Shown piece by piece: positions 1 to 64,000 of a stretch of DNA of 64,000 bases. The notes beneath the pieces were generated by a model. It ran no database searches. It worked only from the letters and a program-made list of their open reading frames with translations, and was not told the origin of the DNA. Source of the DNA: Nitrospira sp. KM1 (GTDB lineage Bacteria; Nitrospirota; Nitrospiria; Nitrospirales; Nitrospiraceae). The stretch covers positions 558,001 to 622,000 of the forward strand of contig NZ_AP022671.1 in NCBI RefSeq assembly GCF_011405515.1, written 5' to 3'. How positions within the stretch are numbered: position 1 is the stretch's first letter; each line of letters begins with the position of its first letter. The translations under genes and the position numbers were made by a program.

Positions 1-332
1 ACCAGGTGAAACCGAGCATGGATATCAATTTGGCAAAATTCCGGACCGATCCGGTCTACGACACCATGGCTGTCTGGAGTAATTGGGATATAAGAGGATG
101 GGTTAAACTTGATGTCTTGGCCCGCGCGCTGAATGTGGAGACCAAATCTGGTAGTGGCGATCAGGTTGCAGGAATGTGGGAAGGTGGACGGGGAGAAGAA
201 CTGGCGCTCTATTGCCTTCAGGATACCTATGTCACGTATGCGTGCTATTGTCGCATGAATTTTCGGCAGCCTCTCTCACGCGAGATCATCCTTCTCCAAC
301 CGGAGATCGTCCAGGTCAATGGAACTTGTTAA
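1..332 (+). CDS. 3'-5' exonuclease, PolB-related (C-terminal part)
   Basis: The reading frame is open to the left edge of the window, so only the last ~110 residues are present. They read like the end of the predicted 3'-5' exonuclease family related to the proofreading domain of DNA polymerase B: a stretch D-V-L-A-R-A-L-N, a lysine/serine/glycine linker, the G-D-Q-V-A-G-M-W-E block and then L-Y-C-L-Q-D-T-Y, which carries the conserved C-x-x-D of the last exonuclease motif. The family is a DnaQ-like metal-dependent nuclease probably used in DNA repair. The upstream part with the first catalytic acids is outside the window. A GTG at 6 is probably internal, not the start. The stop overlaps the end of the convergent lipoprotein gene by 4 bases. 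Confidence 0.7.
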   Translation, partial: QVKPSMDINLAKFRTDPVYDTMAVWSNWDIRGWVKLDVLARALNVETKSGSGDQVAGMWEGGRGEELALYCLQDTYVTYACYCRMNFRQPLSREIILLQPEIVQVNGTC

Positions 333-1255
333 CGGGATGGATAGACTTCTGCTTGTTTTTTCTTTGGGGCGGGCTTTCCCGACACTTTCGTCGCTTTCAG
401 TGCTTTGAGTTCCTCATCGCGGTCACGTAACTCCCGCTTCATCCAATCGGCCTCTTTCCGAAGCATGTTGATTTCTAGATCTTTTTTTGCAATGAGCTCT
501 TTGACCTTGTCATTCTGACTGGTCTCGGGCAAATCCTCGATCGCCTTAAACCCGGACATGCCGCGAGCCGGGGAACCCGACTGACTCTTTCCTTGACCAG
601 GAGAGGATGCGACTGACATGTGAGACTGGGATTTTCCTTCCGCTTGCGAAAAAACCATGAAGGCACTCGGTGCCTTGGCCAGTGCGTGGTAGTCGACGAC
701 CACCATCGTCGAACCAACGGATCCAGCCGCGGCGTAGGATGGCGCCTGTTCGGTGTGAGCAACGGATTCAGGCATGAATCCTTTGATCAATGCGCCTCTT
801 GATATGGTGATGTAGAGCAGACCTTTTTGCACATAGAGGCTGCCCGCGGCGGGTTCATAGCCTGACCCTGCCGATGAGGAGAGCCGAAACCCAACAATCT
901 GCTCGGGCTTCGCTTTCGCTAAACTTTGTGTGAGCAGGGGAACAATAGATTCTGCATCCTCATCGCTGAAAATTCTCATTGGCTTGCTGCCACCAGCGGA
1001 CATTCTGGATGCCTCCATTTGACTCTCTTCGCTGTACAGCCCTTTCACGACCTTCATCATGGTGGCTTGATCGATCACAGAGGGATGGCTCGCCTCGAAC
1101 GACCAGTCTGTCACCTCTTCCAAGTAAGCCTGTCCCTTGGCATTTTGAGCTACCTTGGCAGTAGTCGAACATCCTCCGGTAACGACCAGTCCCATAGCCG
1201 CCCATCCAATCAAAAGCGTGGTGGTTTTCAATTGATAGGTGAAGAGTGACATCAT
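329..1255 (-). CDS. lipoprotein of unknown function with C-terminal coiled coil
   Basis: A 308-residue protein with an N-terminal hydrophobic segment and a lipobox-like V-T-G-G-C ending near residue 29, so it should be exported and lipidated. A good ribosome binding site (AAGGAG) precedes the ATG at 1255. The middle part (about 60-180) resembles the lipoprotein at 51928-52668: both have an F-x-x-E-x-x-E segment followed by P-x-x-T-x-x-x-A-x-A-K, V-x-F-x-L-S and a G-x-x-Y stretch. Residues about 255-295 are charged and heptad-like, probably a coiled coil, and the tail is rich in lysine and proline. No known function; possibly an envelope assembly or sensing component. Confidence 0.75.
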   Translation of the reverse strand: MMSLFTYQLKTTTLLIGWAAMGLVVTGGCSTTAKVAQNAKGQAYLEEVTDWSFEASHPSVIDQATMMKVVKGLYSEESQMEASRMSAGGSKPMRIFSDEDAESIVPLLTQSLAKAKPEQIVGFRLSSSAGSGYEPAAGSLYVQKGLLYITISRGALIKGFMPESVAHTEQAPSYAAAGSVGSTMVVVDYHALAKAPSAFMVFSQAEGKSQSHMSVASSPGQGKSQSGSPARGMSGFKAIEDLPETSQNDKVKELIAKKDLEINMLRKEADWMKRELRDRDEELKALKATKVSGKPAPKKKQAEVYPSR

Positions 1256-1319
1256 GACCGTTCTCCTTTAGGTCTCAGGCGTGAGCGTCGAAGGGCGGTT
1301 CGCCGAAAGAGCGAAGCAA

Positions 1320-1592
1320 TCACCAAATACCCAAACCCATAAGGGTCATGCTTAGGGCCAGCCAACCTACCAGGCCAATCGCTATACCGGTTTCTAGCGT
1401 AAAGGTTGATTCGGCTTTAGCGGTATGGGTTGAGTCCGCTTCGAGACGCATGTCAGCTCTCCATAGTTCTTGTGTATAAGAAATTGAATTCGCTCGCTGA
1501 ATTAGCAAAGACTGTGCCCCCCATTTGATGAGGGCCACTCTGAAGGACTTCGCAGAATCCAACAGAGCAATTCCGAGTTCTCGAGATGTCAC
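1320..1592 (-). CDS. possible small membrane protein
   Basis: A 90-residue reading frame whose last ~25 residues form one clear hydrophobic segment (G-I-A-I-G-L-V-G-W-L-A-L) ending the protein. The N-terminal part is unremarkable. Only a weak Shine-Dalgarno-like GGGA lies before the ATG. It resembles no family I know. If it is not real, positions 1256-1840 contain only the miaB terminator and no other gene I can support. Confidence 0.3.
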   Translation of the reverse strand: MTSRELGIALLDSAKSFRVALIKWGAQSLLIQRANSISYTQELWRADMRLEADSTHTAKAESTFTLETGIAIGLVGWLALSMTLMGLGIW

Positions 1593-1774
1593 AGGTATCC
1601 CACGTCCAAGACGCTGATGTCGAAAAATGCCTTACAACTACCTGATTAATCGCGTTCCCTGAGGAAACAGTCAGCAGGGTTGGCGATAGTCAAACCTCTG
1701 GATACAGCCAATCAAAGATCTCTAAGGATCGGTCTTATCAGACCAGAGTTACTGGAGGAAATTGCCGCTCGATC

Positions 1775-1802
1775 GAAAAAGAATGACCATCTGATGGTCG
1801 TT
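1775..1802 (-). terminator. Rho-independent terminator after miaB
   Basis: Read on the minus strand, the inverted repeat GACCATC/GATGGTC at 1785-1799 is followed by a T-rich run (the complement of 1775-1783). It lies about 40 bases beyond the miaB stop codon and would end the mtaB-miaB transcript. Confidence 0.65.
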
Positions 1803-1840
1803 TCTGGTGCAGTTTCGTTCGATTTGGACCAGGGCCTGGC

Positions 1841-3199
1841 TTATGGAGAGCTTGGTTGAGGTTGAGCAATGCCATAGAGCGTTGAGGCGGATGAATCGTA
1901 TATCGAGAGTGGGACCATGTCTCCCGGTCGAACACTGGTCCCGTTCTTTTCCCACACCGCAGTGATATTGCCGTCCGTTTTCCCCATCCCCTGATCAGAG
2001 GAGCGCTTTGAGTTTCCTTCGACCAATACATTCACGACCGAGCCAACATATTCACGATTTCGGTCAAAAGAAATCTTACGCTGCAGATCAACCAATGCCG
2101 TAACCCGTTCAGACTTTACAGCTTCCGGCACGTCGTCTCTGTACTTCCTGGCCGCAATCGTATTTTTCCGTTCCGAGTATTTAAAGATAAAGGCGGAGTG
2201 GAATCTTACAGTTTCGACGAGACGGATTGTGTCCGAAAACTCTTCATCGGTTTCCGAACAGAAGCCTGCGATAATGTCGGTTGTCAGTGCAATCTGTGTA
2301 TTCATCGTCCTGATGCGATCGACCAGACTTAAATATTCCGAGCAGGTGTACGTACGATTCATCATTTCCAAAACTCGATCGTTTCCGGACTGCACTGGCA
2401 GATGAATGTGCTTGCAGATATTTGGATGAGATGAGACGGCCTTCAATAGGTCGACAGGAAAGTCCTTTGGATGCGGAGAGGTAAACCGCACGCGTTCGAG
2501 TCCCGGCACATCGGCCACCTCCAATAAGAGACGTGCAAAATCCCACGTGTCATAACTGTAGGAATTCACATTTTGCCCAAGGAGCGTCACCTGCTTGAAT
2601 CCTTGTTCGGCACACAAGCGCGCTTCTTCAAGAATCCCTTTCGGGTTACGTGACCGCTCACGACCTCTCGTGTAGGGCACAACGCAAAAACTACAAAAAT
2701 TGTCACACCCGCGCATAATGGCGATCCAGGCGTTGACACCGTCGTTCCTCTCCGGAACGATATCATCGTAGGTCTCATACTCCGACAATTCGACAGCCAA
2801 TCGTTTCTGATCAACCCCTTGTTCCTGCAATGTCATTGCGTTCGTAATCAATTGTGGCAACTGCCTGTAGGAATCTGGACCTGCAAGCACGTCGACAATC
2901 GGTTCCTTCTCCGGCAATTCCGCCTTGAGATTCTGGGCCATACATCCCAATACTCCAACGACGAGCGGACGGTGCTTCTTGACGGATCTCAGATCCGATA
3001 GATGGGTAAACACCTTGTTGTGGGCATTTTCGCGAATCGCGCAGGTATTCATGAGGATGACATCGGCACACTCGCGATCTTCGGTGAACTGAAACCCTTC
3101 GCGCTTCAGAAGCGAACGAACCAGTTCTGAATCATATTCATTCATCTGACATCCGAAGGTTTCTATATGCACCAAAGGAACGGCTGGCTTCTGACTCAT
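1841..3199 (-). CDS. miaB: tRNA-2-methylthio-N6-dimethylallyladenosine synthase MiaB
   Basis: Radical-SAM methylthiotransferase that turns i6A37 into ms2i6A37 in tRNAs reading UNN codons. The 452-residue protein has the family's full length and order: N-terminal UPF0004 domain with cysteines 17, 53 and 86 for the auxiliary iron-sulfur cluster, the radical-SAM C-x-x-x-C-x-x-C at 165/169/172 followed by the Y-T-R-G-R-E-R-S-R signature, and a C-terminal TRAM domain. The sequence around M-N-T-C-A-I-R-E is typical of MiaB rather than RimO or MtaB. Its ATG overlaps the stop of the upstream mtaB-like gene (ATGA), so the two are translated from one message. A terminator follows. Confidence 0.95.
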   Translation of the reverse strand: MSQKPAVPLVHIETFGCQMNEYDSELVRSLLKREGFQFTEDRECADVILMNTCAIRENAHNKVFTHLSDLRSVKKHRPLVVGVLGCMAQNLKAELPEKEPIVDVLAGPDSYRQLPQLITNAMTLQEQGVDQKRLAVELSEYETYDDIVPERNDGVNAWIAIMRGCDNFCSFCVVPYTRGRERSRNPKGILEEARLCAEQGFKQVTLLGQNVNSYSYDTWDFARLLLEVADVPGLERVRFTSPHPKDFPVDLLKAVSSHPNICKHIHLPVQSGNDRVLEMMNRTYTCSEYLSLVDRIRTMNTQIALTTDIIAGFCSETDEEFSDTIRLVETVRFHSAFIFKYSERKNTIAARKYRDDVPEAVKSERVTALVDLQRKISFDRNREYVGSVVNVLVEGNSKRSSDQGMGKTDGNITAVWEKNGTSVRPGDMVPLSIYDSSASTLYGIAQPQPSSP

Positions 3200-4530
3200 A
3201 ACGTGGATTCTCCGGAAAGAATCATTTCAGATTCGGGGTTGGTCTGTCCAACTGCCCATCTGTCGGACGTGCCGGAGACCAGAACGGGTCTCACCTCACC
3301 CTCCGGCGCTTGGACCGAGGGGACAGCCACATGAAGAAAATTAGGCGCGGTTCCCACTCTGAACCCATCCCGCTCACCGGACTCAAAGAGAACCGAGACG
3401 GTCCTGCCGATATGGTGTTGAACAAACTGTGCTCGCTTGCGATTGGATAGAGCAGTCAGAGCCCTGACGCGCTCACTCGATACAACCGGGCTGACCTGGC
3501 CGGGCAATTTCACCGCAGCCGTACCGGGGCGCGAGGAATACGGAAAGACATGAAAGTAAGAGAAGGGCAGGGTCTCGGCAACATGATACGTGTTAAGAAA
3601 TGCCGCCTCGCTCTCTCCAGGAAATCCGACCATTAAATCCGTTCCGAGTCCCAATCCGGGGATGGTTGAACATGCGTACTCGACAAGTGCAGTGAATTCT
3701 TTGAGCCGGTACGGCCGATTCATGGCGGACAATATGCTGTCGTCGCCGCTTTGCAAAGGAACGTGCAGGTACGGACACACCTTGGTTGAGGCGGCGATCC
3801 GATCTATCAGAGCTTTCGTGATCGTCGCCGGCTCGATGGACGAGATTCTAATCCGTTCCAATTGCGGGATCGACTCGAGTCGATCAATGAGCTGAAGAAA
3901 ATCGCGACCGTCATGACTATACTGTCCAAGATTCACACCGGTCAAAACGATTTCCCGGAAGCCCCCTTTCGCCAGAATTTCAGCCTCCTGATACACGTCT
4001 TCTAACACCCGGCTGCGCTCATGCCCTCTGGCAAACGGAATGATGCAAAAACTGCACATGACGTTACAGCCATCCTGAATTTTGACCAATGCTCTGGTCG
4101 TCGACGGCTCTCCATAGAACGGCATGATGAAATCTTCACGACCGAGTGTCTTGGTATGCAAGACGCGGGCTTTCGGCAATTTTTTTAACGTGTCCGGGGG
4201 TGGAAGCAGATTCGGTACATCCCATTTGTATTGATTTCCGATGACGAGATCTATGCCCGGAATGGCAGCCAGTTCACGAACGCCGGTTTGTGCATAACAG
4301 CCGGTGACTGCCACAAAGGCATGCGGGGAATGTCGTAACGTCTTGCGAATTGCATAACGACACGTCCGCTCTGCATCCTCCGTTACTGAGCATGTATTGA
4401 TAATGAGAAGATCCACCGGATGTCCGAAGTCCACAACCTCGTACCCGTCTCGGCGGAGACGGGAAGTCAGGACCATCGATTCAGCCTGGTTAAGGCGACA
4501 TCCTAATGTGTGAAGAGAGGCGCGTTTCAT
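3196..4530 (-). CDS. mtaB: tRNA (N6-threonylcarbamoyladenosine-37) methylthiotransferase MtaB
   Basis: Paralogue of MiaB predicted to convert t6A37 to ms2t6A37 in ANN-decoding tRNAs. The N-terminus (H-T-L-G-C-R-L-N-Q-A-E-S) and I-I-N-T-C-S-V-T are the MtaB/YqeV signature. Cluster cysteines are at 11, 47 and 78; the radical-SAM motif is at 155/159/162 (G-C-N-V-M-C-S-F-C), followed by F-A-R-G-H-E-R-S-R. A GTG immediately before the chosen ATG (4530) could also start translation. The gene overlaps miaB by four bases. Confidence 0.9.
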   Translation of the reverse strand: MKRASLHTLGCRLNQAESMVLTSRLRRDGYEVVDFGHPVDLLIINTCSVTEDAERTCRYAIRKTLRHSPHAFVAVTGCYAQTGVRELAAIPGIDLVIGNQYKWDVPNLLPPPDTLKKLPKARVLHTKTLGREDFIMPFYGEPSTTRALVKIQDGCNVMCSFCIIPFARGHERSRVLEDVYQEAEILAKGGFREIVLTGVNLGQYSHDGRDFLQLIDRLESIPQLERIRISSIEPATITKALIDRIAASTKVCPYLHVPLQSGDDSILSAMNRPYRLKEFTALVEYACSTIPGLGLGTDLMVGFPGESEAAFLNTYHVAETLPFSYFHVFPYSSRPGTAAVKLPGQVSPVVSSERVRALTALSNRKRAQFVQHHIGRTVSVLFESGERDGFRVGTAPNFLHVAVPSVQAPEGEVRPVLVSGTSDRWAVGQTNPESEMILSGESTL

Positions 4531-4680
4531 CACTCAGCGGTATTATAAAGATGTATTCCAAAGCTCAGCAAGAGCAACAGCAGAGTGCGAGATGGACGTT
4601 GGCCGGTTGAAGACGCGCAAGCAGCGTGATAGCATCCTCAAATCCCCCTTCGTAGTTTCGGTTTGGCCTGAACTTAGATC

Positions 4681-5094
4681 ATGACCGCACCACGACCACG
4701 ACTCACAGCCGCCATAGTTCTATGCGGCGCATTGCTGTTCTCCGCAGTCAACGGGATTTCTAAAGAATCTTTGCCGCAAGAGCCTGAAGTCGGCACCAGA
4801 ATCGAAGAGCTTTATGACCATGAATCCAGGCTCTTCTTGATGCTGTATTCGCTCAGCGGAACTGGACAGGTCGATTACGTCACTGGGCGGCTCGTTCACG
4901 AATATTCTCGCAGCAATTACGGAAATCCCATTTATCAAACCGAGGACTTTCCTTTGTTCTACTGGTGGAATCATACGATGTGGAATGACCCCGAGCAGGA
5001 CGGCGTGAACGGGAACGAACACATTTACCAAGAGAACGTCGATTTCGATATTTCCCGCTACAAGCCCTGCACGTTCAATAGCCAGCCTTGCTAA
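4681..5094 (+). CDS. secreted protein of unknown function
   Basis: A 137-residue protein with a positively charged start and a hydrophobic segment (residues 9-23, ending near V-N-G), which looks like a signal peptide. The mature part is acidic and aromatic (L-F-Y-W-W-N-H-T-M-W) with two cysteines near the C-terminus that could form a disulfide. No recognisable domain and no clear ribosome binding site. It stands alone between divergent mtaB and the AmpG-like gene. Confidence 0.6.
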   Translation: MTAPRPRLTAAIVLCGALLFSAVNGISKESLPQEPEVGTRIEELYDHESRLFLMLYSLSGTGQVDYVTGRLVHEYSRSNYGNPIYQTEDFPLFYWWNHTMWNDPEQDGVNGNEHIYQENVDFDISRYKPCTFNSQPC

Positions 5095-5215
5095 TCCCTT
5101 CCCAGCATCTTTCTTGTCGCCCGGCAGACTTCCATTCGACTGAATTCATGAAACTGCTAAGGGTGTCGCCCCCCTGGATGGTATTGTCGAGGGATCGTCG
5201 TGGAATCATCATATT

Positions 5216-6481
5216 ATGAGCAGCGGCAGATCGCTCACACGCACTCTTGCTAACACACGCATCGCGATCATGCTTCCCCTGGGGTTCGCCTCCGGGCTTC
5301 CGCTGGCACTGACATCGGGTACCCTCCAAGCCTGGCTGACTGTGGCAGGCCTCGATCTCAAGACGATCGGTTTTTTTACTCTCGTAGGAATTCCATACAC
5401 GTTCAAATTCCTCTGGGCGCCATTGATGGATCACCTGGTGCCTCCCTGGCTGGGTCGGAGGCGTGGATGGATGCTCGTGGCACAGGCGGGCACGGCCGCC
5501 GGCCTTGCCTGCATGGGCTTAATCGGGCCCGGCCCCACACCTGACGTTTTAGGGATAGCGGCTTTGACGGTTGCATTTCTCTCGGCATCGCTCGATATCG
5601 TATTCGATGCCTATCGAACCGACGTACTCGCGCCGGCGGAGAGAGGATTCGGCGCGGCTGTGTGGGTCAATGGATACCGCTTTGCCATGTTGGTGGCAAG
5701 TTCCGGCGCGCTAATTTTGGCCGACCACATTGGCTGGCGAAACACCTATCTCGTACTGGCTGCATTGATGGCAACGGGTATACTCACCATTGTTCTTGCT
5801 CCAGAGCCTCCCAAACACCACATGGCTCCCTCATCGCTGACTGAGGCTGTCACCAAGCCGTTGACCGAGTTATTTTTTCGTCCCGGCATGGCTGGAATTT
5901 TGGCTCTGATTTTACTGTACAAACTTGGGGACGCGGTCGCCGCGTCGCTCCAGACCGCCTTTTTCATCGGAGGGCTGGGATTTTCTGCCAGTGACGTCGG
6001 ATATGTAAAAGCTATAGGAATATTTGCCACATTGATTGGAGCATTGGGGGGAGGCATGGCTATGGCCAGCCTGGGCCTTGTCCGTTCGCTCTTCCTGTTC
6101 GGACTGTTCCAGGCTCTATCCAATCTGTGTTTTACAGCGCTGGCATGGGCGGGGAAAAGCTATTCGCTGTTGACGGCATCGGTGATGGTGGAGAATCTGA
6201 CGGGCGGAATGGGTACAGCGGCATTTGTTGCATTAGTGATGTCGTTATGTGACCACCGCTATACTGCAACACAGTTTGCGATTCTCTCTTCGGTTGAGGC
6301 GATGGGGAGGGTATTCGCCGGCCGTCCTTCGGCCGAACTCGTCGCGGCCCTCGGATGGGCGCAGTTTTTTTTCATATCGTTCCTCATCGCTCTGCCGGGA
6401 GTGTGGCTTGTGTGGGTATTGAGAAAGCGTTTGGCTCATAGCTCGGCGGAGGCATCAATTCCGGAGTCGGCATTGTTATAG
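5216..6481 (+). CDS. ampG: AmpG-like MFS permease
   Basis: A 421-residue, strongly hydrophobic protein with about 12 membrane segments. The opening (L-G-F-A-S-G-L-P-L-A-L-T), a loop with G-I-P-Y-T-F-K-F-L-W-A-P-L-M-D and the short R-R-R-G-W cytoplasmic motif are characteristic of AmpG, the inner-membrane importer of muropeptides in cell-wall recycling. AmpG-like proteins in non-enterobacteria may carry other solutes, so the substrate is inferred. No ampD or nagZ homologue is adjacent. The stop overlaps the end of the convergent membrane-protein gene by 6 bases. Confidence 0.8.
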   Translation: MSSGRSLTRTLANTRIAIMLPLGFASGLPLALTSGTLQAWLTVAGLDLKTIGFFTLVGIPYTFKFLWAPLMDHLVPPWLGRRRGWMLVAQAGTAAGLACMGLIGPGPTPDVLGIAALTVAFLSASLDIVFDAYRTDVLAPAERGFGAAVWVNGYRFAMLVASSGALILADHIGWRNTYLVLAALMATGILTIVLAPEPPKHHMAPSSLTEAVTKPLTELFFRPGMAGILALILLYKLGDAVAASLQTAFFIGGLGFSASDVGYVKAIGIFATLIGALGGGMAMASLGLVRSLFLFGLFQALSNLCFTALAWAGKSYSLLTASVMVENLTGGMGTAAFVALVMSLCDHRYTATQFAILSSVEAMGRVFAGRPSAELVAALGWAQFFFISFLIALPGVWLVWVLRKRLAHSSAEASIPESALL

Positions 6482-6772
6482 TGGAATGATGCGCCGTTGA
6501 AGATACAGCACGTACAGCATGAGAGTGGGAAGCGGCGCGAGGACGAAGGGGATAAGCCAGACCCAGACATTCTTTGCTCGCATCCGCGCTTGATCGATCA
6601 TCCAGATAAACACCCAAATAATGAGTCCAATATGATTCAACGCCATCCACCTTGTAGTATGAATTTTTAACCCGCTTGCTTGATCGGATGCTCCAGTGAA
6701 GAGAAAAACTCCGATCATCAGAATGAAGCCTCCAAGCAGAATCCCCGCTAGACATTTGCTCCACACAAACAT
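6476..6772 (-). CDS. small membrane protein, three or four hydrophobic segments
   Basis: A 98-residue protein with hydrophobic stretches at about 8-27, 44-61 and 70-90. A strong ribosome binding site (GGAGGA) precedes the ATG. The positions and charges suggest an inner-membrane protein, but I recognise no family. It is divergent from the DUF4359-like gene with about 155 bases between the starts. Confidence 0.6.
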   Translation of the reverse strand: MFVWSKCLAGILLGGFILMIGVFLFTGASDQASGLKIHTTRWMALNHIGLIIWVFIWMIDQARMRAKNVWVWLIPFVLAPLPTLMLYVLYLQRRIIPL

Positions 6773-6928
6773 GTCAATTCCTCCTGCATTGATGCGGTCA
6801 GCGAGTTGGCTGAAAGTCGGAAAAGTCGGATCGCTGGCAAGGCTAATCGTGCGCTATCTGTTTTGTCAAAAGACACAGCCGATACGGCCGAAATTGGAGA
6901 CAGTGTGCGCGTCGCAGGAGAGGGCAGT

Positions 6929-7303
6929 ATGAAGCAGATTTGGCCACTTGTCTTAGTTGTCCTGGTCCTATCAGCGTGCATTACCCTTGTCCTGACGAAT
7001 CCATCGATCGAGGCCTACCTCGATTTCGTCGAACGGGAGTTAAGCAAGGCGCTGGATCGATCAGGGAAACAAGATCAATCGCAAGAGCGTGCCATGCTCC
7101 GATCAATCTTTCAGAGGCATAGTCACGAACTGGTTGTCAGCGTGCTTGGTCCCAATACCGTCAGAAGGAACTGGGGACTGGCAAGCCTATTTGAGACAAA
7201 TGTTTTTGACCAGCATATTGAAATATTGGGTATCGGTGGAATGTTTATTCCATTGCGAGGTCTTGACGAAGCAGCCGTTCGATTGGGGCGATTGGCATTC
7301 TAG
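6929..7303 (+). CDS. membrane-anchored protein, DUF4359-like
   Basis: The frame is open from 6806, but the ATG at 6929 has a fine ribosome binding site (GGAGAGGG) and is followed at once by a membrane anchor, so I take a 124-residue protein. After the anchor come T-N-P-S-I-E-A-Y, a helix, and a C-terminal segment with N-W-G-L-A-S-L-F and G-I-G-G-M-F-I-P-L, an order matching DUF4359 proteins (single N-terminal helix, short exported domain). Function is unknown in the whole family. Confidence 0.6.
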   Translation: MKQIWPLVLVVLVLSACITLVLTNPSIEAYLDFVERELSKALDRSGKQDQSQERAMLRSIFQRHSHELVVSVLGPNTVRRNWGLASLFETNVFDQHIEILGIGGMFIPLRGLDEAAVRLGRLAF

Positions 7304-7368
7304 AAATTTTTCTTCCATGTGCCAAATTGTCTCAGAGAGTTAACACGTAAATTACGAGGCATTGGATC

Positions 7369-7451
7369 TGTGGATAACCACACATATTTTGAGCAGAACC
7401 GGCATCAGACAAGCATCAGCGACTATCCACAGAATTTCCTCTGTTTCCACA
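7369..7451. promoter_or_regulatory. cluster of DnaA-box-like sites upstream of nrdJ
   Basis: TGTGGATAA at 7369-7377 is a perfect E. coli-type DnaA box (minus strand). CTATCCACA at 7423-7431 differs in one position and GTTTCCACA at 7443-7451 in two. They lie in an AT-rich gap before nrdJ. In E. coli DnaA also controls nrdAB, so regulation of nucleotide reduction is the simplest reading. Confidence 0.45.
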
Positions 7452-7456
7452 GATAA

Positions 7457-7504
7457 CCACAATATTTAGTATTGACAATTCAAACCAATGGCTATATGTA
7501 GTCA
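7457..7504 (+). promoter_or_regulatory. tandem NrdR boxes and promoter of nrdJ
   Basis: Two sites fit the NrdR consensus (ACACwATATATwGTGT): CAATATTTAGTAT from 7460 (11 of 13 core positions) and CTATATGTAGTCA from 7492 (10 of 13). Their equivalent bases are 32 apart, about three helical turns, the spacing known for NrdR box pairs. A -35 element TTGACA (7472-7477) sits between them, and the second box covers the -10 region, so bound NrdR would block RNA polymerase when ATP/dATP levels signal sufficient deoxynucleotides. Confidence 0.7.
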
Positions 7505-7575
7505 CCTCCACTGCCTGGATCCCCTGCATGAATGATATTCTGTCAGTCCTGACAGCCTAACCCGGAGGAGAGACC

Positions 7576-10500
7576 GTGAGAATAGAACGGCGATTTACAC
7601 GTTCCGGACAAAGTCCCTACGAAGGCCTGAAGTTCGTGAAACGTTCGTCGGAAATCCGTAACCCCGACGGCTCGACCGTTTTCAAGCTCGATCAAATCGA
7701 CATCCCGGAGTCCTGGTCGCAATTGGCGATCGATATTCTCGCTCAAAAGTATTTCCGCAAAGCCGGTGTACCTCAACACGACGAGCGGGGGCTTCCGCTT
7801 ATCGGGGAAGATGGCAATCCCGTACGGGGAGGAGAACAGGATGCTCGTCAGGTGTTCGAACGACTTGCGGGATGCTGGACACACTGGGGGAAAGCGTACG
7901 GATATTTTAAGTCAGTCGAAGACAGCAGCGCGTTCCACGATGAACTTTGCTACATGTTGGCCTACCAAATGGCTGCGCCAAATTCGCCTCAATGGTTTAA
8001 CACGGGACTGCATTACGCCTACGGATTGTCCGGCCCCGCCCAAGGTCATTACTACGTAGATCCCAAGACACGCGAGGTCGTGAAAGCTGCGAATGCCTTC
8101 GAGCATCCGCAGCCTCACGCCTGTTTCATTCAGTCCATTGAAGACGATCTGGTGAATGAAAACGGCATCATGGATCTTTGGGTGCGAGAGGCGCGGTTGT
8201 TCAAATATGGGTCAGGAACGGGAACGAATTTTTCAAAGTTGCGTGGCGATGGCGAAGCGCTGTCAGGAGGAGGACGCTCGTCGGGTTTGATGTCGTTTCT
8301 CCGAATTGGTGACCGCGCCGCTGGAGCCATCAAGTCCGGAGGCACGACGAGGCGCGCCGCAAAGATGGTCTGCCTCGACCTGGATCACCCCGATATCGAG
8401 GAATTCATCGATTGGAAGGTAATCGAGGAACAGAAGGTTGCCGCCATGGTGACTGGATCAAAGATCTGCGCCCAACGTCTCAATGCGGTTCTCAAAGCCT
8501 GCCACGTGGTCGACTCCCACGGAACTCCGAAGATTGAAGTCGATCCGAAGTTGAATTCCATTCTGAAGGAGGCGTTGATTGCCGCACGCCGGGATACCGT
8601 CCCAGAGGCGTACATCCAACGCATGTTTTCCTATGCACAGCAAGGGTTCACACATTTCGTCTTCCATGAATACGATACCAATTGGGATGGGAAGGCATAC
8701 CAAACGGTCTCGGGACAAAACTCCAATAACAGCGTCCGCATCCCGAATGAATTTTTCACCGCGTTGGAAGCCGATGCTGACTGGCAACTCAAGCGCCGCA
8801 TCGACGGGAAGATCGCCAAATCGATTAAGGCCAGAGATCTCTGGGACCGCATCGCTTGGGCTGCCTGGATTTGTGCAGACCCCGGCACACAATACGACAC
8901 GACGATCAATGAGTGGCACACCTGTCCGGAAGACGGGCGCATCAATGCCTCCAACCCCTGCTCAGAATACATGTTCCTCGACGATACCGCGTGCAATCTG
9001 GCCTCTCTCAATCTAGCCCAGTTTTTTACTCCAGACGGCCAATTTGAACTCGAACACTTTCGTCATGCAGTACGTATCTGGACCATCGTTCTTGAAATCA
9101 GTGTGCTAATGGCTTCGTTTCCCAGTCGTTCCATAGCTGAAAAGAGCTACCAGTTCCGTACGCTCGGACTAGGCTATGCCAATCTGGGAACTATTCTGAT
9201 GCGCCAAGGCATTCCCTACGATTCTCCCCAGGCCATCGCTATTTGCGGCGCGCTGACCGCCATTATGACCGGAGAGGCCTATAGTGCCTCGGCCGAGATG
9301 GCTGCCGAACTTTCGCCATTTCCGGGCTTCACCAAGAACCGTGAATCCATGCTGCGCGTGATCCGCAATCATCGACGCGCGGCCTATCACGCTCCCGATG
9401 AAGAGTTCGAAGATCTTACCATCAGGCCGATGGGCATTCAGGCCGAACATTGCCCGCCGGATTTATTGATTGCCGCCCGAAGGGCTTGGGACCGCGCCCT
9501 CGAATTAGGGACGGCATACGGATACCGGAATGCTCAGGTGACCGTCATCGCACCCACCGGGACCATCGGCCTCGTCATGGATTGCGATACAACCGGGATT
9601 GAACCCGATTTCGCGTTGGTGAAGTTCAAGAAGTTGGCAGGAGGCGGGTACTTCAAGATCATCAATCAAAGCCTGCCGCCGGCTTTGAAATCATTGGGTT
9701 ACTCCGAATTGCAGGTGCAGGAGATCGTCAATTATTGTGTCGGGCGGCAGACGCTCCGCGGAGCGCCGTTCATCAATCACGACACATTGAAGCAGAAGGG
9801 ATTTGACGATGCGGCATTGGCCAGGATGGAAAGCGGGCTGGCGCAGGCTTTTGAAATTCAATTCTCTTTCAACAAGTATGTTCTCGGCGAGAGCTTCTGC
9901 CGAGAAAAGCTTGGACTGACGGACCTGCAGCTGGCTGAAGCAAATTTCAACATGCTGAAAGCGCTTGGATTTACACAGGAAGAAATCGCCGCTGCCAACG
10001 ACTACTGCTGTGGAACGATGACAGTGGAAGGAGCCCCGCATTTAAAGACCGAACACCTTCCAATCTTCGACTGCGCCAATCGATGCGGCCGGATCGGTCA
10101 GAGATACATCGCGGTCGATGCGCATATCCGGATGATGGCTGCCGCTCAACCTTTTATCAGTGGAGCGATCAGCAAAACCATCAATATGCCGGGAGATGCG
10201 TCGCTTGAAGATGTAAAGTCTGCGTATCTGTTCGCATGGAAGAGCATGGTGAAGGCTGTCGCACTGTATCGCGACGGTTCCAAGCTGAGCCAGCCCTTGT
10301 CGGCATCGACCGATACCGGCAAAGCTCTGGAAACACCGACTGAAGTGCTCGCAATCGCCGAAAAGATTACCGAGCGCGTCCTGGTGCGTTATCTCGCTAA
10401 ACGCCGTCCGCTTCCGACCAGACGAAACGGCTATACGCAAAAGGCCGTCATCGGCGGACATAAATTGTATCTCCGGACCGGTGAATATGAAGACGGTACG

Positions 10501-11121
10501 GTCGGAGAGATTTTTCTCGACATGCACAAAGAAGGGGCGGCCTTCCGCAGCTTGATGAATTGTTTTGCCATCGCCATCTCGTTAGGATTACAGCACGGCG
10601 TGCCATTAGAGGAATTCGTCGAGGCATTCGTCTTCACACGATTCGAGCCCAACGGACCGGTCAAACTGAATGACCGCATCAAAATGTCAACGTCGATCAT
10701 CGACTATATTTTCCGAGAGCTGGCCATCACCTATCTGGATCGATACGACCTCGCTCAGGTAAGAGAAGAAGATCTCCGTATGGATTCGATGAAAAAGGAC
10801 GAGCAGGACCCGGAGTGCTCAGATGAAGAGGCGGACCCTCAGACTCTCGCATCTTCAATCAATACTGATGTCTTTCCGTCCCGTCACGGGATGACGCCTT
10901 CACGTCATGGAGGAAACGGACACGTCAATGGCACCGGTAACGTCGCGCACAAACTTGAATTGAAGCGAGAAACCATCACGTACACGACGGAAGCCGTCAA
11001 GATCGCCAGATTGCAGGGATACGAGGGAGATCCGTGTCAAGGTTGCAACGAATTTAAGCTCGTGAGAAACGGTACGTGCCTCAAATGCATGGGCTGCGGA
11101 GCGACGAGCGGGTGCTCTTAA
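7576..11121 (+). CDS. nrdJ: adenosylcobalamin-dependent ribonucleotide reductase (class II)
   Basis: Reduces ribonucleotides to deoxyribonucleotides with vitamin B12 as radical source, independent of oxygen. The 1181-residue length matches the long bacterial class II enzymes. It has the N-P-C-S-E active-site motif near residue 460 (radical-carrying cysteine and general base), the phosphate-binding P-T-G-T-I-G-L segment near residue 655, and a C-terminal zinc-ribbon-like cysteine cluster (1154, 1157, 1168, 1171, 1174, 1180) that also holds the redox-shuttle cysteines. The GTG start at 7576 follows a strong GGAGGAG. Preceded by NrdR and DnaA-like sites. Confidence 0.95.
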
Positions 11122-11291
11122 TTTTATGGAGCCTGCCCATGAACTCTCCCATCAGGGGATCGATCTACCCGTGACGACCAAATACTTCTCATCACAGGCC
11201 ACTCTTCACACATCCTTGGAACGAGAACTGTCGTCTACTATGCCCGTTTCTGTACAGCTGCCCAAACCATCGATGTCACGGAGACACCCTT

Positions 11292-11702
11292 ATGCCTACT
11301 ACCACCCAGCTGGTTATTAGCGGACAGAGTAAACCCGGCGCTATTGCTCAAGTCGCAGCCGTTCTCGGTTCGGCCGGCGTCAATATAAAGTCATTCTCAG
11401 CTCCGGAGGTCACTGGCACAGGGAAGCTCAGACTTCTTGTCGCGGATATTGAAGGAGCCCGCACCGCTCTCAAGGCGGCAAAAATTAAATTCACGGAAGA
11501 AATCGCACTTCTCTTGAGCCTGGAGAACAAACCGGGGGCTTTGAATAAAGTCGCCGATCTGTTGACCCAAGCTCGTATCAATATTCGTTGCGGGTATTGT
11601 ACGCCATCCAGAGAAGGCAAGAGGGCAATCGTCGTGTTAACGGTCTCGAATACGGAGAAAGCACTGTCGGTGTTGCGGGGCCAATCGCTTGACGCATTTT
11701 GA
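11292..11702 (+). CDS. double ACT-domain protein
   Basis: A 136-residue protein made of two ACT-type ligand-binding domains: the first (about 5-65) has K-P-G-A-I-A-Q-V-A-A-V-L and V-N-I-K-S-F, the second (about 72-132) has K-P-G-A-L-N-K-V-A-D-L-L and I-N-I-R-C-G-Y. ACT domains bind amino acids or similar small molecules and control metabolic enzymes. With no enzyme domain attached it is probably a stand-alone regulator. The ribosome binding site is CGGAG. The 166 bases between nrdJ and this gene hold nothing I can support. Confidence 0.8.
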   Translation: MPTTTQLVISGQSKPGAIAQVAAVLGSAGVNIKSFSAPEVTGTGKLRLLVADIEGARTALKAAKIKFTEEIALLLSLENKPGALNKVADLLTQARINIRCGYCTPSREGKRAIVVLTVSNTEKALSVLRGQSLDAF

Positions 11703-12381
11703 TGCCTCCGACGGTGCCTTTCTTATTAATTACCGGTTTCGTTCGCTATGCCTGCTTCTGCTCTGTATCCTGACCGCCTCCTGTACCAGTCCTGCTCCAA
11801 AACCAACATATTTTCCAGGATATCCCATCGGATATGTCGAACGTGGCGTCGCCTCATGGTACGGACCTGGCTTTCACGGAAATAAGACGGCCAACGGAGA
11901 GGTTTACGACATGCATCAGTTGACGGCTGCCCATAGGACTTTGCCGTTGGGATCAATTGCCATAGTACGTTCTCCCGCCACCGACCGGCAGATTACTGTT
12001 CGGATCAACGATCGAGGACCATTCGCCAGAGGCCGCATCCTGGACCTCTCGTTGGCCGGCGCCCAAGCGTTAGGAATGGTCGGGAGCGGCACGGCCCAGG
12101 TGGAACTTCGCGTCATCGGATTTAAGGGACGTGCCGACCATATGGGGGCGCTACGGGTGCAAATCGGGGCATTTGCCGATCAAAATAACGCTCTAATCCT
12201 ATTGGAACGTGCCAGGAGAATCTATTTTCCAGGACGTATACAAGCTGTTGAATTGACTGAAGGACGCCGCTTTAGAGTGCAGGTAGGAGAGTTCAGGAGT
12301 GAGCAGCAAGCAGAAGCGGCGGCCTCCAAACTCGAATCGGAACTGGGGACTCAGTCATTTATCTTCCGAGACGACGGCTAG
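11689..12381 (+). CDS. rlpA: RlpA-like lipoprotein (septal lytic transglycosylase family)
   Basis: An N-terminal hydrophobic segment ends in the lipobox L-T-A-S-C (Cys32). The double-psi beta-barrel follows (about 45-140) with G-V-A-S-W-Y-G and the catalytic-type G-x-x-T-A-N-G-E and R-I-N-D-R-G-P-F motifs; a SPOR domain (about 150-228) closes the protein and should bind denuded peptidoglycan at the septum. RlpA enzymes cut peptidoglycan strands lacking stem peptides. The only in-frame start near the signal sequence is TTG at 11689, which overlaps the ACT gene by 14 bases, so the exact start is uncertain. Confidence 0.85.
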   Translation: MTHFDASDGAFLINYRFRSLCLLLLCILTASCTSPAPKPTYFPGYPIGYVERGVASWYGPGFHGNKTANGEVYDMHQLTAAHRTLPLGSIAIVRSPATDRQITVRINDRGPFARGRILDLSLAGAQALGMVGSGTAQVELRVIGFKGRADHMGALRVQIGAFADQNNALILLERARRIYFPGRIQAVELTEGRRFRVQVGEFRSEQQAEAAASKLESELGTQSFIFRDDG

Positions 12382-12423
12382 TACCGAATTGCGAATAAGG
12401 CCATATTCCGCTTAGATATGTTA

Positions 12424-12452
12424 CAACCGCTTGATTTAACGGTTGGTTTTTT
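12424..12452 (+). terminator. Rho-independent terminator after rlpA
   Basis: CAACCG (12424-12429) and CGGTTG (12440-12445) form a stem with a 10-base loop, followed by G and six T. It lies 42 bases after the rlpA stop and ends the nrdJ-side transcript. The remaining bases up to 12646 show no gene. Confidence 0.7.
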
Positions 12453-12646
12453 CGATGTCCTTGCCCACTGTAGAGTCGTATGATAAAGGTATTCTGCAAT
12501 GGATACCGGCCCAATAGGTCCCTACGAAGTTCCGGTCCCATCCAGCTTTGCTCGCTACCAACCTCAGGAAAGGGAAAAGCCTCTCATTCCAGTCAGGCTC
12601 TCCCGACAGATCCATACAATCGCTCGTCCATAGCCGATTCTGCCAA

Positions 12647-13930
12647 ATGGATATTTTCATCCTATTAGGTCTTATCGTTCTTTCCGCCATCATCTCAACG
12701 GCCGAGATCGGCTTCTTTTCCGTCAACGAGACCAAACTCAGGGCCTTGGCGCAGAACGACAATGCCAGGGCAAAAATGGCTCTTCGGTTGAGAAGCGACC
12801 CTCAAAAACTCCTCTCTACCATCCTTGTTGGAGACCGGCTGGTGGGGACAGCCATTCCCATGTACGCAACGTTCCTGACTTTGAATACCTATGGGGCCGA
12901 TCGCACGTTTTTTGATGATACTATTGCCGTCGTCGTGGGGCTTCTAACTTTCGTGCTCCTCGTATCTGTCGATGTGGTTCCGAAGACTCTGGCCGCTAAA
13001 TTCGCGGTGCCGGTTACGCTGAACATGTCTTATCCGGTTTACGGAGTCCAACTGCTGCTCAAGCCCGTCCTCGCCATCATGGTCCCCTTTATCCATAAAT
13101 TGACCGGCGGCAAAGGCCTCACCCTGCCATTGGTCACAGAAGAAGAACTGAAAATCATGCTGGACGAGGGTGGTAAAGCGGGTGCCATCGAAGTGGAAAA
13201 GGTAAAGATGATCAAGAACGTCTTCCAACTGAAAGACATTACCGCAGAAGACGCCATGACTCCCCGACTGTACGTCTTCTCTCTCGACGGAAATCTCCGC
13301 CTTAGGGAAGCGCGGGATCTCTTATACAATTCCAAATATTCAAGGATTCCGATCTATGACGGTACCCTGGATAACATCACCGGCATTCTTTACAAGACAA
13401 GGGCGCTAACGGAACTGTCCAAGGGCGTGATGGATTCGAAGTTGAGGGATATTGCATATCCTGCGCTGTTCGTTCCGGCCGGTAAAACGGCCGACGACCT
13501 CATGAAACAGTTTCAGCAGGATAAACGGCACATGGCAGTCGTCGTGAATGAATTCGGCGGAGTCATGGGAATCGTCACGTTGGAAGACCTGTTGGAAGAA
13601 GTTGTCGGTGAAATCATGGATGAAACCGACATTACCGAAGACTTAATCAAACGAATTGGAAAGAACCACATTTTGGTGCATGGACGAACTGAAGTTCGTA
13701 AGGTGAACGATTTCCTGAAGGTCGACTTGGGAGATGAAGCGGTCACGATCAGTGGATTGATTCAACAGGAGCTCGGCCGCATCCCAAAAGTCGGGGAGGA
13801 AGTGAGGATCGGTCATTGCAGAATCTTGATTCACGAGGCGGAGCCCCGCTCGATACGAAGCGTTCAGATCTTCAAGGATGAAAAGGCTCCCGTGCCGGTC
13901 GAAGCGCCAAACTACAATCTTGTCGGATAG
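12647..13930 (+). CDS. CorC/HlyC-type membrane protein (CNNM/DUF21 + CBS pair)
   Basis: The frame is open from 12548, but the ATG at 12647 starts directly before the first membrane helix and is preferred, giving 427 residues. Order: DUF21 membrane domain with about four helices (1-190, containing S-T-A-E-I-G-F-F-S), a CBS pair (about 205-335, M-T-P-R-L and N-S-K-Y-S-R-I-P-I-Y), and a CorC_HlyC domain (about 345-425). Members are linked to magnesium/cobalt efflux or homeostasis and were once annotated as haemolysins. The stop lies 4 bases from the end of convergent ligA. Confidence 0.85.
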   Translation: MDIFILLGLIVLSAIISTAEIGFFSVNETKLRALAQNDNARAKMALRLRSDPQKLLSTILVGDRLVGTAIPMYATFLTLNTYGADRTFFDDTIAVVVGLLTFVLLVSVDVVPKTLAAKFAVPVTLNMSYPVYGVQLLLKPVLAIMVPFIHKLTGGKGLTLPLVTEEELKIMLDEGGKAGAIEVEKVKMIKNVFQLKDITAEDAMTPRLYVFSLDGNLRLREARDLLYNSKYSRIPIYDGTLDNITGILYKTRALTELSKGVMDSKLRDIAYPALFVPAGKTADDLMKQFQQDKRHMAVVVNEFGGVMGIVTLEDLLEEVVGEIMDETDITEDLIKRIGKNHILVHGRTEVRKVNDFLKVDLGDEAVTISGLIQQELGRIPKVGEEVRIGHCRILIHEAEPRSIRSVQIFKDEKAPVPVEAPNYNLVG

Positions 13931-13934
13931 CAAC

Positions 13935-15947
<2,013 letters not shown>

Positions 15948-16079
15948 CTATCGACGGCTGGACAGGATACAGGCTTTGCAGGCATCTGCGGGGGTCATTG
16001 CACCTGAGCATGAGTGGAACCGTGCGGAACCTAACATGTGTTTCACAGAGGGTCAAACTTCAAAATAGCCCTATTCGCT

Positions 16080-16108
16080 TTGACTTTCGCCGCGTTAGCC
16101 ATTATTCT
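16080..16108 (+). promoter_or_regulatory. predicted sigma-70 promoter of the lysM-trp operon
   Basis: TTGACT (16080-16085) and TATTCT (16103-16108) are separated by exactly 17 bases. It lies about 95 bases before the LysM lipoprotein gene, whose transcript would run into trpE nine bases after its stop. I see no Trp-rich leader peptide or attenuator. Confidence 0.5.
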
Positions 16109-16204
16109 ACCAACCCTGCCTGCTGAAAACGGACCTTCTTGTTCGCAACACGAATCCATATCCGGCAGGTCAAATGGGCCACGTCGGTCGAGGAGGAGGA
16201 ATTC

Positions 16205-16852
16205 ATGAAGACGAGAGAAGCGAAGTTGGCGAAATCTTGGGCGATGGTAAGGGTCATCCCTCTGCTCTGCGGGGGAATCATCCTGAATGGTTGCGTCTTA
16301 AACGAAAAATATGAAGCTGAGAAAGCGCGCAGTCTAAATTTTCAGCGGCTACTCGCTCAGGAAGAAAAACGAACGGCCGAGTTGGACAATGAGGTCAAGC
16401 GTTCAAAAAAAGAATTGGTGGAATACGAGACCAGAAACCGTGAATTGACTGCGCAGGTACAGGCAGTCCGTGAACAGATGAGTCGTGTGCAGGAGGAAGC
16501 CGACGCTGTCAAGGAAGCCTCTCTGCTGGAACGCAAGGCCAAGGGTGACATGAAACGTGCCACTGCTCCTGTCATGAAGAAGTCTCCCGCAACGGAGCCA
16601 GGTGGTATGTCTGATGTTCTTGGTACTTCGTCCTTTGGATTGTCCGATAGCCCATCGGCCACGGACTCTCCAGAATCAAGCGCCATGGCATCAGGTTCCG
16701 GGACCCCAAATGTGCATATCGTGAAACCCGGTGAGACATTGTATCGTATTAGCCGTCGCTACGGCGTAAAGGTCGAGCTGCTGCGTAAATGGAACAAGCT
16801 GCAGGACGACCTCCTTGAAGTAGGTCAAAAGTTAATCGTCGGTCAGGAGTAG
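16205..16852 (+). CDS. LysM-domain lipoprotein with coiled coil
   Basis: The ATG at 16205 follows a very strong GAGGAGGA, giving 215 residues. A basic N-terminus and hydrophobic helix end in the lipobox I-L-N-G-C. A long charged coiled coil follows (about 30-115), then a serine/proline-rich linker and a C-terminal LysM domain (about 168-213: V-K-P-G-E-T-L-Y-R-I-S-R-R-Y-G-V) that should bind peptidoglycan. It probably ties the membrane to the wall. It precedes trpE by 9 bases and seems to head the trp operon although it has no obvious role in tryptophan synthesis. Confidence 0.85.
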   Translation: MKTREAKLAKSWAMVRVIPLLCGGIILNGCVLNEKYEAEKARSLNFQRLLAQEEKRTAELDNEVKRSKKELVEYETRNRELTAQVQAVREQMSRVQEEADAVKEASLLERKAKGDMKRATAPVMKKSPATEPGGMSDVLGTSSFGLSDSPSATDSPESSAMASGSGTPNVHIVKPGETLYRISRRYGVKVELLRKWNKLQDDLLEVGQKLIVGQE

Positions 16853-16861
16853 ACATCGACC

Positions 16862-18358
16862 GTGGCCTCCCGTCAGTACTCATTGAGTCTTGACCAATTC
16901 CGCGTCTACGCGCGAGAGGGGAATCTCATTCCCTTGTACCGGGAAATTCTCGCGGACTACGAGACACCAGTCTCGGCATTTGCCAAGATCGATCACGGGC
17001 CTTCTGCGTATTTATTGGAAAGTATCGAGGGGGGAGAGAAATGGGCCAGGTATTCGTTCCTGGGCAGCGGCTCTCCGGTCGTCATCTACGAAGATCACGG
17101 GGATTTGATTCAGCTCAGGGGCAAGCATAAGAAGCGGATTCCCAGTCGAGGGAATCCGCTCGAACGACTCCGGGAGCTGATGCAAAGCTATCGACCTGTC
17201 ACGGTTCCTGATTTACCGAGGTTCGTCGGTGGCGCGGTCGGGTATTTGAGTTATGACATCGTTCGCACATTTGAAGGTCTTCCTCGAAGGCAAAAAGATC
17301 ATATCAACTTACCCGACTTTGCATTTCTGCTTACCGATACGCTGCTCATCTTTGACAACGTCGCGCAGAAGATCAAAGTCGTCGCAAACGCTCACGTGGT
17401 CTCGAGCGGTGAGCGTGGCATCAAACAGGCTTATCGAACGGCTACAGAACGTATCGAGCGCATGATTGCTCGTTTGCGTCGTCCGCTTCGTCGATCGAGA
17501 CCTCACCGTCGTCGCAAGCCGATTTCGTTCACATCCAATGTCGGCAAGGACGACTTCGAAAAAATGGTCACCCGCACCAAGGAGTACATCCGGGCCGGCG
17601 ACGTCGTCCAAGCGGTGCTCTCCCAACGTTGGGAAACCAACGTCCAGGCCCCGCCGCTACAGCTGTACCGTGCGCTGCGGGTCGTCAATCCCTCTCCATA
17701 TATGTATTACCTCCGGGTGGCCGGGGTCGAACTCGTTGGTTCGTCGCCCGAAACGCTCGTCAGGTGCGAAGACGGGGTCATTTCGGTCAGACCCATCGCG
17801 GGGACGCGTCGTCGAGGCACTACACCTGAAGAAGATCAACAATTGGAGCGGCGTCTTCTCGCCGACGAGAAGGAACGGGCTGAACATGTCATGCTCGTCG
17901 ACCTGGGAAGAAACGACGCAGGGCGAACTGCCGTTCCCGGGTCCGTCACAGTGGACGCCCTCATGCATGTTGAACGCTACTCACACGTGATGCATTTGGT
18001 CTCGAACATCACGGCGAAGCTCGAAGAGTCCAAAACGTCGTACGATGTTCTACGGGCCTGTTTTCCAGCCGGAACCGTTTCCGGGGCGCCAAAAATCAGG
18101 GCGATGGAGATTATCGATGAATTGGAACCCACGAGACGGGGACCTTATGCCGGCGCGGTGGGCTATTTCAGCTTTTCGGGAAATATGGACATGTGCATCA
18201 ATATCAGGACGGTCGTGATCAAAAACCATCAAGCCTTCGTGCAAGCCGGAGCCGGTATTGTCGCCGACTCCAATCCGGAATACGAATATGAAGAAACCTG
18301 CAACAAGGCCCGTGCGATGATGAAGGCGATTGAACTGGCCGAGCAGGGATTGGAATAG
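16862..18358 (+). CDS. trpE: anthranilate synthase component I
   Basis: Makes anthranilate from chorismate with ammonia supplied by TrpG; first committed step of tryptophan synthesis. The 498-residue protein has the N-terminal domain with L-L-E-S (feedback tryptophan site) and the chorismate-binding C-terminal half with G-D-V-V-Q-A-V-L-S-Q-R, P-I-A-G-T-R-R-R-G and the late F-P-A-G-T-V-S-G-A-P-K-I-R-A-M-E-I-I block. Start is GTG at 16862. A basic linker (about 199-220, rich in R and H) between domains is longer than usual. Confidence 0.95.
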   Translation: MASRQYSLSLDQFRVYAREGNLIPLYREILADYETPVSAFAKIDHGPSAYLLESIEGGEKWARYSFLGSGSPVVIYEDHGDLIQLRGKHKKRIPSRGNPLERLRELMQSYRPVTVPDLPRFVGGAVGYLSYDIVRTFEGLPRRQKDHINLPDFAFLLTDTLLIFDNVAQKIKVVANAHVVSSGERGIKQAYRTATERIERMIARLRRPLRRSRPHRRRKPISFTSNVGKDDFEKMVTRTKEYIRAGDVVQAVLSQRWETNVQAPPLQLYRALRVVNPSPYMYYLRVAGVELVGSSPETLVRCEDGVISVRPIAGTRRRGTTPEEDQQLERRLLADEKERAEHVMLVDLGRNDAGRTAVPGSVTVDALMHVERYSHVMHLVSNITAKLEESKTSYDVLRACFPAGTVSGAPKIRAMEIIDELEPTRRGPYAGAVGYFSFSGNMDMCINIRTVVIKNHQAFVQAGAGIVADSNPEYEYEETCNKARAMMKAIELAEQGLE

Positions 18359-18376
18359 CGACTTCGCGATAACGTC

Positions 18377-18943
18377 ATGCTACTGATGATCGACAACTAC
18401 GATTCATTTACGTACAACCTCGTGCAGTATTTCGGCGAGCTCGGGGAAGAGGTCAAAGTCTTCAGAAACGACAAAATCACGGTCGAACAGATCATCGGCA
18501 TGCGCCCGACACGCATTGTCATTTCCCCCGGTCCCTGTACGCCGAAGGAGGCCGGAGTCTCCATTGAGACCATCACGTACTTCTCAGGCAAGTTACCAGT
18601 GCTAGGAGTTTGTCTGGGACATCAGTCTCTCGCGATGGCGTTTGGAGGGGAAGTCGTGCGGGCGGAACGGCTGATGCATGGAAAGACTTCCAAAATTCAA
18701 CACGACGGCAAAACACTGTTCCGAAAGCTGCCCAACCCGTTCGAGGCGACACGCTATCATTCACTCATCGTCCGTCGCGACACGCTACCGTCCTGCTTCG
18801 AGGTTTCAGCGGAAACCGCCGATGGTGAAATCATGGGTATTCGTCATAAGTCCCTTGGCGTCGAGGGAGTCCAATTCCACCCGGAATCCATTCTCACGAC
18901 TTCAGGGAAAGATCTCCTGCGTAATTTCCTGACACTCTCCTAA
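18377..18943 (+). CDS. trpG: anthranilate/aminodeoxychorismate synthase glutaminase component
   Basis: Class I glutamine amidotransferase that supplies ammonia to TrpE, and possibly also to PabB. The 188-residue protein has [10 protein letters not shown] at the start, the oxyanion strand S-P-G-P-C-T-P, the nucleophile in G-V-C-L-G-H-Q and the H-P-E-S catalytic pair near the end. Lies 18 bases after trpE. Confidence 0.95.
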
Positions 18944-18962
18944 ATCCGGTGGTTTCATCCCA

Positions 18963-19976
18963 ATGATTAAAGACGCGATTGCCAAACTGGCTGACCGCCT
19001 GTCCTTAACAGAAAAAGAAGCCGAGTCGGTCATGGACGAAATCATGGACGGGGAGGCGACTCCTGTTCAAATCGCGGCCTATCTCATGGGCCTTCGTCTC
19101 AAGGGAGAAACCGTAGAGGAAATTGCCGGATCGGTCTCCGCCATGCGGAATCGTGCGGTCCGACTCGTCATTGGGGACCCGCTCGTCATCGACACCTGCG
19201 GAACCGGAGGCGATGGTCGCCACTCCTTCAACATCTCGACTACCAGCGCGTTCGTCGTCGCCGCCGCTGGCCTGACCGTGGCGAAACATGGCAATCGTTC
19301 GGTCTCATCAAAATGCGGCAGCGCCGATGTCTTATCGGCCTTGGGTCTGAACATCGACCTTCAACCGGATCGCGTGGCCGATTGCATCAACGAGGTCGGC
19401 ATTGGGTTTCTTTTCGCTCCGCTCTATCACGGGGCCATGAAGCATTGTGCCGGCCCGCGTCAGGAGTTGGGAGTGCGGACCCTGTTGAACGTCATGGGCC
19501 CGTTGACCAATCCGGCAGGGGCCGCCATCCAAGTCATCGGCGTCTACGAACCCAGGCTCACTGAACTCTTGGGAAAAGTGCTGATGCATCTCGGGTCTCA
19601 GCATTGCTTTGTCGTTCACGGTACGGATGGATTGGATGAAATTACGTTGACGGACCGAACCCTGGTTGCCGAAGCCAAAGGCGGGGTGCTCTCCAATTAT
19701 GTCATCAGCCCCTCGGAATTCGGATTGACTCCTGTGGCCGGACGCGAATTTGGTGGCGGCACCCCCCAAGACAATGCGGCTATCACCAGAGAGATTCTGC
19801 ATGGACGAAAAGGACCGCGGCGCGACGTGGTGTGCCTGAATGCGGCCCCGGCCCTGGTCGCCGGACGAAAAGTCAAAACGCTCCAAGATGGATTTGTGCT
19901 TGCCGGACAGATGATCGATTCAGGAGCCGCGGCCGAGAAACTGGCTCGCCTGGTGGCTTTTTCTCGGAAGGGATGA
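18963..19976 (+). CDS. trpD: anthranilate phosphoribosyltransferase
   Basis: Attaches phosphoribosyl from PRPP to anthranilate. 337 residues, with the PRPP-binding D-T-C-G-T-G-G-D-G motif, K-H-G-N-R-S-V-S-S-K-C-G-S-A-D-V and R-T-L-L-N-V-M-G-P-L-T-N-P, all diagnostic. Its stop overlaps the ATG of trpC (ATGA). Confidence 0.96.
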   Translation: MIKDAIAKLADRLSLTEKEAESVMDEIMDGEATPVQIAAYLMGLRLKGETVEEIAGSVSAMRNRAVRLVIGDPLVIDTCGTGGDGRHSFNISTTSAFVVAAAGLTVAKHGNRSVSSKCGSADVLSALGLNIDLQPDRVADCINEVGIGFLFAPLYHGAMKHCAGPRQELGVRTLLNVMGPLTNPAGAAIQVIGVYEPRLTELLGKVLMHLGSQHCFVVHGTDGLDEITLTDRTLVAEAKGGVLSNYVISPSEFGLTPVAGREFGGGTPQDNAAITREILHGRKGPRRDVVCLNAAPALVAGRKVKTLQDGFVLAGQMIDSGAAAEKLARLVAFSRKG

Positions 19977-20821
19977 CACGCGTGATTCTGTCGAGAATAC
20001 TCGAACACAAAAAGGCGGAATTGCGGCGGAAGCAGAGCCGCGGGTATCTCTCTGAACTCAAACAGCGCATCCTCGATTTGTCGCGGCCAATGGGATTTGC
20101 GCTTTCCTTGGACGCGAATCGAAAACCCGGCAGTCCGGCGCTCATTGCCGAGGTCAAGAAGGCTTCGCCGAGTCTGGGTCTATTGAGGCCGGAATTTCAT
20201 GAGCATTTTGATCCCGTCGGCATAGCCAAGTCCTACTATACCTATGGAGCCTCGGCGTTGTCCGTGCTCACGGACAATGACTTCTTCCAAGGAAGTCTCG
20301 ACAATTTAGCCGCTATTAAACGGCAGGTTCCATTGCCTGCGCTCAACAAAGAGTTCATGGTTGGAGACATCCAGTTCTATGAAGCGAGAGCCTACGGAGC
20401 CGACGCCGTCCTCCTCATCGTCGCGGCGTTGGAACGCCGGCAGCTCCTTGACTTTCATCTGCTGGCGAAGGAGCTATCCATGGATGTCCTGTTTGAGGTT
20501 CATCATGAACGCGAACTGGATACCGTCCTCGAATGGATCCCGGATGTCCGGCTGATTGGAATTAACAACCGTGACTTGAAGACGTTTTCCACCGACATCG
20601 CAGTCACCATACGCCTGGCGAAGCGGATTCCTTCCGACAAGTTGATGGTCAGCGAAAGCGGCATCCATACGCGCTCCCATGTGGAGCAGTTGGTCGAAGC
20701 CGGAATCCATGCCATGCTGGTGGGAGAATCTCTCATCAAGGCTGAGTCTATCGAGTCAAAGATCGCTGAGCTACGAGGCACAGAGATCTCGCACGGTTGC
20801 GCCAAGGAGGAGTTCCGATGA
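19973..20821 (+). CDS. trpC: indole-3-glycerol phosphate synthase
   Basis: Closes the indole ring from CdRP. The frame opens upstream at 19832, but the ATG at 19973 (overlapping the trpD stop, with GGAAGGG before it) gives the normal 282 residues. Motifs: I-A-E-V-K-K-A-S-P-S near the N-terminus, V-L-T-D-x-x-F-F-Q-G, L-N-K-E-F, I-G-I-N-N-R-D-L-K-T-F and S-E-S-G-I. The stop overlaps the start of the next gene. Confidence 0.96.
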   Translation: MTRVILSRILEHKKAELRRKQSRGYLSELKQRILDLSRPMGFALSLDANRKPGSPALIAEVKKASPSLGLLRPEFHEHFDPVGIAKSYYTYGASALSVLTDNDFFQGSLDNLAAIKRQVPLPALNKEFMVGDIQFYEARAYGADAVLLIVAALERRQLLDFHLLAKELSMDVLFEVHHERELDTVLEWIPDVRLIGINNRDLKTFSTDIAVTIRLAKRIPSDKLMVSESGIHTRSHVEQLVEAGIHAMLVGESLIKAESIESKIAELRGTEISHGCAKEEFR

Positions 20822-21129
20822 GTGTGAAAGTCTTCATCTTGGCGGTGTGGGTTGGGCTGGCCGGATGTGCTCAGAGCGGATATGGAAAGACCGAGCAGTC
20901 ATGGGACAGCTGGATCGGCACCAGCAAGGATGATCGCGTTCGCGACCAAGGCATTCCGATCCGGTGTCACGGGTTCGCGAATGGCGGGGAGGCCTGCGAG
21001 TGGCCCATTCGATGGAGTCCGGAAAGTTCAGGAACATTGACCATGCAGTTCGATGCCAAGGGCAAAGCGTGTCAGTGGACCTACCGGGATGCGTACGCTG
21101 AACAACGGAGCGCGCAAAAATGCCTATGA
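20818..21129 (+). CDS. small lipoprotein inside the trp operon
   Basis: The ATG at 20818 overlaps the trpC stop (ATGA) and has GGAGGAG upstream; an earlier in-frame start at 20797 is less likely. The 103-residue product has a short signal peptide with lipobox L-A-G-C (Cys17) and an exported part with four more cysteines (C-H-G, E-A-C-E-W, K-A-C-Q-W, K-C-L), which may form disulfides. No known family. It overlaps the start of trpF by 10 bases, so it is embedded in the operon by translation coupling on both sides; a role in tryptophan synthesis is not apparent. Confidence 0.75.
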   Translation: MSVKVFILAVWVGLAGCAQSGYGKTEQSWDSWIGTSKDDRVRDQGIPIRCHGFANGGEACEWPIRWSPESSGTLTMQFDAKGKACQWTYRDAYAEQRSAQKCL

Positions 21130-21779
21130 CCGGCGTATCGGCCGTACGGACCAGAGTCAAGATTTGCGGCATCACAAGCGCCGAAGATGCGGCGAATGCC
21201 GTGTCGGCCGGGGCAGACGCGCTTGGGTTCGTATTCTACCGTCAAAGTCCCAGGTACGTGTCCCCGCAGCTGGCCAGATCGATCATTGGAAGGCTGCCGC
21301 CGCTCGTCGTGCCGGTAGGCATCTTCGTGAACGAGGGAGTCAAGGTCGTACGAGATATCGTCGATAGCTGCGGTCTCGGGTTGGCCCAGTTGCAGGGAGA
21401 CGAAACGGCCGCCTATTGCGAGGAGTTGCATCGTCCGGTGCTGAAAGCGGTTCGTCTCAAGGATCGAAGAAGCTTTCTCGCCATAGCGGAATTCAGGGGG
21501 CGAGCCGGCGTACGGGGATTTCTCCTCGATCGGTACTCGGAGGAAAGCTTTGGTGGAACCGGCCTAACCGCCGATTGGACGCTTGCCGCCGAAATGGCCG
21601 AATCCGCCACCGTCGTGTTGGCAGGAGGACTCACTGCAAGGAATGTCGGAGAGGCGATCCGAGTCGTTCATCCCTATGCTGTCGATGTCAGTAGCGGGGT
21701 GGAAGCGTCACCGGGAAAGAAAGATCCTGAAAAAATCAGAGCGTTCATCGAGGCCGTGCGGGTTGTTTCCCCAATGTAG
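21120..21779 (+). CDS. trpF: phosphoribosylanthranilate isomerase
   Basis: Amadori isomerisation of PRA to CdRP, the step between TrpD and TrpC. 219 residues with V-K-I-C-G-I-T (catalytic cysteine), [22 protein letters not shown]-like segment (A-Q-L-Q-G-D-E), L-A-G-G-L and V-D-V-S-S-G-V-E. Complete. Confidence 0.95.
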
Positions 21780-21819
21780 GCCACCTATACTGCCTGTGCA
21801 AGGATCGGTAAAATCGATT

Positions 21820-23013
21820 ATGAAACCCATACCCGATCAGAAGGGCCGTTTCGGAGCATATGGCGGACGGTATGTTCCCGAGACGCTCATGCCTGCGCTG
21901 CTCGACTTAGAGAAGGAATACGAGAAGGCGAAAAAGGACCGCCGCTTTCAAGCCGAACTCTCCCATTACCTGACACAGTACGTCGGTCGCCCCACGCAAC
22001 TCTACTTTGCCGCCCGGCTCACCAAGCGGTTGGGAGGCGCCAAGATCTATCTTAAGCGCGAAGATCTCTGTCATACGGGGGCTCATAAGATCAACAATGC
22101 CATCGGGCAAGGCCTGCTGGCCAAACGGATGAAGAAGCCCCGCGTGATCGCTGAAACCGGTGCAGGCCAACACGGCGTGGCCACCGCCACCGTCGCAGCC
22201 ATGTTCGGACTCCAGTGCGAGATTTACATGGGCACCGAGGACATGCAGCGACAGGCGCTGAACGTGTTCAGGATGCGCCTGCTGGGGTCGACCGTCACCG
22301 GGGTCGATGCCGGCAGCCGTACGCTGAAGGATGCGATCAGTGAAGCCATGCGTGACTGGACGACAAACATCGAAACCACCCACTATATCCTCGGCTCGGT
22401 ATTGGGGGCACATCCGTATCCGATGATGATCAGAGATTTCCAAGCGATCATCGGCCGCGAGGCGCGCAAACAGATCCTGGCGCTGGAGGGTCGCCTGCCG
22501 GATTGTCTGGTGGCCTGTGTCGGAGGGGGCAGCAACGCGATCGGACTGTTTCATGCATTTCTCAAAGATCCACGGGTGAAGATGGTCGGCGTGGAGGCGG
22601 GCGGGCTCGGACTCACCAGCGGAAAACATGCGGCCCGTTTCTCCGGAGGTAAGCCAGGTGTTCTCCAAGGCACCATGACCTATCTCCTGCAGGACGATGA
22701 CGGGCAAATCAATCTCACTCACTCCGTCTCCGCCGGCCTCGACTATGCCGCGGTTGGTCCCGAGCACAGCTATTTGCGAGAGGTCGGCCGCGCCTGCTAC
22801 ACCTCGGCCACGGACGAGGAAGCCTTGGCGGCATTCGATCTGCTCGCAGTAGAGGAGGGAATCGTCCCGGCGCTTGAAAGCGCGCACGCCATCGCCCACA
22901 CTGTGAAGCTTGCACCCCGGATGAAGAAGAATCAGATCATTGTCGTGAATCTCTCCGGTCGAGGAGACAAGGACGTGCAGCAGGTCGCCCGCGTGCGCGG
23001 CATCGCATTATGA
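21820..23013 (+). CDS. trpB: tryptophan synthase beta chain
   Basis: PLP enzyme joining indole and serine. The frame opens at 21583 but overlaps trpF; the ATG at 21820 gives the usual 397 residues ([22 protein letters not shown]). The PLP lysine lies in H-T-G-A-H-K-I-N-N, and the phosphate cup is G-G-G-S-N-A. This is the ordinary TrpB1 type that works with TrpA. Its stop overlaps trpA (ATGA). Confidence 0.96.
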
Positions 23014-23828
23014 AGTCGCGCCTTGATCAGACATTCGAACGGCTCCGCCAGCGAAGCGAAGCGGCGCTGATTACCTACATCATGGCTGGGGATCCAACGT
23101 TGTCGGAAACCGAGCGGCTCGTGCCCGCGCTGGAGCAGGCTGGTTCGGACATTATCGAGCTCGGCGTCCCGTTTTCGGATCCCATTGCGGACGGCCCGGT
23201 GATTCAGCAGGCGGCGGAACGGGCACTGCGGAGCGGCACGACGTTGCGCAAAATCATCGCAATGGTCCACACACTCAGAAGAACAACTCAGATCCCGATC
23301 GTCCTCATGGCCTACTACAATAGCATCCATGCCTTCGGTCCGGAATCGTTCTGCCGCGAGGCGGCTGCAGCAGGCGTGGACGGCTTGATCGTCCCGGATA
23401 TGCCTCCGGACGAGTCGGGGCCTTTGATGAAGCCCGCTTCCGCCTCTGGCCTTCAATTGATTTATCTGTTGGCGCCCACCAGCACGCCGTCGAGACGGGA
23501 GTTCGTGGCGAGGCATTCCCAGGGCTTTCTCTATTACGTATCTCTTACCGGCATCACGGGCGCCAAACTGAAAAATCTCGATACGGTGGGCAGAAACGTC
23601 CAGAAGATCAGAAAAGTGTCGAAAACCCCCATCGCGGTCGGGTTCGGCATCGCGACACCGGACGATGCCGCAAACATGTCCTCCGTCGCTGACGGCGTCA
23701 TCGTCGGCTCTGCGATTGTCAGACAAATCGCTGATCGCCTTCAGGATAGCGACCTGGTCGATCACGTCGCACAATTCGGGCGTTCACTCAAAACCGCCAT
23801 GCGTTCACGAGCGGCAGTCGTCAGTTAA
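23010..23828 (+). CDS. trpA: tryptophan synthase alpha chain
   Basis: Cleaves indole-3-glycerol phosphate to indole, which is channelled to TrpB. 272 residues with the catalytic glutamate in [10 protein letters not shown] and aspartate in V-P-D-M-P-P-D-E, plus [11 protein letters not shown] and G-F-G-I-A-T-P. Last gene of the trp operon. Confidence 0.96.
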
Positions 23829-23867
23829 ATCCATCCTACACGCCGGTACACAGTCCAGGATATGAGA

Positions 23868-23881
23868 AGCCTGCGCAGGCT
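23868..23881. terminator. possible bidirectional hairpin between trpA and a lipoprotein gene
   Basis: AGCCTGCGCAGGCT is a perfect 14-base palindrome in the 51-base gap between the convergent genes, partly covering the stop of the minus-strand gene. No T-run follows on either side, so it is only a weak terminator candidate. Confidence 0.3.
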
Positions 23882-24488
23882 ACCGCTTGGGTTGCGGGGG
23901 CATGTACGCGATCATCTCGCGGGCGAGTTCCTTGGCAACGTCCTTGAGGTTGGGGCGGAAGAACATGTAGCTGCTTGACCGCTCGTGACGGGCTTTCCAC
24001 ACGGTCGTACCGGTCGTGGCATCCACCAGTCTCAAACTCAGACCGACGCGGCCCACGTTATCACCTTCCTTGCGCATATACTCCCATGAGTTCACACGCA
24101 CAACAATGAAGGAATCGACGTTGAGGGCTTTTCCGAGCTTGATTGCCGATTCTTTATCAGACTGCCCGGTCATTTCGAGTCTCGAAAAATAAAAGACGAG
24201 GGAGTCGAAGGCTTCCTTCGAAGACTGAAACATATCGGTCACGCTTTCCGGTGACACGACGCGTTCAATCTTGATTGTGTTACGGAGGGCTCCGGACAGG
24301 ACTTCCTGGATGTCTTCACGGGCGCTATCGTACTGACTGGCCATGGGAGGCAAGACGGCAACGGCCTGCGGATGAAAGACGTTCGCCCCGGGACCTTCCC
24401 AGGCCTCCTGTAAGCCGCCGCATCCCACAAGAATGAGGGGCAGAACACAGAGAACGTGATGAATGCTTCTCTTGACGCTCGTCAGCAT
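23880..24488 (-). CDS. lipoprotein of unknown function (CsgG/GNA1162-like fold suspected)
   Basis: 202 residues: basic start, hydrophobic helix and lipobox I-L-V-G-C (Cys23). The mature part has V-A-V-L-P-P-M, a helix with V-L-S-G-A-L-R-N-T, a G-K-A-L-N-V-D-S-F-I-V-V-R-V segment and late V-D-A-T-T-G-T-T-V-W-K-A-R-H. This succession (strand-P-P, helix, G-x-x-L-x-x-D-x-x-x-x-G-x-V-like strand, x-T-G-x-x-V-W) recalls periplasmic lipoproteins of the CsgG/GNA1162 type; that is inference. It ends the long minus-strand gene string starting at lnt. Confidence 0.65.
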   Translation of the reverse strand: MLTSVKRSIHHVLCVLPLILVGCGGLQEAWEGPGANVFHPQAVAVLPPMASQYDSAREDIQEVLSGALRNTIKIERVVSPESVTDMFQSSKEAFDSLVFYFSRLEMTGQSDKESAIKLGKALNVDSFIVVRVNSWEYMRKEGDNVGRVGLSLRLVDATTGTTVWKARHERSSSYMFFRPNLKDVAKELAREMIAYMPPQPKR

Positions 24489-24526
24489 GGACTCAGTATA
24501 CCATTCATTCTTTTACTAGGTGGAAG

Positions 24527-25651
24527 CTAGAACGTCATTGAAATGGAACCTGACGCCAATGCTCCCTTCTCTCGGAAATCATATCCGCCGCCCAAATCAA
24601 GACGAAAGGCAAAAATCCGGAGACCAAGCCCGGCCGTAGGGGTGAATGGTGTCGTCGCATCCTGCATGTTCTTGAATGCCCCGACTCTGAAAGAGAGAAA
24701 TTCGGTGAGGATCGTCTGTTCCGCGCCCAGACTCAACAACTGGCTTTTGACACCGGGAACCAAAGTCTTGTTGGACGTGGCATCGACGTCCATCGTCAAG
24801 GTTAACGACGAGTACGGGTTAATGGCCATACCGGCCCGCACCTGTGGATTTAAGCGGAGTTCACCGCCACCCGGCGCCTTGAAGGTGGGCTGGTTGATAT
24901 CCTTCGCGACCGCCCCGAATCGCAACCATGAGGTTGGACGATAGATGGCACCAATGTCGACTCCGAGAGCCGTGGAGATCGTGGCCTGTCCAAAATAGTC
25001 GGTCAGCTTCAATTCTGTGCCGCCTTGAAGAGGCGCGTTTCCGCTATACGCCGCACCCTGCATAAGTTTTCCCGTCACCCCGAACGAAAACATTTTATCG
25101 GCGAAGGCATAGGCGTAGGACAACGCGACTTGCCGTACCTCCAGACCTTGGAGCGCCATCGCCCCGGAAATGTTATTGCCATTCACTTGTACGGGGTTGC
25201 TGATGAAACTTCCACCGGTCGCCACATCCGAAACATTGATACCAAACGCGTGCTCCCCGATATGGCCTTTGATATAGAGTCCCGCCGAACCATTGAGTGA
25301 CGTATTTGCCCCTGGCCGGTTCAATCGGTTGGCAATGTCCTGCGCCTTAGCTTGGTTGGCTTGTGACGAGTCATTTGGATTGAAATCCTCGAGATCCCTC
25401 ACGGCATCGGCAATGCCGAGCCGGTCAATGGCCTGCGCACCCGCCTGCAGTCGAATGTCCACAGTCTGTGTCATCGCGAGCCCGGCGGGATTCCAATACG
25501 TGGCCAGGGCATCCGTCGTGACGGCCACACCGGCTCCGCCCATGCCGGTTGCGCGGGGTCCGACACTCACAAACTCCACCGCCCCTGCGGAGAGGGGAGC
25601 AAGAATCGCTATCGCCAGCGCGCTAACTCTCGTGAGCGTCGAAAGGTGCAT
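24527..25651 (-). CDS. outer-membrane barrel protein, TraF/FadL-like
   Basis: 374 residues with a clear signal peptide (cleavage after A-G-A). The mature start, V-G-P-R-A-T-G-M-G-G-A-G-V-A-V-T-T-D-A-L-A-T-Y-W-N-P-A-G-L-A, is the hallmark of the conjugal-transfer TraF / OmpP1-FadL / PorV group of beta barrels. Alternating hydrophobic strands run to the end, which closes with S-I-S-M-T-F (terminal aromatic, as in outer-membrane proteins). Cargo unknown. It follows lolD by 91 bases. Confidence 0.75.
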   Translation of the reverse strand: MHLSTLTRVSALAIAILAPLSAGAVEFVSVGPRATGMGGAGVAVTTDALATYWNPAGLAMTQTVDIRLQAGAQAIDRLGIADAVRDLEDFNPNDSSQANQAKAQDIANRLNRPGANTSLNGSAGLYIKGHIGEHAFGINVSDVATGGSFISNPVQVNGNNISGAMALQGLEVRQVALSYAYAFADKMFSFGVTGKLMQGAAYSGNAPLQGGTELKLTDYFGQATISTALGVDIGAIYRPTSWLRFGAVAKDINQPTFKAPGGGELRLNPQVRAGMAINPYSSLTLTMDVDATSNKTLVPGVKSQLLSLGAEQTILTEFLSFRVGAFKNMQDATTPFTPTAGLGLRIFAFRLDLGGGYDFREKGALASGSISMTF

Positions 25652-25742
25652 GCATTCAGCTGCTTCCAGGAGCTGGGCCGAGTCTATTGGAAGGAACGAT
25701 TCGCGTCAAGGATTTGCCGGGTACGAGGCTGGGGACTCTTCC

Positions 25743-26405
25743 CTATACAATCTGACCGTCTTGCATATGGATAATGCGGTCGGCCTGTGCGGACAGCTTA
25801 TCGTTGTGCGTCACGATGACAAAAGTGGTTCCCCGCGCTTTGTTCAGATCTCTCATGAGACCGAACAGCGCATCGCCCGTATGAGTATCGAGATTCCCGG
25901 TCGGCTCATCGGCCAGCACGAGATCAGGCTTCTGAAGCAGGGCGCGCGCGACGGCAACCCTCTGCTGCTCGCCGCCGGACAGCTCCCCGGGTTTATGGTG
26001 CAGCCTCTCGCTCAAGCCGACCTCTTTGAGAATCGCCGTCGCCTCGCCCTCGATGTCCTGCGTGGAGCGCCCTTGGATCAACGCGGGCATGCACGCATTT
26101 TCCAACGCCGTGAATTCAGGAAGGAGATGATGGAACTGAAACACAAACCCAATCCTCCGGTTTCGGAATTCCGCCTGAGACTGATCCGAAAGGCTAAACA
26201 GATCGCGACCCTCAAAGGTCACAGCGCCCTTCGTCGGTCGCTCGAGTAATCCCAGTATGTGGAGCAAGGTGCTCTTTCCAGCTCCAGACGCTCCAATGAC
26301 CGCGATTAATTCACCGTGAGCAATCGTGAGATTGATCCCGCGCAGCACCTCGAGCGTCCGTTCCCCCATAGGAAACGACTTATGAAGGTCCGTCACCGTA
26401 ATCAC
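25743..26405 (-). CDS. lolD: lipoprotein-releasing ABC transporter, ATP-binding protein
   Basis: ATPase that powers release of lipoproteins from the inner membrane to LolA. Walker A is G-A-S-G-A-G-K-S-T, the signature L-S-G-G-E-Q-Q-R-V-A, Walker B V-L-A-D-E-P-T-G-N-L-D and H-loop V-T-H-N. The LolD/MacB-type opening H-K-S-F-P-M-G is present. Two GTG codons can start it: the one at 26411 is too close to AGGAG, so I choose the one at 26405. Lies downstream of lolC. Confidence 0.9.
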   Translation of the reverse strand: MITVTDLHKSFPMGERTLEVLRGINLTIAHGELIAVIGASGAGKSTLLHILGLLERPTKGAVTFEGRDLFSLSDQSQAEFRNRRIGFVFQFHHLLPEFTALENACMPALIQGRSTQDIEGEATAILKEVGLSERLHHKPGELSGGEQQRVAVARALLQKPDLVLADEPTGNLDTHTGDALFGLMRDLNKARGTTFVIVTHNDKLSAQADRIIHMQDGQIV

Positions 26406-26439
26406 CGACACACTCCTGTGAAAATGGAACGCATCGGCG

Positions 26440-27717
26440 TTATTCGTAGCGGAGTGCCGATACCGGCTCCAGTTTCGCCGCTTGGAGAGATGGATAGACG
26501 GTCGCCGCCAGGCTGATCAGAATGGCCGACCCCGCGACGAGCAAGACGTCCTCTGCCAGCACATGTACGGGAATCTTGGTAATCGAATAGACCGTTGGAT
26601 CGAAGGTCCAAAACGTTTGGATCAACCAGAGAAAGGCATATCCCACGGGAATACCGATCGCCGTACCGGACAATCCGATGATCAACCCATTGAGCATAAA
26701 AATACGCCGAATGCTTTTTCGCGTCGCGCCCATGGCCTTCAGAATGGCGATTTCCTTCTGCTTCTCGGTCACGATCATGGTGAGCGTACTGACGATGTTG
26801 AACGAGGCCACGATCGTGATCAGGATCAGCAGCAAGAACATCATCGTCTTTTCCAGCTTAAGCGCGGAGAGCAGGTTCCGGTTCATCTGCATCCAGTCGC
26901 GAGCGCCGTAGGCGAATCCCAGTGTCCGCTCGACCGCCCGCGCGACCTCGTTGGCCCGGAACATATCGATCACTTTGATTTCGACGCCGGTTGCCGTTTC
27001 ACCCATGTTGAAGAATTTCTGCGCCTCCGCCAGATCGATGTAGGCCATCGAGGAGTCATATTCATTCATGCCGGAATGAAAGACACCAACCACCGCGAAC
27101 GTGCGGATCTTCGGCACCATACCCATGGCGCTGAGCGGGCCGACCGGCGACACGACGCTGACGACGTCGCCGGGAAAGGCTCCTAAGCGGAGGGCGAGCT
27201 CTTTGCCGAGAATAATGGCCGGCTTTTCCGACGTCTGGAGAGGTCCGTTGGGATTGTCCGGTGGGGGAAGGTTGACCTTCACCGGTTGTTGCAGCGCGCC
27301 GAGATCACCCGACGAGAGATTTTTCTCGAGGTCCGTGACCCGGCGCTCCCGCGTAGGATCAATCCCGCGGAGGATGACTCCCTGCGCCCCGGACTGCGTC
27401 GTGAGCATCACCTGCTTCAAGATAAAGGGCGTAGCGGCCACAACCTCCGGCACGGCCTCAGCCTTGTCCGCCACCGCCTGATAGTCACCCATGGAGTCTT
27501 TCATACGGTCTTGGACCATCACATGGGCCGTGGTGCCGACGATCTTTTCCTGAATGTCCTCCCTGAACCCCGTCATGATCCCGACGGTGCCGATGAGCGC
27601 CGCCACCCCCAGCGTGATGCCGGTAATCGAGACGACCGTGTTCAAGGAGATCGTCCGGTTGCGGCGCTTGGCCCGCAGATACCGCAATCCGACGATGATT
27701 TCGTAGGGGAGAGCCAT
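26440..27717 (-). CDS. lolC: lipoprotein-releasing ABC transporter, membrane subunit (LolC/LolE family)
   Basis: 425 residues: one N-terminal helix, a large periplasmic domain, then three helices at the C-terminus (FtsX-type). The start L-R-Y-L-R-A-K-R-R-N-R-T-I-S-L-N-T-V-V-S-I-T-G-I-T-L-G-V-A-A-L is diagnostic for LolC/E. Only one membrane subunit is present next to lolD, so the transporter here may be a homodimer (LolF-like) rather than LolC+LolE. It starts two bases after the lysS stop. Confidence 0.9.
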   Translation of the reverse strand: MALPYEIIVGLRYLRAKRRNRTISLNTVVSITGITLGVAALIGTVGIMTGFREDIQEKIVGTTAHVMVQDRMKDSMGDYQAVADKAEAVPEVVAATPFILKQVMLTTQSGAQGVILRGIDPTRERRVTDLEKNLSSGDLGALQQPVKVNLPPPDNPNGPLQTSEKPAIILGKELALRLGAFPGDVVSVVSPVGPLSAMGMVPKIRTFAVVGVFHSGMNEYDSSMAYIDLAEAQKFFNMGETATGVEIKVIDMFRANEVARAVERTLGFAYGARDWMQMNRNLLSALKLEKTMMFLLLILITIVASFNIVSTLTMIVTEKQKEIAILKAMGATRKSIRRIFMLNGLIIGLSGTAIGIPVGYAFLWLIQTFWTFDPTVYSITKIPVHVLAEDVLLVAGSAILISLAATVYPSLQAAKLEPVSALRYE

Positions 27718-27719
27718 CG

Positions 27720-29201
27720 CTATTTCTCAGGGCGAAGCTGGGGAAACAGCACGACATCGCGAATGGAAGCCTGGTTCGTAAACAGCATGATCAGGCGATC
27801 GATCCCGATGCCTTCCCCGGCCGTCGGAGGCATCCCGTATTCCAACGCCCGCAAGAAATCCTCGTCGACGAGATGGGCTTCCTCATCGCCGGCGGCACGC
27901 TGCGCCGCCTGTCCTTCGAACCGTTCCCGCTGGTCCAACGGATCGTTCAACTCTGAAAAGGCGTTCGCGATCTCACGTCCGGCGATATACAGTTCAAAGC
28001 GATCCGTCAGCGCCGGGTCCGCATCCTTCCGTCGCGCCAGCGGGGAGATGGCAATCGGATAATCCGTGATGAACGTCGGTTGCTGGAGATTCGGCTCGAC
28101 CGTTTCCTCGAACATTTCATTGACGATGTTGAACAAGGGCCACGCAGGATCGACCGGGACACGAAGGCGTTTGGCAGCCGCGACGGCTTTATCCTTATCC
28201 CGCAAGTCGGAAGCATCCAGCCCGTTCACTTCCATGATCGCCTGATGGTACGACCAGCGCCGCCACGGCGGCGTCAGATTGACTTCTTTGCCCTGGTACT
28301 CGATGACCGTCTTGCCCAAAACTTGAAGCGCCAACGAGCCGATTAATTCTTCGGTCAGCCTGATCAAATCCTGATAGTCGGCATAGGCGATATAGAACTC
28401 CAGCATCGTGAATTCAGGATTGTGAATCGTTGAGATACCTTCGTTACGAAAATTCCGATTGATTTCAAATACCCGGGGAAATCCTCCGACGATCAATCGC
28501 TTCAGATACAGTTCCGGCGCGATGCGAAGATAGAGGTCCACCCCCAGTGCGTTATGATGCGTGACGAACGGTTTGGCCGCGGCGCCGCCCGGGATCGGAT
28601 GCATCATCGGCGTTTCCACTTCCAAGAACCCGCGTTCGATCAGAAACGCTCTGATCCCGGCAATGATCCTGCTTCGCGTCGCAAAGATCGCATGGACATC
28701 GGGGTTCGCGATCAGATCGACGTAGCGTTGCCGATAGCGCGTCTCGACGTCCGTCAAGCCATGCCACTTTTCCGGCAATGGCCGGAGCGCTTTGCTCAAG
28801 AATGCCAATTCTCGAACTTCGACCGTCAGCTCGTTGGTTTTTGTCCGAAAGAGGATTCCGGTGACTCCAAGCCAATCACCAAGATCCAATTGCTCGACGA
28901 CGGCATACGCCTGGTCGGTCAGGAGATCCTTTTTCAAATACACCTGGAGGCGGTCGGCTCCATCCTGAAGAACCGCGAACCCGGCTTTGCCGAACCGGCG
29001 GAGGGCCACCACTCGACCGGCGAATGTGGCCGAAACCCGTTCTTGCTCCAACAGTTCTTTCGACTTGTCTCCATGCCCCGCGATCAGCGCTCCCGCACGA
29101 TCCTTGACCTCAAACCGCGCGCCATATGGGGCGACGCCGGCTGTCCGGAGGTGGGCCAACTTCTTGATGCGTTGCTCCCGCTGTTCATTCAACTCATCCA
29201 T
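27720..29201 (-). CDS. lysS: lysyl-tRNA synthetase, class II
   Basis: Charges tRNA-Lys. 493 residues with an N-terminal OB fold (about 50-150) and class II catalytic core: motif 1 around R-S-R-I-I-A-G-I-R-A-F-L, motif 2 F-R-N-E-G-I-S-T-I-H-N-P-E-F-T, and motif 3 G-I-G-I-D-R-L-I-M near the end. Complete. Sits between prfB and lolC on the same strand. Confidence 0.95.
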   Translation of the reverse strand: MDELNEQREQRIKKLAHLRTAGVAPYGARFEVKDRAGALIAGHGDKSKELLEQERVSATFAGRVVALRRFGKAGFAVLQDGADRLQVYLKKDLLTDQAYAVVEQLDLGDWLGVTGILFRTKTNELTVEVRELAFLSKALRPLPEKWHGLTDVETRYRQRYVDLIANPDVHAIFATRSRIIAGIRAFLIERGFLEVETPMMHPIPGGAAAKPFVTHHNALGVDLYLRIAPELYLKRLIVGGFPRVFEINRNFRNEGISTIHNPEFTMLEFYIAYADYQDLIRLTEELIGSLALQVLGKTVIEYQGKEVNLTPPWRRWSYHQAIMEVNGLDASDLRDKDKAVAAAKRLRVPVDPAWPLFNIVNEMFEETVEPNLQQPTFITDYPIAISPLARRKDADPALTDRFELYIAGREIANAFSELNDPLDQRERFEGQAAQRAAGDEEAHLVDEDFLRALEYGMPPTAGEGIGIDRLIMLFTNQASIRDVVLFPQLRPEK

Positions 29202-29276
29202 GCGTCACCCATATCTTTGCCGGGCCGGACCTCTGGTGTGAATGTCGGTCGTCGAGATGCGGATATAGCCGCGACA

Positions 29277-30411
29277 TTATTCATCGGCGGCGGATGCCGG
29301 AGCGACGAGATTTCCGGAGAGTTTTTTCTTGAGGTAGGCCTGGATAAATCCATCCACATCGCCGTCCATGACGGCAGACACGTTCCCGGTCTCAAACCCC
29401 GTCCGGTGGTCCTTGACCATTTGATAGGGTTGAAAGACATACGATCGGATCTGACTGCCCCAGGCAATGTCCTTTTTTTCTCCGACGATCGCGTTGAATT
29501 CCGCTTCCTTTTTCTTCTGCTCCAGCTCGAACAGACGTGCCTTCAAAATTTTCATGGCGCCGTTTCGATTCTGGAGTTGCGAGCGCTCATTTTGGCATTG
29601 CACGACAATTCCCGTCGGCAGGTGAGTGATGCGAATCGCCGTCTCGACCTTGTTCACATTCTGTCCTCCCGCCCCGCCGGCACGGAAGGTATCGATTTTA
29701 AGATCCTTGTCCTCGATCGCCACCTCGACGTCGTCGTTCAATTCGGGATAGACGAAGACCGACGCGAAAGACGTATGGCGTCGCTTGTTCGAGTCGAACG
29801 GCGAAATACGGACCAGCCGGTGGACTCCGGCCTCGGCCTTCAAATAGCCGTAGGCATAGGGACCCGTCACAGCAATCGTGACACTCTTGATGCCGGCCTC
29901 GTCGCCGGCTTGCAGATCCAAGGTTTCGACCTTATACGACTTGGTCTCCGCCCATCGAACGTACATGCGTAACAGCATCTCGGCCCAGTCCTGAGATTCC
30001 GTACCTCCGGCACCGGGATGGATGGCAAGAATCGCGTTGTTCGGATCAAGCTCCCCGGACAGAAGATGCTCGATATGCATCGCCGCCAAGCGCGGCTCCA
30101 GCCGTGCCAGCTCGACTTCGAGCTCCTGTTGGAGGCCGGCGTCCTCGCTTTCCCCTGCAAGTTCCAATAATGCGCCCAGGTCGCCCATTTTCCCTTCGAT
30201 CTCACGCCACTGCTGCAGTTCGCGTTCGAGCGCGACTTTCTTTCGGCTGACCTTGGCGGCCGCCTGCGCGTTCGTCCAAAAACCGGGTTGTGCGGTGTGT
30301 TGTTCCAGCTCTTCCAGTTCAGAGGTCATGCGGGCGAAGTCAAAGATGCCCCCGAAGTTCGGAGACCTGTTCACTCACCGCGCGCACACGGGCACGAATG
30401 TCATCCAACAT
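29277..30411 (-). CDS. prfB: peptide chain release factor 2, with programmed +1 frameshift
   Basis: Releases finished proteins at UGA and UAA. The true start is the ATG at 30411 (AAAGGA before it): 23 codons run to an in-frame TGA at 30342-30340. The context CGG GGG CAT CTT TGA C closely matches the E. coli site, with a Shine-Dalgarno-like G run just before CTT. Skipping one base (30342) joins to the main frame at GAC 30341-30339, giving about 377 residues, the normal RF2 length. The GGQ loop ([12 protein letters not shown]) and the S-P-F-D-type tripeptide region are present. RF2 thereby autoregulates its own synthesis. Lies 17 bases after lnt. Confidence 0.95.
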
Positions 30412-30428
30412 CGAACGGTCCTTTCTGG

Positions 30429-32057
30429 CTACACGGGGGTCGCCGCGACTGTACTGTGGGCCGGTCCTTCCGTGCGGAATAACCCAAACAGAATCAGAAT
30501 GAGCGAGATTAGCACACACCCGTAGGCAAACACATCCCCGTGCCGGCTGTAGAAGGTCCGGGACTGAAGCGCGGGAATTTCGGCGTGGAACGCCTCCTCC
30601 GTAAAAATAGGGGAGGCCCGGATGATCCGTCCGAACGGATCGATAAACCCGGATATCCCCGTGTTGGCCGAACGGGCAAATGCCAGATGATTTTCGACGG
30701 AGCGGAAGACGACCATCGAGAAATGTTGCATGGGCGCGGACGAATCTCCGAACCAGGCATCATTCGTAATCGTCACAAGAAATTCCGCGCCATTGGCGGC
30801 AAACCGGCGAACCAGGTCGGGAAAGATAACTTCGTAGCAGATGACCACGCCGAACTTGACGGTTCGAGTCACTGCGGCATCGGTTTGTCCCGGCACAGGC
30901 GTCTTGGGTGTAAACGAAAAGACCGTCGGCCCGGGACCGGCCTCGAAATCGCCGATGCCTTCGACCAACTTGTCGAGAAAGAACAGCACAGACGACTTTA
31001 ATGGAATGTACTCGCCGAACGGAACCAGGTGCTGTTTGTCGTATCGCCCCAGTAGAGCCCCCTGGGGTGAGAGAAAGTACGCGCTGTTCAGCAAAAACGG
31101 TTTCTTATCGGCATTGAAACGAACGGCCGGACTACCGAAGAGGAGGGGAGCGCCCGCGCGGTGGGCGATGGCCAATAACTGAAGCTGGTAGAGCGGTTCA
31201 CGCTCGTACAGAAAGGGTGTCGCCGCTTCCGGCCAGACCACAAGATCGGTTCCGGCGCCGAGGGTTTCCGTCAGGCGGTCGTACCGCTTGAGCGTCTCAT
31301 CACGATAAGCCTTGTCCCATTTCATAGCCTGGTCGACATTCGGTTGAACGACACCGACGCGCAACAGGCTCTTCGGTACACGACGTTCTTCGCTGACAAT
31401 CAGCGACGTACTGTATGCCCAGGACAGACCGACCAAGATGGCCGACGTCGTGACCAATTCCCACGGTAGACGGGCCGGAACGAACCCCCGAAACAGCGGC
31501 ATCAGCCAGGCAATGAGCTCCGCCACCGCCACATTCACTAATACGATCAAGAACGAAACCCCGTACACGCCAAGATGATCCGCGATTTGAATCACGTCGA
31601 TCTGTCGATATTGCGAATACCCCAGCAGAGACCAGGGTAATCCGCTGAACAGGTAGGTCCGCACAAGCTCGAGGCTCACCCAGAGGCAGGGCGCCGCAAA
31701 CAGGCCATACCTCGGCACCAATGAACGGAACCATACCAGTCCCGCGGAGTACAGTGCGACGAACAGCCCGAGATAGACGGTCAGCAGCAGCATGATGGCA
31801 TAGCTGACCAATAGGGGGACCTTTCCATACGTATGCATGGCAGTCACCACCCATGACATGATCCCGGTAAAGCCAATGGTCCCGGTGAGCCACCCCAAAC
31901 GGAAGGCTGTCCATCGGCTGCTTCCATCAAGGGCGAGATGCAAGGGGATCAGCGAGATCCAGGCCAACAGGCCGAGATCGAATCTGGGGAAGCACAAGGG
32001 GAGCAATATGCCGCTCGCGCTGGCGAGGATAATCGGGCGAACGGGCCGGTCACGCAT
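30429..32057 (-). CDS. lnt: apolipoprotein N-acyltransferase
   Basis: Adds the third acyl chain to the lipid-bearing cysteine of lipoproteins in the inner membrane. Membrane segments cover the first ~200 residues; the CN-hydrolase domain follows, with the catalytic glutamate in V-V-W-P-E-A-A-T, the lysine region after F-G-E-Y-I-P and the nucleophile in V-I-C-Y-E-V-I-F-P. A last helix lies at the C-terminus. A TTG at 32093 is in frame, but the ATG at 32057 is more plausible. Upstream of prfB-lysS-lolC-lolD, so lipoprotein maturation and sorting are linked. Confidence 0.93.
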   Translation of the reverse strand: MRDRPVRPIILASASGILLPLCFPRFDLGLLAWISLIPLHLALDGSSRWTAFRLGWLTGTIGFTGIMSWVVTAMHTYGKVPLLVSYAIMLLLTVYLGLFVALYSAGLVWFRSLVPRYGLFAAPCLWVSLELVRTYLFSGLPWSLLGYSQYRQIDVIQIADHLGVYGVSFLIVLVNVAVAELIAWLMPLFRGFVPARLPWELVTTSAILVGLSWAYSTSLIVSEERRVPKSLLRVGVVQPNVDQAMKWDKAYRDETLKRYDRLTETLGAGTDLVVWPEAATPFLYEREPLYQLQLLAIAHRAGAPLLFGSPAVRFNADKKPFLLNSAYFLSPQGALLGRYDKQHLVPFGEYIPLKSSVLFFLDKLVEGIGDFEAGPGPTVFSFTPKTPVPGQTDAAVTRTVKFGVVICYEVIFPDLVRRFAANGAEFLVTITNDAWFGDSSAPMQHFSMVVFRSVENHLAFARSANTGISGFIDPFGRIIRASPIFTEEAFHAEIPALQSRTFYSRHGDVFAYGCVLISLILILFGLFRTEGPAHSTVAATPV

Positions 32058-32165
32058 TAGGCCTAACTTAGCGGAAGGTCCATTGTGATGCAACCGAGGG
32101 CCAAGGCATGCGAGAGAGGTCGGAGGAAGAAGCGTATCGCTCGATTCACAGTCCGCCGCTGTCCG

Positions 32166-32504
32166 TCAGTGCGTCATAAAGGAGAGAGGCCCCTCCTGAT
32201 CAAATGCGATTTGGTCGAGCTCCCAGGACGTCGTGGAATCGTCCTGATCGAGTTGTACCCCGAACTGTCGGTCCTGCACCCATCGGACCGTCGCTCTTCT
32301 GATCAGCAGGGCAGCTTGCGTCGGAGGAATGAGCAGCACCGTAAGAACCATCCCGACGCGAACCGCGTGCGATCCCCGCAGGCATCCCCCTTGATGCGTC
32401 AGGTTGGCGGTGACGCCGCTCGCATGGAATGCTCCGTCTGAATAATAGACCGCACAAGCAATCGGCACTCGCAGACTCGTCCGCTTATCGGCATGACACA
32501 GCAT
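32166..32504 (-). CDS. PilZ-domain protein (c-di-GMP binding)
   Basis: The frame opens at 32693, but the ATG at 32504 has a strong GAGGAG and gives a compact 112-residue protein. It has the PilZ motif pair: R-T-S-L-R (R8 and R12, the RxxxR motif) and N-L-T-H-Q-G-G, a variant of (D/N)xSxxG. It should bind cyclic di-GMP; no output domain is attached, so it is a single-domain adaptor. It lies 16 bases after the VanZ-like gene and upstream of lnt. Confidence 0.8.
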   Translation of the reverse strand: MLCHADKRTSLRVPIACAVYYSDGAFHASGVTANLTHQGGCLRGSHAVRVGMVLTVLLIPPTQAALLIRRATVRWVQDRQFGVQLDQDDSTTSWELDQIAFDQEGPLSFMTH

Positions 32505-32520
32505 CGATTCGCACTCCTCA

Positions 32521-32925
32521 TCAACTGGATGGTCGTGAGACGACAGGATCGGGACAGGGATGTTGTTTCCGTCCCGCGCGGATTTTGAGGATAACGGCTG
32601 CAATGACCACGCCGGTCGCGTCGAGCAGCAGATCATCCGAGGATGGAAACCGGCCGTCAACGGTGCCCTGCCGGATTTCGGTCCAGAGACCAAAGACCAG
32701 TGCTGCAGACGACCCCGTCAGGAGGGCATAGGACAATGGCCAGGACCGCTGTTCCAGTTGTCGCATCAGCAGGTAGGCGAGTACTCCGTAAGCAGGGACG
32801 TGGGCGCCATTCAGCACGAACCAGGGAACCTGGACCATCAGATGCCCGCTGAATCCGACTCCTGGTGCGATCATCGCCCCGAGATACAAGAGACACATGT
32901 AGGCACCGGCGGAAATTAATCCCAT
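32521..32925 (-). CDS. VanZ-like membrane protein
   Basis: 134 residues with about four hydrophobic segments. The order hydrophobic helix, H-V-P-A-Y-G-V-L-A-Y-L, helix, then E-I-R-Q-G-T-V-D-G-R-F-P-S-S-D-D-L-L-L-D-A-T-G matches the VanZ-like family (E-x-x-Q-x-x-x-x-G-R-x-x-x-x-D-x-x-x-N-x-x-G). Function in most bacteria is unknown. Ribosome binding site GAGGAG. Confidence 0.75.
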   Translation of the reverse strand: MGLISAGAYMCLLYLGAMIAPGVGFSGHLMVQVPWFVLNGAHVPAYGVLAYLLMRQLEQRSWPLSYALLTGSSAALVFGLWTEIRQGTVDGRFPSSDDLLLDATGVVIAAVILKIRAGRKQHPCPDPVVSRPSS

Positions 32926-33094
32926 GGAGCGCTCCTCGTTATGAGGCTGTCAACCGGAAGGTACAGAAAGACAGGGCGGACAAACCATTGTTCATTGGTA
33001 GGGGGCAAAGACCTGCGGAAGATCGATCGAAACTCGCGTAGGGGAGGTTGTCGTGCGTGAGACGGGACGGGGTTTCTTCTTTCGAAGGGGGGAT

Positions 33095-33622
33095 TCAGTC
33101 CTGCCGTTTTTGTTCCGGCTTTTGATGGATCCATTCCAGCGGCGCAGCCGAACCGCACAGATAGGCTTGACCGAAACCGAGAACCACGTGAGCGTCATGC
33201 AGTTGAAGTTCCCAGACATCAAAATCACCGAATCCAAACATGATCGCAGACTGGGGAAAGCGGGAGAGATAACGGGCCTTCACCGTCGCATAGGCGGAGC
33301 AATCCGGAGAAAGCACGGCGCCCGTGCCTTGAAGGTTCATTCGACGCAACGCAAGCGGATTTTTTTCTGGCTCATCCGGCTCGGATATAAACAAGGAGAG
33401 CCGCGCATCTTGCAGGAGATGCCGGGTGTGCAGAGCGAGCCGGCTGAGATGGAGATAGGCCCTGGTCCAATCATCACCGAATACGTACGGCACATGCGAA
33501 CCGAACGGAAGTCCATCCCGCATCGTGAGCAGGACCGCCGTTCTCACGCCCGCCGCCAATGCCTGCCATGCGGCTTGTACGGCCTTTCGATCCAGCGGCT
33601 CAGAGAGATGACTCATATCCAT
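33095..33622 (-). CDS. HugZ-like split-barrel protein (pyridoxamine-phosphate-oxidase fold)
   Basis: 175 residues with the flavin/haem split-barrel order: an early R-T-A-V-L-L-T-M-R-D-G-L-P-F-G-S-H-V-P-Y strand pair, D-A-R-L-S-L-F-I, N-P-L-A-L-R-R-M-N-L-Q-G and a late H-D-A-H-V-V-L-G-F-G-Q-A. The last block is typical of the HugZ/haem utilisation group. The C-terminal haem-binding extension of true HugZ is absent, so the ligand could be FMN or haem. Divergent from the PEP mutase gene. Confidence 0.75.
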   Translation of the reverse strand: MDMSHLSEPLDRKAVQAAWQALAAGVRTAVLLTMRDGLPFGSHVPYVFGDDWTRAYLHLSRLALHTRHLLQDARLSLFISEPDEPEKNPLALRRMNLQGTGAVLSPDCSAYATVKARYLSRFPQSAIMFGFGDFDVWELQLHDAHVVLGFGQAYLCGSAAPLEWIHQKPEQKRQD

Positions 33623-33796
33623 GTCTCCTCATGATCGAGTGCGTCCATAGCATGCTGCCGCGAGCGTCGTCGAGACCCACCTCGCATAGTAATCAACGAC
33701 ACGGTTCCCTGTCACGGATAAGACGGATAGGGCGCAATGGTTCCGCAGAGTATGATCCGCCGACATACCGCACAAGAGATCCTGCGTGAGCTACTA

Positions 33797-33825
33797 TTGA
33801 CAGGATCTATCGCGGCGATTACTGT
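33797..33825 (+). promoter_or_regulatory. predicted promoter of the PEP mutase fusion gene
   Basis: Consensus TTGACA at 33797-33802, a 17-base spacer and TACTGT at 33820-33825, about 30 bases before the ATG at 33855. The rest of the 232-base gap from 33623 holds no gene I can support. Confidence 0.5.
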
Positions 33826-33854
33826 GCCGACACGAAGAGAGGGCCACGGACACC

Positions 33855-35489
33855 ATGAGCGCCGTACCAGACCTCAACCCTGCCGGGCGTTTTCGAGAAC
33901 TGCTCGAATCGAGCGAACTCACCTTCCTTTGCGAAGCCCACAATGGGATCAGCGCCCGCATCGTTCAGGAAGCAGGCTTCGCAGGAATTTGGGCCAGCGG
34001 GCTCTCCATTTCAGCCCAGCTTGGCGTGCGCGATAACAATGAAGCCAGCTGGACTCAGGTCCTGGAAGTATTGGAGTTCATGTCCGATGCCGTCAAGATC
34101 CCCATCCTCTTGGACGGAGATACCGGCTACGGAAATTTCAACAACATGCAGCGGTTGATTCGCAAGCTTGAGCAACGAAGAATCGCGGCAGTCTGCATCG
34201 AGGACAAGCTATTTCCAAAAACAAACAGCTTTCTGAAAGGGTCCGCCCAACCGCTCGCGGACATGCAGGAATTCTGCGGCAAGATCAAAGCCGGCAAAGA
34301 TGCCCAGACCGATCCTGATTTCTCTTTGATTGCAAGAGTCGAAGCCTTCATCTGCGGATGGGGTCTGGCCGAAGCGTTGCGGCGGGCAGAAGCCTACCAT
34401 CAGGCCGGAGCGGACGGCATTTTGATCCATAGCGCGCTGTCCGTGCCGGACGAAGTGTTGGCCTTCAAACGGGAGTGGGGGAACCGATGTCCGGTGGTCA
34501 TTGTGCCGACGAAGTACTATGCCACGCCGACGGACGTGTTCCGCCAGCACGGCATGTCGATGGTGATCTGGGCGAATCATATGTTGCGGGCAGCCGTGTC
34601 CGCCATGCAGAAGACGGCGCGACAGTTGAAGACCAGCGAGCATCTTCTTTCGATCGAAGACCGGGTGGTCCCGGTCGCGGAAATTTTCCGGCTCCAGAAT
34701 GCCGCAGAGTTGCAGGAAGCCGAAGAACGTTATTTACCACGAGGCGCAGAGAACACGCGGGCAATCATCCTGGCGGCTTCACGTGGCGATGAACTCGGAG
34801 ATCTCACGAAGGACCGCCCGAAGACGATGGTCGCCGTTCAAGGCATTCCGATCTTGGGACACATTGTGGATTCCTACAACGCCGTCGGCATCAAGGACAT
34901 CGTGGTCGTACGGGGATACCAAAAGGATGCGGTCGCGCTGCCTAATCTCACTTACGTCGACAACGACGCATTCGCTCAGACCGGAGAACTGACCTCCTTG
35001 GCCATCGCGCTTCGCCGGCAGACGAATCTGCAACAGGACCTCGTCATTTCATACGGTGACGTGCTCTTTCACAAGTACATTCCTCAAGCGTTGTGCCAGG
35101 AAAAAGATGACTATGTCATTTTCGTCGACAGCGACTGGAAGAATCATACCGGCTATGCGCGGCTTGGGGGCTTTGTGGAGTGCACCAATCCGAATTCGCG
35201 CAAAGCATTTAATGCTACGATTTATCTGAAGCAACTCGGAAACAATCTTCCTGCCGAATTGACCCACGGCGTATGGATGGGATTTCTCAAAGTCGCATCG
35301 ACAGCCGTAGGCAGCTTGCAGCTCATCGTGGAAGAGATGCAGGCCCGCAGCGGCAATGAAAGAGCCGGCATCCCAAAACTGCTTCAAGAACTTGTGAGCC
35401 GTGGGCAGCAAGTCCGTGTTATTTACACGGCGGGACATTGGCTTGACATTAACAGTCTGGATGACGTGATTACGGCGGGATCATTTTGA
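33855..35489 (+). CDS. phosphoenolpyruvate mutase fused to a nucleotidyltransferase
   Basis: 544 residues in two parts. Residues 1-290 are a PEP mutase of the isocitrate-lyase superfamily: [26 protein letters not shown] and the diagnostic [10 protein letters not shown] (116-125), which separates true mutases from other family members. It makes the C-P bond of phosphonopyruvate. Residues about 302-540 are a sugar-phosphate-type nucleotidyltransferase, probably a phosphonate cytidylyltransferase (PntC-like); its signature reads [13 protein letters not shown] instead of the usual G-x-G-x-R-L. Such fusions are known from phosphonate-lipid pathways. No phosphonopyruvate decarboxylase or AEP transaminase is adjacent. 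Confidence 0.88.
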
Positions 35490-35540
35490 ATCAACGCTGA
35501 AGGTAGTCGATGCCAAACCTGAGAATGCGCGTACGGACTC

Positions 35541-35592
35541 AAAACTACGAGTTTACATAATAAGTCTTATCGGACATTAATTTTGTAGTTTT
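35541..35592. promoter_or_regulatory. nested dyad symmetry before the RCK_C gene
   Basis: AAAACTAC (35541-35548) and GTAGTTTT (35585-35592) are perfect inverted copies; between them ATAAGTCTTAT (35560-35570) is an 11-base palindrome. The region is AT-rich and touches the next start codon. It may be an operator or a leader hairpin. Confidence 0.4.
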
Positions 35593-35595
35593 TCC

Positions 35596-36222
35596 ATGTC
35601 ACTGGAATTCCTCGGTCGTCTCCAAAAAGAGCTGTCCTTGACCGGCAACGCGGTTTACGAATCCGTGCTCGCCATCGCCGAACGGGTCAATCGCAAGGTA
35701 CAAATCCTTCGTCTTCATGCACAGGCCGCCAGCCTTTTGAGCCAAATCGAGTCCGTCCAAGGCGAACTCGGGCGCCTGATTGCCGATGCGTCACCCAGCA
35801 AGTCATTTTCACCTAAAGCACAAGAGACGAGGGTCATAGACCTCGACAATACATTTAAGTTGTCAGTCGATCGCGTGCATGAACTGAAGCAAACCTTGAT
35901 TGTCTTGGACAGCCAAATACGGGAACTGAAGATGGAGACCGTGCACGAGAATCTTCTGACCCTCCAGCGCGACCTGGGTCTGCGCGGCGTTTCATTGGAG
36001 CGCTTCATCGTGGCTGACGGGAGCGCAGCCGTCGGCAAGAGCACATCAGACGTTCCAGGATCTGTCAGGTTGTTCACGATTTTTCGGGGACCGTTTCTTC
36101 TCACGCCGTCCGATACCATTCCTTTTCGCCGGGATGATGTCGTCATCGTCATCGCCGCTCGATCGGACCTTGAGGCGCTGGCCGCCTGGTTTGCACCGGT
36201 GCGTCGCGTCAAGACTGCCTGA
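35596..36222 (+). CDS. coiled-coil protein with C-terminal RCK_C (TrkA-C) domain
   Basis: 208 residues. The first ~125 are helical and charged with heptad-like spacing. Residues about 135-205 look like a TrkA-C/RCK_C ligand-binding domain: L-E-R-F-I-V-A-D-G-S, A-A-V-G-K-S-T-S-D-V, R-G-P-F-L-L-T-P-S-D-T-I-P-F-R-R-D-D-V-V-I-V-I-A-A and L-E-A-L-A-A-W-F. Such domains sense small ligands (for example c-di-AMP or NAD) on K+ channels and transporters. No channel or Rossmann domain is present, so it may be a partner subunit. There is no Shine-Dalgarno sequence before the ATG. Confidence 0.65.
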   Translation: MSLEFLGRLQKELSLTGNAVYESVLAIAERVNRKVQILRLHAQAASLLSQIESVQGELGRLIADASPSKSFSPKAQETRVIDLDNTFKLSVDRVHELKQTLIVLDSQIRELKMETVHENLLTLQRDLGLRGVSLERFIVADGSAAVGKSTSDVPGSVRLFTIFRGPFLLTPSDTIPFRRDDVVIVIAARSDLEALAAWFAPVRRVKTA

Positions 36223-36246
36223 TCCCGCCCCCGGTGAATCATCCGG

Positions 36247-36265
36247 CCCCATGAGTTTTATGGGG
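36247..36265 (+). terminator. hairpin between the RCK_C gene and htrA
   Basis: CCCCAT (36247-36252) and ATGGGG (36260-36265) form a perfect 6-base stem with a 7-base loop, followed by a moderately T-rich stretch. Either a weak terminator or an operator for htrA. Confidence 0.4.
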
Positions 36266-36296
36266 ATTGTGTTGTAGACTGGACATACAGGAGTAG

Positions 36297-37688
36297 ATGG
36301 TGCGTCTCAAGCTTGCTATACGTGCCGGGTGGGCGCTCGTTTGTGTGAGCGCCGCCTGTCTCGGTCCGGTCGGTATCCGCGACGCCGGCGCATCCGTCGG
36401 CAACGCGTCGACCGGGCTGCAGCTTCTCGAAGACATCCAGACGGCCATTTCGGAACTGGCTGAGACAGCCAAACCGTCCGTGGTCAATCTCTTCCCGGTC
36501 ACCACCGGGAAAGGCCGGGATTTCCTCCAAGACCGTGCTCCAAACCCCTCCGGGTCCGGATCCGGCGTCATCGTCGACCCGGAAGGACATATCATCACCA
36601 ACAATCACGTCATCGGAGATGCGGCCGAAATCGAAGTTCGCCTTTCTGACAAGTCCAAACTTATCGCACAGGTTGTAGGGAAAGACCCCGACACCGACCT
36701 GGCCGTATTGAAAGTCACCGTCGATCATCCCCTGCCCAGCGCCAAGTTCGGAGACTCTTCCGGCGTTCGAGTCGGTCAATGGGTGCTCGCCGTGGGAAAT
36801 CCGTTTGGATTAGACCGCACGGTCACATTGGGCGTGGTCAGCGGCATCGGCCGCGAGAATGTGAACCTCTCGCGTTATGAAAATTTCATTCAGACCGATG
36901 CCTCGATCAACCCGGGCAACTCCGGCGGCCCGCTCTTCAATCTGCGCGGTGAAGTGATCGGCATCAATACTGCCATCATCAACTTCGCCCAAGGCATCGG
37001 ATTCGCGATTCCCTCCAACATGGCCAAGCAGGTGCTCCAACAGCTGCTTGCCCAGGGACGCGTCGTCCGAGGGTGGTTGGGCGTGGGCATCCAACCCTTG
37101 ACGCCCGAGCTGGCACGGAAATTCGGAGTCACGGAGAACGAAGGCGTGCTGGTCAATGAGGTGTTCGAACGCGATCCCGCCGCCGCCGCCGGGATCAAAC
37201 CCGGCGACGTCATTACTCGCATCGAGGGAGCCGTGGTTGACACCCCCAACCGCCTGTCCCGAGTGGTGGCCGGACTGCTGCCCGGCGCCACGACAAAAGT
37301 CGAGGTCGTCCGGAACCGGCAGCGGATGGTGCTCGATGTCGCATTGACGGAGCGCCGAGACCAGCCAGTCGTCGCCTCACTGCCCCAGTCTCGGACCGAT
37401 GCCAAACTCGGATTGGATCTCCAGGATCTCACGGCCGCCCTGGCCGAGAAATTCAAACTCCGCGAGAGCAGAGGCGTCCTGATCACGCGCGTGGAATCCG
37501 GCAGCCTCGCCCACTCGGAGGGACTGCGCGAGGGGGACCTGATCAAGGAAGTCAATCGTATCGACGTCGGCTCTGTCGGCGAATTTACCGCGGTGATTGC
37601 CAAAGTCCGCCGCGGCGAAACCGTCCTGCTCCGCGTGCTCCGGGAAAGCCGGGCGTTCTATGTCGTGCTGAAATCCGGCGACCACTGA
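36297..37688 (+). CDS. HtrA/DegP-like periplasmic serine protease
   Basis: 463 residues: signal peptide, trypsin-like protease with catalytic H104 (T-N-N-H-V), D134 (D-T-D-L-A-V) and S209 (G-N-S-G-G-P-L), and two PDZ domains (about 262-345 and 365-460). It should degrade or refold damaged envelope proteins. The start at 36297 has CAGGAG before it. The protein cannot be assigned safely to DegP, DegQ or DegS; two PDZ domains exclude DegS. Confidence 0.92.
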   Translation: MVRLKLAIRAGWALVCVSAACLGPVGIRDAGASVGNASTGLQLLEDIQTAISELAETAKPSVVNLFPVTTGKGRDFLQDRAPNPSGSGSGVIVDPEGHIITNNHVIGDAAEIEVRLSDKSKLIAQVVGKDPDTDLAVLKVTVDHPLPSAKFGDSSGVRVGQWVLAVGNPFGLDRTVTLGVVSGIGRENVNLSRYENFIQTDASINPGNSGGPLFNLRGEVIGINTAIINFAQGIGFAIPSNMAKQVLQQLLAQGRVVRGWLGVGIQPLTPELARKFGVTENEGVLVNEVFERDPAAAAGIKPGDVITRIEGAVVDTPNRLSRVVAGLLPGATTKVEVVRNRQRMVLDVALTERRDQPVVASLPQSRTDAKLGLDLQDLTAALAEKFKLRESRGVLITRVESGSLAHSEGLREGDLIKEVNRIDVGSVGEFTAVIAKVRRGETVLLRVLRESRAFYVVLKSGDH

Positions 37689-37694
37689 GCAGCC

Positions 37695-39791
37695 TCAATG
37701 CGCGGTCACCGTCTGCCTCGACGCTTTGTGCTCCTCAATCACCCGTGAGGCGATCTCACGGGGGACCTCGTCATACCGAGACAGTTCCATGACATAGCTC
37801 CCCGCCCCGCCCGTCAGCGAGTTCAGCGCCGTCGTATAGGTCAGGATTTCAGCCAGCGGAACGATCGCCTTGACGAGTTCGGCCTGGCCTCTGGCTTCGA
37901 CATGAAGAATACGCCCGCGTCGCGCATTCAGATCTCCGATGACCGCTCCGATATGGTCGGCGGGAGCATCGACTTCGATCGTCATCATCGGCTCCAAGAG
38001 GACCGGATGCGCCGCCTCGACGGCTTTTTTGAAAGCCATCGATGCCGCGATCTTGAACGACATTTCCGACGAATCCACCACGTGGTAGGAACCGTCGTAC
38101 ACCGCGACCCGCATATCGACTACTGGAAATCCGGCCAGAATTCCATGCTGCATGGCCTCGATGACGCCCTTCTCGACCGCCGGAATGAAGTTGCGCGGGA
38201 TGACGCCGCCAACCACCTTATTCTCGAAGACAAACCCCTCCCCCCGTCCGAGCGGCAACACATCGAGCCAGCAATCTCCATACTGTCCGTGTCCCCCGGT
38301 CTGTTTTTTGTATTTTCCCTGCGCTTGGGCGGAACCGCGAATGGTTTCCCGATACGGAATCTTGGGGGTGTGAATGACGACATCGGCTCCATACTTCCGG
38401 TGAAGTTTTTCCAGCGCGACATCGATCTGCAACTGTCCAAGCCCACTCAAAACCATCTCTTTCGTGTCGGCATGCCGGGAGAAGTCCAGCGTCGGATCTT
38501 CTTCGATCAATTTGTGCAATCCGAGACTGACCTTGTCGATATCGGCATTGGTCTTGGGCTCGATCGCAAATGACAAGACCGGGCGTGGCAAGACGATCCA
38601 CGGATGAGTCACCGGTTCACGCTCGTCGCACAACGTATCCCCCGTCTGCGCATCCTTGAGTTTTCCGATCGCCACGATTTCACCGGCTTCCGCAAACGGC
38701 ACCGCCGCATGTTTCTTCCCGACGACGGTGTAGAGGTGTCCGCCTTTTTCCTTGACCTTCCTGCTCGCATTGAAAATTTGCGTATCGGCCCGCAGGACGC
38801 CGGACAGAATCCTGCAGTACGACAGGCGGCCGATAAATGGATCGATGATGGTTTTAAAGACGAGAGCGGACAACGGCTCCTCGGCCGGATCACGCGGTGG
38901 CGCCGTCACCGTGCTGTGTTTCGATGCGGCAGACACCCGCTGACTTCGTTCCTGCGGTGACGGAAACAAGCTGCTCACGGCCTGGAGGAGCGGAACGATT
39001 CCAACATTGTTCGTCGCCGATCCGCAGTACAACGGGAACAGCATTCGCCGGTGCACGCCTGTTCGAAGTCCCGCAATCACATCGTCACGACACAATTCGC
39101 CGGCTGAGAGGTACCGTTCCAGTAATTGATCGTTCGTTTCCGCCGCCGCCTCTTGTATCCGCTTTCTTCCTTCGGCCAGCCGTTGGTTCATGGCAGAGGG
39201 GACTGGACCTGCCTGGTGTTTCGGGCTATCGGAGCTCGACTGCGTCACGGTTTGCTCCACGAGATCGAGGACGCCTTCGAGCTTCGATCCTTCCGCCGCC
39301 GGAAGGGTCATTGGAAGCGGACTCATGTCGAACGATGCGCGGCACGCCGCATCGAGCTCGTCCAATGCCGGCGAACCTTTGTCTCCCACGTTCAGGAACA
39401 GCATGCAGGGAAGTTGCCGTTCCTTGAGGCGGGACCATATTTTGATGAGCTCGCTTCGGATTCCGCCGGAAGGAGTCAGCACGACAATCGCCGCATCAAC
39501 CGCTTCAAGCGAGGTGAGGGGTTCGCCGAGCAGGCTGAGGGAACCTGGGGTATCGAGGAAGGTGAGGACTGTGGAATTCCAGTGACAGCGCAAGAGGCTC
39601 GTGCTCACCGAGCTGTGGCGGTGGACTTCTTCCGGTTCGAAATCCGAGACGGTGGTGCCGGTTGGAACCGAACCCATGGCCGGAATGGCGCCCGTGGTGA
39701 ACATCAACGCCTCGGCAAGCGAGGTTTTTCCTGTCCCTCTACTCCCGACAACGGCCACATTTCTGAGAGATACCGTCCTTAGCTCATTCAT
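37695..39791 (-). CDS. elongation factor G-like protein with altered GTPase motifs
   Basis: 698 residues with the full EF-G domain order. Domains III-V are typical (K-L-H-R-K-Y-G-A-D-V, Y-R-E-T-I, G-Q-Y-G-D-C-W-L-D-V, G-V-I-P-R-N-F-I-P-A-V-E-K-G). The P-loop is intact (G16-S-R-G-T-G-K-T23), but D-T-P-G80-83 is followed by S84 instead of the catalytic histidine of EF-G, the NKxD motif reads N-V-G-D (134-137), and switch I is degenerate. It is therefore not the main EF-G but belongs to the EF-G-like/FusA2 group, of unknown role in translation. AGGAGG precedes the ATG. Convergent with htrA, six bases apart. Confidence 0.85.
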   Translation of the reverse strand: MNELRTVSLRNVAVVGSRGTGKTSLAEALMFTTGAIPAMGSVPTGTTVSDFEPEEVHRHSSVSTSLLRCHWNSTVLTFLDTPGSLSLLGEPLTSLEAVDAAIVVLTPSGGIRSELIKIWSRLKERQLPCMLFLNVGDKGSPALDELDAACRASFDMSPLPMTLPAAEGSKLEGVLDLVEQTVTQSSSDSPKHQAGPVPSAMNQRLAEGRKRIQEAAAETNDQLLERYLSAGELCRDDVIAGLRTGVHRRMLFPLYCGSATNNVGIVPLLQAVSSLFPSPQERSQRVSAASKHSTVTAPPRDPAEEPLSALVFKTIIDPFIGRLSYCRILSGVLRADTQIFNASRKVKEKGGHLYTVVGKKHAAVPFAEAGEIVAIGKLKDAQTGDTLCDEREPVTHPWIVLPRPVLSFAIEPKTNADIDKVSLGLHKLIEEDPTLDFSRHADTKEMVLSGLGQLQIDVALEKLHRKYGADVVIHTPKIPYRETIRGSAQAQGKYKKQTGGHGQYGDCWLDVLPLGRGEGFVFENKVVGGVIPRNFIPAVEKGVIEAMQHGILAGFPVVDMRVAVYDGSYHVVDSSEMSFKIAASMAFKKAVEAAHPVLLEPMMTIEVDAPADHIGAVIGDLNARRGRILHVEARGQAELVKAIVPLAEILTYTTALNSLTGGAGSYVMELSRYDEVPREIASRVIEEHKASRQTVTAH

Positions 39792-39852
39792 GGGGCCTCC
39801 TCTCTCTCTATAGCGGAACGCTCAGGGGGCCTTCCGCAAAAAGGTGAACGCC

Positions 39853-40596
39853 CTACATACGTGTTGACTCCTTTTCCCGCCTCATCGACGACACATTCCC
39901 ATTCAGCCACCCACAATCGGCGAAACTCACATAGCGCCCATCGCCCATCACGACATGATCCAGGACCCGGATTCCCAGGAGCTCTCCCGCCGATACGAGT
40001 CGAGCGGTCAACTCATGATCTTCCGGACTGGGCGTGGGGTCTCCACTAGGATGATTATGAAGAAAGATCACGGCTGCGGCAGATTCTTTTACAGCCAGGG
40101 CAAAAACTTCCCGGGGATGAACAATGCTTAGGGTCAAACTGCCTTCCGATACGGTGACCTCCCGGACGATCGCATGCTTGGCATCCAAAAGGACGACCTT
40201 GAAGATTTCGTGTTTCAAATCTCTCATCGACGAATGAAAATGGTCGAAGAGGTCACGGCTTGAGGAAATGCGCATTCCCTTCGTCAACGGAGTGGCCAAC
40301 GCACGCTTTCCCAGTTCGATGGCTGCCTTGAGCTGTGCCGCCTTGGCCGCCCCAATACCAGGTATTGTGCAGAGCTCCTCAATGCCACACTGCCCCAGGC
40401 CTCTGACACCCCCGAGCCGTTGCAGAACGTCCATGCCGACCTGAACGGCGGAAGACTGACGCCGACCGACTCGAAGCAGAATTGCAACCAACTGGGCATC
40501 GGATAACGCACTGGCACCACGGGAGAGTAACCGTTCACGAGGACGCTCCGTCTCAGGCCACTGCGTGATGGCGATCCCGGATCTTTTCATCTTCAT
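39853..40596 (-). CDS. radC: RadC-family JAMM-domain protein
   Basis: 247 residues: a helix-hairpin-helix part (about 30-95, with T-I-P-G-I-G-A-A-K-A) and a metal-binding JAMM/MPN domain with H180-N-H182-P-S-G-D-P-T-P-S-P-E-D193, the intact zinc site. Named for DNA repair, but the true biochemical role is unsettled. Single gene between the EF-G-like gene and a divergent zinc-ribbon gene. Confidence 0.93.
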   Translation of the reverse strand: MKMKRSGIAITQWPETERPRERLLSRGASALSDAQLVAILLRVGRRQSSAVQVGMDVLQRLGGVRGLGQCGIEELCTIPGIGAAKAAQLKAAIELGKRALATPLTKGMRISSSRDLFDHFHSSMRDLKHEIFKVVLLDAKHAIVREVTVSEGSLTLSIVHPREVFALAVKESAAAVIFLHNHPSGDPTPSPEDHELTARLVSAGELLGIRVLDHVVMGDGRYVSFADCGWLNGNVSSMRREKESTRM

Positions 40597-40679
40597 CCAG
40601 GCACTCCGTGAACAAAAAAATGATGCATTGAACGTTTTTGTACTGGCCTCTCGCCCCCTAAAGCCCGCTTGGTGACAAA

Positions 40680-40737
40680 TACGTAACGGCTAACGTGTTG
40701 AAATTACGTACACGAACAAGTTGGTGTAGCTTTTGCT
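40680..40737 (+). promoter_or_regulatory. candidate sigma-54 promoter with an upstream dyad
   Basis: TTGG (GG at 40723-40724) and TTTTGCT (GC at 40735-40736) have exactly ten bases between GG and GC, as sigma-54 promoters need; the CAC after GG is not conserved. TACGTAA (40680-40686) and TTACGTA (40704-40710) are inverted copies just upstream. The predicted start would lie about 35 bases before the zinc-ribbon gene. Confidence 0.4.
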
Positions 40738-40780
40738 TAAATCCGGCGCAGCTGTGCACGTCGTAACCTGGGAGGATTCG

Positions 40781-40963
40781 ATGGAATGTCCGAAGTGCAA
40801 AGGGCTCATGATGCTTGAGCGTTTCTCCGACTTCTTTCTGATTTTCTACGCCTGGAAATGCATCAATTGCGGCGCGATCATCGACCGCACCATTTCCAAC
40901 AATCGGCGTAAGAGCCTGGCGGCTCGGGACAGCCAGCCCGCGACGGCTGCAGCAGCTCGTTAA
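40781..40963 (+). CDS. small zinc-ribbon protein
   Basis: The ATG at 40781 has GGGAGGA before it, giving 60 residues; an upstream in-frame start is not needed. Two C-x-x-C knuckles (C-P-K-C near residue 3-6 and C-I-N-C near 27-30) flank a hydrophobic, aromatic segment (F-S-D-F-F-L-I-F-Y-A-W), so it should bind zinc. The tail is rich in R, Q and A. No known function; possibly a regulator. Confidence 0.7.
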   Translation: MECPKCKGLMMLERFSDFFLIFYAWKCINCGAIIDRTISNNRRKSLAARDSQPATAAAAR

Positions 40964-40980
40964 CACTTCTTTATTGCGTC

Positions 40981-41012
40981 GGCGACCATCCGAGTTCGCT
41001 CGTGCGGTCGCC
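40981..41012 (+). other. strong hairpin with UUCG-type loop
   Basis: GGCGACC (40981-40987) pairs with GGTCGCC (41006-41012); inside, CGAG-TTCG-CTCG (40991-41002) forms a second stem with a UUCG loop, with 3-base internal bulges. It begins 17 bases after the zinc-ribbon stop. No T-run follows. The rest of 40964-41260 shows no gene. Confidence 0.5.
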
Positions 41013-41260
41013 ATGCGAGCCTACCTTTCGCCTCCCTCACACCCACCGTCAAATCCGCTGGCCGAATTATAGACAGGGTCACGAGAGTCGTCAAAATGCC
41101 AGCAATCTGTTTGTCTGGTTCAACGTAAATTATTATGTCCGCTTGCCACCCTGGTATCTGCCCCAAGATACAATGGTGTGGGCCACCCGTCATCTTGACC
41201 CTTTCAAAAACGCTATGTTAGAGTCTGGCACTTCTAGAGCGCCTTCTCACCTCATTTTTT

Positions 41261-41830
41261 ATGCGCGTCATAGCCGGCTCCCACCGAGGTCGACGCCTGA
41301 GCGGGCCACGAGGGGTAGAGTTTCGGCCGACATCAGATAAGGTACGCGAAGCGCTGTTCTCCATACTGGGATCACGAATTGTCGATGCCTCCTTTCTCGA
41401 CCTGTACGCTGGAACCGGCGCGGTGGGAATCGAGGCATTGAGCCGCGGCGCGTCGGCCGTCACCTTAGTCGAATCGCATCCGGCCGCTGTGCAGCTGCTC
41501 ACACGCAATGTCGAGACGTGCGGGATGAAGGATCGGACCGATATCAGGAAAGGGCGTGTCGATGTATTTCTGGCTCGACAGGATTGGTGGCGAGGTCCTT
41601 ATCAGATTGCCTTTGCCGATCCTCCTTACGCGTCAACCGGCGAAACGGAGCCTTTGTACCGCTTATGGCGCGGCGGCCTCATGACCGACGACGGAGTCCT
41701 TGTTTTGGAACAGAGCTCACGAACGACCGCACCTGCCATCGACCACGCAACACTGCTGCGTCGCTACGAATACGGAGACACCGCGTTGCTCCTCTACGGT
41801 CCAGCCGAGCGTGGTACTTCACCGCGATGA
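41261..41830 (+). CDS. rsmD: 16S rRNA (guanine966-N2)-methyltransferase
   Basis: Methylates G966 in the small-subunit rRNA. 189 residues with M-R-V-I-A-G-S-H-R-G-R-R-L, R-P-T-S-D-K-V-R-E-A-L-F, the SAM-binding L-D-L-Y-A-G-T-G-A-V-G-I-E-A-L-S-R-G and the catalytic D-P-P-Y (F-A-D-P-P-Y). Its stop overlaps the ATG of coaD (ATGA), a pairing common in bacteria. Confidence 0.93.
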   Translation: MRVIAGSHRGRRLSGPRGVEFRPTSDKVREALFSILGSRIVDASFLDLYAGTGAVGIEALSRGASAVTLVESHPAAVQLLTRNVETCGMKDRTDIRKGRVDVFLARQDWWRGPYQIAFADPPYASTGETEPLYRLWRGGLMTDDGVLVLEQSSRTTAPAIDHATLLRRYEYGDTALLLYGPAERGTSPR

Positions 41831-42315
41831 AAATTGGCATCTACCCAGGTACATTCGACCCGATTACGCATGGTCACACCGATATCATCACACGGAGCCT
41901 TCGCGTATTCGATAAAGTCGTGGTCGCCGTGGCGCCGAATCCCGCGAAACACCCGCTCTTCAATCTCGAGGAACGGGTTGATATGGTGAAGCTGGTCATG
42001 AAAGATATCGGACAGGTCGAGGTCGTGACATTTGAAGGCCTGTTGGTCGACTATGTGCAGCGATCCGGCGCGCATGGCATTATTCGAGGGCTACGCGCGA
42101 TCTCGGACTTCGAGCACGAATTCCAAATGGCGCTGATCAATCGAAAGTTGGCGAAGAAAGTCGAGACGGTGTTTCTGATGCCGAGTGAAGAATATTCCTA
42201 TCTCTCGTCAACCATCATCAAGGATGTCGCCACGCACGGCGGGTCCTTGACGCCGTTTCTCCACCCTGACGTTGCACGGCGGCTGCAGGAACGCATCCGG
42301 AGTCTCAAATCATGA
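41827..42315 (+). CDS. coaD: pantetheine-phosphate adenylyltransferase
   Basis: Makes dephospho-CoA. The frame opens at 41518, but the ATG at 41827 starts the canonical M-K-I-G-I-Y-P-G-T-F-D-P-I-T-H-G-H (ATP-binding T/HxGH), giving 162 residues. Further motifs: I-I-R-G-L-R-A-I-S-D-F-E-H-E, Y-L-S-S-T-I-I-K-D. Overlaps rsmD and the next gene by four bases each. Confidence 0.96.
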   Translation: MKIGIYPGTFDPITHGHTDIITRSLRVFDKVVVAVAPNPAKHPLFNLEERVDMVKLVMKDIGQVEVVTFEGLLVDYVQRSGAHGIIRGLRAISDFEHEFQMALINRKLAKKVETVFLMPSEEYSYLSSTIIKDVATHGGSLTPFLHPDVARRLQERIRSLKS

Positions 42316-43505
42316 AGCTGGCAGCGCGTGTTGGAAGAATCGCCCCGTCGCCGACCCTTGCCATGGCGGCCACGGCCAAAGCCATGGCGGCACAGGGCAT
42401 CGACGTGATCGATTTCTCGACCGGCGAACCGGACTTTGATACGCCGGAACCGGTCAAGGCCGCTGCGGAGGCTGCCATCCGTGCGGGCTTTACGAAGTAT
42501 ACGCCCTCGTCGGGCATTGACGAGCTGCGATCGGCCATCATCGATAAACTGCGGACGGAGCTGGGTCTGCAGTATGAAAAATCCCAGATTCTGGTCTCCT
42601 GCGGTGCGAAACATTCTTTGTACAATCTGGCCGAAGCCTTGCTCGAAGAGGGAGATGAAATCATCATCCCGACTCCGTACTGGGTATCGTATTCCGATCA
42701 AACGCTTCTGAACGACGCCAAGGCGGTGCTTCTGCCGACAAGAGAAGCGGACGGGTACGCTATCCGGCCGGACGAACTGCAACGCCTGATCACGCGACGT
42801 ACGAAGGCCATTATCATCAACAGTCCGTGCAATCCGACCGGCATCACCTATGACCGCCGGATGCTCGAAGGCGTGGCCGCGCTGGCTGAGCGGCACGACC
42901 TGCTGATCATCTCGGATGAAATCTATGAAAAGGTGCTGTATGACGGAGCCTCGCACGTCAGCATCGCTACGCTCGGTCCCGAGATTGCCGCCCGCACCGT
43001 CATCATCAATGGCGTGTCGAAGGCCTATGCGATGACCGGTTGGCGGATCGGCTACGCGGCGGGGCCGAAAGAATTGATCGGGGCCATGGCCAATATTCAG
43101 AGCCAGAGCACATCGAACCCCTGTTCGATTTCGCAGAAAGCGGCGGTCGCAGCCCTTCGCCTCGGCGAACCCTATACCATCAAGATGGTGCAAGAATTCG
43201 CGCTGCGCCGGCAGGCGATCGTGAAGGGTCTGAACCAGATTTCCGGAGTGAGCTGCCGGATGCCGGCCGGCGCCTTTTACGCATTCCCGAATATCGGCAG
43301 GATGCTGGGGAAAACGGGTCCCGACGGTGTGATCGCGCACCCGCAAGACCTTGCAAACTATTTACTGAAACACGCCCACATTGCCGTCGTGCCCGGCGAA
43401 CCATTTGGCAGTCAGGAACACGTGCGACTCTCGTATGCGACCGCCATGGATACGATTTCGCGCGGCCTGGAACGGTTAAATGGCGCCTTGCGTCAGTTGA
43501 CTTGA
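42312..43505 (+). CDS. aspC: class I aminotransferase (aspartate/prephenate type)
   Basis: 397 residues, PLP fold type I. Signatures: F-S-T-G-E-P-D-F-D-T-P near the start, Y-T-P-S-S-G-I, N-S-P-C-N-P-T-G, S-D-E-I-Y-E and the lysine box N-G-V-S-K-A-Y-A-M-T-G-W-R-I-G-Y. This is the 1-beta/1-gamma aspartate aminotransferase type that often also acts on prephenate. Translation-coupled to coaD. Confidence 0.88.
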   Translation: MKLAARVGRIAPSPTLAMAATAKAMAAQGIDVIDFSTGEPDFDTPEPVKAAAEAAIRAGFTKYTPSSGIDELRSAIIDKLRTELGLQYEKSQILVSCGAKHSLYNLAEALLEEGDEIIIPTPYWVSYSDQTLLNDAKAVLLPTREADGYAIRPDELQRLITRRTKAIIINSPCNPTGITYDRRMLEGVAALAERHDLLIISDEIYEKVLYDGASHVSIATLGPEIAARTVIINGVSKAYAMTGWRIGYAAGPKELIGAMANIQSQSTSNPCSISQKAAVAALRLGEPYTIKMVQEFALRRQAIVKGLNQISGVSCRMPAGAFYAFPNIGRMLGKTGPDGVIAHPQDLANYLLKHAHIAVVPGEPFGSQEHVRLSYATAMDTISRGLERLNGALRQLT

Positions 43506-43524
43506 ACCTGAGGAGGAAACTGCG

Positions 43525-43899
43525 GTGCCGATCTACGAATATCTGTGTGAAGGGTGCGCGTACAAGTTCGAGGTCAAGCAGAGCATCAAGGACGACCCGA
43601 TCGCGACCTGCGAGCGTTGCGGAAAGCCGGTGAAGCGACTCATCTCGTCTCCCGCCATTATGTTCAAGGGCAGCGGCTGGTACGTGACCGATTATTCCGA
43701 TAAACTCAAGCCTCCGACCAGCGGCGACCCGGCCTCGCAGACAACCGGTGAGAAGAAGGAATCTGCCCCGGCGGCTCCCGCAGCGCCTGCGTCCTCCCCT
43801 GCTCCCGCGACGCCATCGGCCGCACCGCCGAGCGCCCCGGCTTCCACACCCGCTGCTTCGACGACGACTTCGACGACGACGCCTTCCACGACGAAGTAA
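43525..43899 (+). CDS. FmdB-family zinc-ribbon protein with Pro/Ala/Thr-rich tail
   Basis: The GTG start at 43525 follows GAGGAGGA. Residues 1-45 are the FmdB zinc ribbon (M-P-I-Y-E-Y-L-C-E-G-C and C-E-R-C-G-K), continuing with F-K-G-S-G-W-Y-V-T-D-Y. Residues about 70-124 are low-complexity, rich in P, A, S and T, much longer than the usual tail. Proposed regulators; function unsettled. Confidence 0.85.
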   Translation: MPIYEYLCEGCAYKFEVKQSIKDDPIATCERCGKPVKRLISSPAIMFKGSGWYVTDYSDKLKPPTSGDPASQTTGEKKESAPAAPAAPASSPAPATPSAAPPSAPASTPAASTTTSTTTPSTTK

Positions 43900-43915
43900 T
43901 GTGGCCGGAACGATG

Positions 43916-44347
43916 TTATCTGGTACGGACCGTTTTTGATTGAGGCTTCTTCTTCACAGCAGATTTGTGAGCGGATTTTCCGGTGGGCTTTGCGGCGGTC
44001 GATTTTGCAGGGGTCGCCTTCGCCGCTCCGGATTTGGAGGACCTGTTCAGACGTTCCTGCAATGTCCCGACCGTGTTCTGCAGGCCAGCGATCATCGTGC
44101 TCTTGTCACGGTTGGCTCGGCTGAGATCATCGACTTGGGCCTGTAAATCCTCCTTCACCTTGGTGATCGACGCCAGTTGGGTCTGAAACTGCATCTTCTC
44201 TGCCGTCACCAACTGAAGTTCAGACCGAAGTTGCTCGATCTGCGTCTGCAGCGCAGGAGGCCAGTAATCACAGCCCGTAAGGCTGGCCACCAACACCACG
44301 GCCAGCAGACCGCTCACGCCACGCCGGAACCCTCTCGCCATTCTCAT
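43916..44347 (-). CDS. coiled-coil lipoprotein with Lys/Ala-rich tail
   Basis: 143 residues: signal peptide with lipobox S-L-T-G-C (Cys26), a heptad-rich coiled coil (about 33-100) and a tail of alternating K, A, S, T and P similar in composition to histone H1 tails. It could span the periplasm or bind anionic polymers; that is inference. Convergent with the FmdB gene, 16 bases apart. Confidence 0.75.
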   Translation of the reverse strand: MRMARGFRRGVSGLLAVVLVASLTGCDYWPPALQTQIEQLRSELQLVTAEKMQFQTQLASITKVKEDLQAQVDDLSRANRDKSTMIAGLQNTVGTLQERLNRSSKSGAAKATPAKSTAAKPTGKSAHKSAVKKKPQSKTVRTR

Positions 44348-44386
44348 ATGTCTCCTCCGTGAATCTCGACATCACTGCAAGATCCG

Positions 44387-45037
44387 TCACGAGTATCGCA
44401 ACGAAATCCCTTGTGTCTCTAGCACGTTCTCTATCATCTGTCGAGAGATAGCGCCTTCGCGAACGAGTCGAACGGGCTCGCGCGGATCGATCACGGTCGA
44501 CGGTTTTCCTCCGGCCGTGCCCCCGGCATCGACAATCAAACGGACGGTTGCTCCGAATGAGCGCATCACGTCTTGCGCCGCAGCGGCCGGCGGCTCACCG
44601 GAGCGATTGGCGCTCGTGCCGGTCAATGGCCCCGTCGTGATCAGGATGTCAATCAGTGGACGGCAACAGCTGAGTCGCACACCCACCGTGCCTGTGTTGG
44701 CCGTTACATTATGGGGAAGCTCGCGCCGGGCGGGAAACAGAATCGTCAACGGGCCCGGCCAAAACGCGCTCATCAGTAACCGGGCAATCGGAGAAGACTC
44801 TTCGGTCAGCAGCGAAAGTTGTGTCAGCGAACCGATCAGGACCAGGATCGGTTTGCCTTCCCCCCTGCCCTTCGCATCGAGCAGTGCCTCCACCGCGCGG
44901 GCATTGAACGGATCGACTGCCAGTCCGTAAAACGTTTCCGTAGGCAAGCCGACAATGCCGCCGGACGACGTCACGGCTTTCACACGCTGGGCAAGCTGAA
45001 CGGCATTCTCGGGATGATAGGGTTCGATCACTCCCAT
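44387..45037 (-). CDS. tsaC: threonylcarbamoyl-AMP synthase
   Basis: Makes threonylcarbamoyl-AMP from threonine, bicarbonate and ATP for t6A37 of tRNA. YrdC/Sua5 domain: G-L-P-T-E-T-F-Y-G-L-A-V-D-P, K-G-R-G-x-x-K-P-I-L, W-P-G-P-L-T-I-L-F and S-A-N-R-S-G-E. The frame opens at 45109 inside purD; the ATG at 45037 gives 216 residues, normal for the short type without a Sua5 domain. Twenty bases after purD. Confidence 0.9.
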   Translation of the reverse strand: MGVIEPYHPENAVQLAQRVKAVTSSGGIVGLPTETFYGLAVDPFNARAVEALLDAKGRGEGKPILVLIGSLTQLSLLTEESSPIARLLMSAFWPGPLTILFPARRELPHNVTANTGTVGVRLSCCRPLIDILITTGPLTGTSANRSGEPPAAAAQDVMRSFGATVRLIVDAGGTAGGKPSTVIDPREPVRLVREGAISRQMIENVLETQGISLRYS

Positions 45038-45057
45038 GGGATGAGACAGACCATTGA

Positions 45058-46332
45058 TCAGCGGGAGGCTCGCAAGGCCCGGTCGGCAATATCCGTGCGA
45101 TAGTGGCATCGGTCGAAGCCGAGCTGCTTGACCCTGCGATAGGCCAATTCCTTCGCCTCACCCAGGCTTTTTCCGATCCCCGTGACACCCAGCACCCGCC
45201 CCCCGGCTGTCACGACCCGGCCGGCAGCCTCCGTCGTTCCGGCATGAAACACAATCATCTGCCGGTTGGATTCGAAGTCCAGGCCACGAATCGGCAACCC
45301 GTTCTCATACCGGCCGGGATATCCGCCTGCGGTCATCACCACGCATACGGCGGCATGATCATGCCATTCGACGGCGAGTTGGTCGAGCCGGTGGTCCACA
45401 ACCGCTTCAATGACGTCCAGCAACTCCGTCTTGAGCAGTGGCAGGACGACCTGGGTTTCCGGATCTCCCATGCGGGCGTTGAACTCCAACACATACGGCA
45501 CGCCCTTCACGATCATCAGGCCGGCGTATAACACCCCCTGAAACGGCGATCCCATCCGAGACAGTCCCTGGACGACCGGCTCGAGAATTTCACGGGTCAC
45601 CCTCAGGCGGAGTTCCGGTGTGCCGATCGGGGCCGGCGCATACGCGCCCATGCCGCCGGTGTTGAGACCGCTGTCTCCGTCGCCCACCCGCTTGTGATCT
45701 TGTGCGGGCAACATCGGGACGACGGTTCTCCCATCGGTAAACGCCATGATCGTGAGTTCCTCTCCATCGAGAAACTGTTCGATCAATACCTGCCTCCCCG
45801 CCTCGCCGAACACGGCGTTGTCCATGGCATCGATCACCGCCCGTGAGGCCTGCTCGCGCGTCGTGGCGATCACCACGCCTTTCCCTTGCGCCAGCCCATC
45901 TGCTTTGACGACGATCGGCAACTCGTGCTGGTCGACATAGGCCAGCGCCTCGGACGTCTTGTCAAAACTCTTGGCGGTTGCCGTTGGAATGCTGACGCGC
46001 GCCATCACTTCTTTTGAAAACGTCTTGCTGGCCTCGAGGCGGGCCGCCGCTTTCGTCGGGCCGAAAATCCTGAGTTTCGCCCGCCTGAATTCATCGGCGA
46101 TTCCCAAAGCCAGGGGAGCTTCAGGCCCAACGACGGTCAGATCGATCTGTTCACGGATGACGAAAGCCTTCAGCGCGGCGACATCATCGGCTTTGATGGG
46201 AACACAGACGGCGAGCGAGGCAATGCCGGCATTGCCCGGCGCACAAAACAGGATTGGTTTCCGAGGGCTCTGCGCGAGCTTCCAGACCATGGCATGCTCG
46301 CGCCCGCCGCCGCCGACTACGAGGATCTTCAT
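45058..46332 (-). CDS. purD: phosphoribosylamine-glycine ligase
   Basis: GAR synthetase of purine synthesis. The frame opens at 46374, but M-K-I-L-V-V-G-G-G-G-R-E-H-A-M starts at the ATG 46332, giving 424 residues. ATP-grasp motifs: K-A-D-G-L-A-Q-G-K-G-V, Q-D-H-K-R, N-T-G-G-M-G-A-Y-A-P and F-N-A-R-M-G-D-P-E-T-Q. Follows purH on the same strand. Confidence 0.96.
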   Translation of the reverse strand: MKILVVGGGGREHAMVWKLAQSPRKPILFCAPGNAGIASLAVCVPIKADDVAALKAFVIREQIDLTVVGPEAPLALGIADEFRRAKLRIFGPTKAAARLEASKTFSKEVMARVSIPTATAKSFDKTSEALAYVDQHELPIVVKADGLAQGKGVVIATTREQASRAVIDAMDNAVFGEAGRQVLIEQFLDGEELTIMAFTDGRTVVPMLPAQDHKRVGDGDSGLNTGGMGAYAPAPIGTPELRLRVTREILEPVVQGLSRMGSPFQGVLYAGLMIVKGVPYVLEFNARMGDPETQVVLPLLKTELLDVIEAVVDHRLDQLAVEWHDHAAVCVVMTAGGYPGRYENGLPIRGLDFESNRQMIVFHAGTTEAAGRVVTAGGRVLGVTGIGKSLGEAKELAYRRVKQLGFDRCHYRTDIADRALRASR

Positions 46333-46492
46333 GGAAGATGCATTCCGATCGTTCCGGCAATCCGAAGCCGCCATGAAGCCGGCGGCTTGGACATCTCTTC
46401 ATCAAGGGTGCTGGTATCGACTGAGAGGGCCATCGAATCCGGACATCCAGCATCGTGGTCGTGACCGCGCGAGCGGCTAGGTCATAATTGAT

Positions 46493-48046
46493 TTAATGAC
46501 GGAAATGTCTCATACCCGTCATGATCATGGCCAGTCCGTGTTCATCCGCGGCCTTCACGACCTCGGCATCGCGAATCGACCCGCCCGGTTGAATCACGGC
46601 CGTAATGCCCGCTTCCGCCGCCGCGTCCAGTCCGTCACGGAACGGGAAAAACGCATCCGATGCCATGACACAGCCTTTGACGGGCATCTGAGCTTTCATG
46701 GTCGCCAGCTTCACACTGTCGACCCGGCTCATCTGGCCCGCGCCGATTCCGACGGTTTGGCCGGGCTTCGCAAAAATGATCGCATTCGACTTCACATGTT
46801 TGCAGACCTTCCAGGCGAAGGCGCAGGCGGCATATTCCTCATCGGTGGGCTTCCTGACGGTCGGCACGGTCAGCGCCCGCAAATCCGTCAGCGCGCCGAG
46901 ATCGCGATCCTGGACGATCAAACCACCCACGAGTTTCTTGAGGTCGTAGCCTTCCTGTTTGACTTTGTGCAGCGGTCCGACGTCGAGCAAACGAAGGTCC
47001 TTCTTGCGTTTCAGCTCCGCAAGCGCGTCCTCGGCGAATCCCGGTGCAATCACGACTTCGACGAATGTGGACGTAATCTCCTTGGCGGCCGCGAGGTCGA
47101 CGGGCCGGTTGAAAGCGATCACGCCGCCGAACGCCGATATGGGGTCCGTTTCTCTGGCCTTCACATACGCCTCAACCGGCGTCGTGCCGAGCGCGGCGCC
47201 GCAGGGGTTGTTGTGTTTGATGATCGCCACGGCAATCTCGTCGTACTCTTTGGCCAACTCGAGCGCGGAATTGGCATCGAGGAAATTGTTGTACGACATC
47301 GCCTTGCCGTGGAGGATCTTCCCGCGCGCCACCGACGGTTCCTGAGAATGCAGCTCACGATAAAACGCGCCCTGCTGGTGCGGATTTTCTCCATAGCGCA
47401 GCGTGTCCGCCAGTTCGTATTGCAGCGTGAGGACTTTCGGGAACTTCGCGGCAGTGCCCTGATGGTGTTTTTCGAGATAGCCGGCGATAAGACCATCGTA
47501 TCGCGACGTATGTTGGAACACTTTCATGGCGAGCTCGCGGCGAAGTGCGCGCGTGACCGTATTGTCTTTGACGGCCTGCATGACCCGCTGATAGTCGGCC
47601 GGATCCACCACGACGAGCACGTCCTCGTGATTCTTGGCCGCCGATCGCAACATCGAGGGACCGCCGATGTCGATGTTTTCGATCGCATCGTCGAAATGGC
47701 AGTTGGGTTTTGCAATGGTGGCTTCGAACGGATACAAATTGACGACCACGACGTCGATCGGACCGATATTGTGTTGTTTCATCTGTTCGGCATGAGCCGG
47801 AAGAGACCGGCGGCCGAGCAACCCTCCGTGGATCTTCGGATGGAGCGTCTTGACGCGCCCGTCGAGGATTTCCGGTGAGCCCGTGTACGCCGCCACGTCG
47901 GTAACCTGAATCCCGGCTTCGCGCAATGCCTTGGCCGTTCCTCCGGTGGAAAGGATTTCGGCGCCGAGGGCTTCCAAACCCTTGGCCATGTCGATGATGC
48001 CGGTTTTATCTGAAACACTGATCAGCGCCCGCTTGATGCTGGCCAT
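46493..48046 (-). CDS. purH: bifunctional AICAR formyltransferase / IMP cyclohydrolase
   Basis: The last two steps to IMP. 517 residues: IMPCH domain (1-195; [30 protein letters not shown]) and AICARFT domain (to the end; [31 protein letters not shown]). AAGGAG precedes the ATG. With purD it forms a purine operon. Confidence 0.97.
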
Positions 48047-48215
48047 GCTCTACTCCTTGGCGATTGTCCGATAGCGGTGGTTCGTAGTCGGGAAGGCGGT
48101 TGGAGAATAGCAAATGAAGTTCGTAACTTCAAGGCGACGAACGGACGGCTGCGCGCCGCCTACACAGGCATGCCGGCGGTTGTGACCACGCCGAATATGT
48201 GATTACAATCGGCAC

Positions 48216-49199
48216 ATGCCACGCTCGAATCCGGCCGGCGACCGGCGTCCCCTCCTCTATGTGTCCCGTCTGCTACCCGATGCGGTGATGCTCGCCATCC
48301 GACGCCGCTTTCACCTGGTGAACGAGCCGACCCCAGCCGCTCCATCGCGGGCCGAGCTGGCGGATAATCTCCAGCGCGCTGATGCCGCCATCGTCACATT
48401 GGCCGAAACGATCGACGCCGATTTGATCCGCAGCGTCCCCCACCTACGAATCCTGTCCAACTACGCCGTGGGATACAACAACATCGACCTCGTTGCAGCC
48501 GCTCGACAGGGCCTTGTTGTCACCAATACACCCGACGTATTGACCGACGCCACGGCCGATCTCACATGGGCCCTGCTGCTGTCGACGGTCCGCCGGATCG
48601 TCGAAGGCGACCAGTTGATAAGGAGCGGCGCTTGGACGGGATGGACGCCGACGCATTTTCTCAGCGGCGAAGTGACGGGACGGACCCTTGGAATCGTCGG
48701 GTTCGGGCGCATTGGACAGGCCGTGGCGAGACGGGCATCAGGATTTCGCATGCGTGTCATCTACCATACGCGGCGCCCGGTGCCATCGCCGGAGCCCTGG
48801 ACCCACGTCTCATTGCCCGAATTACTTCGTGAGGCGGACATGGTGTCGTTGCACGCCCCGTTGACGGATCAGACCCGTCATCTGATCGGCGCCAAGGAAC
48901 TGGCCGAGATGCAGAAGTCGGCGGTGCTCATTAATACGTCTCGTGGGCCTCTGGTCGATGAATCCGCGCTGGCCTCTGCGCTGGAGAATGGAACCATCAG
49001 CGGCGCCGGCTTGGATGTGTACGAGGAAGAACCGGCCGTTCATCCGGGGCTCATCGCCTCGAAAAAAGCGGTGCTGCTCCCGCACCTTGGGTCCGCCACT
49101 TGGGCGGCGAGAGTGGAAATGGGCATGATGTGCCTTGCGAATATCGAGGCGGTGTTGGCCGGAAAGGAAGCTCCCAACCGCATCCGGACGGACAGTTAG
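48216..49199 (+). CDS. D-isomer-specific 2-hydroxyacid dehydrogenase (glyoxylate/hydroxypyruvate reductase type)
   Basis: 327 residues. NAD(P)-binding G-F-G-R-I-G-Q-A, substrate loop N-Y-A-V-G-Y-N-N-I-D, catalytic arginine in N-T-S-R-G-P-L-V-D-E, glutamate in D-V-Y-E-E-E-P and histidine in L-L-P-H-L-G-S-A-T. Closest in appearance to glyoxylate/hydroxypyruvate reductases (GyaR/GhrB). Substrate not certain. It is followed by the inverted-repeat element. Confidence 0.88.
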   Translation: MPRSNPAGDRRPLLYVSRLLPDAVMLAIRRRFHLVNEPTPAAPSRAELADNLQRADAAIVTLAETIDADLIRSVPHLRILSNYAVGYNNIDLVAAARQGLVVTNTPDVLTDATADLTWALLLSTVRRIVEGDQLIRSGAWTGWTPTHFLSGEVTGRTLGIVGFGRIGQAVARRASGFRMRVIYHTRRPVPSPEPWTHVSLPELLREADMVSLHAPLTDQTRHLIGAKELAEMQKSAVLINTSRGPLVDESALASALENGTISGAGLDVYEEEPAVHPGLIASKKAVLLPHLGSATWAARVEMGMMCLANIEAVLAGKEAPNRIRTDS

Positions 49200-49324
49200 T
49201 GTGGTGTCCCAGAAATTCCTTTGTGGTGATCTTGTTGAAGCATGAATGGAACTCCTTGAAACTGCATGCCCTTCGACGGATTCAGGGCAAACGGGTTATG
49301 AACAAAATTTGTGGGACGCAACAC

Positions 49325-49531
49325 TAGCAGGCTGTTGAAAAACTGTTTTGGACACCGGAAAACACAGAGCCGGGCATGATCGCTGATCGGGTCGCAAGAG
49401 TTCACAGGATGTTCAAAAAGGCCTTCCGGCAAGGCCGCAGCGAGCGAAGAGGTGAATCGTACTCTCTGCCGTACGCTGAGCCTCTGAGCGATGCGAGAAC
49501 GCAGCCGGAGGACTTTTTCAACATCCTGCTA
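49325..49531. repeat. 207-bp element with terminal inverted repeats
   Basis: TAGCAGGCTGTTGAAAAA (49325-49342) is an inverted copy of TTTTTCAACATCCTGCTA (49514-49531), 17 of 18 bases matching; one further base pair extends the match to a CTAG end. Inside lie GGATGTTCAAAAAGGCC and the hairpin GGCCTT-N5-AAGGCC (49420-49436). No transposase is coded. It resembles a MITE or a dispersed palindromic repeat; I associate similar sequences with Nitrospira genomes (memory, not checked). The right end supplies the stop codon of the TPR gene. Positions 49200-49324 show no gene. Confidence 0.7.
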
Positions 49532-51772
49532 GGTGGCGTATCGGAATTCTCGGGACGGGATCGGTGTGGATGGATGACGTGTCCGGATCGATTCGAGGCG
49601 CTGCGGTACATCATGGAAGGTCGGAATGGATTCATACATCGTCAGGGCTCGCTGCCACTGGGCCTGCGCTTCATACAGCAACCCCAGTTCGTATCGGATC
49701 GCATGGGCCTTCGCCCCTTCACACCTCGGATCACCCAAAAGACGTTCGAGATGAGTGCTCGCCTCAACCGGATGGCCCTGCTCCTTGAGGCAGACCGCGA
49801 TCATGAGACAGGAGTCGAGGAAAACCGCGGGTGACCTCATTGAAAGCAGGAACTCTTCTTTCGCTTCCTCCGGCAATCCCATGTTCTTGAACGCCACACC
49901 GAGCGTGTAATGGGTTTCCGAATCGAAGACGTCGGCTGAATCGTCGGAAGGCCGAGGTGGCGCATCCTTGGCTGCTGCGGCAGGTACCGGATCGGAGGGT
50001 TGCGGCAGCTGAGTCAAAAGCGAACTACCAGGGGCCAGCTCCTTGACCTTTTGATAGAGATCGTAGGTCCGGCCGGAGTCTCCGGCGGCCATCCGCAATT
50101 CAAGGGCGCGCGTGTACTGGATCGCGGCGCTGGCAGCATCCCCTTTTTCTTCCAGCAACCGGCCGAGCAATTCCCGTGACTCAGCATCCTCCGGATCATG
50201 GCTCACCAGGCGGCCGAGCCAGATTTCCGCCTCGACGAGACGGCCCGCCTCCCGATAGGACTCGAACTGTTCATGCTTCGAATGGATAGTGGTATCGTCC
50301 CCGGATGCCGGGCTCTCGTGGAACCGGTCAGTCGCATCGTCCGGCGCGGCATTGGCAACAGAGAACTCCATGACCGGCCTGGCATCCGCCGAGCCGAGGT
50401 CACCGTCCGTCTGTGAGAGGCCAGGAGGATGATCGTCTATTGAACTCCTGGTCGCAGGCGTCCAGGAATCATCCGGGGCAGCCCCCGTGAGTGAAAATTC
50501 CTCCTCGGGTCGCTGCTCTTGAGGAAGAGTGAGCCCGTCCACCAAGACCGTCTCAACCGATTGTTCGGACGGGACAGCTTCGGTCGATTCTTGGGTTCCC
50601 GCCCTCATGAGGGCGGTCAGTTTCTTCACGACCGCGCTCTCGGGAGCCAGGGTTCTGATCTTCTCAAAGATCTCTTCGTGCAGGGACTCCATGCCCGGTT
50701 CCGGATTTTCGATGAGCACTTCCACGGCCTTTCCATAATGGATGACGGCCGTCTGCACGTCGCCCTGTTCTTCGTGGAGTTCGCCCTGCAGTTCCAGGAG
50801 CGGTACGGAGTTCGGCTCGATTGCCAGGAACTCCTTGATGAGCGCCTCGGCTTGGGTATACTCCTGCGCGCGCAGCGCGGCTCCAGCCAGAAACCGGTAT
50901 TCTCCCAACGCGACCAAGAGCTGCCCCTGATTCAAATGCAGCCGGGCCAGCAGTTGGCATACCTGAGGATTGCCGGGCTCTTTCGACAGCAATTGATTGA
51001 GAATGGCTTCGGCGCCGGCATACTGCTTTTCTTCGATACGCCGGCTGGCTTCCGCCAAAAGATCGGTCGGCTCCAGACTTTTCCCGACTGCAGACGGCGC
51101 GCCCGCTTTCGATGTCCGGACGGGATCGCCACCCGACTTTTCAAAATGCTCGATGAACTGTCTGGCTTCGTTGTTTACGGGATCGATGCGCAGGACGGAC
51201 TGGTAAGCCTCTTTGGCTTCCGTGAACCGCTGCTGGGCGGACCGTTCACGACCCAACTGCAAATACACCTTGGTGGCTTCATCCTGCATGTTTTCCTGCA
51301 CGCAGAGTTCGGCCACCCGCTGCTGCGCGTCAAGGTTCGACGGATCCTGGCTGACGATCCTCCGATAGATATCGAGTGCTTCTTTGGTCTTGCGCTCCTT
51401 CAAATAATGCTTGCCCAGGGTCAGATAATCCTGGACCGCGCTGCTCAGCAGCCCGCGCTCCGCGTTGAGATCACCCAGATGGCGGTAGACCTCATACCGG
51501 GCAGGATCCAGCTTCAGCACTTTCTTAAAGGTCGCGATGGCCTTGAGCGTGGCGCCTTCGGCGCGGAAAGCATTGGCGGATTGGAGAAATGCGGCGACCG
51601 CTTCTCCTGTGGAGTTTCGCTTGAGGTGCAGTTCGCCGATGGAGTTGTAGATGCTTCCATCGGCGGGAGATTCCGCCGACAGCTTCTTCCACTCGTTGAT
51701 GGCGGAGTCGAACTGACCTTTTGATGCAAACAGCTGGGCGCTGTGCAAAACCTTGCTGCGGTCGATGCCCAA
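49529..51772 (-). CDS. large tetratricopeptide-repeat protein
   Basis: 747 residues. TPR-type helical repeats fill about 1-215, 230-390 and 500-730 (L-G-D-L-N-A-E-R-G-L-L-S-S-A-V-Q-D-Y; Y-R-R-I-V-S-Q-D-P-S-N-L-D-A). Between about 395 and 500 is an acidic, proline-rich linker. No signal peptide, so cytoplasmic; likely a scaffold for protein interactions. TTG at 51772 is the start, with GGGAGGT six bases away. The TAG stop falls on the last bases of the inverted-repeat element, so the C-terminus may have been changed by its insertion. Confidence 0.85.
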   Translation of the reverse strand: MGIDRSKVLHSAQLFASKGQFDSAINEWKKLSAESPADGSIYNSIGELHLKRNSTGEAVAAFLQSANAFRAEGATLKAIATFKKVLKLDPARYEVYRHLGDLNAERGLLSSAVQDYLTLGKHYLKERKTKEALDIYRRIVSQDPSNLDAQQRVAELCVQENMQDEATKVYLQLGRERSAQQRFTEAKEAYQSVLRIDPVNNEARQFIEHFEKSGGDPVRTSKAGAPSAVGKSLEPTDLLAEASRRIEEKQYAGAEAILNQLLSKEPGNPQVCQLLARLHLNQGQLLVALGEYRFLAGAALRAQEYTQAEALIKEFLAIEPNSVPLLELQGELHEEQGDVQTAVIHYGKAVEVLIENPEPGMESLHEEIFEKIRTLAPESAVVKKLTALMRAGTQESTEAVPSEQSVETVLVDGLTLPQEQRPEEEFSLTGAAPDDSWTPATRSSIDDHPPGLSQTDGDLGSADARPVMEFSVANAAPDDATDRFHESPASGDDTTIHSKHEQFESYREAGRLVEAEIWLGRLVSHDPEDAESRELLGRLLEEKGDAASAAIQYTRALELRMAAGDSGRTYDLYQKVKELAPGSSLLTQLPQPSDPVPAAAAKDAPPRPSDDSADVFDSETHYTLGVAFKNMGLPEEAKEEFLLSMRSPAVFLDSCLMIAVCLKEQGHPVEASTHLERLLGDPRCEGAKAHAIRYELGLLYEAQAQWQRALTMYESIPTFHDVPQRLESIRTRHPSTPIPSREFRYAT

Positions 51773-51927
51773 GGCAGACCTCCCGTGACCATCAGACGCT
51801 AACAGCGGCGGGATTTTTTGTCAACGAAACGGGGATAATACGTGCACGCAGATTTGGAAATTTCCCGATGCGTCCGTTCCGGTCGACAACGACCGGTTTA
51901 CGCGCGGAGCACTCCGCGTCTGTCACC

Positions 51928-52668
51928 CTAGGGTAACGCCAAGGAGACAGGTTCGGCGGGAACGATTTTGGTCGTGTCGATGACCAGTTCGTCTTTGTTG
52001 TTGGCCAGCAGCGTATCCCAAATGCTACTCTGCTGTTTGATGACCGCCTCTTCAGGTTTGAAAAGCAGGTCGAACCCTTTGGCCGCCGTCGGGCGCATCG
52101 GGTACCGCCGGTCGTAAATCATGCCGTAGGTCGGAATGCCGTAGACGAACTGCCAGTTGCCGAGGATGACATGGAGCTCTGCGTCCCGGGCGTACATCCC
52201 TCCCGTCGTAATCACGCGTTTCACGGATGTCTGCGGCTGGCTCAGATAAAACGTCACCCGTTCGTTATACTTCGCTTCCGCGAAGGCTTCCGTAATCTGA
52301 GGCGCCAGCAGCTCCACCTCCTCGGGTTTGAAAACCGGAACCAGCGGAGCTTCGCCTTGGAATTTCCGCTGGAGCCAAATGCGATGTTCCCGAACCGACA
52401 TCCCGTTGAGAATCTGTTTCACGTACTCAACCGTGAAGGTCATCGGATGCGTATGATGGCCGGGAGGCCATTCCGGAAGCACGGAGTCGTCAATTTCCAG
52501 ACGGACGAAATTGACGGGATCTTCGTAGACCGCGCGATACGGCGGCTGAGGAATGGCGCAGCCGATCATCGCCATGATGCAAAGCCCGGCGAGGAAGAGT
52601 CCACTCACGCAGCGCCGTGATTCCGAATCGTGCGTTGCCACAGGAATCCGTGTGGGATCACGCCTCAC
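51928..52668 (-). CDS. lipoprotein of unknown function, related to the one at 329-1255
   Basis: 246 residues from a GTG at 52668 (overlapping the cyclophilin gene); another GTG at 52641 is possible. The hydrophobic segment ends in M-I-G-C. The mature part has M-T-F-T-V-E-Y-V-K-Q-I-L-N-G-M, F-K-P-E-E-V-E-L-L-A-P-Q-I-T-E-A-F-A-E-A-K, V-T-F-Y-L-S-Q-P and G-G-M-Y-A-R-D-A-E-L-H-V, which align with the lipoprotein at 329-1255. Function unknown. Confidence 0.75.
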   Translation of the reverse strand: MRRDPTRIPVATHDSESRRCVSGLFLAGLCIMAMIGCAIPQPPYRAVYEDPVNFVRLEIDDSVLPEWPPGHHTHPMTFTVEYVKQILNGMSVREHRIWLQRKFQGEAPLVPVFKPEEVELLAPQITEAFAEAKYNERVTFYLSQPQTSVKRVITTGGMYARDAELHVILGNWQFVYGIPTYGMIYDRRYPMRPTAAKGFDLLFKPEEAVIKQQSSIWDTLLANNKDELVIDTTKIVPAEPVSLALP

Positions 52669-53170
52669 TCACCGTGACGGTCATTTCGATGCGCTCGAGC
52701 GGATTGTCCCGCCCGTCTCGCTTCATATTGACGATCTTGTCGGCCACGTCCATGCCGCTGACGACCTCCCCAAACGCCGTGTACTGCCAATCCAGAAAGT
52801 TCGCATCGGCGACACAGATGAAGAACTGGGAGCCGGCACTGTCCGGGTCGTTCGCGCGGGCCATGGAGACAATGCCCCGCTTGTGGGGCTTACTGTTGAA
52901 TTCGGCCTTGATGCGATACCCCGGTCCGCCGATGCCGTGCGACGCCCGATCCGCGCTCTTGCTGTTTGGATCACCGCCCTGGATCATGAATCCGGGAATG
53001 ACGCGATGGAATGTAGTGCCGTTATAAAATCCTTTGTTGGCCAAGTCCGTAAAATTTTTCACGTGGCCGGGCGCCACGTCGGGGAAAAATTGCAAGACAA
53101 TGTCCCCGAGCGCCTGCCCTTTGCTCGCGACGGCAATGGTCGCCCTAGTCTTCGGAGTCGCTTCCGCCAT
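52658..53170 (-). CDS. peptidyl-prolyl cis-trans isomerase, cyclophilin type
   Basis: 170 residues without a signal peptide, so cytoplasmic. Contains F-H-R-V-I-P-G-F-M-I-Q-G-G-D-P, G-I-V-S-M-A-R-A-N-D-P-D-S-A-G-S-Q-F-F-I-C and F-G-E-V-V-S-G-M-D-V, including the catalytic arginine of F-H-R. Where eukaryotic enzymes have W, this has F-L-D-W-Q-Y. AAAGGA precedes the ATG. Confidence 0.95.
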   Translation of the reverse strand: MAEATPKTRATIAVASKGQALGDIVLQFFPDVAPGHVKNFTDLANKGFYNGTTFHRVIPGFMIQGGDPNSKSADRASHGIGGPGYRIKAEFNSKPHKRGIVSMARANDPDSAGSQFFICVADANFLDWQYTAFGEVVSGMDVADKIVNMKRDGRDNPLERIEMTVTVSEA

Positions 53171-53188
53171 GATGAACGTCCTTTCTGG

Positions 53189-54217
53189 TTATCGGAATAA
53201 GAAGGGCGGAGGGGCGACACCCCCCTCCAATCCCTGATTGATTACGGTCCATGACTTTCCATCGTCGTCGCTCCGGAAAGCCCCGGCATTGGTCCCGGCA
53301 TAGAAGGTCCCCGGCGCGGATTCGATCAGCACCTGAACCGACAGGCTGGTCAACCCATTATTGAGCGGCACCCATTGGCGGCCATGATCGACGGTCTTGT
53401 AAATCCCATACCCAGTGGCCACAAAGAGACCCCGGCTATTGCTGACGATGCTGCGAATCGAGTCATTGGGAAGTGCGCGGCTGATCGCCTTCCACGTCGT
53501 GCCGGCATCGGTACTGCGAAACACCCCGCCGTCGAAGGTGCCGGCATAGATCGAGCCTTCGGCATCGATGGTCAGTGCGCGAATAAAGTTTTCGATCATG
53601 CCTTCGTGATCTTTCAGGCCCTGGCGCATGCGGACCCACCCGGCGCCGTCAGGCTTGAATCGCAGAACGCCCTTACCGGATGTCCCCGCATAGAGCGTGC
53701 CGTCCGATGCCTGCGCCAGCGCATGCACCAGAATCTCATCGAGCCCGGTGGTCACAACCGCCCATCGATCGTGACCGGCCACCAGACGATACGCCCCATC
53801 GGCCGTGCCCGCATAAATGACGTCTCCCACGGCCAATAGAGCTTTGATCTCCTGCCGCTTCAGCCCGCGACTGACCGGCTGCCACGTCTTGCCCTTGTCG
53901 CGTGTGCGAAAGACGCCGCCTCGGAACGTTCCCACGTACACCGTCCCATCCTTTGCCGTCACCAGCGAGAGAATAAACGGATCGGTGACCCCTTCGCCAG
54001 ATTTCGTCCACGTAGTACCCCGATCGTCGCTTCGAAAAATACCAAAGCCGAACGAACCGGCATAGAGCGCCTGATCGCTTATCGTTAACGCTTGGATACT
54101 TGTCGCCTGTTGATCGAACGGCCCCGCAGCCCCCGGCCCTTGCTGTGCGAACACGGCGTCCGGCAGGCCGCAGAGCAGCAGAGAAACGAACGCGATGAGG
54201 GAATGACGGATGCGCAT
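53189..54217 (-). CDS. secreted beta-propeller protein, YCF48/BNR-like
   Basis: 342 residues with a signal peptide ending in V-F-A. About seven repeats with the pattern Y-A-G-T-x-x-x-G-V-F-R-S-x-D-x-G-x-T-W (for example S-I-Y-A-G-T-F-D-G-G-V-F-R-S-T-D-A-G-T-T-W) form a sialidase/BNR-type propeller as in photosystem II assembly factor YCF48. In a non-phototroph it may act in assembly of an envelope complex; not shown by the sequence. Confidence 0.8.
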   Translation of the reverse strand: MRIRHSLIAFVSLLLCGLPDAVFAQQGPGAAGPFDQQATSIQALTISDQALYAGSFGFGIFRSDDRGTTWTKSGEGVTDPFILSLVTAKDGTVYVGTFRGGVFRTRDKGKTWQPVSRGLKRQEIKALLAVGDVIYAGTADGAYRLVAGHDRWAVVTTGLDEILVHALAQASDGTLYAGTSGKGVLRFKPDGAGWVRMRQGLKDHEGMIENFIRALTIDAEGSIYAGTFDGGVFRSTDAGTTWKAISRALPNDSIRSIVSNSRGLFVATGYGIYKTVDHGRQWVPLNNGLTSLSVQVLIESAPGTFYAGTNAGAFRSDDDGKSWTVINQGLEGGVAPPPFLFR

Positions 54218-54235
54218 GGTGTTCGTACGGATATC

Positions 54236-55009
54236 TTACCGGACGCGATGCCCCGCTGTCCCCATCGGAATGTCGGGGTCGAGAGGCAGTGTCACGTCGG
54301 TCGGTCCCCGGCGTCCGAATATTTTGGCGCCGAGGATGCCGATCTCGTAGAGCACCATCAACGGAACGGCCATGAGCAACATCGTGAACAGCGTGGCGTC
54401 CGGCGTCACGATGGCCGAAATGATCAACGCGCTCAGCACGGCGTGCTTGCGATAGGTCGCAAGCACGCGCGCCGATACTACGCCCACACGTGCCAGGATG
54501 GTCAGCACGAGCGGCAATTCGAATGCACACCCGAACACCAACAGAAATTTCACGTTGAAATCGATATAGGTTCCGACGCTCAATTGCGGCGTGATATCCC
54601 GATCCATGCCGAAACTGACGAAGAAATCGATCACCAGCGGCAGAATGACCAGGTTGCAGAACACGAGCCCGAGAACGAACAATCCTCCCGCCAGCAGAAA
54701 GATCGGGATACCCCAGCGCTGCTCCTTGGGGAGCAGCGCCGGTTCCACGAATTTCCAGAATTGGTAGAACACCACCGGAAGGCTGATCAGGACCGCGGCC
54801 AGGAACGAGACTTTAATAGAGGCGAAGAGCGCCTCGGTCGGCCCGTAGAAGACCAGCTGATTGGGAAACGGGCGGTTCAGCCACGCCACCATTTCGGCGG
54901 AATAGGTAAAAGCCGCCATCAGCGCAATCAAAATCGTCGCCCCGATGATGAGCAGACGTTTCTTGACCGTCTGAATGTGGGCGGCCAGTGGATTGACGAT
55001 CGACGGCAT
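54236..55009 (-). CDS. tatC: twin-arginine translocase subunit TatC
   Basis: 257 residues with six membrane segments. The family blocks are visible: a helical start with N-P-L-A-A-H-I (in place of the usual H-L-x-E-L-R), F-Y-G-P-T-E-A-L-F-A-S-I-K-V-S, F-Y-Q-F-W-K-F-V-E-P-A-L and F-G-C-A-F-E-L-P-L. Exports folded proteins with TatA, which is not in this window. Confidence 0.93.
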   Translation of the reverse strand: MPSIVNPLAAHIQTVKKRLLIIGATILIALMAAFTYSAEMVAWLNRPFPNQLVFYGPTEALFASIKVSFLAAVLISLPVVFYQFWKFVEPALLPKEQRWGIPIFLLAGGLFVLGLVFCNLVILPLVIDFFVSFGMDRDITPQLSVGTYIDFNVKFLLVFGCAFELPLVLTILARVGVVSARVLATYRKHAVLSALIISAIVTPDATLFTMLLMAVPLMVLYEIGILGAKIFGRRGPTDVTLPLDPDIPMGTAGHRVR

Positions 55010-55068
55010 GCGTAGCGGTTCCGGTCCTAACCGGGCCGGTTGTGGATCCTCGACGAATCCTTCTGTTG

Positions 55069-55311
55069 TTAGTGGACCGAGGATTGCTGGTCATGATCGC
55101 GATAGACGCGGATCATCTCAGCCATTCTGTCTTTTTTCGCCAGTTTTTCCTTTTGCAATTGCTTCTTTGACAATTCTTCCATCGGGGTGAGCACGTGACG
55201 TTTCTGCAGGGTGTTCAGTTCCAGGTCCAGCCGATGGTGAGACTCTTCCAGTTCACGGAATTCTGTGTTGGATTGGCGCAGCCGCTCCGCGATCACATTC
55301 TCCGTCATCAT
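55069..55311 (-). CDS. YdcH/DUF465-like small coiled-coil protein
   Basis: 80 residues, all helical and charged: L-R-Q-S-N-T-E-F-R-E-L-E-E-S-H-H-R-L-D-L-E-L, then T-P-M-E-E-L-S-K-K-Q-L-Q-K-E-K-L-A-K-K-D-R-M, the pattern of the YdcH family. A second Met follows the first. Function unknown. Confidence 0.75.
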   Translation of the reverse strand: MMTENVIAERLRQSNTEFRELEESHHRLDLELNTLQKRHVLTPMEELSKKQLQKEKLAKKDRMAEMIRVYRDHDQQSSVH

Positions 55312-55331
55312 GTCGCACCTCCTGGTTAGAA

Positions 55332-55871
55332 TTAGGCGAAATCGTGATGCGCACCCCCTTCTGCCGGAAGCACAGGCACGCTGCTTCCCTTGAGCGTGAT
55401 GGGGTCCAATTGCATCAGGACGGCATCTTCAACCGGTTGGGTATAGTAGTTAGGCCGGACGCTGACTTGGCGGAATCCAAAGCCGCAGTACAGCTGCCGG
55501 GCGGCAGCATTGGAGATCCTGACTTCCAGGATGGCTTTTGTCGCCGCCTGGGACACCCCGTACTGCAGAGCCGCGTTCACGAGGGCCGTGGCGATGCCCC
55601 GGTGCCGCATCGATTCGATCACCGCCAGATTCATCAGCCGGATTTCCTCAAAGACGACCCAAAAGCAGAGATACCCGAACACGGAGGCCGGTGCCAACCC
55701 CTCTTCCGGCGTCCCCTTCGCAAGAAAAAAATGCGCGAACGGATTGCCGGTCAGTTCAGCTTCCACCATTTTGCGCGTCCAGGGGGCGGAGAAGCAAGCC
55801 TCTTCAATCTCCAAAATTGGGGAAAGGTCCGAAGGGGTCGCAGGAATAATTTTATATGAAGTCTCGCTCAC
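55332..55871 (-). CDS. rimI: ribosomal protein S18-alanine N-acetyltransferase-like GNAT enzyme
   Basis: 179 residues, GNAT fold: E-E-A-C-F-S-A-P-W-T (RimI opening), the acetyl-CoA loop R-H-R-G-I-A-T-A-L-V and late N-A-A-A-R-Q-L-Y-C-G-F-G-F. GTG start overlapping the tsaB stop (GTGA). The tsaB-rimI pair is widespread, which supports the assignment. Confidence 0.85.
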   Translation of the reverse strand: MSETSYKIIPATPSDLSPILEIEEACFSAPWTRKMVEAELTGNPFAHFFLAKGTPEEGLAPASVFGYLCFWVVFEEIRLMNLAVIESMRHRGIATALVNAALQYGVSQAATKAILEVRISNAAARQLYCGFGFRQVSVRPNYYTQPVEDAVLMQLDPITLKGSSVPVLPAEGGAHHDFA

Positions 55872-56653
55872 TTGTGCAACTTCCTTTTCGAACGCGCAGC
55901 CGAGCGGGCCTCGAGTTTTCGAGAAATCTTCTCGCGACGGCGCGCGACAGGCGATGCCCCTCCAGACTGTTCGAACCTGATCTCCGCTTCAGGACGCTGA
56001 ACATAGAACGGGCTGACGCCGATACCGGCCGTGTCGTTGGCCGCCAGCCTGGCCATGCCGGCAAGCGCGACCGATACGGCCGATGGTCGTTGGACCTCAT
56101 CAGCCGCTTCCTCGATATGCAACATCTTGGGAGCTGCAGAGCGGATGGCCTTTGCTTCAGTCGACCACCCTTCTCCATACAGCACGACCGAATCCATTGA
56201 TAACGCCCTTCCCAGCATTTCAGGCGATCCTACCTGCTCGGCCACGACATGCCGAAGTCCGTCCTTTGTCCATTGGAACACTGCCCAATAAAGTTCCCCT
56301 CGCCGGCTATTCAATACCGGGCACAAAAGACGTGTCGAGCCTCGGAGATTCCAGGCCATGGCCTCCAGGGTGGGAACGACCGCGAAGGGCGTCTGCGTGA
56401 CCGAGCGGAATCCAAGGATGGTCGCCAACCCGACGCGCAGACCGGTAAAGGATCCAGGTCCGATGGACGCCACTAAGCCATCCAACCGTTCGAGCGACAG
56501 CCCGGTGACCGCGAGCAGCTTATCGATGGTAGGGAGAAGGAGTTTGACATGAGCGCCGGCGGCCTGCTGGTCGTGCCGGCCAAGCACGTGGTCCCCGTCA
56601 AGAATCGCCACACTCTGCCAAGCAGTCGCCGTATCGACGGCCAAGACTTTCAT
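55868..56653 (-). CDS. tsaB: tRNA threonylcarbamoyladenosine biosynthesis protein TsaB
   Basis: Partner of TsaD in t6A37 formation. 261 residues with ASKHA fold: V-L-A-V-D-T-A-T near the start and S-I-G-P-G-S-F-T-G-L-R-V-G, diagnostic of TsaB. The C-terminus is a basic tail (R-R-R-E-K-I-S-R-K-L-E-A-R) longer than usual. Precedes rimI by overlap. Confidence 0.92.
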   Translation of the reverse strand: MKVLAVDTATAWQSVAILDGDHVLGRHDQQAAGAHVKLLLPTIDKLLAVTGLSLERLDGLVASIGPGSFTGLRVGLATILGFRSVTQTPFAVVPTLEAMAWNLRGSTRLLCPVLNSRRGELYWAVFQWTKDGLRHVVAEQVGSPEMLGRALSMDSVVLYGEGWSTEAKAIRSAAPKMLHIEEAADEVQRPSAVSVALAGMARLAANDTAGIGVSPFYVQRPEAEIRFEQSGGASPVARRREKISRKLEARSAARSKRKLHK

Positions 56654-56672
56654 CGCCAGCGTCGCAGCCCTT

Positions 56673-57506
56673 CTATCCTTGTTGTTGACCTTGCCCGAGA
56701 TCGCCGGGCTTGATCGGCTGGTTTGGAATGAGTTCGTGAAAGGTGACCTGGACGCTGCCCCGTCCGCGGCCGTCTTCCAGCGAAATTTTGAACGGACGGA
56801 GCAGCCTCGTTTCCGTCCCGGACGCCGAAGCCGGGAGATCCCCTACGGCACGAAAATCCTCATATTCAATGGAAGCGTCCAGTTGCCCCGATTCCGTCAG
56901 CCGTTCCTCGCGCACCACGAGCATCGTACGCCGATCGAACCAGAGACGCCGGCGCAATTCCTGCGTTCCGTCCGGCCGCGTACCGGAGATGTCGAGCCGA
57001 TAGCGATCGCCCTGTTCATGTATGGCCGCTGATTCGCCCGGCAAGAGCGCTCCGGTTCCCAGGACACCTCCCATGGCCCAGATGCTCAGTTGAAATGGGC
57101 GTGCCAACTTTCCCATTTCGCTCGTATCAGAACCTTGCCCGGAAAGCACGCGACCCATCGTGGGAAGCCTGAGCATGTATTGATCGTCCATCTGCACGAA
57201 CTCGAACAATTCGCTGCCGACGGTTGTGAAACCTCGAAGGCGCATGGCATTGGGCCGTTGATAATACACGGCGCCTTCGACTCGTGTGGCGATCGGAAGG
57301 ATGCCGCCCCGTACCTTGGCGCTGAACAATCCCTTTAAACTCTGGATCGCGGCTTGACGCCGGTGCAGCAACCCGGTCAAGTCCTCGACCGTCGCCTCCT
57401 GGAGCGGCGCCTCTTCGTGTGCGGGCGTCGTGCTGCATCCGGCGGATACCGTACCCAGTAAGCACATGATCAGGACTGTGCTGCGGATGCTAGGCCAAGA
57501 CCACAT
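56673..57506 (-). CDS. DUF4292/LolB-like lipoprotein
   Basis: The ATG at 57506 has GGGAG before it and gives 277 residues; an earlier start (57551) lies deep in radA. Signal peptide with lipobox V-S-A-G-C (Cys24). The body has L-K-G-L-F-S-A-K-V, A-V-Y-Y-Q-R-P-N-A-M-R-L-R-G, Y-R-L-D-I-S and a series of strands as in the DUF4292 family, related in fold to LolA/LolB. It may receive or carry lipoproteins at the outer membrane. Confidence 0.7.
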   Translation of the reverse strand: MWSWPSIRSTVLIMCLLGTVSAGCSTTPAHEEAPLQEATVEDLTGLLHRRQAAIQSLKGLFSAKVRGGILPIATRVEGAVYYQRPNAMRLRGFTTVGSELFEFVQMDDQYMLRLPTMGRVLSGQGSDTSEMGKLARPFQLSIWAMGGVLGTGALLPGESAAIHEQGDRYRLDISGTRPDGTQELRRRLWFDRRTMLVVREERLTESGQLDASIEYEDFRAVGDLPASASGTETRLLRPFKISLEDGRGRGSVQVTFHELIPNQPIKPGDLGQGQQQG

Positions 57507-58851
57507 CGAGTGCTTCTCCCACTTCGGTAATACCGACCAGTTCGATGCCATCGATCCGTTCGAGTTTCGCCAGATTCCGCTCCGGCAATAAACACCGCTT
57601 AAATCCCATTTTGGCCGCTTCGCGAATCCGCAATTCCGCCTGGCTGATGGCCCGAACCTCTCCGCTCAGGCCGATCTCCCCGAGCACGAGGAGCCCGTTT
57701 TCGACAGGAACTTCGCGCAAGCTTGAGGTCACCGCTGCGACGACACCCAGATCGATCGCCGGCTCGTCAATGTGCATGCCGCCCACCACGTTCACGTACA
57801 CGTCCTGCCCGGACAAATGAAGGCCGAGGCGTTTTTCCATCACGGCCAGGAGCAAGGATACGCGGTTGAGATCGACGCCGTTGGCCATGCGCTTGGGCAT
57901 CGCATAACTCGTCGAGGACACGAGTGCCTGCAATTCCACGAGGATGGGCCTGCTGCCTTCCAGGCTCGAGACCACGACCGAGCCGGTGCTCCGTTGCGGC
58001 CGCTCGGCGAGAAACAGTTCGGACGGGTTGGTCACCTCCTCGAGCCCGGAGTCCTTCATTTCAAAGACACCGATCTCATTGGTAGACCCGAAGCGATTCT
58101 TGACCGCCCGGAGGATCCGGTAGCTGTGGCCCTTGTCCCCCTCAAAATAGAGTACCGTATCCACGATATGTTCCAGCAATCGTGGACCGGCAATCGCCCC
58201 CTCCTTCGTCACGTGCCCGATGATGAACACCGGCACACCGGACCGCTTTGCGAACCACATCAACTGTCCCGCGACTTCCTGAACCTGGCTGATGCTGCCG
58301 GGGGCCGAGGTAATCTGTTCCGTATAGACGGTTTGAATCGAATCCACGACGAGCGCCGCCGGCTGGATGTCCTGCACCGATTTGAGGATCTGCTCGAGCG
58401 AGGTTTCGGCAAGAACCAGGAGATTGGGATGCTCGATCCCGAGCCGCTGCCCGCGCATTTTGATTTGGCGTGGCGATTCTTCCCCGGATACATACAAAAC
58501 CGGCTGCTCAGCCGATGCAAGCCGCGGCAAGGCCTGAAGGAGAAGCGTCGTCTTACCGATTCCCGGATCGCCGCCGATTAACATCACGCCGCCTGGAATG
58601 ACGCCGCCGCCAAGCACCCGATCGAACTCCCCGATACGTGTCAACCGGCGATCTTCGCCGACGACTTCGATGTCGCCGATCGGAGTCGCCCGGGCCGGAG
58701 CGGACTTCATGACGACCGGCCGACCTTTGCCGGTCGGAGCCTGCCGTTCTTCCTTCATCGTATTCCAGCCGCCGCAATCCGGGCAGCGACCCAACCACCG
58801 GGGAGCCTGGTGCCCGCAGGCCTGGCAGGAAAAGTTGGTCTTAGCTTTCAT
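57490..58851 (-). CDS. radA: DNA repair protein RadA
   Basis: RecA-like branch-migration ATPase in recombination. 453 residues: zinc finger C9/C12/C23/C26, Walker A G-D-P-G-I-G-K-T-T, K-N-R-F-G motif (with S-T-N-E-I-G), and the Lon-like C-terminal domain (about 345-450) with G-G-M-H-I-D-E-P-A-I-D-L-G. Complete. Confidence 0.96.
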   Translation of the reverse strand: MKAKTNFSCQACGHQAPRWLGRCPDCGGWNTMKEERQAPTGKGRPVVMKSAPARATPIGDIEVVGEDRRLTRIGEFDRVLGGGVIPGGVMLIGGDPGIGKTTLLLQALPRLASAEQPVLYVSGEESPRQIKMRGQRLGIEHPNLLVLAETSLEQILKSVQDIQPAALVVDSIQTVYTEQITSAPGSISQVQEVAGQLMWFAKRSGVPVFIIGHVTKEGAIAGPRLLEHIVDTVLYFEGDKGHSYRILRAVKNRFGSTNEIGVFEMKDSGLEEVTNPSELFLAERPQRSTGSVVVSSLEGSRPILVELQALVSSTSYAMPKRMANGVDLNRVSLLLAVMEKRLGLHLSGQDVYVNVVGGMHIDEPAIDLGVVAAVTSSLREVPVENGLLVLGEIGLSGEVRAISQAELRIREAAKMGFKRCLLPERNLAKLERIDGIELVGITEVGEALDVVLA

Positions 58852-58918
58852 CGGCAGCGCTTTCTCGATACCCGCAACCCATAATCATATCTTTGGTTCA
58901 ACGAACGCCCCGCGGCCG

Positions 58919-60028
58919 TCATTCCGGAAAAGAATCCGGCGCGGTCATCTGCCAGCCTTCTCCATTCAGGGCCTTCATATACTCCACGAGATCCTTCTTT
59001 TCTTGGTCGGTCAGCCCCAACGGAATGATCAGATTCGAAAGGTGAGGGTTGACGATACCCCCGCGGTCGTAAAACTCCACGACTTCTTCGAGCGTCGCAA
59101 ACCGCCCGTCATGCATGTACGGAGCGGTCCTGGCAATTTCGCGAAGCGTCGGAGTCTTGAATCCTCCGACGGTGCCGGGGTGTTGATCGACGCTGTAACG
59201 GCCCAAGTCGGCGCGACCTTTATCCCAATCGATGCCCAGATTGTGAAACTCTTCATCGCTGAAATTGAATCCTGAATGGCACCTGGTGCAGCGGCCCTTG
59301 CCTTGGAATAGAGTCAGGCCCCGCCGCGCCGATTCGGACAGCGCGTTCACCTCGCCTCCCATATCGAACCGGTCTGCAGGACTGTTCCCTGATAGAATCG
59401 TCCGTTCAAATGCAGCGATAGCTTTGGCGATCCCATCCATCGTCACATCGGAACAAAATACCTGCTGAAAGCGATCGCGGTAGCCCTTGATACTGTTCAA
59501 CTTGGCGACCTCGGTATCCGAAGAGATCATGCCCATCCGAACCGCCTTGGTCAGCGGGTTCTTCGCCTGATCTTCCAGCGTACTCATCTTACCGTGCCAC
59601 AGCTGAGCGCGGCCATACAGGCGATTCACGACCGTCATGCTGTTGCGGGTCGATAATTGATTGGAAATGCCCATCGAAAGTTTCGTACCATCCGTCCAAG
59701 CCAATTCCGGCTTGTGGCAGCTTGCACATGAGATGGTGTTGTCCATCGACAGACGCGGGTCGAAGAAGAGCAGCTTGCCCAGCTCGACTTTCTCGACGGT
59801 CAGGGGATTCTCCGCCGGAATGTACGCCTTGATCTCGTCCTCCAAACCGAATGGAATTTTCAACTCGTACGGCGTGGCAGTCACCGTGCAACTTTTGCCG
59901 GCTAATGGGGCCACGCCAATGGGATTGGCAGCGACCGGCGCCAGGAATTGAAGGACTGTGGTCAGGACGAACGCCGTGCAAACAAACGGACTGCAACCCC
60001 GAACCATCCGCAACGATGCTCGCAGCAT
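58919..60028 (-). CDS. di-haem cytochrome c peroxidase
   Basis: 369 residues with a signal peptide (cleavage near A-A-N). Two haem c sites: C101-A-S-C104-H105 and C247-T-R-C250-H251. Family blocks: L-G-K-L-L-F-F-D-P-R-L-S, L-W-H-G-K-M-S-T-L-E-D-Q-A-K-N-P, F-N-L-G-I-D-like (H-N-L-G-I-D), K-T-P-T-L-R-E-I-A-R-T-A-P-Y-M-H-D-G-R and L-V-E-Y-M-K-A-L. Reduces periplasmic hydrogen peroxide with electrons from the respiratory chain; could also be a MauG-like relative. Confidence 0.92.
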   Translation of the reverse strand: MLRASLRMVRGCSPFVCTAFVLTTVLQFLAPVAANPIGVAPLAGKSCTVTATPYELKIPFGLEDEIKAYIPAENPLTVEKVELGKLLFFDPRLSMDNTISCASCHKPELAWTDGTKLSMGISNQLSTRNSMTVVNRLYGRAQLWHGKMSTLEDQAKNPLTKAVRMGMISSDTEVAKLNSIKGYRDRFQQVFCSDVTMDGIAKAIAAFERTILSGNSPADRFDMGGEVNALSESARRGLTLFQGKGRCTRCHSGFNFSDEEFHNLGIDWDKGRADLGRYSVDQHPGTVGGFKTPTLREIARTAPYMHDGRFATLEEVVEFYDRGGIVNPHLSNLIIPLGLTDQEKKDLVEYMKALNGEGWQMTAPDSFPE

Positions 60029-60196
60029 GATCAGCCAATCTCCCTTGGGTCTGTGACAACGGCGATGAGGGTCTTGATACCGCGCTTGCGCAGGGGGAGA
60101 TTAATTCATAACAGTGGTAACATCAACGCTCAATGTGCGCTTCACGATCGAACTGACCCCGCACGAAAAGTAACAACACGCTAATCGTGCGCCTTC

Positions 60197-60235
60197 ACCC
60201 CTTCGTAGGGGAGAACCTGTGTGCAGGTTTGTTTT
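60197..60235 (+). terminator. terminator-like hairpin in the leader of the Ig-like gene
   Basis: CCCC-TTCGTA-GGGG (60198-60211) is followed by AACCTG-TGTG-CAGGTT (60214-60229) and TGTTTT. The second hairpin with its T-rich tail reads as a plus-strand intrinsic terminator, 53 bases before the next start. There is no plus-strand gene upstream, so it may be a leader attenuator or end a small RNA. Confidence 0.5.
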
Positions 60236-60287
60236 ATGATCGATTTCGCTGATATACATCACATCCATCTCTAGATCGAGACTATAT

Positions 60288-61490
60288 ATGCACGACTATT
60301 GGTTCAAGAAACATGCTCTATGTGCACTGATCCTCTGTATTGGCTCCGTCATCACCGTGAACGGCTGCAATGACGTCTCCAACGCTCCGCCGCCTCCGAC
60401 CGGTCCCACGGGACTCACAGTCACGACCACCGCGCTTCCCCCGGCGACCATCAACCAGCCCTACGCGGCAACGGTCAGCGCCACCGGCGGCGTCACTCCA
60501 TATAGTTGGTCTGTGTCTCCGGCTTTGCCGGCCAACGTGGCACTTGATGCCGGGACCGGAGCAATCAACGGCATCCCAGCGGCGCAAGGCGCCTCCAACC
60601 ACACCTTCACCGTCCAGGATTCTTCGAATCCACCAAAAACCTCGCAGCGGCTCCTGACATTCAATGTGCCTGGCGCTCCGAGCATTACGACGACGTCGTT
60701 GCCACCCGGCACCGTCAATTCGCCATATCCGCCCACGACGCTGACGGCAGCGGGTGGACTGCCCCCGCTGGTGTGGCAACCGGCTGCCATGCCGTTCGGA
60801 CTCACATTCGACCCAGGCACACAAACGATTCTCGGCACGCCTTTGAGCGCAGGCTCGCAGAACGTTACTTTCACCGTTCGGGATTCTTCCGTCCCCCTGA
60901 ACCAAACTGGTTCAGCCACGCTGAACCTGACCGTCAACGCAGCTCTGACGATCAACAACAGCTCCCCTCTTCCAGGCGGGACCCTGAATCAACCTTACGG
61001 GCCGGTGACGCTCACGGCATCGGGCGGTGCGCCGCCATATTCCTGGTCCATCCTCGGCGGGACGGCTCCGGCCCCCGGCTTGTCGATGACGGCGGGTGGA
61101 ATCATCACCGGGACTCCATCGGCTGCCGGATCATTCACGAACACCTATCGCCTGCAGGACAGCAACGGCATCGTCGCGACCAAACCGCTCGGCATGACCA
61201 TCGCCACCCTGGTTATTACCACTCCCTCGCCGCTGCCGAACGGCAAAGAACTCTTCCTATATACGGGGCTCAATCCTTTGGTAACGATGTCGGCGAGCGG
61301 GGGGACGCCGGGCTACACGTGGAGTGCCTCCGGTCTTCCGACTGGTCTTACCATGAGTTCATCAGGGCAAGTCACTGGCATTCCCGCTCTCGGAACTTCA
61401 GTCGCTTCACCGTATGCAGTCGTTATCTCGGCCACAGATTCCGCCGGCCTGAGCGTGAGCCAAACCTTTAGCTTGACGATTACACCGTAG
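60288..61490 (+). CDS. lipoprotein with four Ig-like (He_PIG-type) repeats
   Basis: 400 residues: signal peptide with lipobox T-V-N-G-C, a proline linker and four ~85-residue repeats that share S-L-P-P-G/A-T-V/I-N-x-P-Y, A-S/T-G-G-x-P-P-Y-x-W and G-x-I-x-G-T/I-P. The last repeat has lost part of the pattern (K-E-L-F-L-Y-T-G-L). Such domains form surface or secreted stalks. Its distinct composition (rich in T, P, S, G) suggests a variable surface protein. Confidence 0.8.
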   Translation: MHDYWFKKHALCALILCIGSVITVNGCNDVSNAPPPPTGPTGLTVTTTALPPATINQPYAATVSATGGVTPYSWSVSPALPANVALDAGTGAINGIPAAQGASNHTFTVQDSSNPPKTSQRLLTFNVPGAPSITTTSLPPGTVNSPYPPTTLTAAGGLPPLVWQPAAMPFGLTFDPGTQTILGTPLSAGSQNVTFTVRDSSVPLNQTGSATLNLTVNAALTINNSSPLPGGTLNQPYGPVTLTASGGAPPYSWSILGGTAPAPGLSMTAGGIITGTPSAAGSFTNTYRLQDSNGIVATKPLGMTIATLVITTPSPLPNGKELFLYTGLNPLVTMSASGGTPGYTWSASGLPTGLTMSSSGQVTGIPALGTSVASPYAVVISATDSAGLSVSQTFSLTITP

Positions 61491-61539
61491 TTTTGAGGAG
61501 TGAGGACTGACAGGAACGATCGGAATAGGACGAGACGGC

Positions 61540-62286
61540 TTACCCAAGCCTCAGCCCGGAATACACGACTCCGTTCGTTCTCGAAGAATCGGGAGCGCCG
61601 ATGTAGAGGCGCAACGTCGAGACATCGAACATCACCACTCCCGTGAGCGTTCTTCCCGCAAAGAGACAAGGCGCCGGTCCGAACGTCATCCTCTGATCAA
61701 AGACGTTGCCACGTGTACGCGGGGTCGCCGAGCCGGTGAACGTACAGCCGTTGCTCTGGGACCCTGCGAATCCGCCGTCGGCCGCCACGGTGATATTTGT
61801 CGATTGGAGGCCGGCGGTCGTTCCGAGCTGCCCCGCATAAAATCCGGCCAAGCTCGATGTCGCCGGCGTCGTATCGTAAGCGGAATTGTAGGAACTGTTG
61901 AAGCTCTGTTCCCCGCCGGATACGTACGTGACCGTGCCGCTGAACGATTGATGACGGTCATAGTTCGCTGAAATCGTCGCATCGAGTGCGCCCCTTCCCT
62001 CGGCGTTGATGTCCTTGGCGTTGGAAGAGGAAAACCTGCCCTCTGTCGAGGTGCCTGTCCCCTGAATCATCCCGGCAATCTGATTGATATTCCCCGGGAC
62101 GGAATAAAAGAAATAATACGTTCCATCACTCAATACGGCGGCCGTCAGCGTCCGGCCACTGCCGGTGCTGCCGGACCACGCTCCTTCGGCGGTCGTTGCC
62201 ACCGAGTCCGACTCACCTTGATCGCCACAACCCGCCAGGCTGAGTGCGACGATACAGGCCACGATTCCAGGCACGTTGAATTTCAT
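61540..62286 (-). CDS. lipoprotein of unknown function, serine/threonine/glycine-rich
   Basis: 248 residues with a lipobox L-A-G-C (Cys20). The mature part has beta-type segments (G-A-W-S-G-S-T-G-S-G-R-T-L-T-A-A-V-L-S-D-G-T-Y-Y-F-F-Y) that repeat loosely in the second half (A-G-F-Y-A-G-Q-L-G-T), which could form a barrel or sandwich; it has only two further cysteines (in N-G-C-T and A-P-C-L). Convergent with the Ig-like gene. Confidence 0.7.
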   Translation of the reverse strand: MKFNVPGIVACIVALSLAGCGDQGESDSVATTAEGAWSGSTGSGRTLTAAVLSDGTYYFFYSVPGNINQIAGMIQGTGTSTEGRFSSSNAKDINAEGRGALDATISANYDRHQSFSGTVTYVSGGEQSFNSSYNSAYDTTPATSSLAGFYAGQLGTTAGLQSTNITVAADGGFAGSQSNGCTFTGSATPRTRGNVFDQRMTFGPAPCLFAGRTLTGVVMFDVSTLRLYIGAPDSSRTNGVVYSGLRLG

Positions 62287-62492
62287 GCACGTACCCTACA
62301 GCGGCGCCGGTCGTGACATCAAGGGAATACCCTATTAGGTGGGTGATCCGATTCGTTGGATGAGCGGAATGACGCAGAATTGCCGGCTTCTTGACCGTTC
62401 ACTGTGGCAAACAATCGATTATGTGCAAGTGTGCGTGCCAAGCATGGAAGGTATGACAATGAGGGGAGTGACCGGCTGGTGCGCAGTCGGAT

Positions 62493-62969
62493 TTAAAAGA
62501 AGGAATCCAACCACCCCTTTTCATGCCTTTTTTCAGGGGTGTCTTTGAAGACTTTCCCGACCGTCGTAACCCCCTTTCTCACCGCCTGGTCGAGGACATC
62601 TCCCGACGTAAGCGGCTTGCAAAATGCCTGTTGTGCACCATTGGCAATAGCGAGGTTCAAGACTTCCTTATTGTGCAAGCGAGTGAGCACGATGACCGGA
62701 ACATTCGGCCTTCTCGCTACCGGAACGAGTTTGATCAAAACTTCGAAACCGCTCATATCCGGAAGATCCAGCTCCAGAATTACGCACTGGACCGGACGAG
62801 ACCCATAGATCGCCAGACCGGCCTGGCCGTCGAGCGCCTCGAGAATTCTGTACTCGGGAGAAATAATCCGCAAGCGGTCGACGAAGTAATGCCGGTCCTG
62901 ATCATTCCCGTCTATGAACAAGACCGTTGTCGTACCGGTCGATGAGAAACCAGGAGACATGAAGGCCAT
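62493..62969 (-). CDS. single-domain response regulator
   Basis: The frame opens at 63086; the ATG at 62969 (GAGGGTGG upstream) fits the domain best, giving 158 residues. A receiver domain with V-L-F-I-D-G-N-D, the phospho-acceptor in I-L-E-L-D68-L-P-D-M-S-G, V-I-V-L-T and C-K-P-L is followed by a short tail without output domain. The usual second acidic residue is shifted (D-G-N-D). No histidine kinase nearby. Confidence 0.8.
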   Translation of the reverse strand: MAFMSPGFSSTGTTTVLFIDGNDQDRHYFVDRLRIISPEYRILEALDGQAGLAIYGSRPVQCVILELDLPDMSGFEVLIKLVPVARRPNVPVIVLTRLHNKEVLNLAIANGAQQAFCKPLTSGDVLDQAVRKGVTTVGKVFKDTPEKRHEKGWLDSFF

Positions 62970-63206
62970 CGGCGACCACCCTCGGTTCATGATCTGGCGA
63001 TGACTGCGCGGTCCTAGAATCGTAGGCCGTTGCAAAAGTGAGGTCAACAGGGCACAAATGGCCTCTGGTGGCCGATTTGCTGCCATTCCTGGCGCTCGAG
63101 AGACAGGCCTTCAGGCCACAATTCGAAGGAGCATCTGACACCGCTTTTAGCTTGGATTCTGGAAGGAAGTGCTTCAGAGAACTTGCTACGGTCCGACCGT
63201 GTTGCC

Positions 63207-63668
63207 TCAAGCCGCGACATTCACCCCATTCTGCTTGAGTACCTCCAATACCTTGGGAATATCCGGAGGGCCGGGGGGAATCTCCTTGCTGATGGCGGTG
63301 AACATCTGTGAAGCCGTGCCACCCTGACCGGTGAGTTCGAGCATTTGGCCGCCGCCGGAGCCGTAGCGAAAACCGTGAATCGTGCCGGCGGGCACGTGCA
63401 CGAGCGTACCGGGCATGCACAGTACGGTCTTGTCTGCGCAACTGAACTCGATCTGGCCTTTGAGGATAAAGAAAGACTCATCCCAGGCGTGGCTATGCAG
63501 CGGCGGACCCGTTCCTTCGTCTCCCTGCTGGAGGCTGATCTCATACGATCGTGTCGCCGCGTTTGACGCGAGCACGGTCACCTTGGTACCGAGCACATCC
63601 AATGCGGGATCGTAGTCCTTGGGTGTCACGATAAACGGCTGGGTCTTCACGGCGGTATGTTCGCTCAT
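63207..63668 (-). CDS. cupin-domain protein
   Basis: 153 residues with one cupin barrel: motif 1 H-S-H-A-W-D-E-S-F-F-I-L-K-G and motif 2 H-V-P-A-G-T-I-H-G-F-R, with three histidines and a glutamate for a metal ion. Resembles quercetin-dioxygenase-like or isomerase cupins; substrate unknown. The 279 bases from 63669 to 63947 hold nothing I can support. Confidence 0.8.
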   Translation of the reverse strand: MSEHTAVKTQPFIVTPKDYDPALDVLGTKVTVLASNAATRSYEISLQQGDEGTGPPLHSHAWDESFFILKGQIEFSCADKTVLCMPGTLVHVPAGTIHGFRYGSGGGQMLELTGQGGTASQMFTAISKEIPPGPPDIPKVLEVLKQNGVNVAA

Positions 63669-63947
63669 GGCTGGAATCTCCCCTCGTAATCGGGAAACGA
63701 TTGTCGCGGTTCCTCGATTCGCTTGTCAACGCCTGCCCGGACATTCACAGCGGCCAAGGGAAGCTCGGAGGCATCCGTAACACGCGGTCCGTTCGACCCC
63801 TGTTCTGTTCATTTCAATCAAGTTCTCCGTGACCGTCGAAAGTCACTCGTTTCTTGACGCCGGCAAGGTTGTTGGGAACGATAGCAGTCACAGCACGACA
63901 GGTTGTCAGATCAATCCGACCGGCACCGCAGAAATCAGGAGGCCCCG

Positions 63948-64000
63948 TTGAAACCGCATACGTTTACTACTGTGCTCACGTTCGTCCTCATTCTCTCCGT
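63948..64000 (+). CDS. start of an exported protein (cut by the window end)
   Basis: AGGAGG at 63937-63942 is followed five bases later by TTG, and the 17 codons to the window edge read K-P-H-T-F-T-T-V-L-T-F-V-L-I-L-S, a signal-peptide-like start. The rest is outside. Confidence 0.5.
   Translation, partial: MKPHTFTTVLTFVLILS

Follow-up and report, generated by a model that had tools for sequence, protein, structure and literature searches.

A PEP mutase-nucleotidyltransferase fusion in Nitrospira sp. KM1 and a distant gene block for a probable aminoethylphosphonate pathway

Nitrospira sp. KM1 encodes, in the 64-kb stretch of DNA analyzed here (the window, C1:558001-622000 of a genome that consists of a single contig of 4,509,223 bp), a PEP mutase fused to a nucleotidyltransferase. 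This mutase, termed type A, very probably feeds a 2-aminoethylphosphonate (AEP) pathway whose other genes form a block at a distance of 2.48 Mb on the same chromosome. The two are presumably unlinked because type A replaced the ancestral mutase of that block, termed type B. What pulls the equilibrium of the mutase reaction is most likely the customary decarboxylation step, with the enzyme supplied in trans. An earlier note on this DNA had considered either a phosphonate-modified lipid or polysaccharide made with scattered genes or a pathway in which the equilibrium is pulled in another way than by a decarboxylase. The block at C1:3075097-3080522 supports the first branch, and the second was not borne out, as a split decarboxylase-like pair is encoded in the same chromosome. 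The features concerned are listed in Table 1.

Table 1. Location of the features discussed. Positions without a prefix are those of the window.
Feature	Location	Strand	Remarks
Type-A PEP mutase-nucleotidyltransferase fusion gene	33855..35489	+	544 aa, one ORF; TIGR02320, PF13714, PF12804
PEP mutase domain, residues 1-296	33855..34742	+	Alignment to mussel PEP mutase 1m1b
Gating-loop motif, residues 116-125	34200..34229	+	Identical in 39/39 aligned type-A rows
Fused nucleotidyltransferase domain, residues 298-544	34746..35489	+	PF12804 (NTP_transf_3), 44 bits, above cut-off
Altered nucleotidyltransferase signature, residues 306-315	34770..34799	+	Glu313 where PntC-type enzymes have Arg
TrkA_C/RCK_C protein gene	35596-36222		Downstream of mutase; 208 aa
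HtrA gene	36297-37688		Downstream of mutase
PpdA (putative split ThDP decarboxylase)	L007 12098-12598	Block strand	TIGR03297, 130 bits, model positions 1-155
PpdB (putative split ThDP decarboxylase)	L007 12592-13173	Block strand	TIGR03297, 172 bits, model positions 168-357
AEP transaminase (PhnW/AepZ-type)	L007 13217-14299	Block strand	TIGR03301, 338.5 bits
PntC-like nucleotidyltransferase	L007 14296-15015 (C1:3077295-3078014)	Block strand	Best PDB match PntC 6pd1
CDP-alcohol phosphotransferase	L007 15033-16421	Block strand	CDP-OH_P_transf
HpnL/flippase-like membrane protein	L007 16531-17523	Block strand	
Full-length phosphonopyruvate decarboxylase after type A	L083:9665-10828		Same position in another 23 family genomes with type A
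PpdA-PpdB-AEP transaminase trio in mutase-less genera	L076:8930-11262, L077:6057-8536, L078:7347-9700, L079:4387-6713, L080:7557-9879		62-73% identical to that of KM1
Type-B mutase-nucleotidyltransferase fusions, examples	L081:6269-7945; L148:9001-10677	-; +	

The window gene and its neighbors

The window protein scored 386.2 bits against TIGR02320, the PEP mutase equivalog, over residues 13-283 (cut-off, 319.55 bits), and its mutase match, with an E value of 7e-116, is far beyond chance. It remained below the cut-offs of the models for phosphonopyruvate hydrolase, methylisocitrate lyase, and CPEP mutase; the hydrolase model TIGR02321 gave 224.7 of the 374.4 bits required, and position 122 is occupied by Asn instead of the Thr that marks the hydrolase. 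Close similarities exist with the PEP mutase of Mytilus edulis (1pym/1m1b), namely, an identical gating-loop motif, an alignment to 1m1b of 428.9 bits over window residues 12-296, and the same residue at 17 of the 18 active-site positions of 1pym that were checked, the exception being Ala in place of G45. The residues D58, D85, D87, E114, K120, N122, S123, R159, and H190 are kept, and the EDK(X)5NS motif is present. The mutase half of an AlphaFold2 model of the protein (mean pLDDT, 89.9) matched 1pym with a Z score of 41.6, an rmsd of 1.3 Å, and 65% identity over 289 residues; the solved mollusc enzyme differs in that it has no fused nucleotidyltransferase. The gene is intact and conserved: most of the 89 other genomes that have it show 75-79% identity. 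It is a true PEP mutase, with predicted activity, and the claim to this effect that had been made from residues 116-125 is thus borne out by the TIGR02320 score, the motif, and the active-site residues. No second mutase was found in the KM1 genome: the sole other strong PF13714 match was methylisocitrate-lyase-like and was rejected as a candidate for this reason.

Neither a decarboxylase nor an AEP transaminase is encoded in the window, as had been noted before: the whole-genome searches gave no decarboxylase-family match in these 64 kb, and the AEP transaminase matches of KM1 are located at 3.08 and 3.55 Mb. The next genes are indeed, as the earlier note had it, those for an RCK_C protein and then HtrA; the range of 33855-36222 that it gave to the mutase feature takes in the RCK_C gene, which is a separate gene with no sign of belonging to it. 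Both neighbors were rejected as mutase partners, given that, of 10 further type-A loci whose broad flanks were mapped, none has RCK_C beside the mutase and that only distant HtrA proteins (43-44% identity), some kilobases off, were present near type-A loci, in three genomes (G128, G130, and G080). The RCK_C protein consists of a TrkA_C/RCK_C domain without a channel or antiporter part. Genes for PNPOx/CREG-like and VanZ-like proteins (window 32521-33622) have kept their order beside the type-A mutase in another genome (G014; L095:9004-10098).

The six-gene block and the proposed pathway

The search of the genome for the decarboxylase family identified its two halves as adjacent genes at C1:3.075 Mb, as part of a block in which all six genes have the same orientation. 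TIGR03297, the phosphonopyruvate decarboxylase (Ppd) model, is matched in its first half by PpdA and in its second by PpdB, so that both halves of the family are present; their 130 and 172 bits are spread over two proteins, whereas the cut-off of 312.5 bits was set for one whole protein. Compared with the TIGR03297 enzymes and with the ComDE sulfopyruvate decarboxylase (TIGR03845/TIGR03846), PpdA/PpdB are two genes instead of one, and their scores lie between the families. For the predicted AEP transaminase, TIGR03301 was the best family by far, with 338.5 bits at a cut-off of 360.8. The nucleotidyltransferase of the block has the AEP cytidylyltransferase PntC (6pd1) as its best PDB match over its full length (residues 2-238), and its signature, AAGVGKRLWQVTQHRPK, conforms to GxGxRX4-8PK, with a Lys at the T/S place. 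The earlier note had held that a complete cluster elsewhere in the genome would make the case ordinary, and by this standard it largely is.

The N-terminal half of the CDP-alcohol phosphotransferase has no Pfam match, and the domain order of this protein recalls archaeal inositol-phosphate cytidylyltransferase/phosphotransferase enzymes. One family genome (G098) carries at C1:1224271-1227555, about 16 kb from its intact block, a second, broken copy of the AEP transaminase and CDP-alcohol transferase genes, with internal stops and pieces of 55-75% identity.

In the pathway proposed, the window gene product would convert PEP to phosphonopyruvate, and PpdA and PpdB would convert the latter to phosphonoacetaldehyde, which would constitute the irreversible pull. 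The PhnW/AepZ-type transaminase would then form AEP, which the PntC-like nucleotidyltransferase of the operon would turn into CMP-AEP, and the CDP-alcohol phosphotransferase would transfer AEP onto a lipid or another alcohol. The HpnL-like membrane protein perhaps moves the product. Judging from these last two proteins, an AEP-bearing lipid would be the best guess for the end product. The assignment of PpdA/PpdB as a decarboxylase is not claimed as certain, mainly because the trio of PpdA, PpdB, and AEP transaminase persists in genera that have no mutase.

The persistence of this trio in four mutase-less genera, together with the 182 bits of PpdB on the sulfopyruvate decarboxylase beta model (cut-off, 221), slightly above its 172 bits on Ppd, would also be in line with a block that encodes a sulfonate pathway, made up of a sulfopyruvate decarboxylase and a transaminase, in a genome where the window mutase is stray or decaying. 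This is highly improbable, and the sulfonate pathway was rejected on the finding that ComA, the PEP-sulfolactate synthase, is present in none of the 12 genomes tested, KM1 among them. Furthermore, both the PntC-like nucleotidyltransferase and the CDP-alcohol phosphotransferase of the block depend on a substrate of the phospho or phosphono kind, all 36 testable type-B genomes have a mutase-type gene transcribed divergently from the block, and split PpdA/PpdB of other phyla (L191, L192, L193, L195, and L196) adjoin canonical EDK(X)5NS mutases. The intactness and conservation of the window gene mentioned above also argue against decay.

The AEP pathway leaves the second domain of the window protein to be considered. 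This domain falls into the LicC/PntC-related NTP_transf_3 family, as judged from PF12804 and from a profile of fused domains and standalone nucleotidyltransferases, for which the best PDB matches were LicC of Streptococcus pneumoniae (1jyk, 80 bits) and PntC of Treponema denticola (6pd1/6pd2; 69 bits with 6pd1); the domain was assessed by sequence alone, the Foldseek and VIA-align lists being filled by the mutase domain. PntC and LicC are the best PDB relatives of both the fused-domain family and the operon nucleotidyltransferase; the operon copy keeps the Arg of GxG(T/S)R, and the window domain does not. Its sequence departs from GxG(T/S)RX4-8PK in that Arg is replaced by Glu, with the PK kept. 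In PntC, this Arg helps to bind pyrophosphate, and the Ala mutant has <10% activity (PMC6697681). The modified signature reported in the earlier note is real and conserved: Glu occupies the position in 40/40 type-A sequences, Gln is found there in 64 of the 70 Nitrospirota type-B sequences, and GxGxR is retained in 83/92 standalone nucleotidyltransferase genes.

A signature altered in such a conserved manner could mean an unusual substrate, and no decarboxylase is encoded near the window mutase; the fused nucleotidyltransferase might, for example, use phosphonopyruvate directly and pull the equilibrium without any decarboxylase. There is hardly any likelihood of this, given the decarboxylase-like pair in KM1 and in 141 of the 147 family genomes and the full-length Ppd that follows directly 3' of the mutase in some type-A relatives. 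An unusual pull was rejected once the decarboxylase pair had been found in the genome. Within the AEP pathway, the operon nucleotidyltransferase is likely to make CMP-AEP, and the fused domain would have another or a reduced role.

Such fusions are common. Rice et al. reported that about 60% of mutases are fused to another domain and that a third of all mutases are fused to NTP_transf_3 (PMC6697681). The fusions with pnt (phosphonyl tailoring) clusters described in that study (2019) share with KM1 the domain families, the EDK(X)5NS motif, the coexistence of a fused and a standalone nucleotidyltransferase, and a genome with a decarboxylase, an AEP transaminase, and cytidylyl-type chemistry. KM1 differs from them in that its mutase lies apart from the other pathway genes, its decarboxylase is split into two subunits, and its fused nucleotidyltransferase has Glu for the conserved Arg.

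Two mutase types and one block across the family

Of the 147 family genomes surveyed, 141 encode PpdB, 140 the AEP transaminase, and 134 the CDP-alcohol transferase. A mutase-nucleotidyltransferase fusion was found in 129 of the 147, with type A in 90, type B in 39, and both types in none. Identity to the window protein is 75-79% for most type-A proteins and about 36% for type-B proteins. The two types also differ in location: in all 36 genomes with both genes on one contig, type B is divergently transcribed at 1.3-4.6 kb from PpdB, whereas type A was near PpdB in 0 of 87 genomes, the 10 same-contig cases being 0.95-3.6 Mb apart.

On a tree of PpdA, PpdB, and AEP transaminase (52 genomes), the A/B label needs at least five changes. 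Type B is the type of its deepest branches that have a mutase, and KM1, with type A, stands alone amid type-B sisters such as N. japonica. A simple chance figure for the exclusion of one type by the other would be too strong because the genomes share ancestry, and the at least five changes are a fairer measure of it. The mutase tree, whose root is unreliable owing to a very long outgroup branch, is used here solely to tell type A from type B. A block that is static while the mutase is repeatedly swapped, with exactly one kept, is what would be expected of two mutase types that supply one and the same decarboxylase.

We infer from these data that the ancestral mutase of the block was type B, which still lies divergently beside it in relatives, and that replacement by type A would have left the mutase unlinked. 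A possible source of type A is seen in 24 family genomes among those fetched, in which a full-length Ppd (484.7 bits; cut-off, 312.5) is located directly 3' of the type-A gene; the same order is found in one genome of a sister family. This downstream Ppd is absent in KM1 and others. The simplest history would be that a mutase-decarboxylase pair entered or spread in the order and then took over from type B, and that some lineages lost type A's own decarboxylase as PpdA/PpdB were already present.

The absence of a mutase and the absence of the CDP-alcohol transferase coincide in the family genomes. The four genera that keep the PpdA-PpdB-AEP transaminase trio lack both, and ComA was not found in those of them that were tested. 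Three of the four were sampled for the tree of the block, and they lie at its base. It is possible that the trio acts on another substrate as well.

Type B as a probable mutase and the meaning of the swap

Of the 103 sequences aligned from the type-B searches, 95 carry EDN[VI][YF]PKRCS where canonical mutases have EDK(X)5NS; in this set, some genomes are counted twice, 7 sequences are canonical, and 1, from a thaumarchaeal contig, reads EDNVFPKRNS. Their TIGR02320 scores of 273-285 bits fall under the cut-off of 319.55, and they lack the EDK(X)5NS motif; type B is not filed here as a PEP mutase member, and its mutase-like working is argued from context. Record titles place type B in at least six phyla (Nitrospirota, Rokuibacteriota, Myxococcota, Planctomycetota, Acidobacteriota, Binatota, and others). 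PpdA/PpdB adjoin 62/80 loci overall; if only the 73 loci with the EDN motif are counted, the number is 57. An AEP transaminase and a nucleotidyltransferase are often present as well. Type B keeps D58, D85, D87, E114, K120, S123, R159, and H190; the changes are Asn for Lys116, Cys for Asn122, and the neighbors L48F and H240Q.

These changes bear on the question of whether the two types share their chemistry. Cys at position 122 is also found in 4iqd and ICL-type lyases, and, according to a review (PMC7916636), Asn122Thr is the change that most authors hold responsible for the difference between mutase and hydrolase. Type B, with its Asn for Lys116 in addition, might therefore be, for example, a lyase or a hydrolase, in which case the exclusion would be a coincidence of lineages and the window gene would not be a simple replacement. 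Such a difference in chemistry is rather unlikely: the type changed at least five times on a conserved block with no genome holding both, type B adjoins PpdA/PpdB in several phyla, the other checked catalytic residues are kept apart from the L48F and H240Q neighbors, and the closest PDB relative of type B in both sequence and structure is a PEP mutase, that of Streptomyces (5unc; Z score of the type-B model, 41.5; 51% identity). The evidence leans toward type B being real PEP mutases without the EDK(X)5NS loop that is held to be diagnostic, as an overlooked class of C-P bond makers spread broadly over at least six phyla, and toward their repeated replacement in Nitrospira by the canonical gene seen in the window.

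Phosphonate clusters in Nitrospira have already been reported (PMC9765116). The present analysis closes an apparent gap in the phosphonate pathway of a nitrifier: the puzzle raised by the earlier note is explained by a canonical mutase that very probably works in trans with a complete cluster elsewhere, and the missing linked decarboxylase is no evidence of unusual chemistry. The remaining interest is in the swapping of types A and B and in type B itself. Two surveys accept a mutase only with EDK(X)5NS (PMC6697681, PMC8931226) and would discard type B because this motif is required. If type B makes C-P bonds, surveys filtered in this way count too few producers in Nitrospirota, Planctomycetota, Acidobacteriota, Myxococcota, and others. 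Cultured strains carry either type (A in KM1, B in N. japonica and N. moscoviensis), and this swap represents a natural experiment on the role of the motif.
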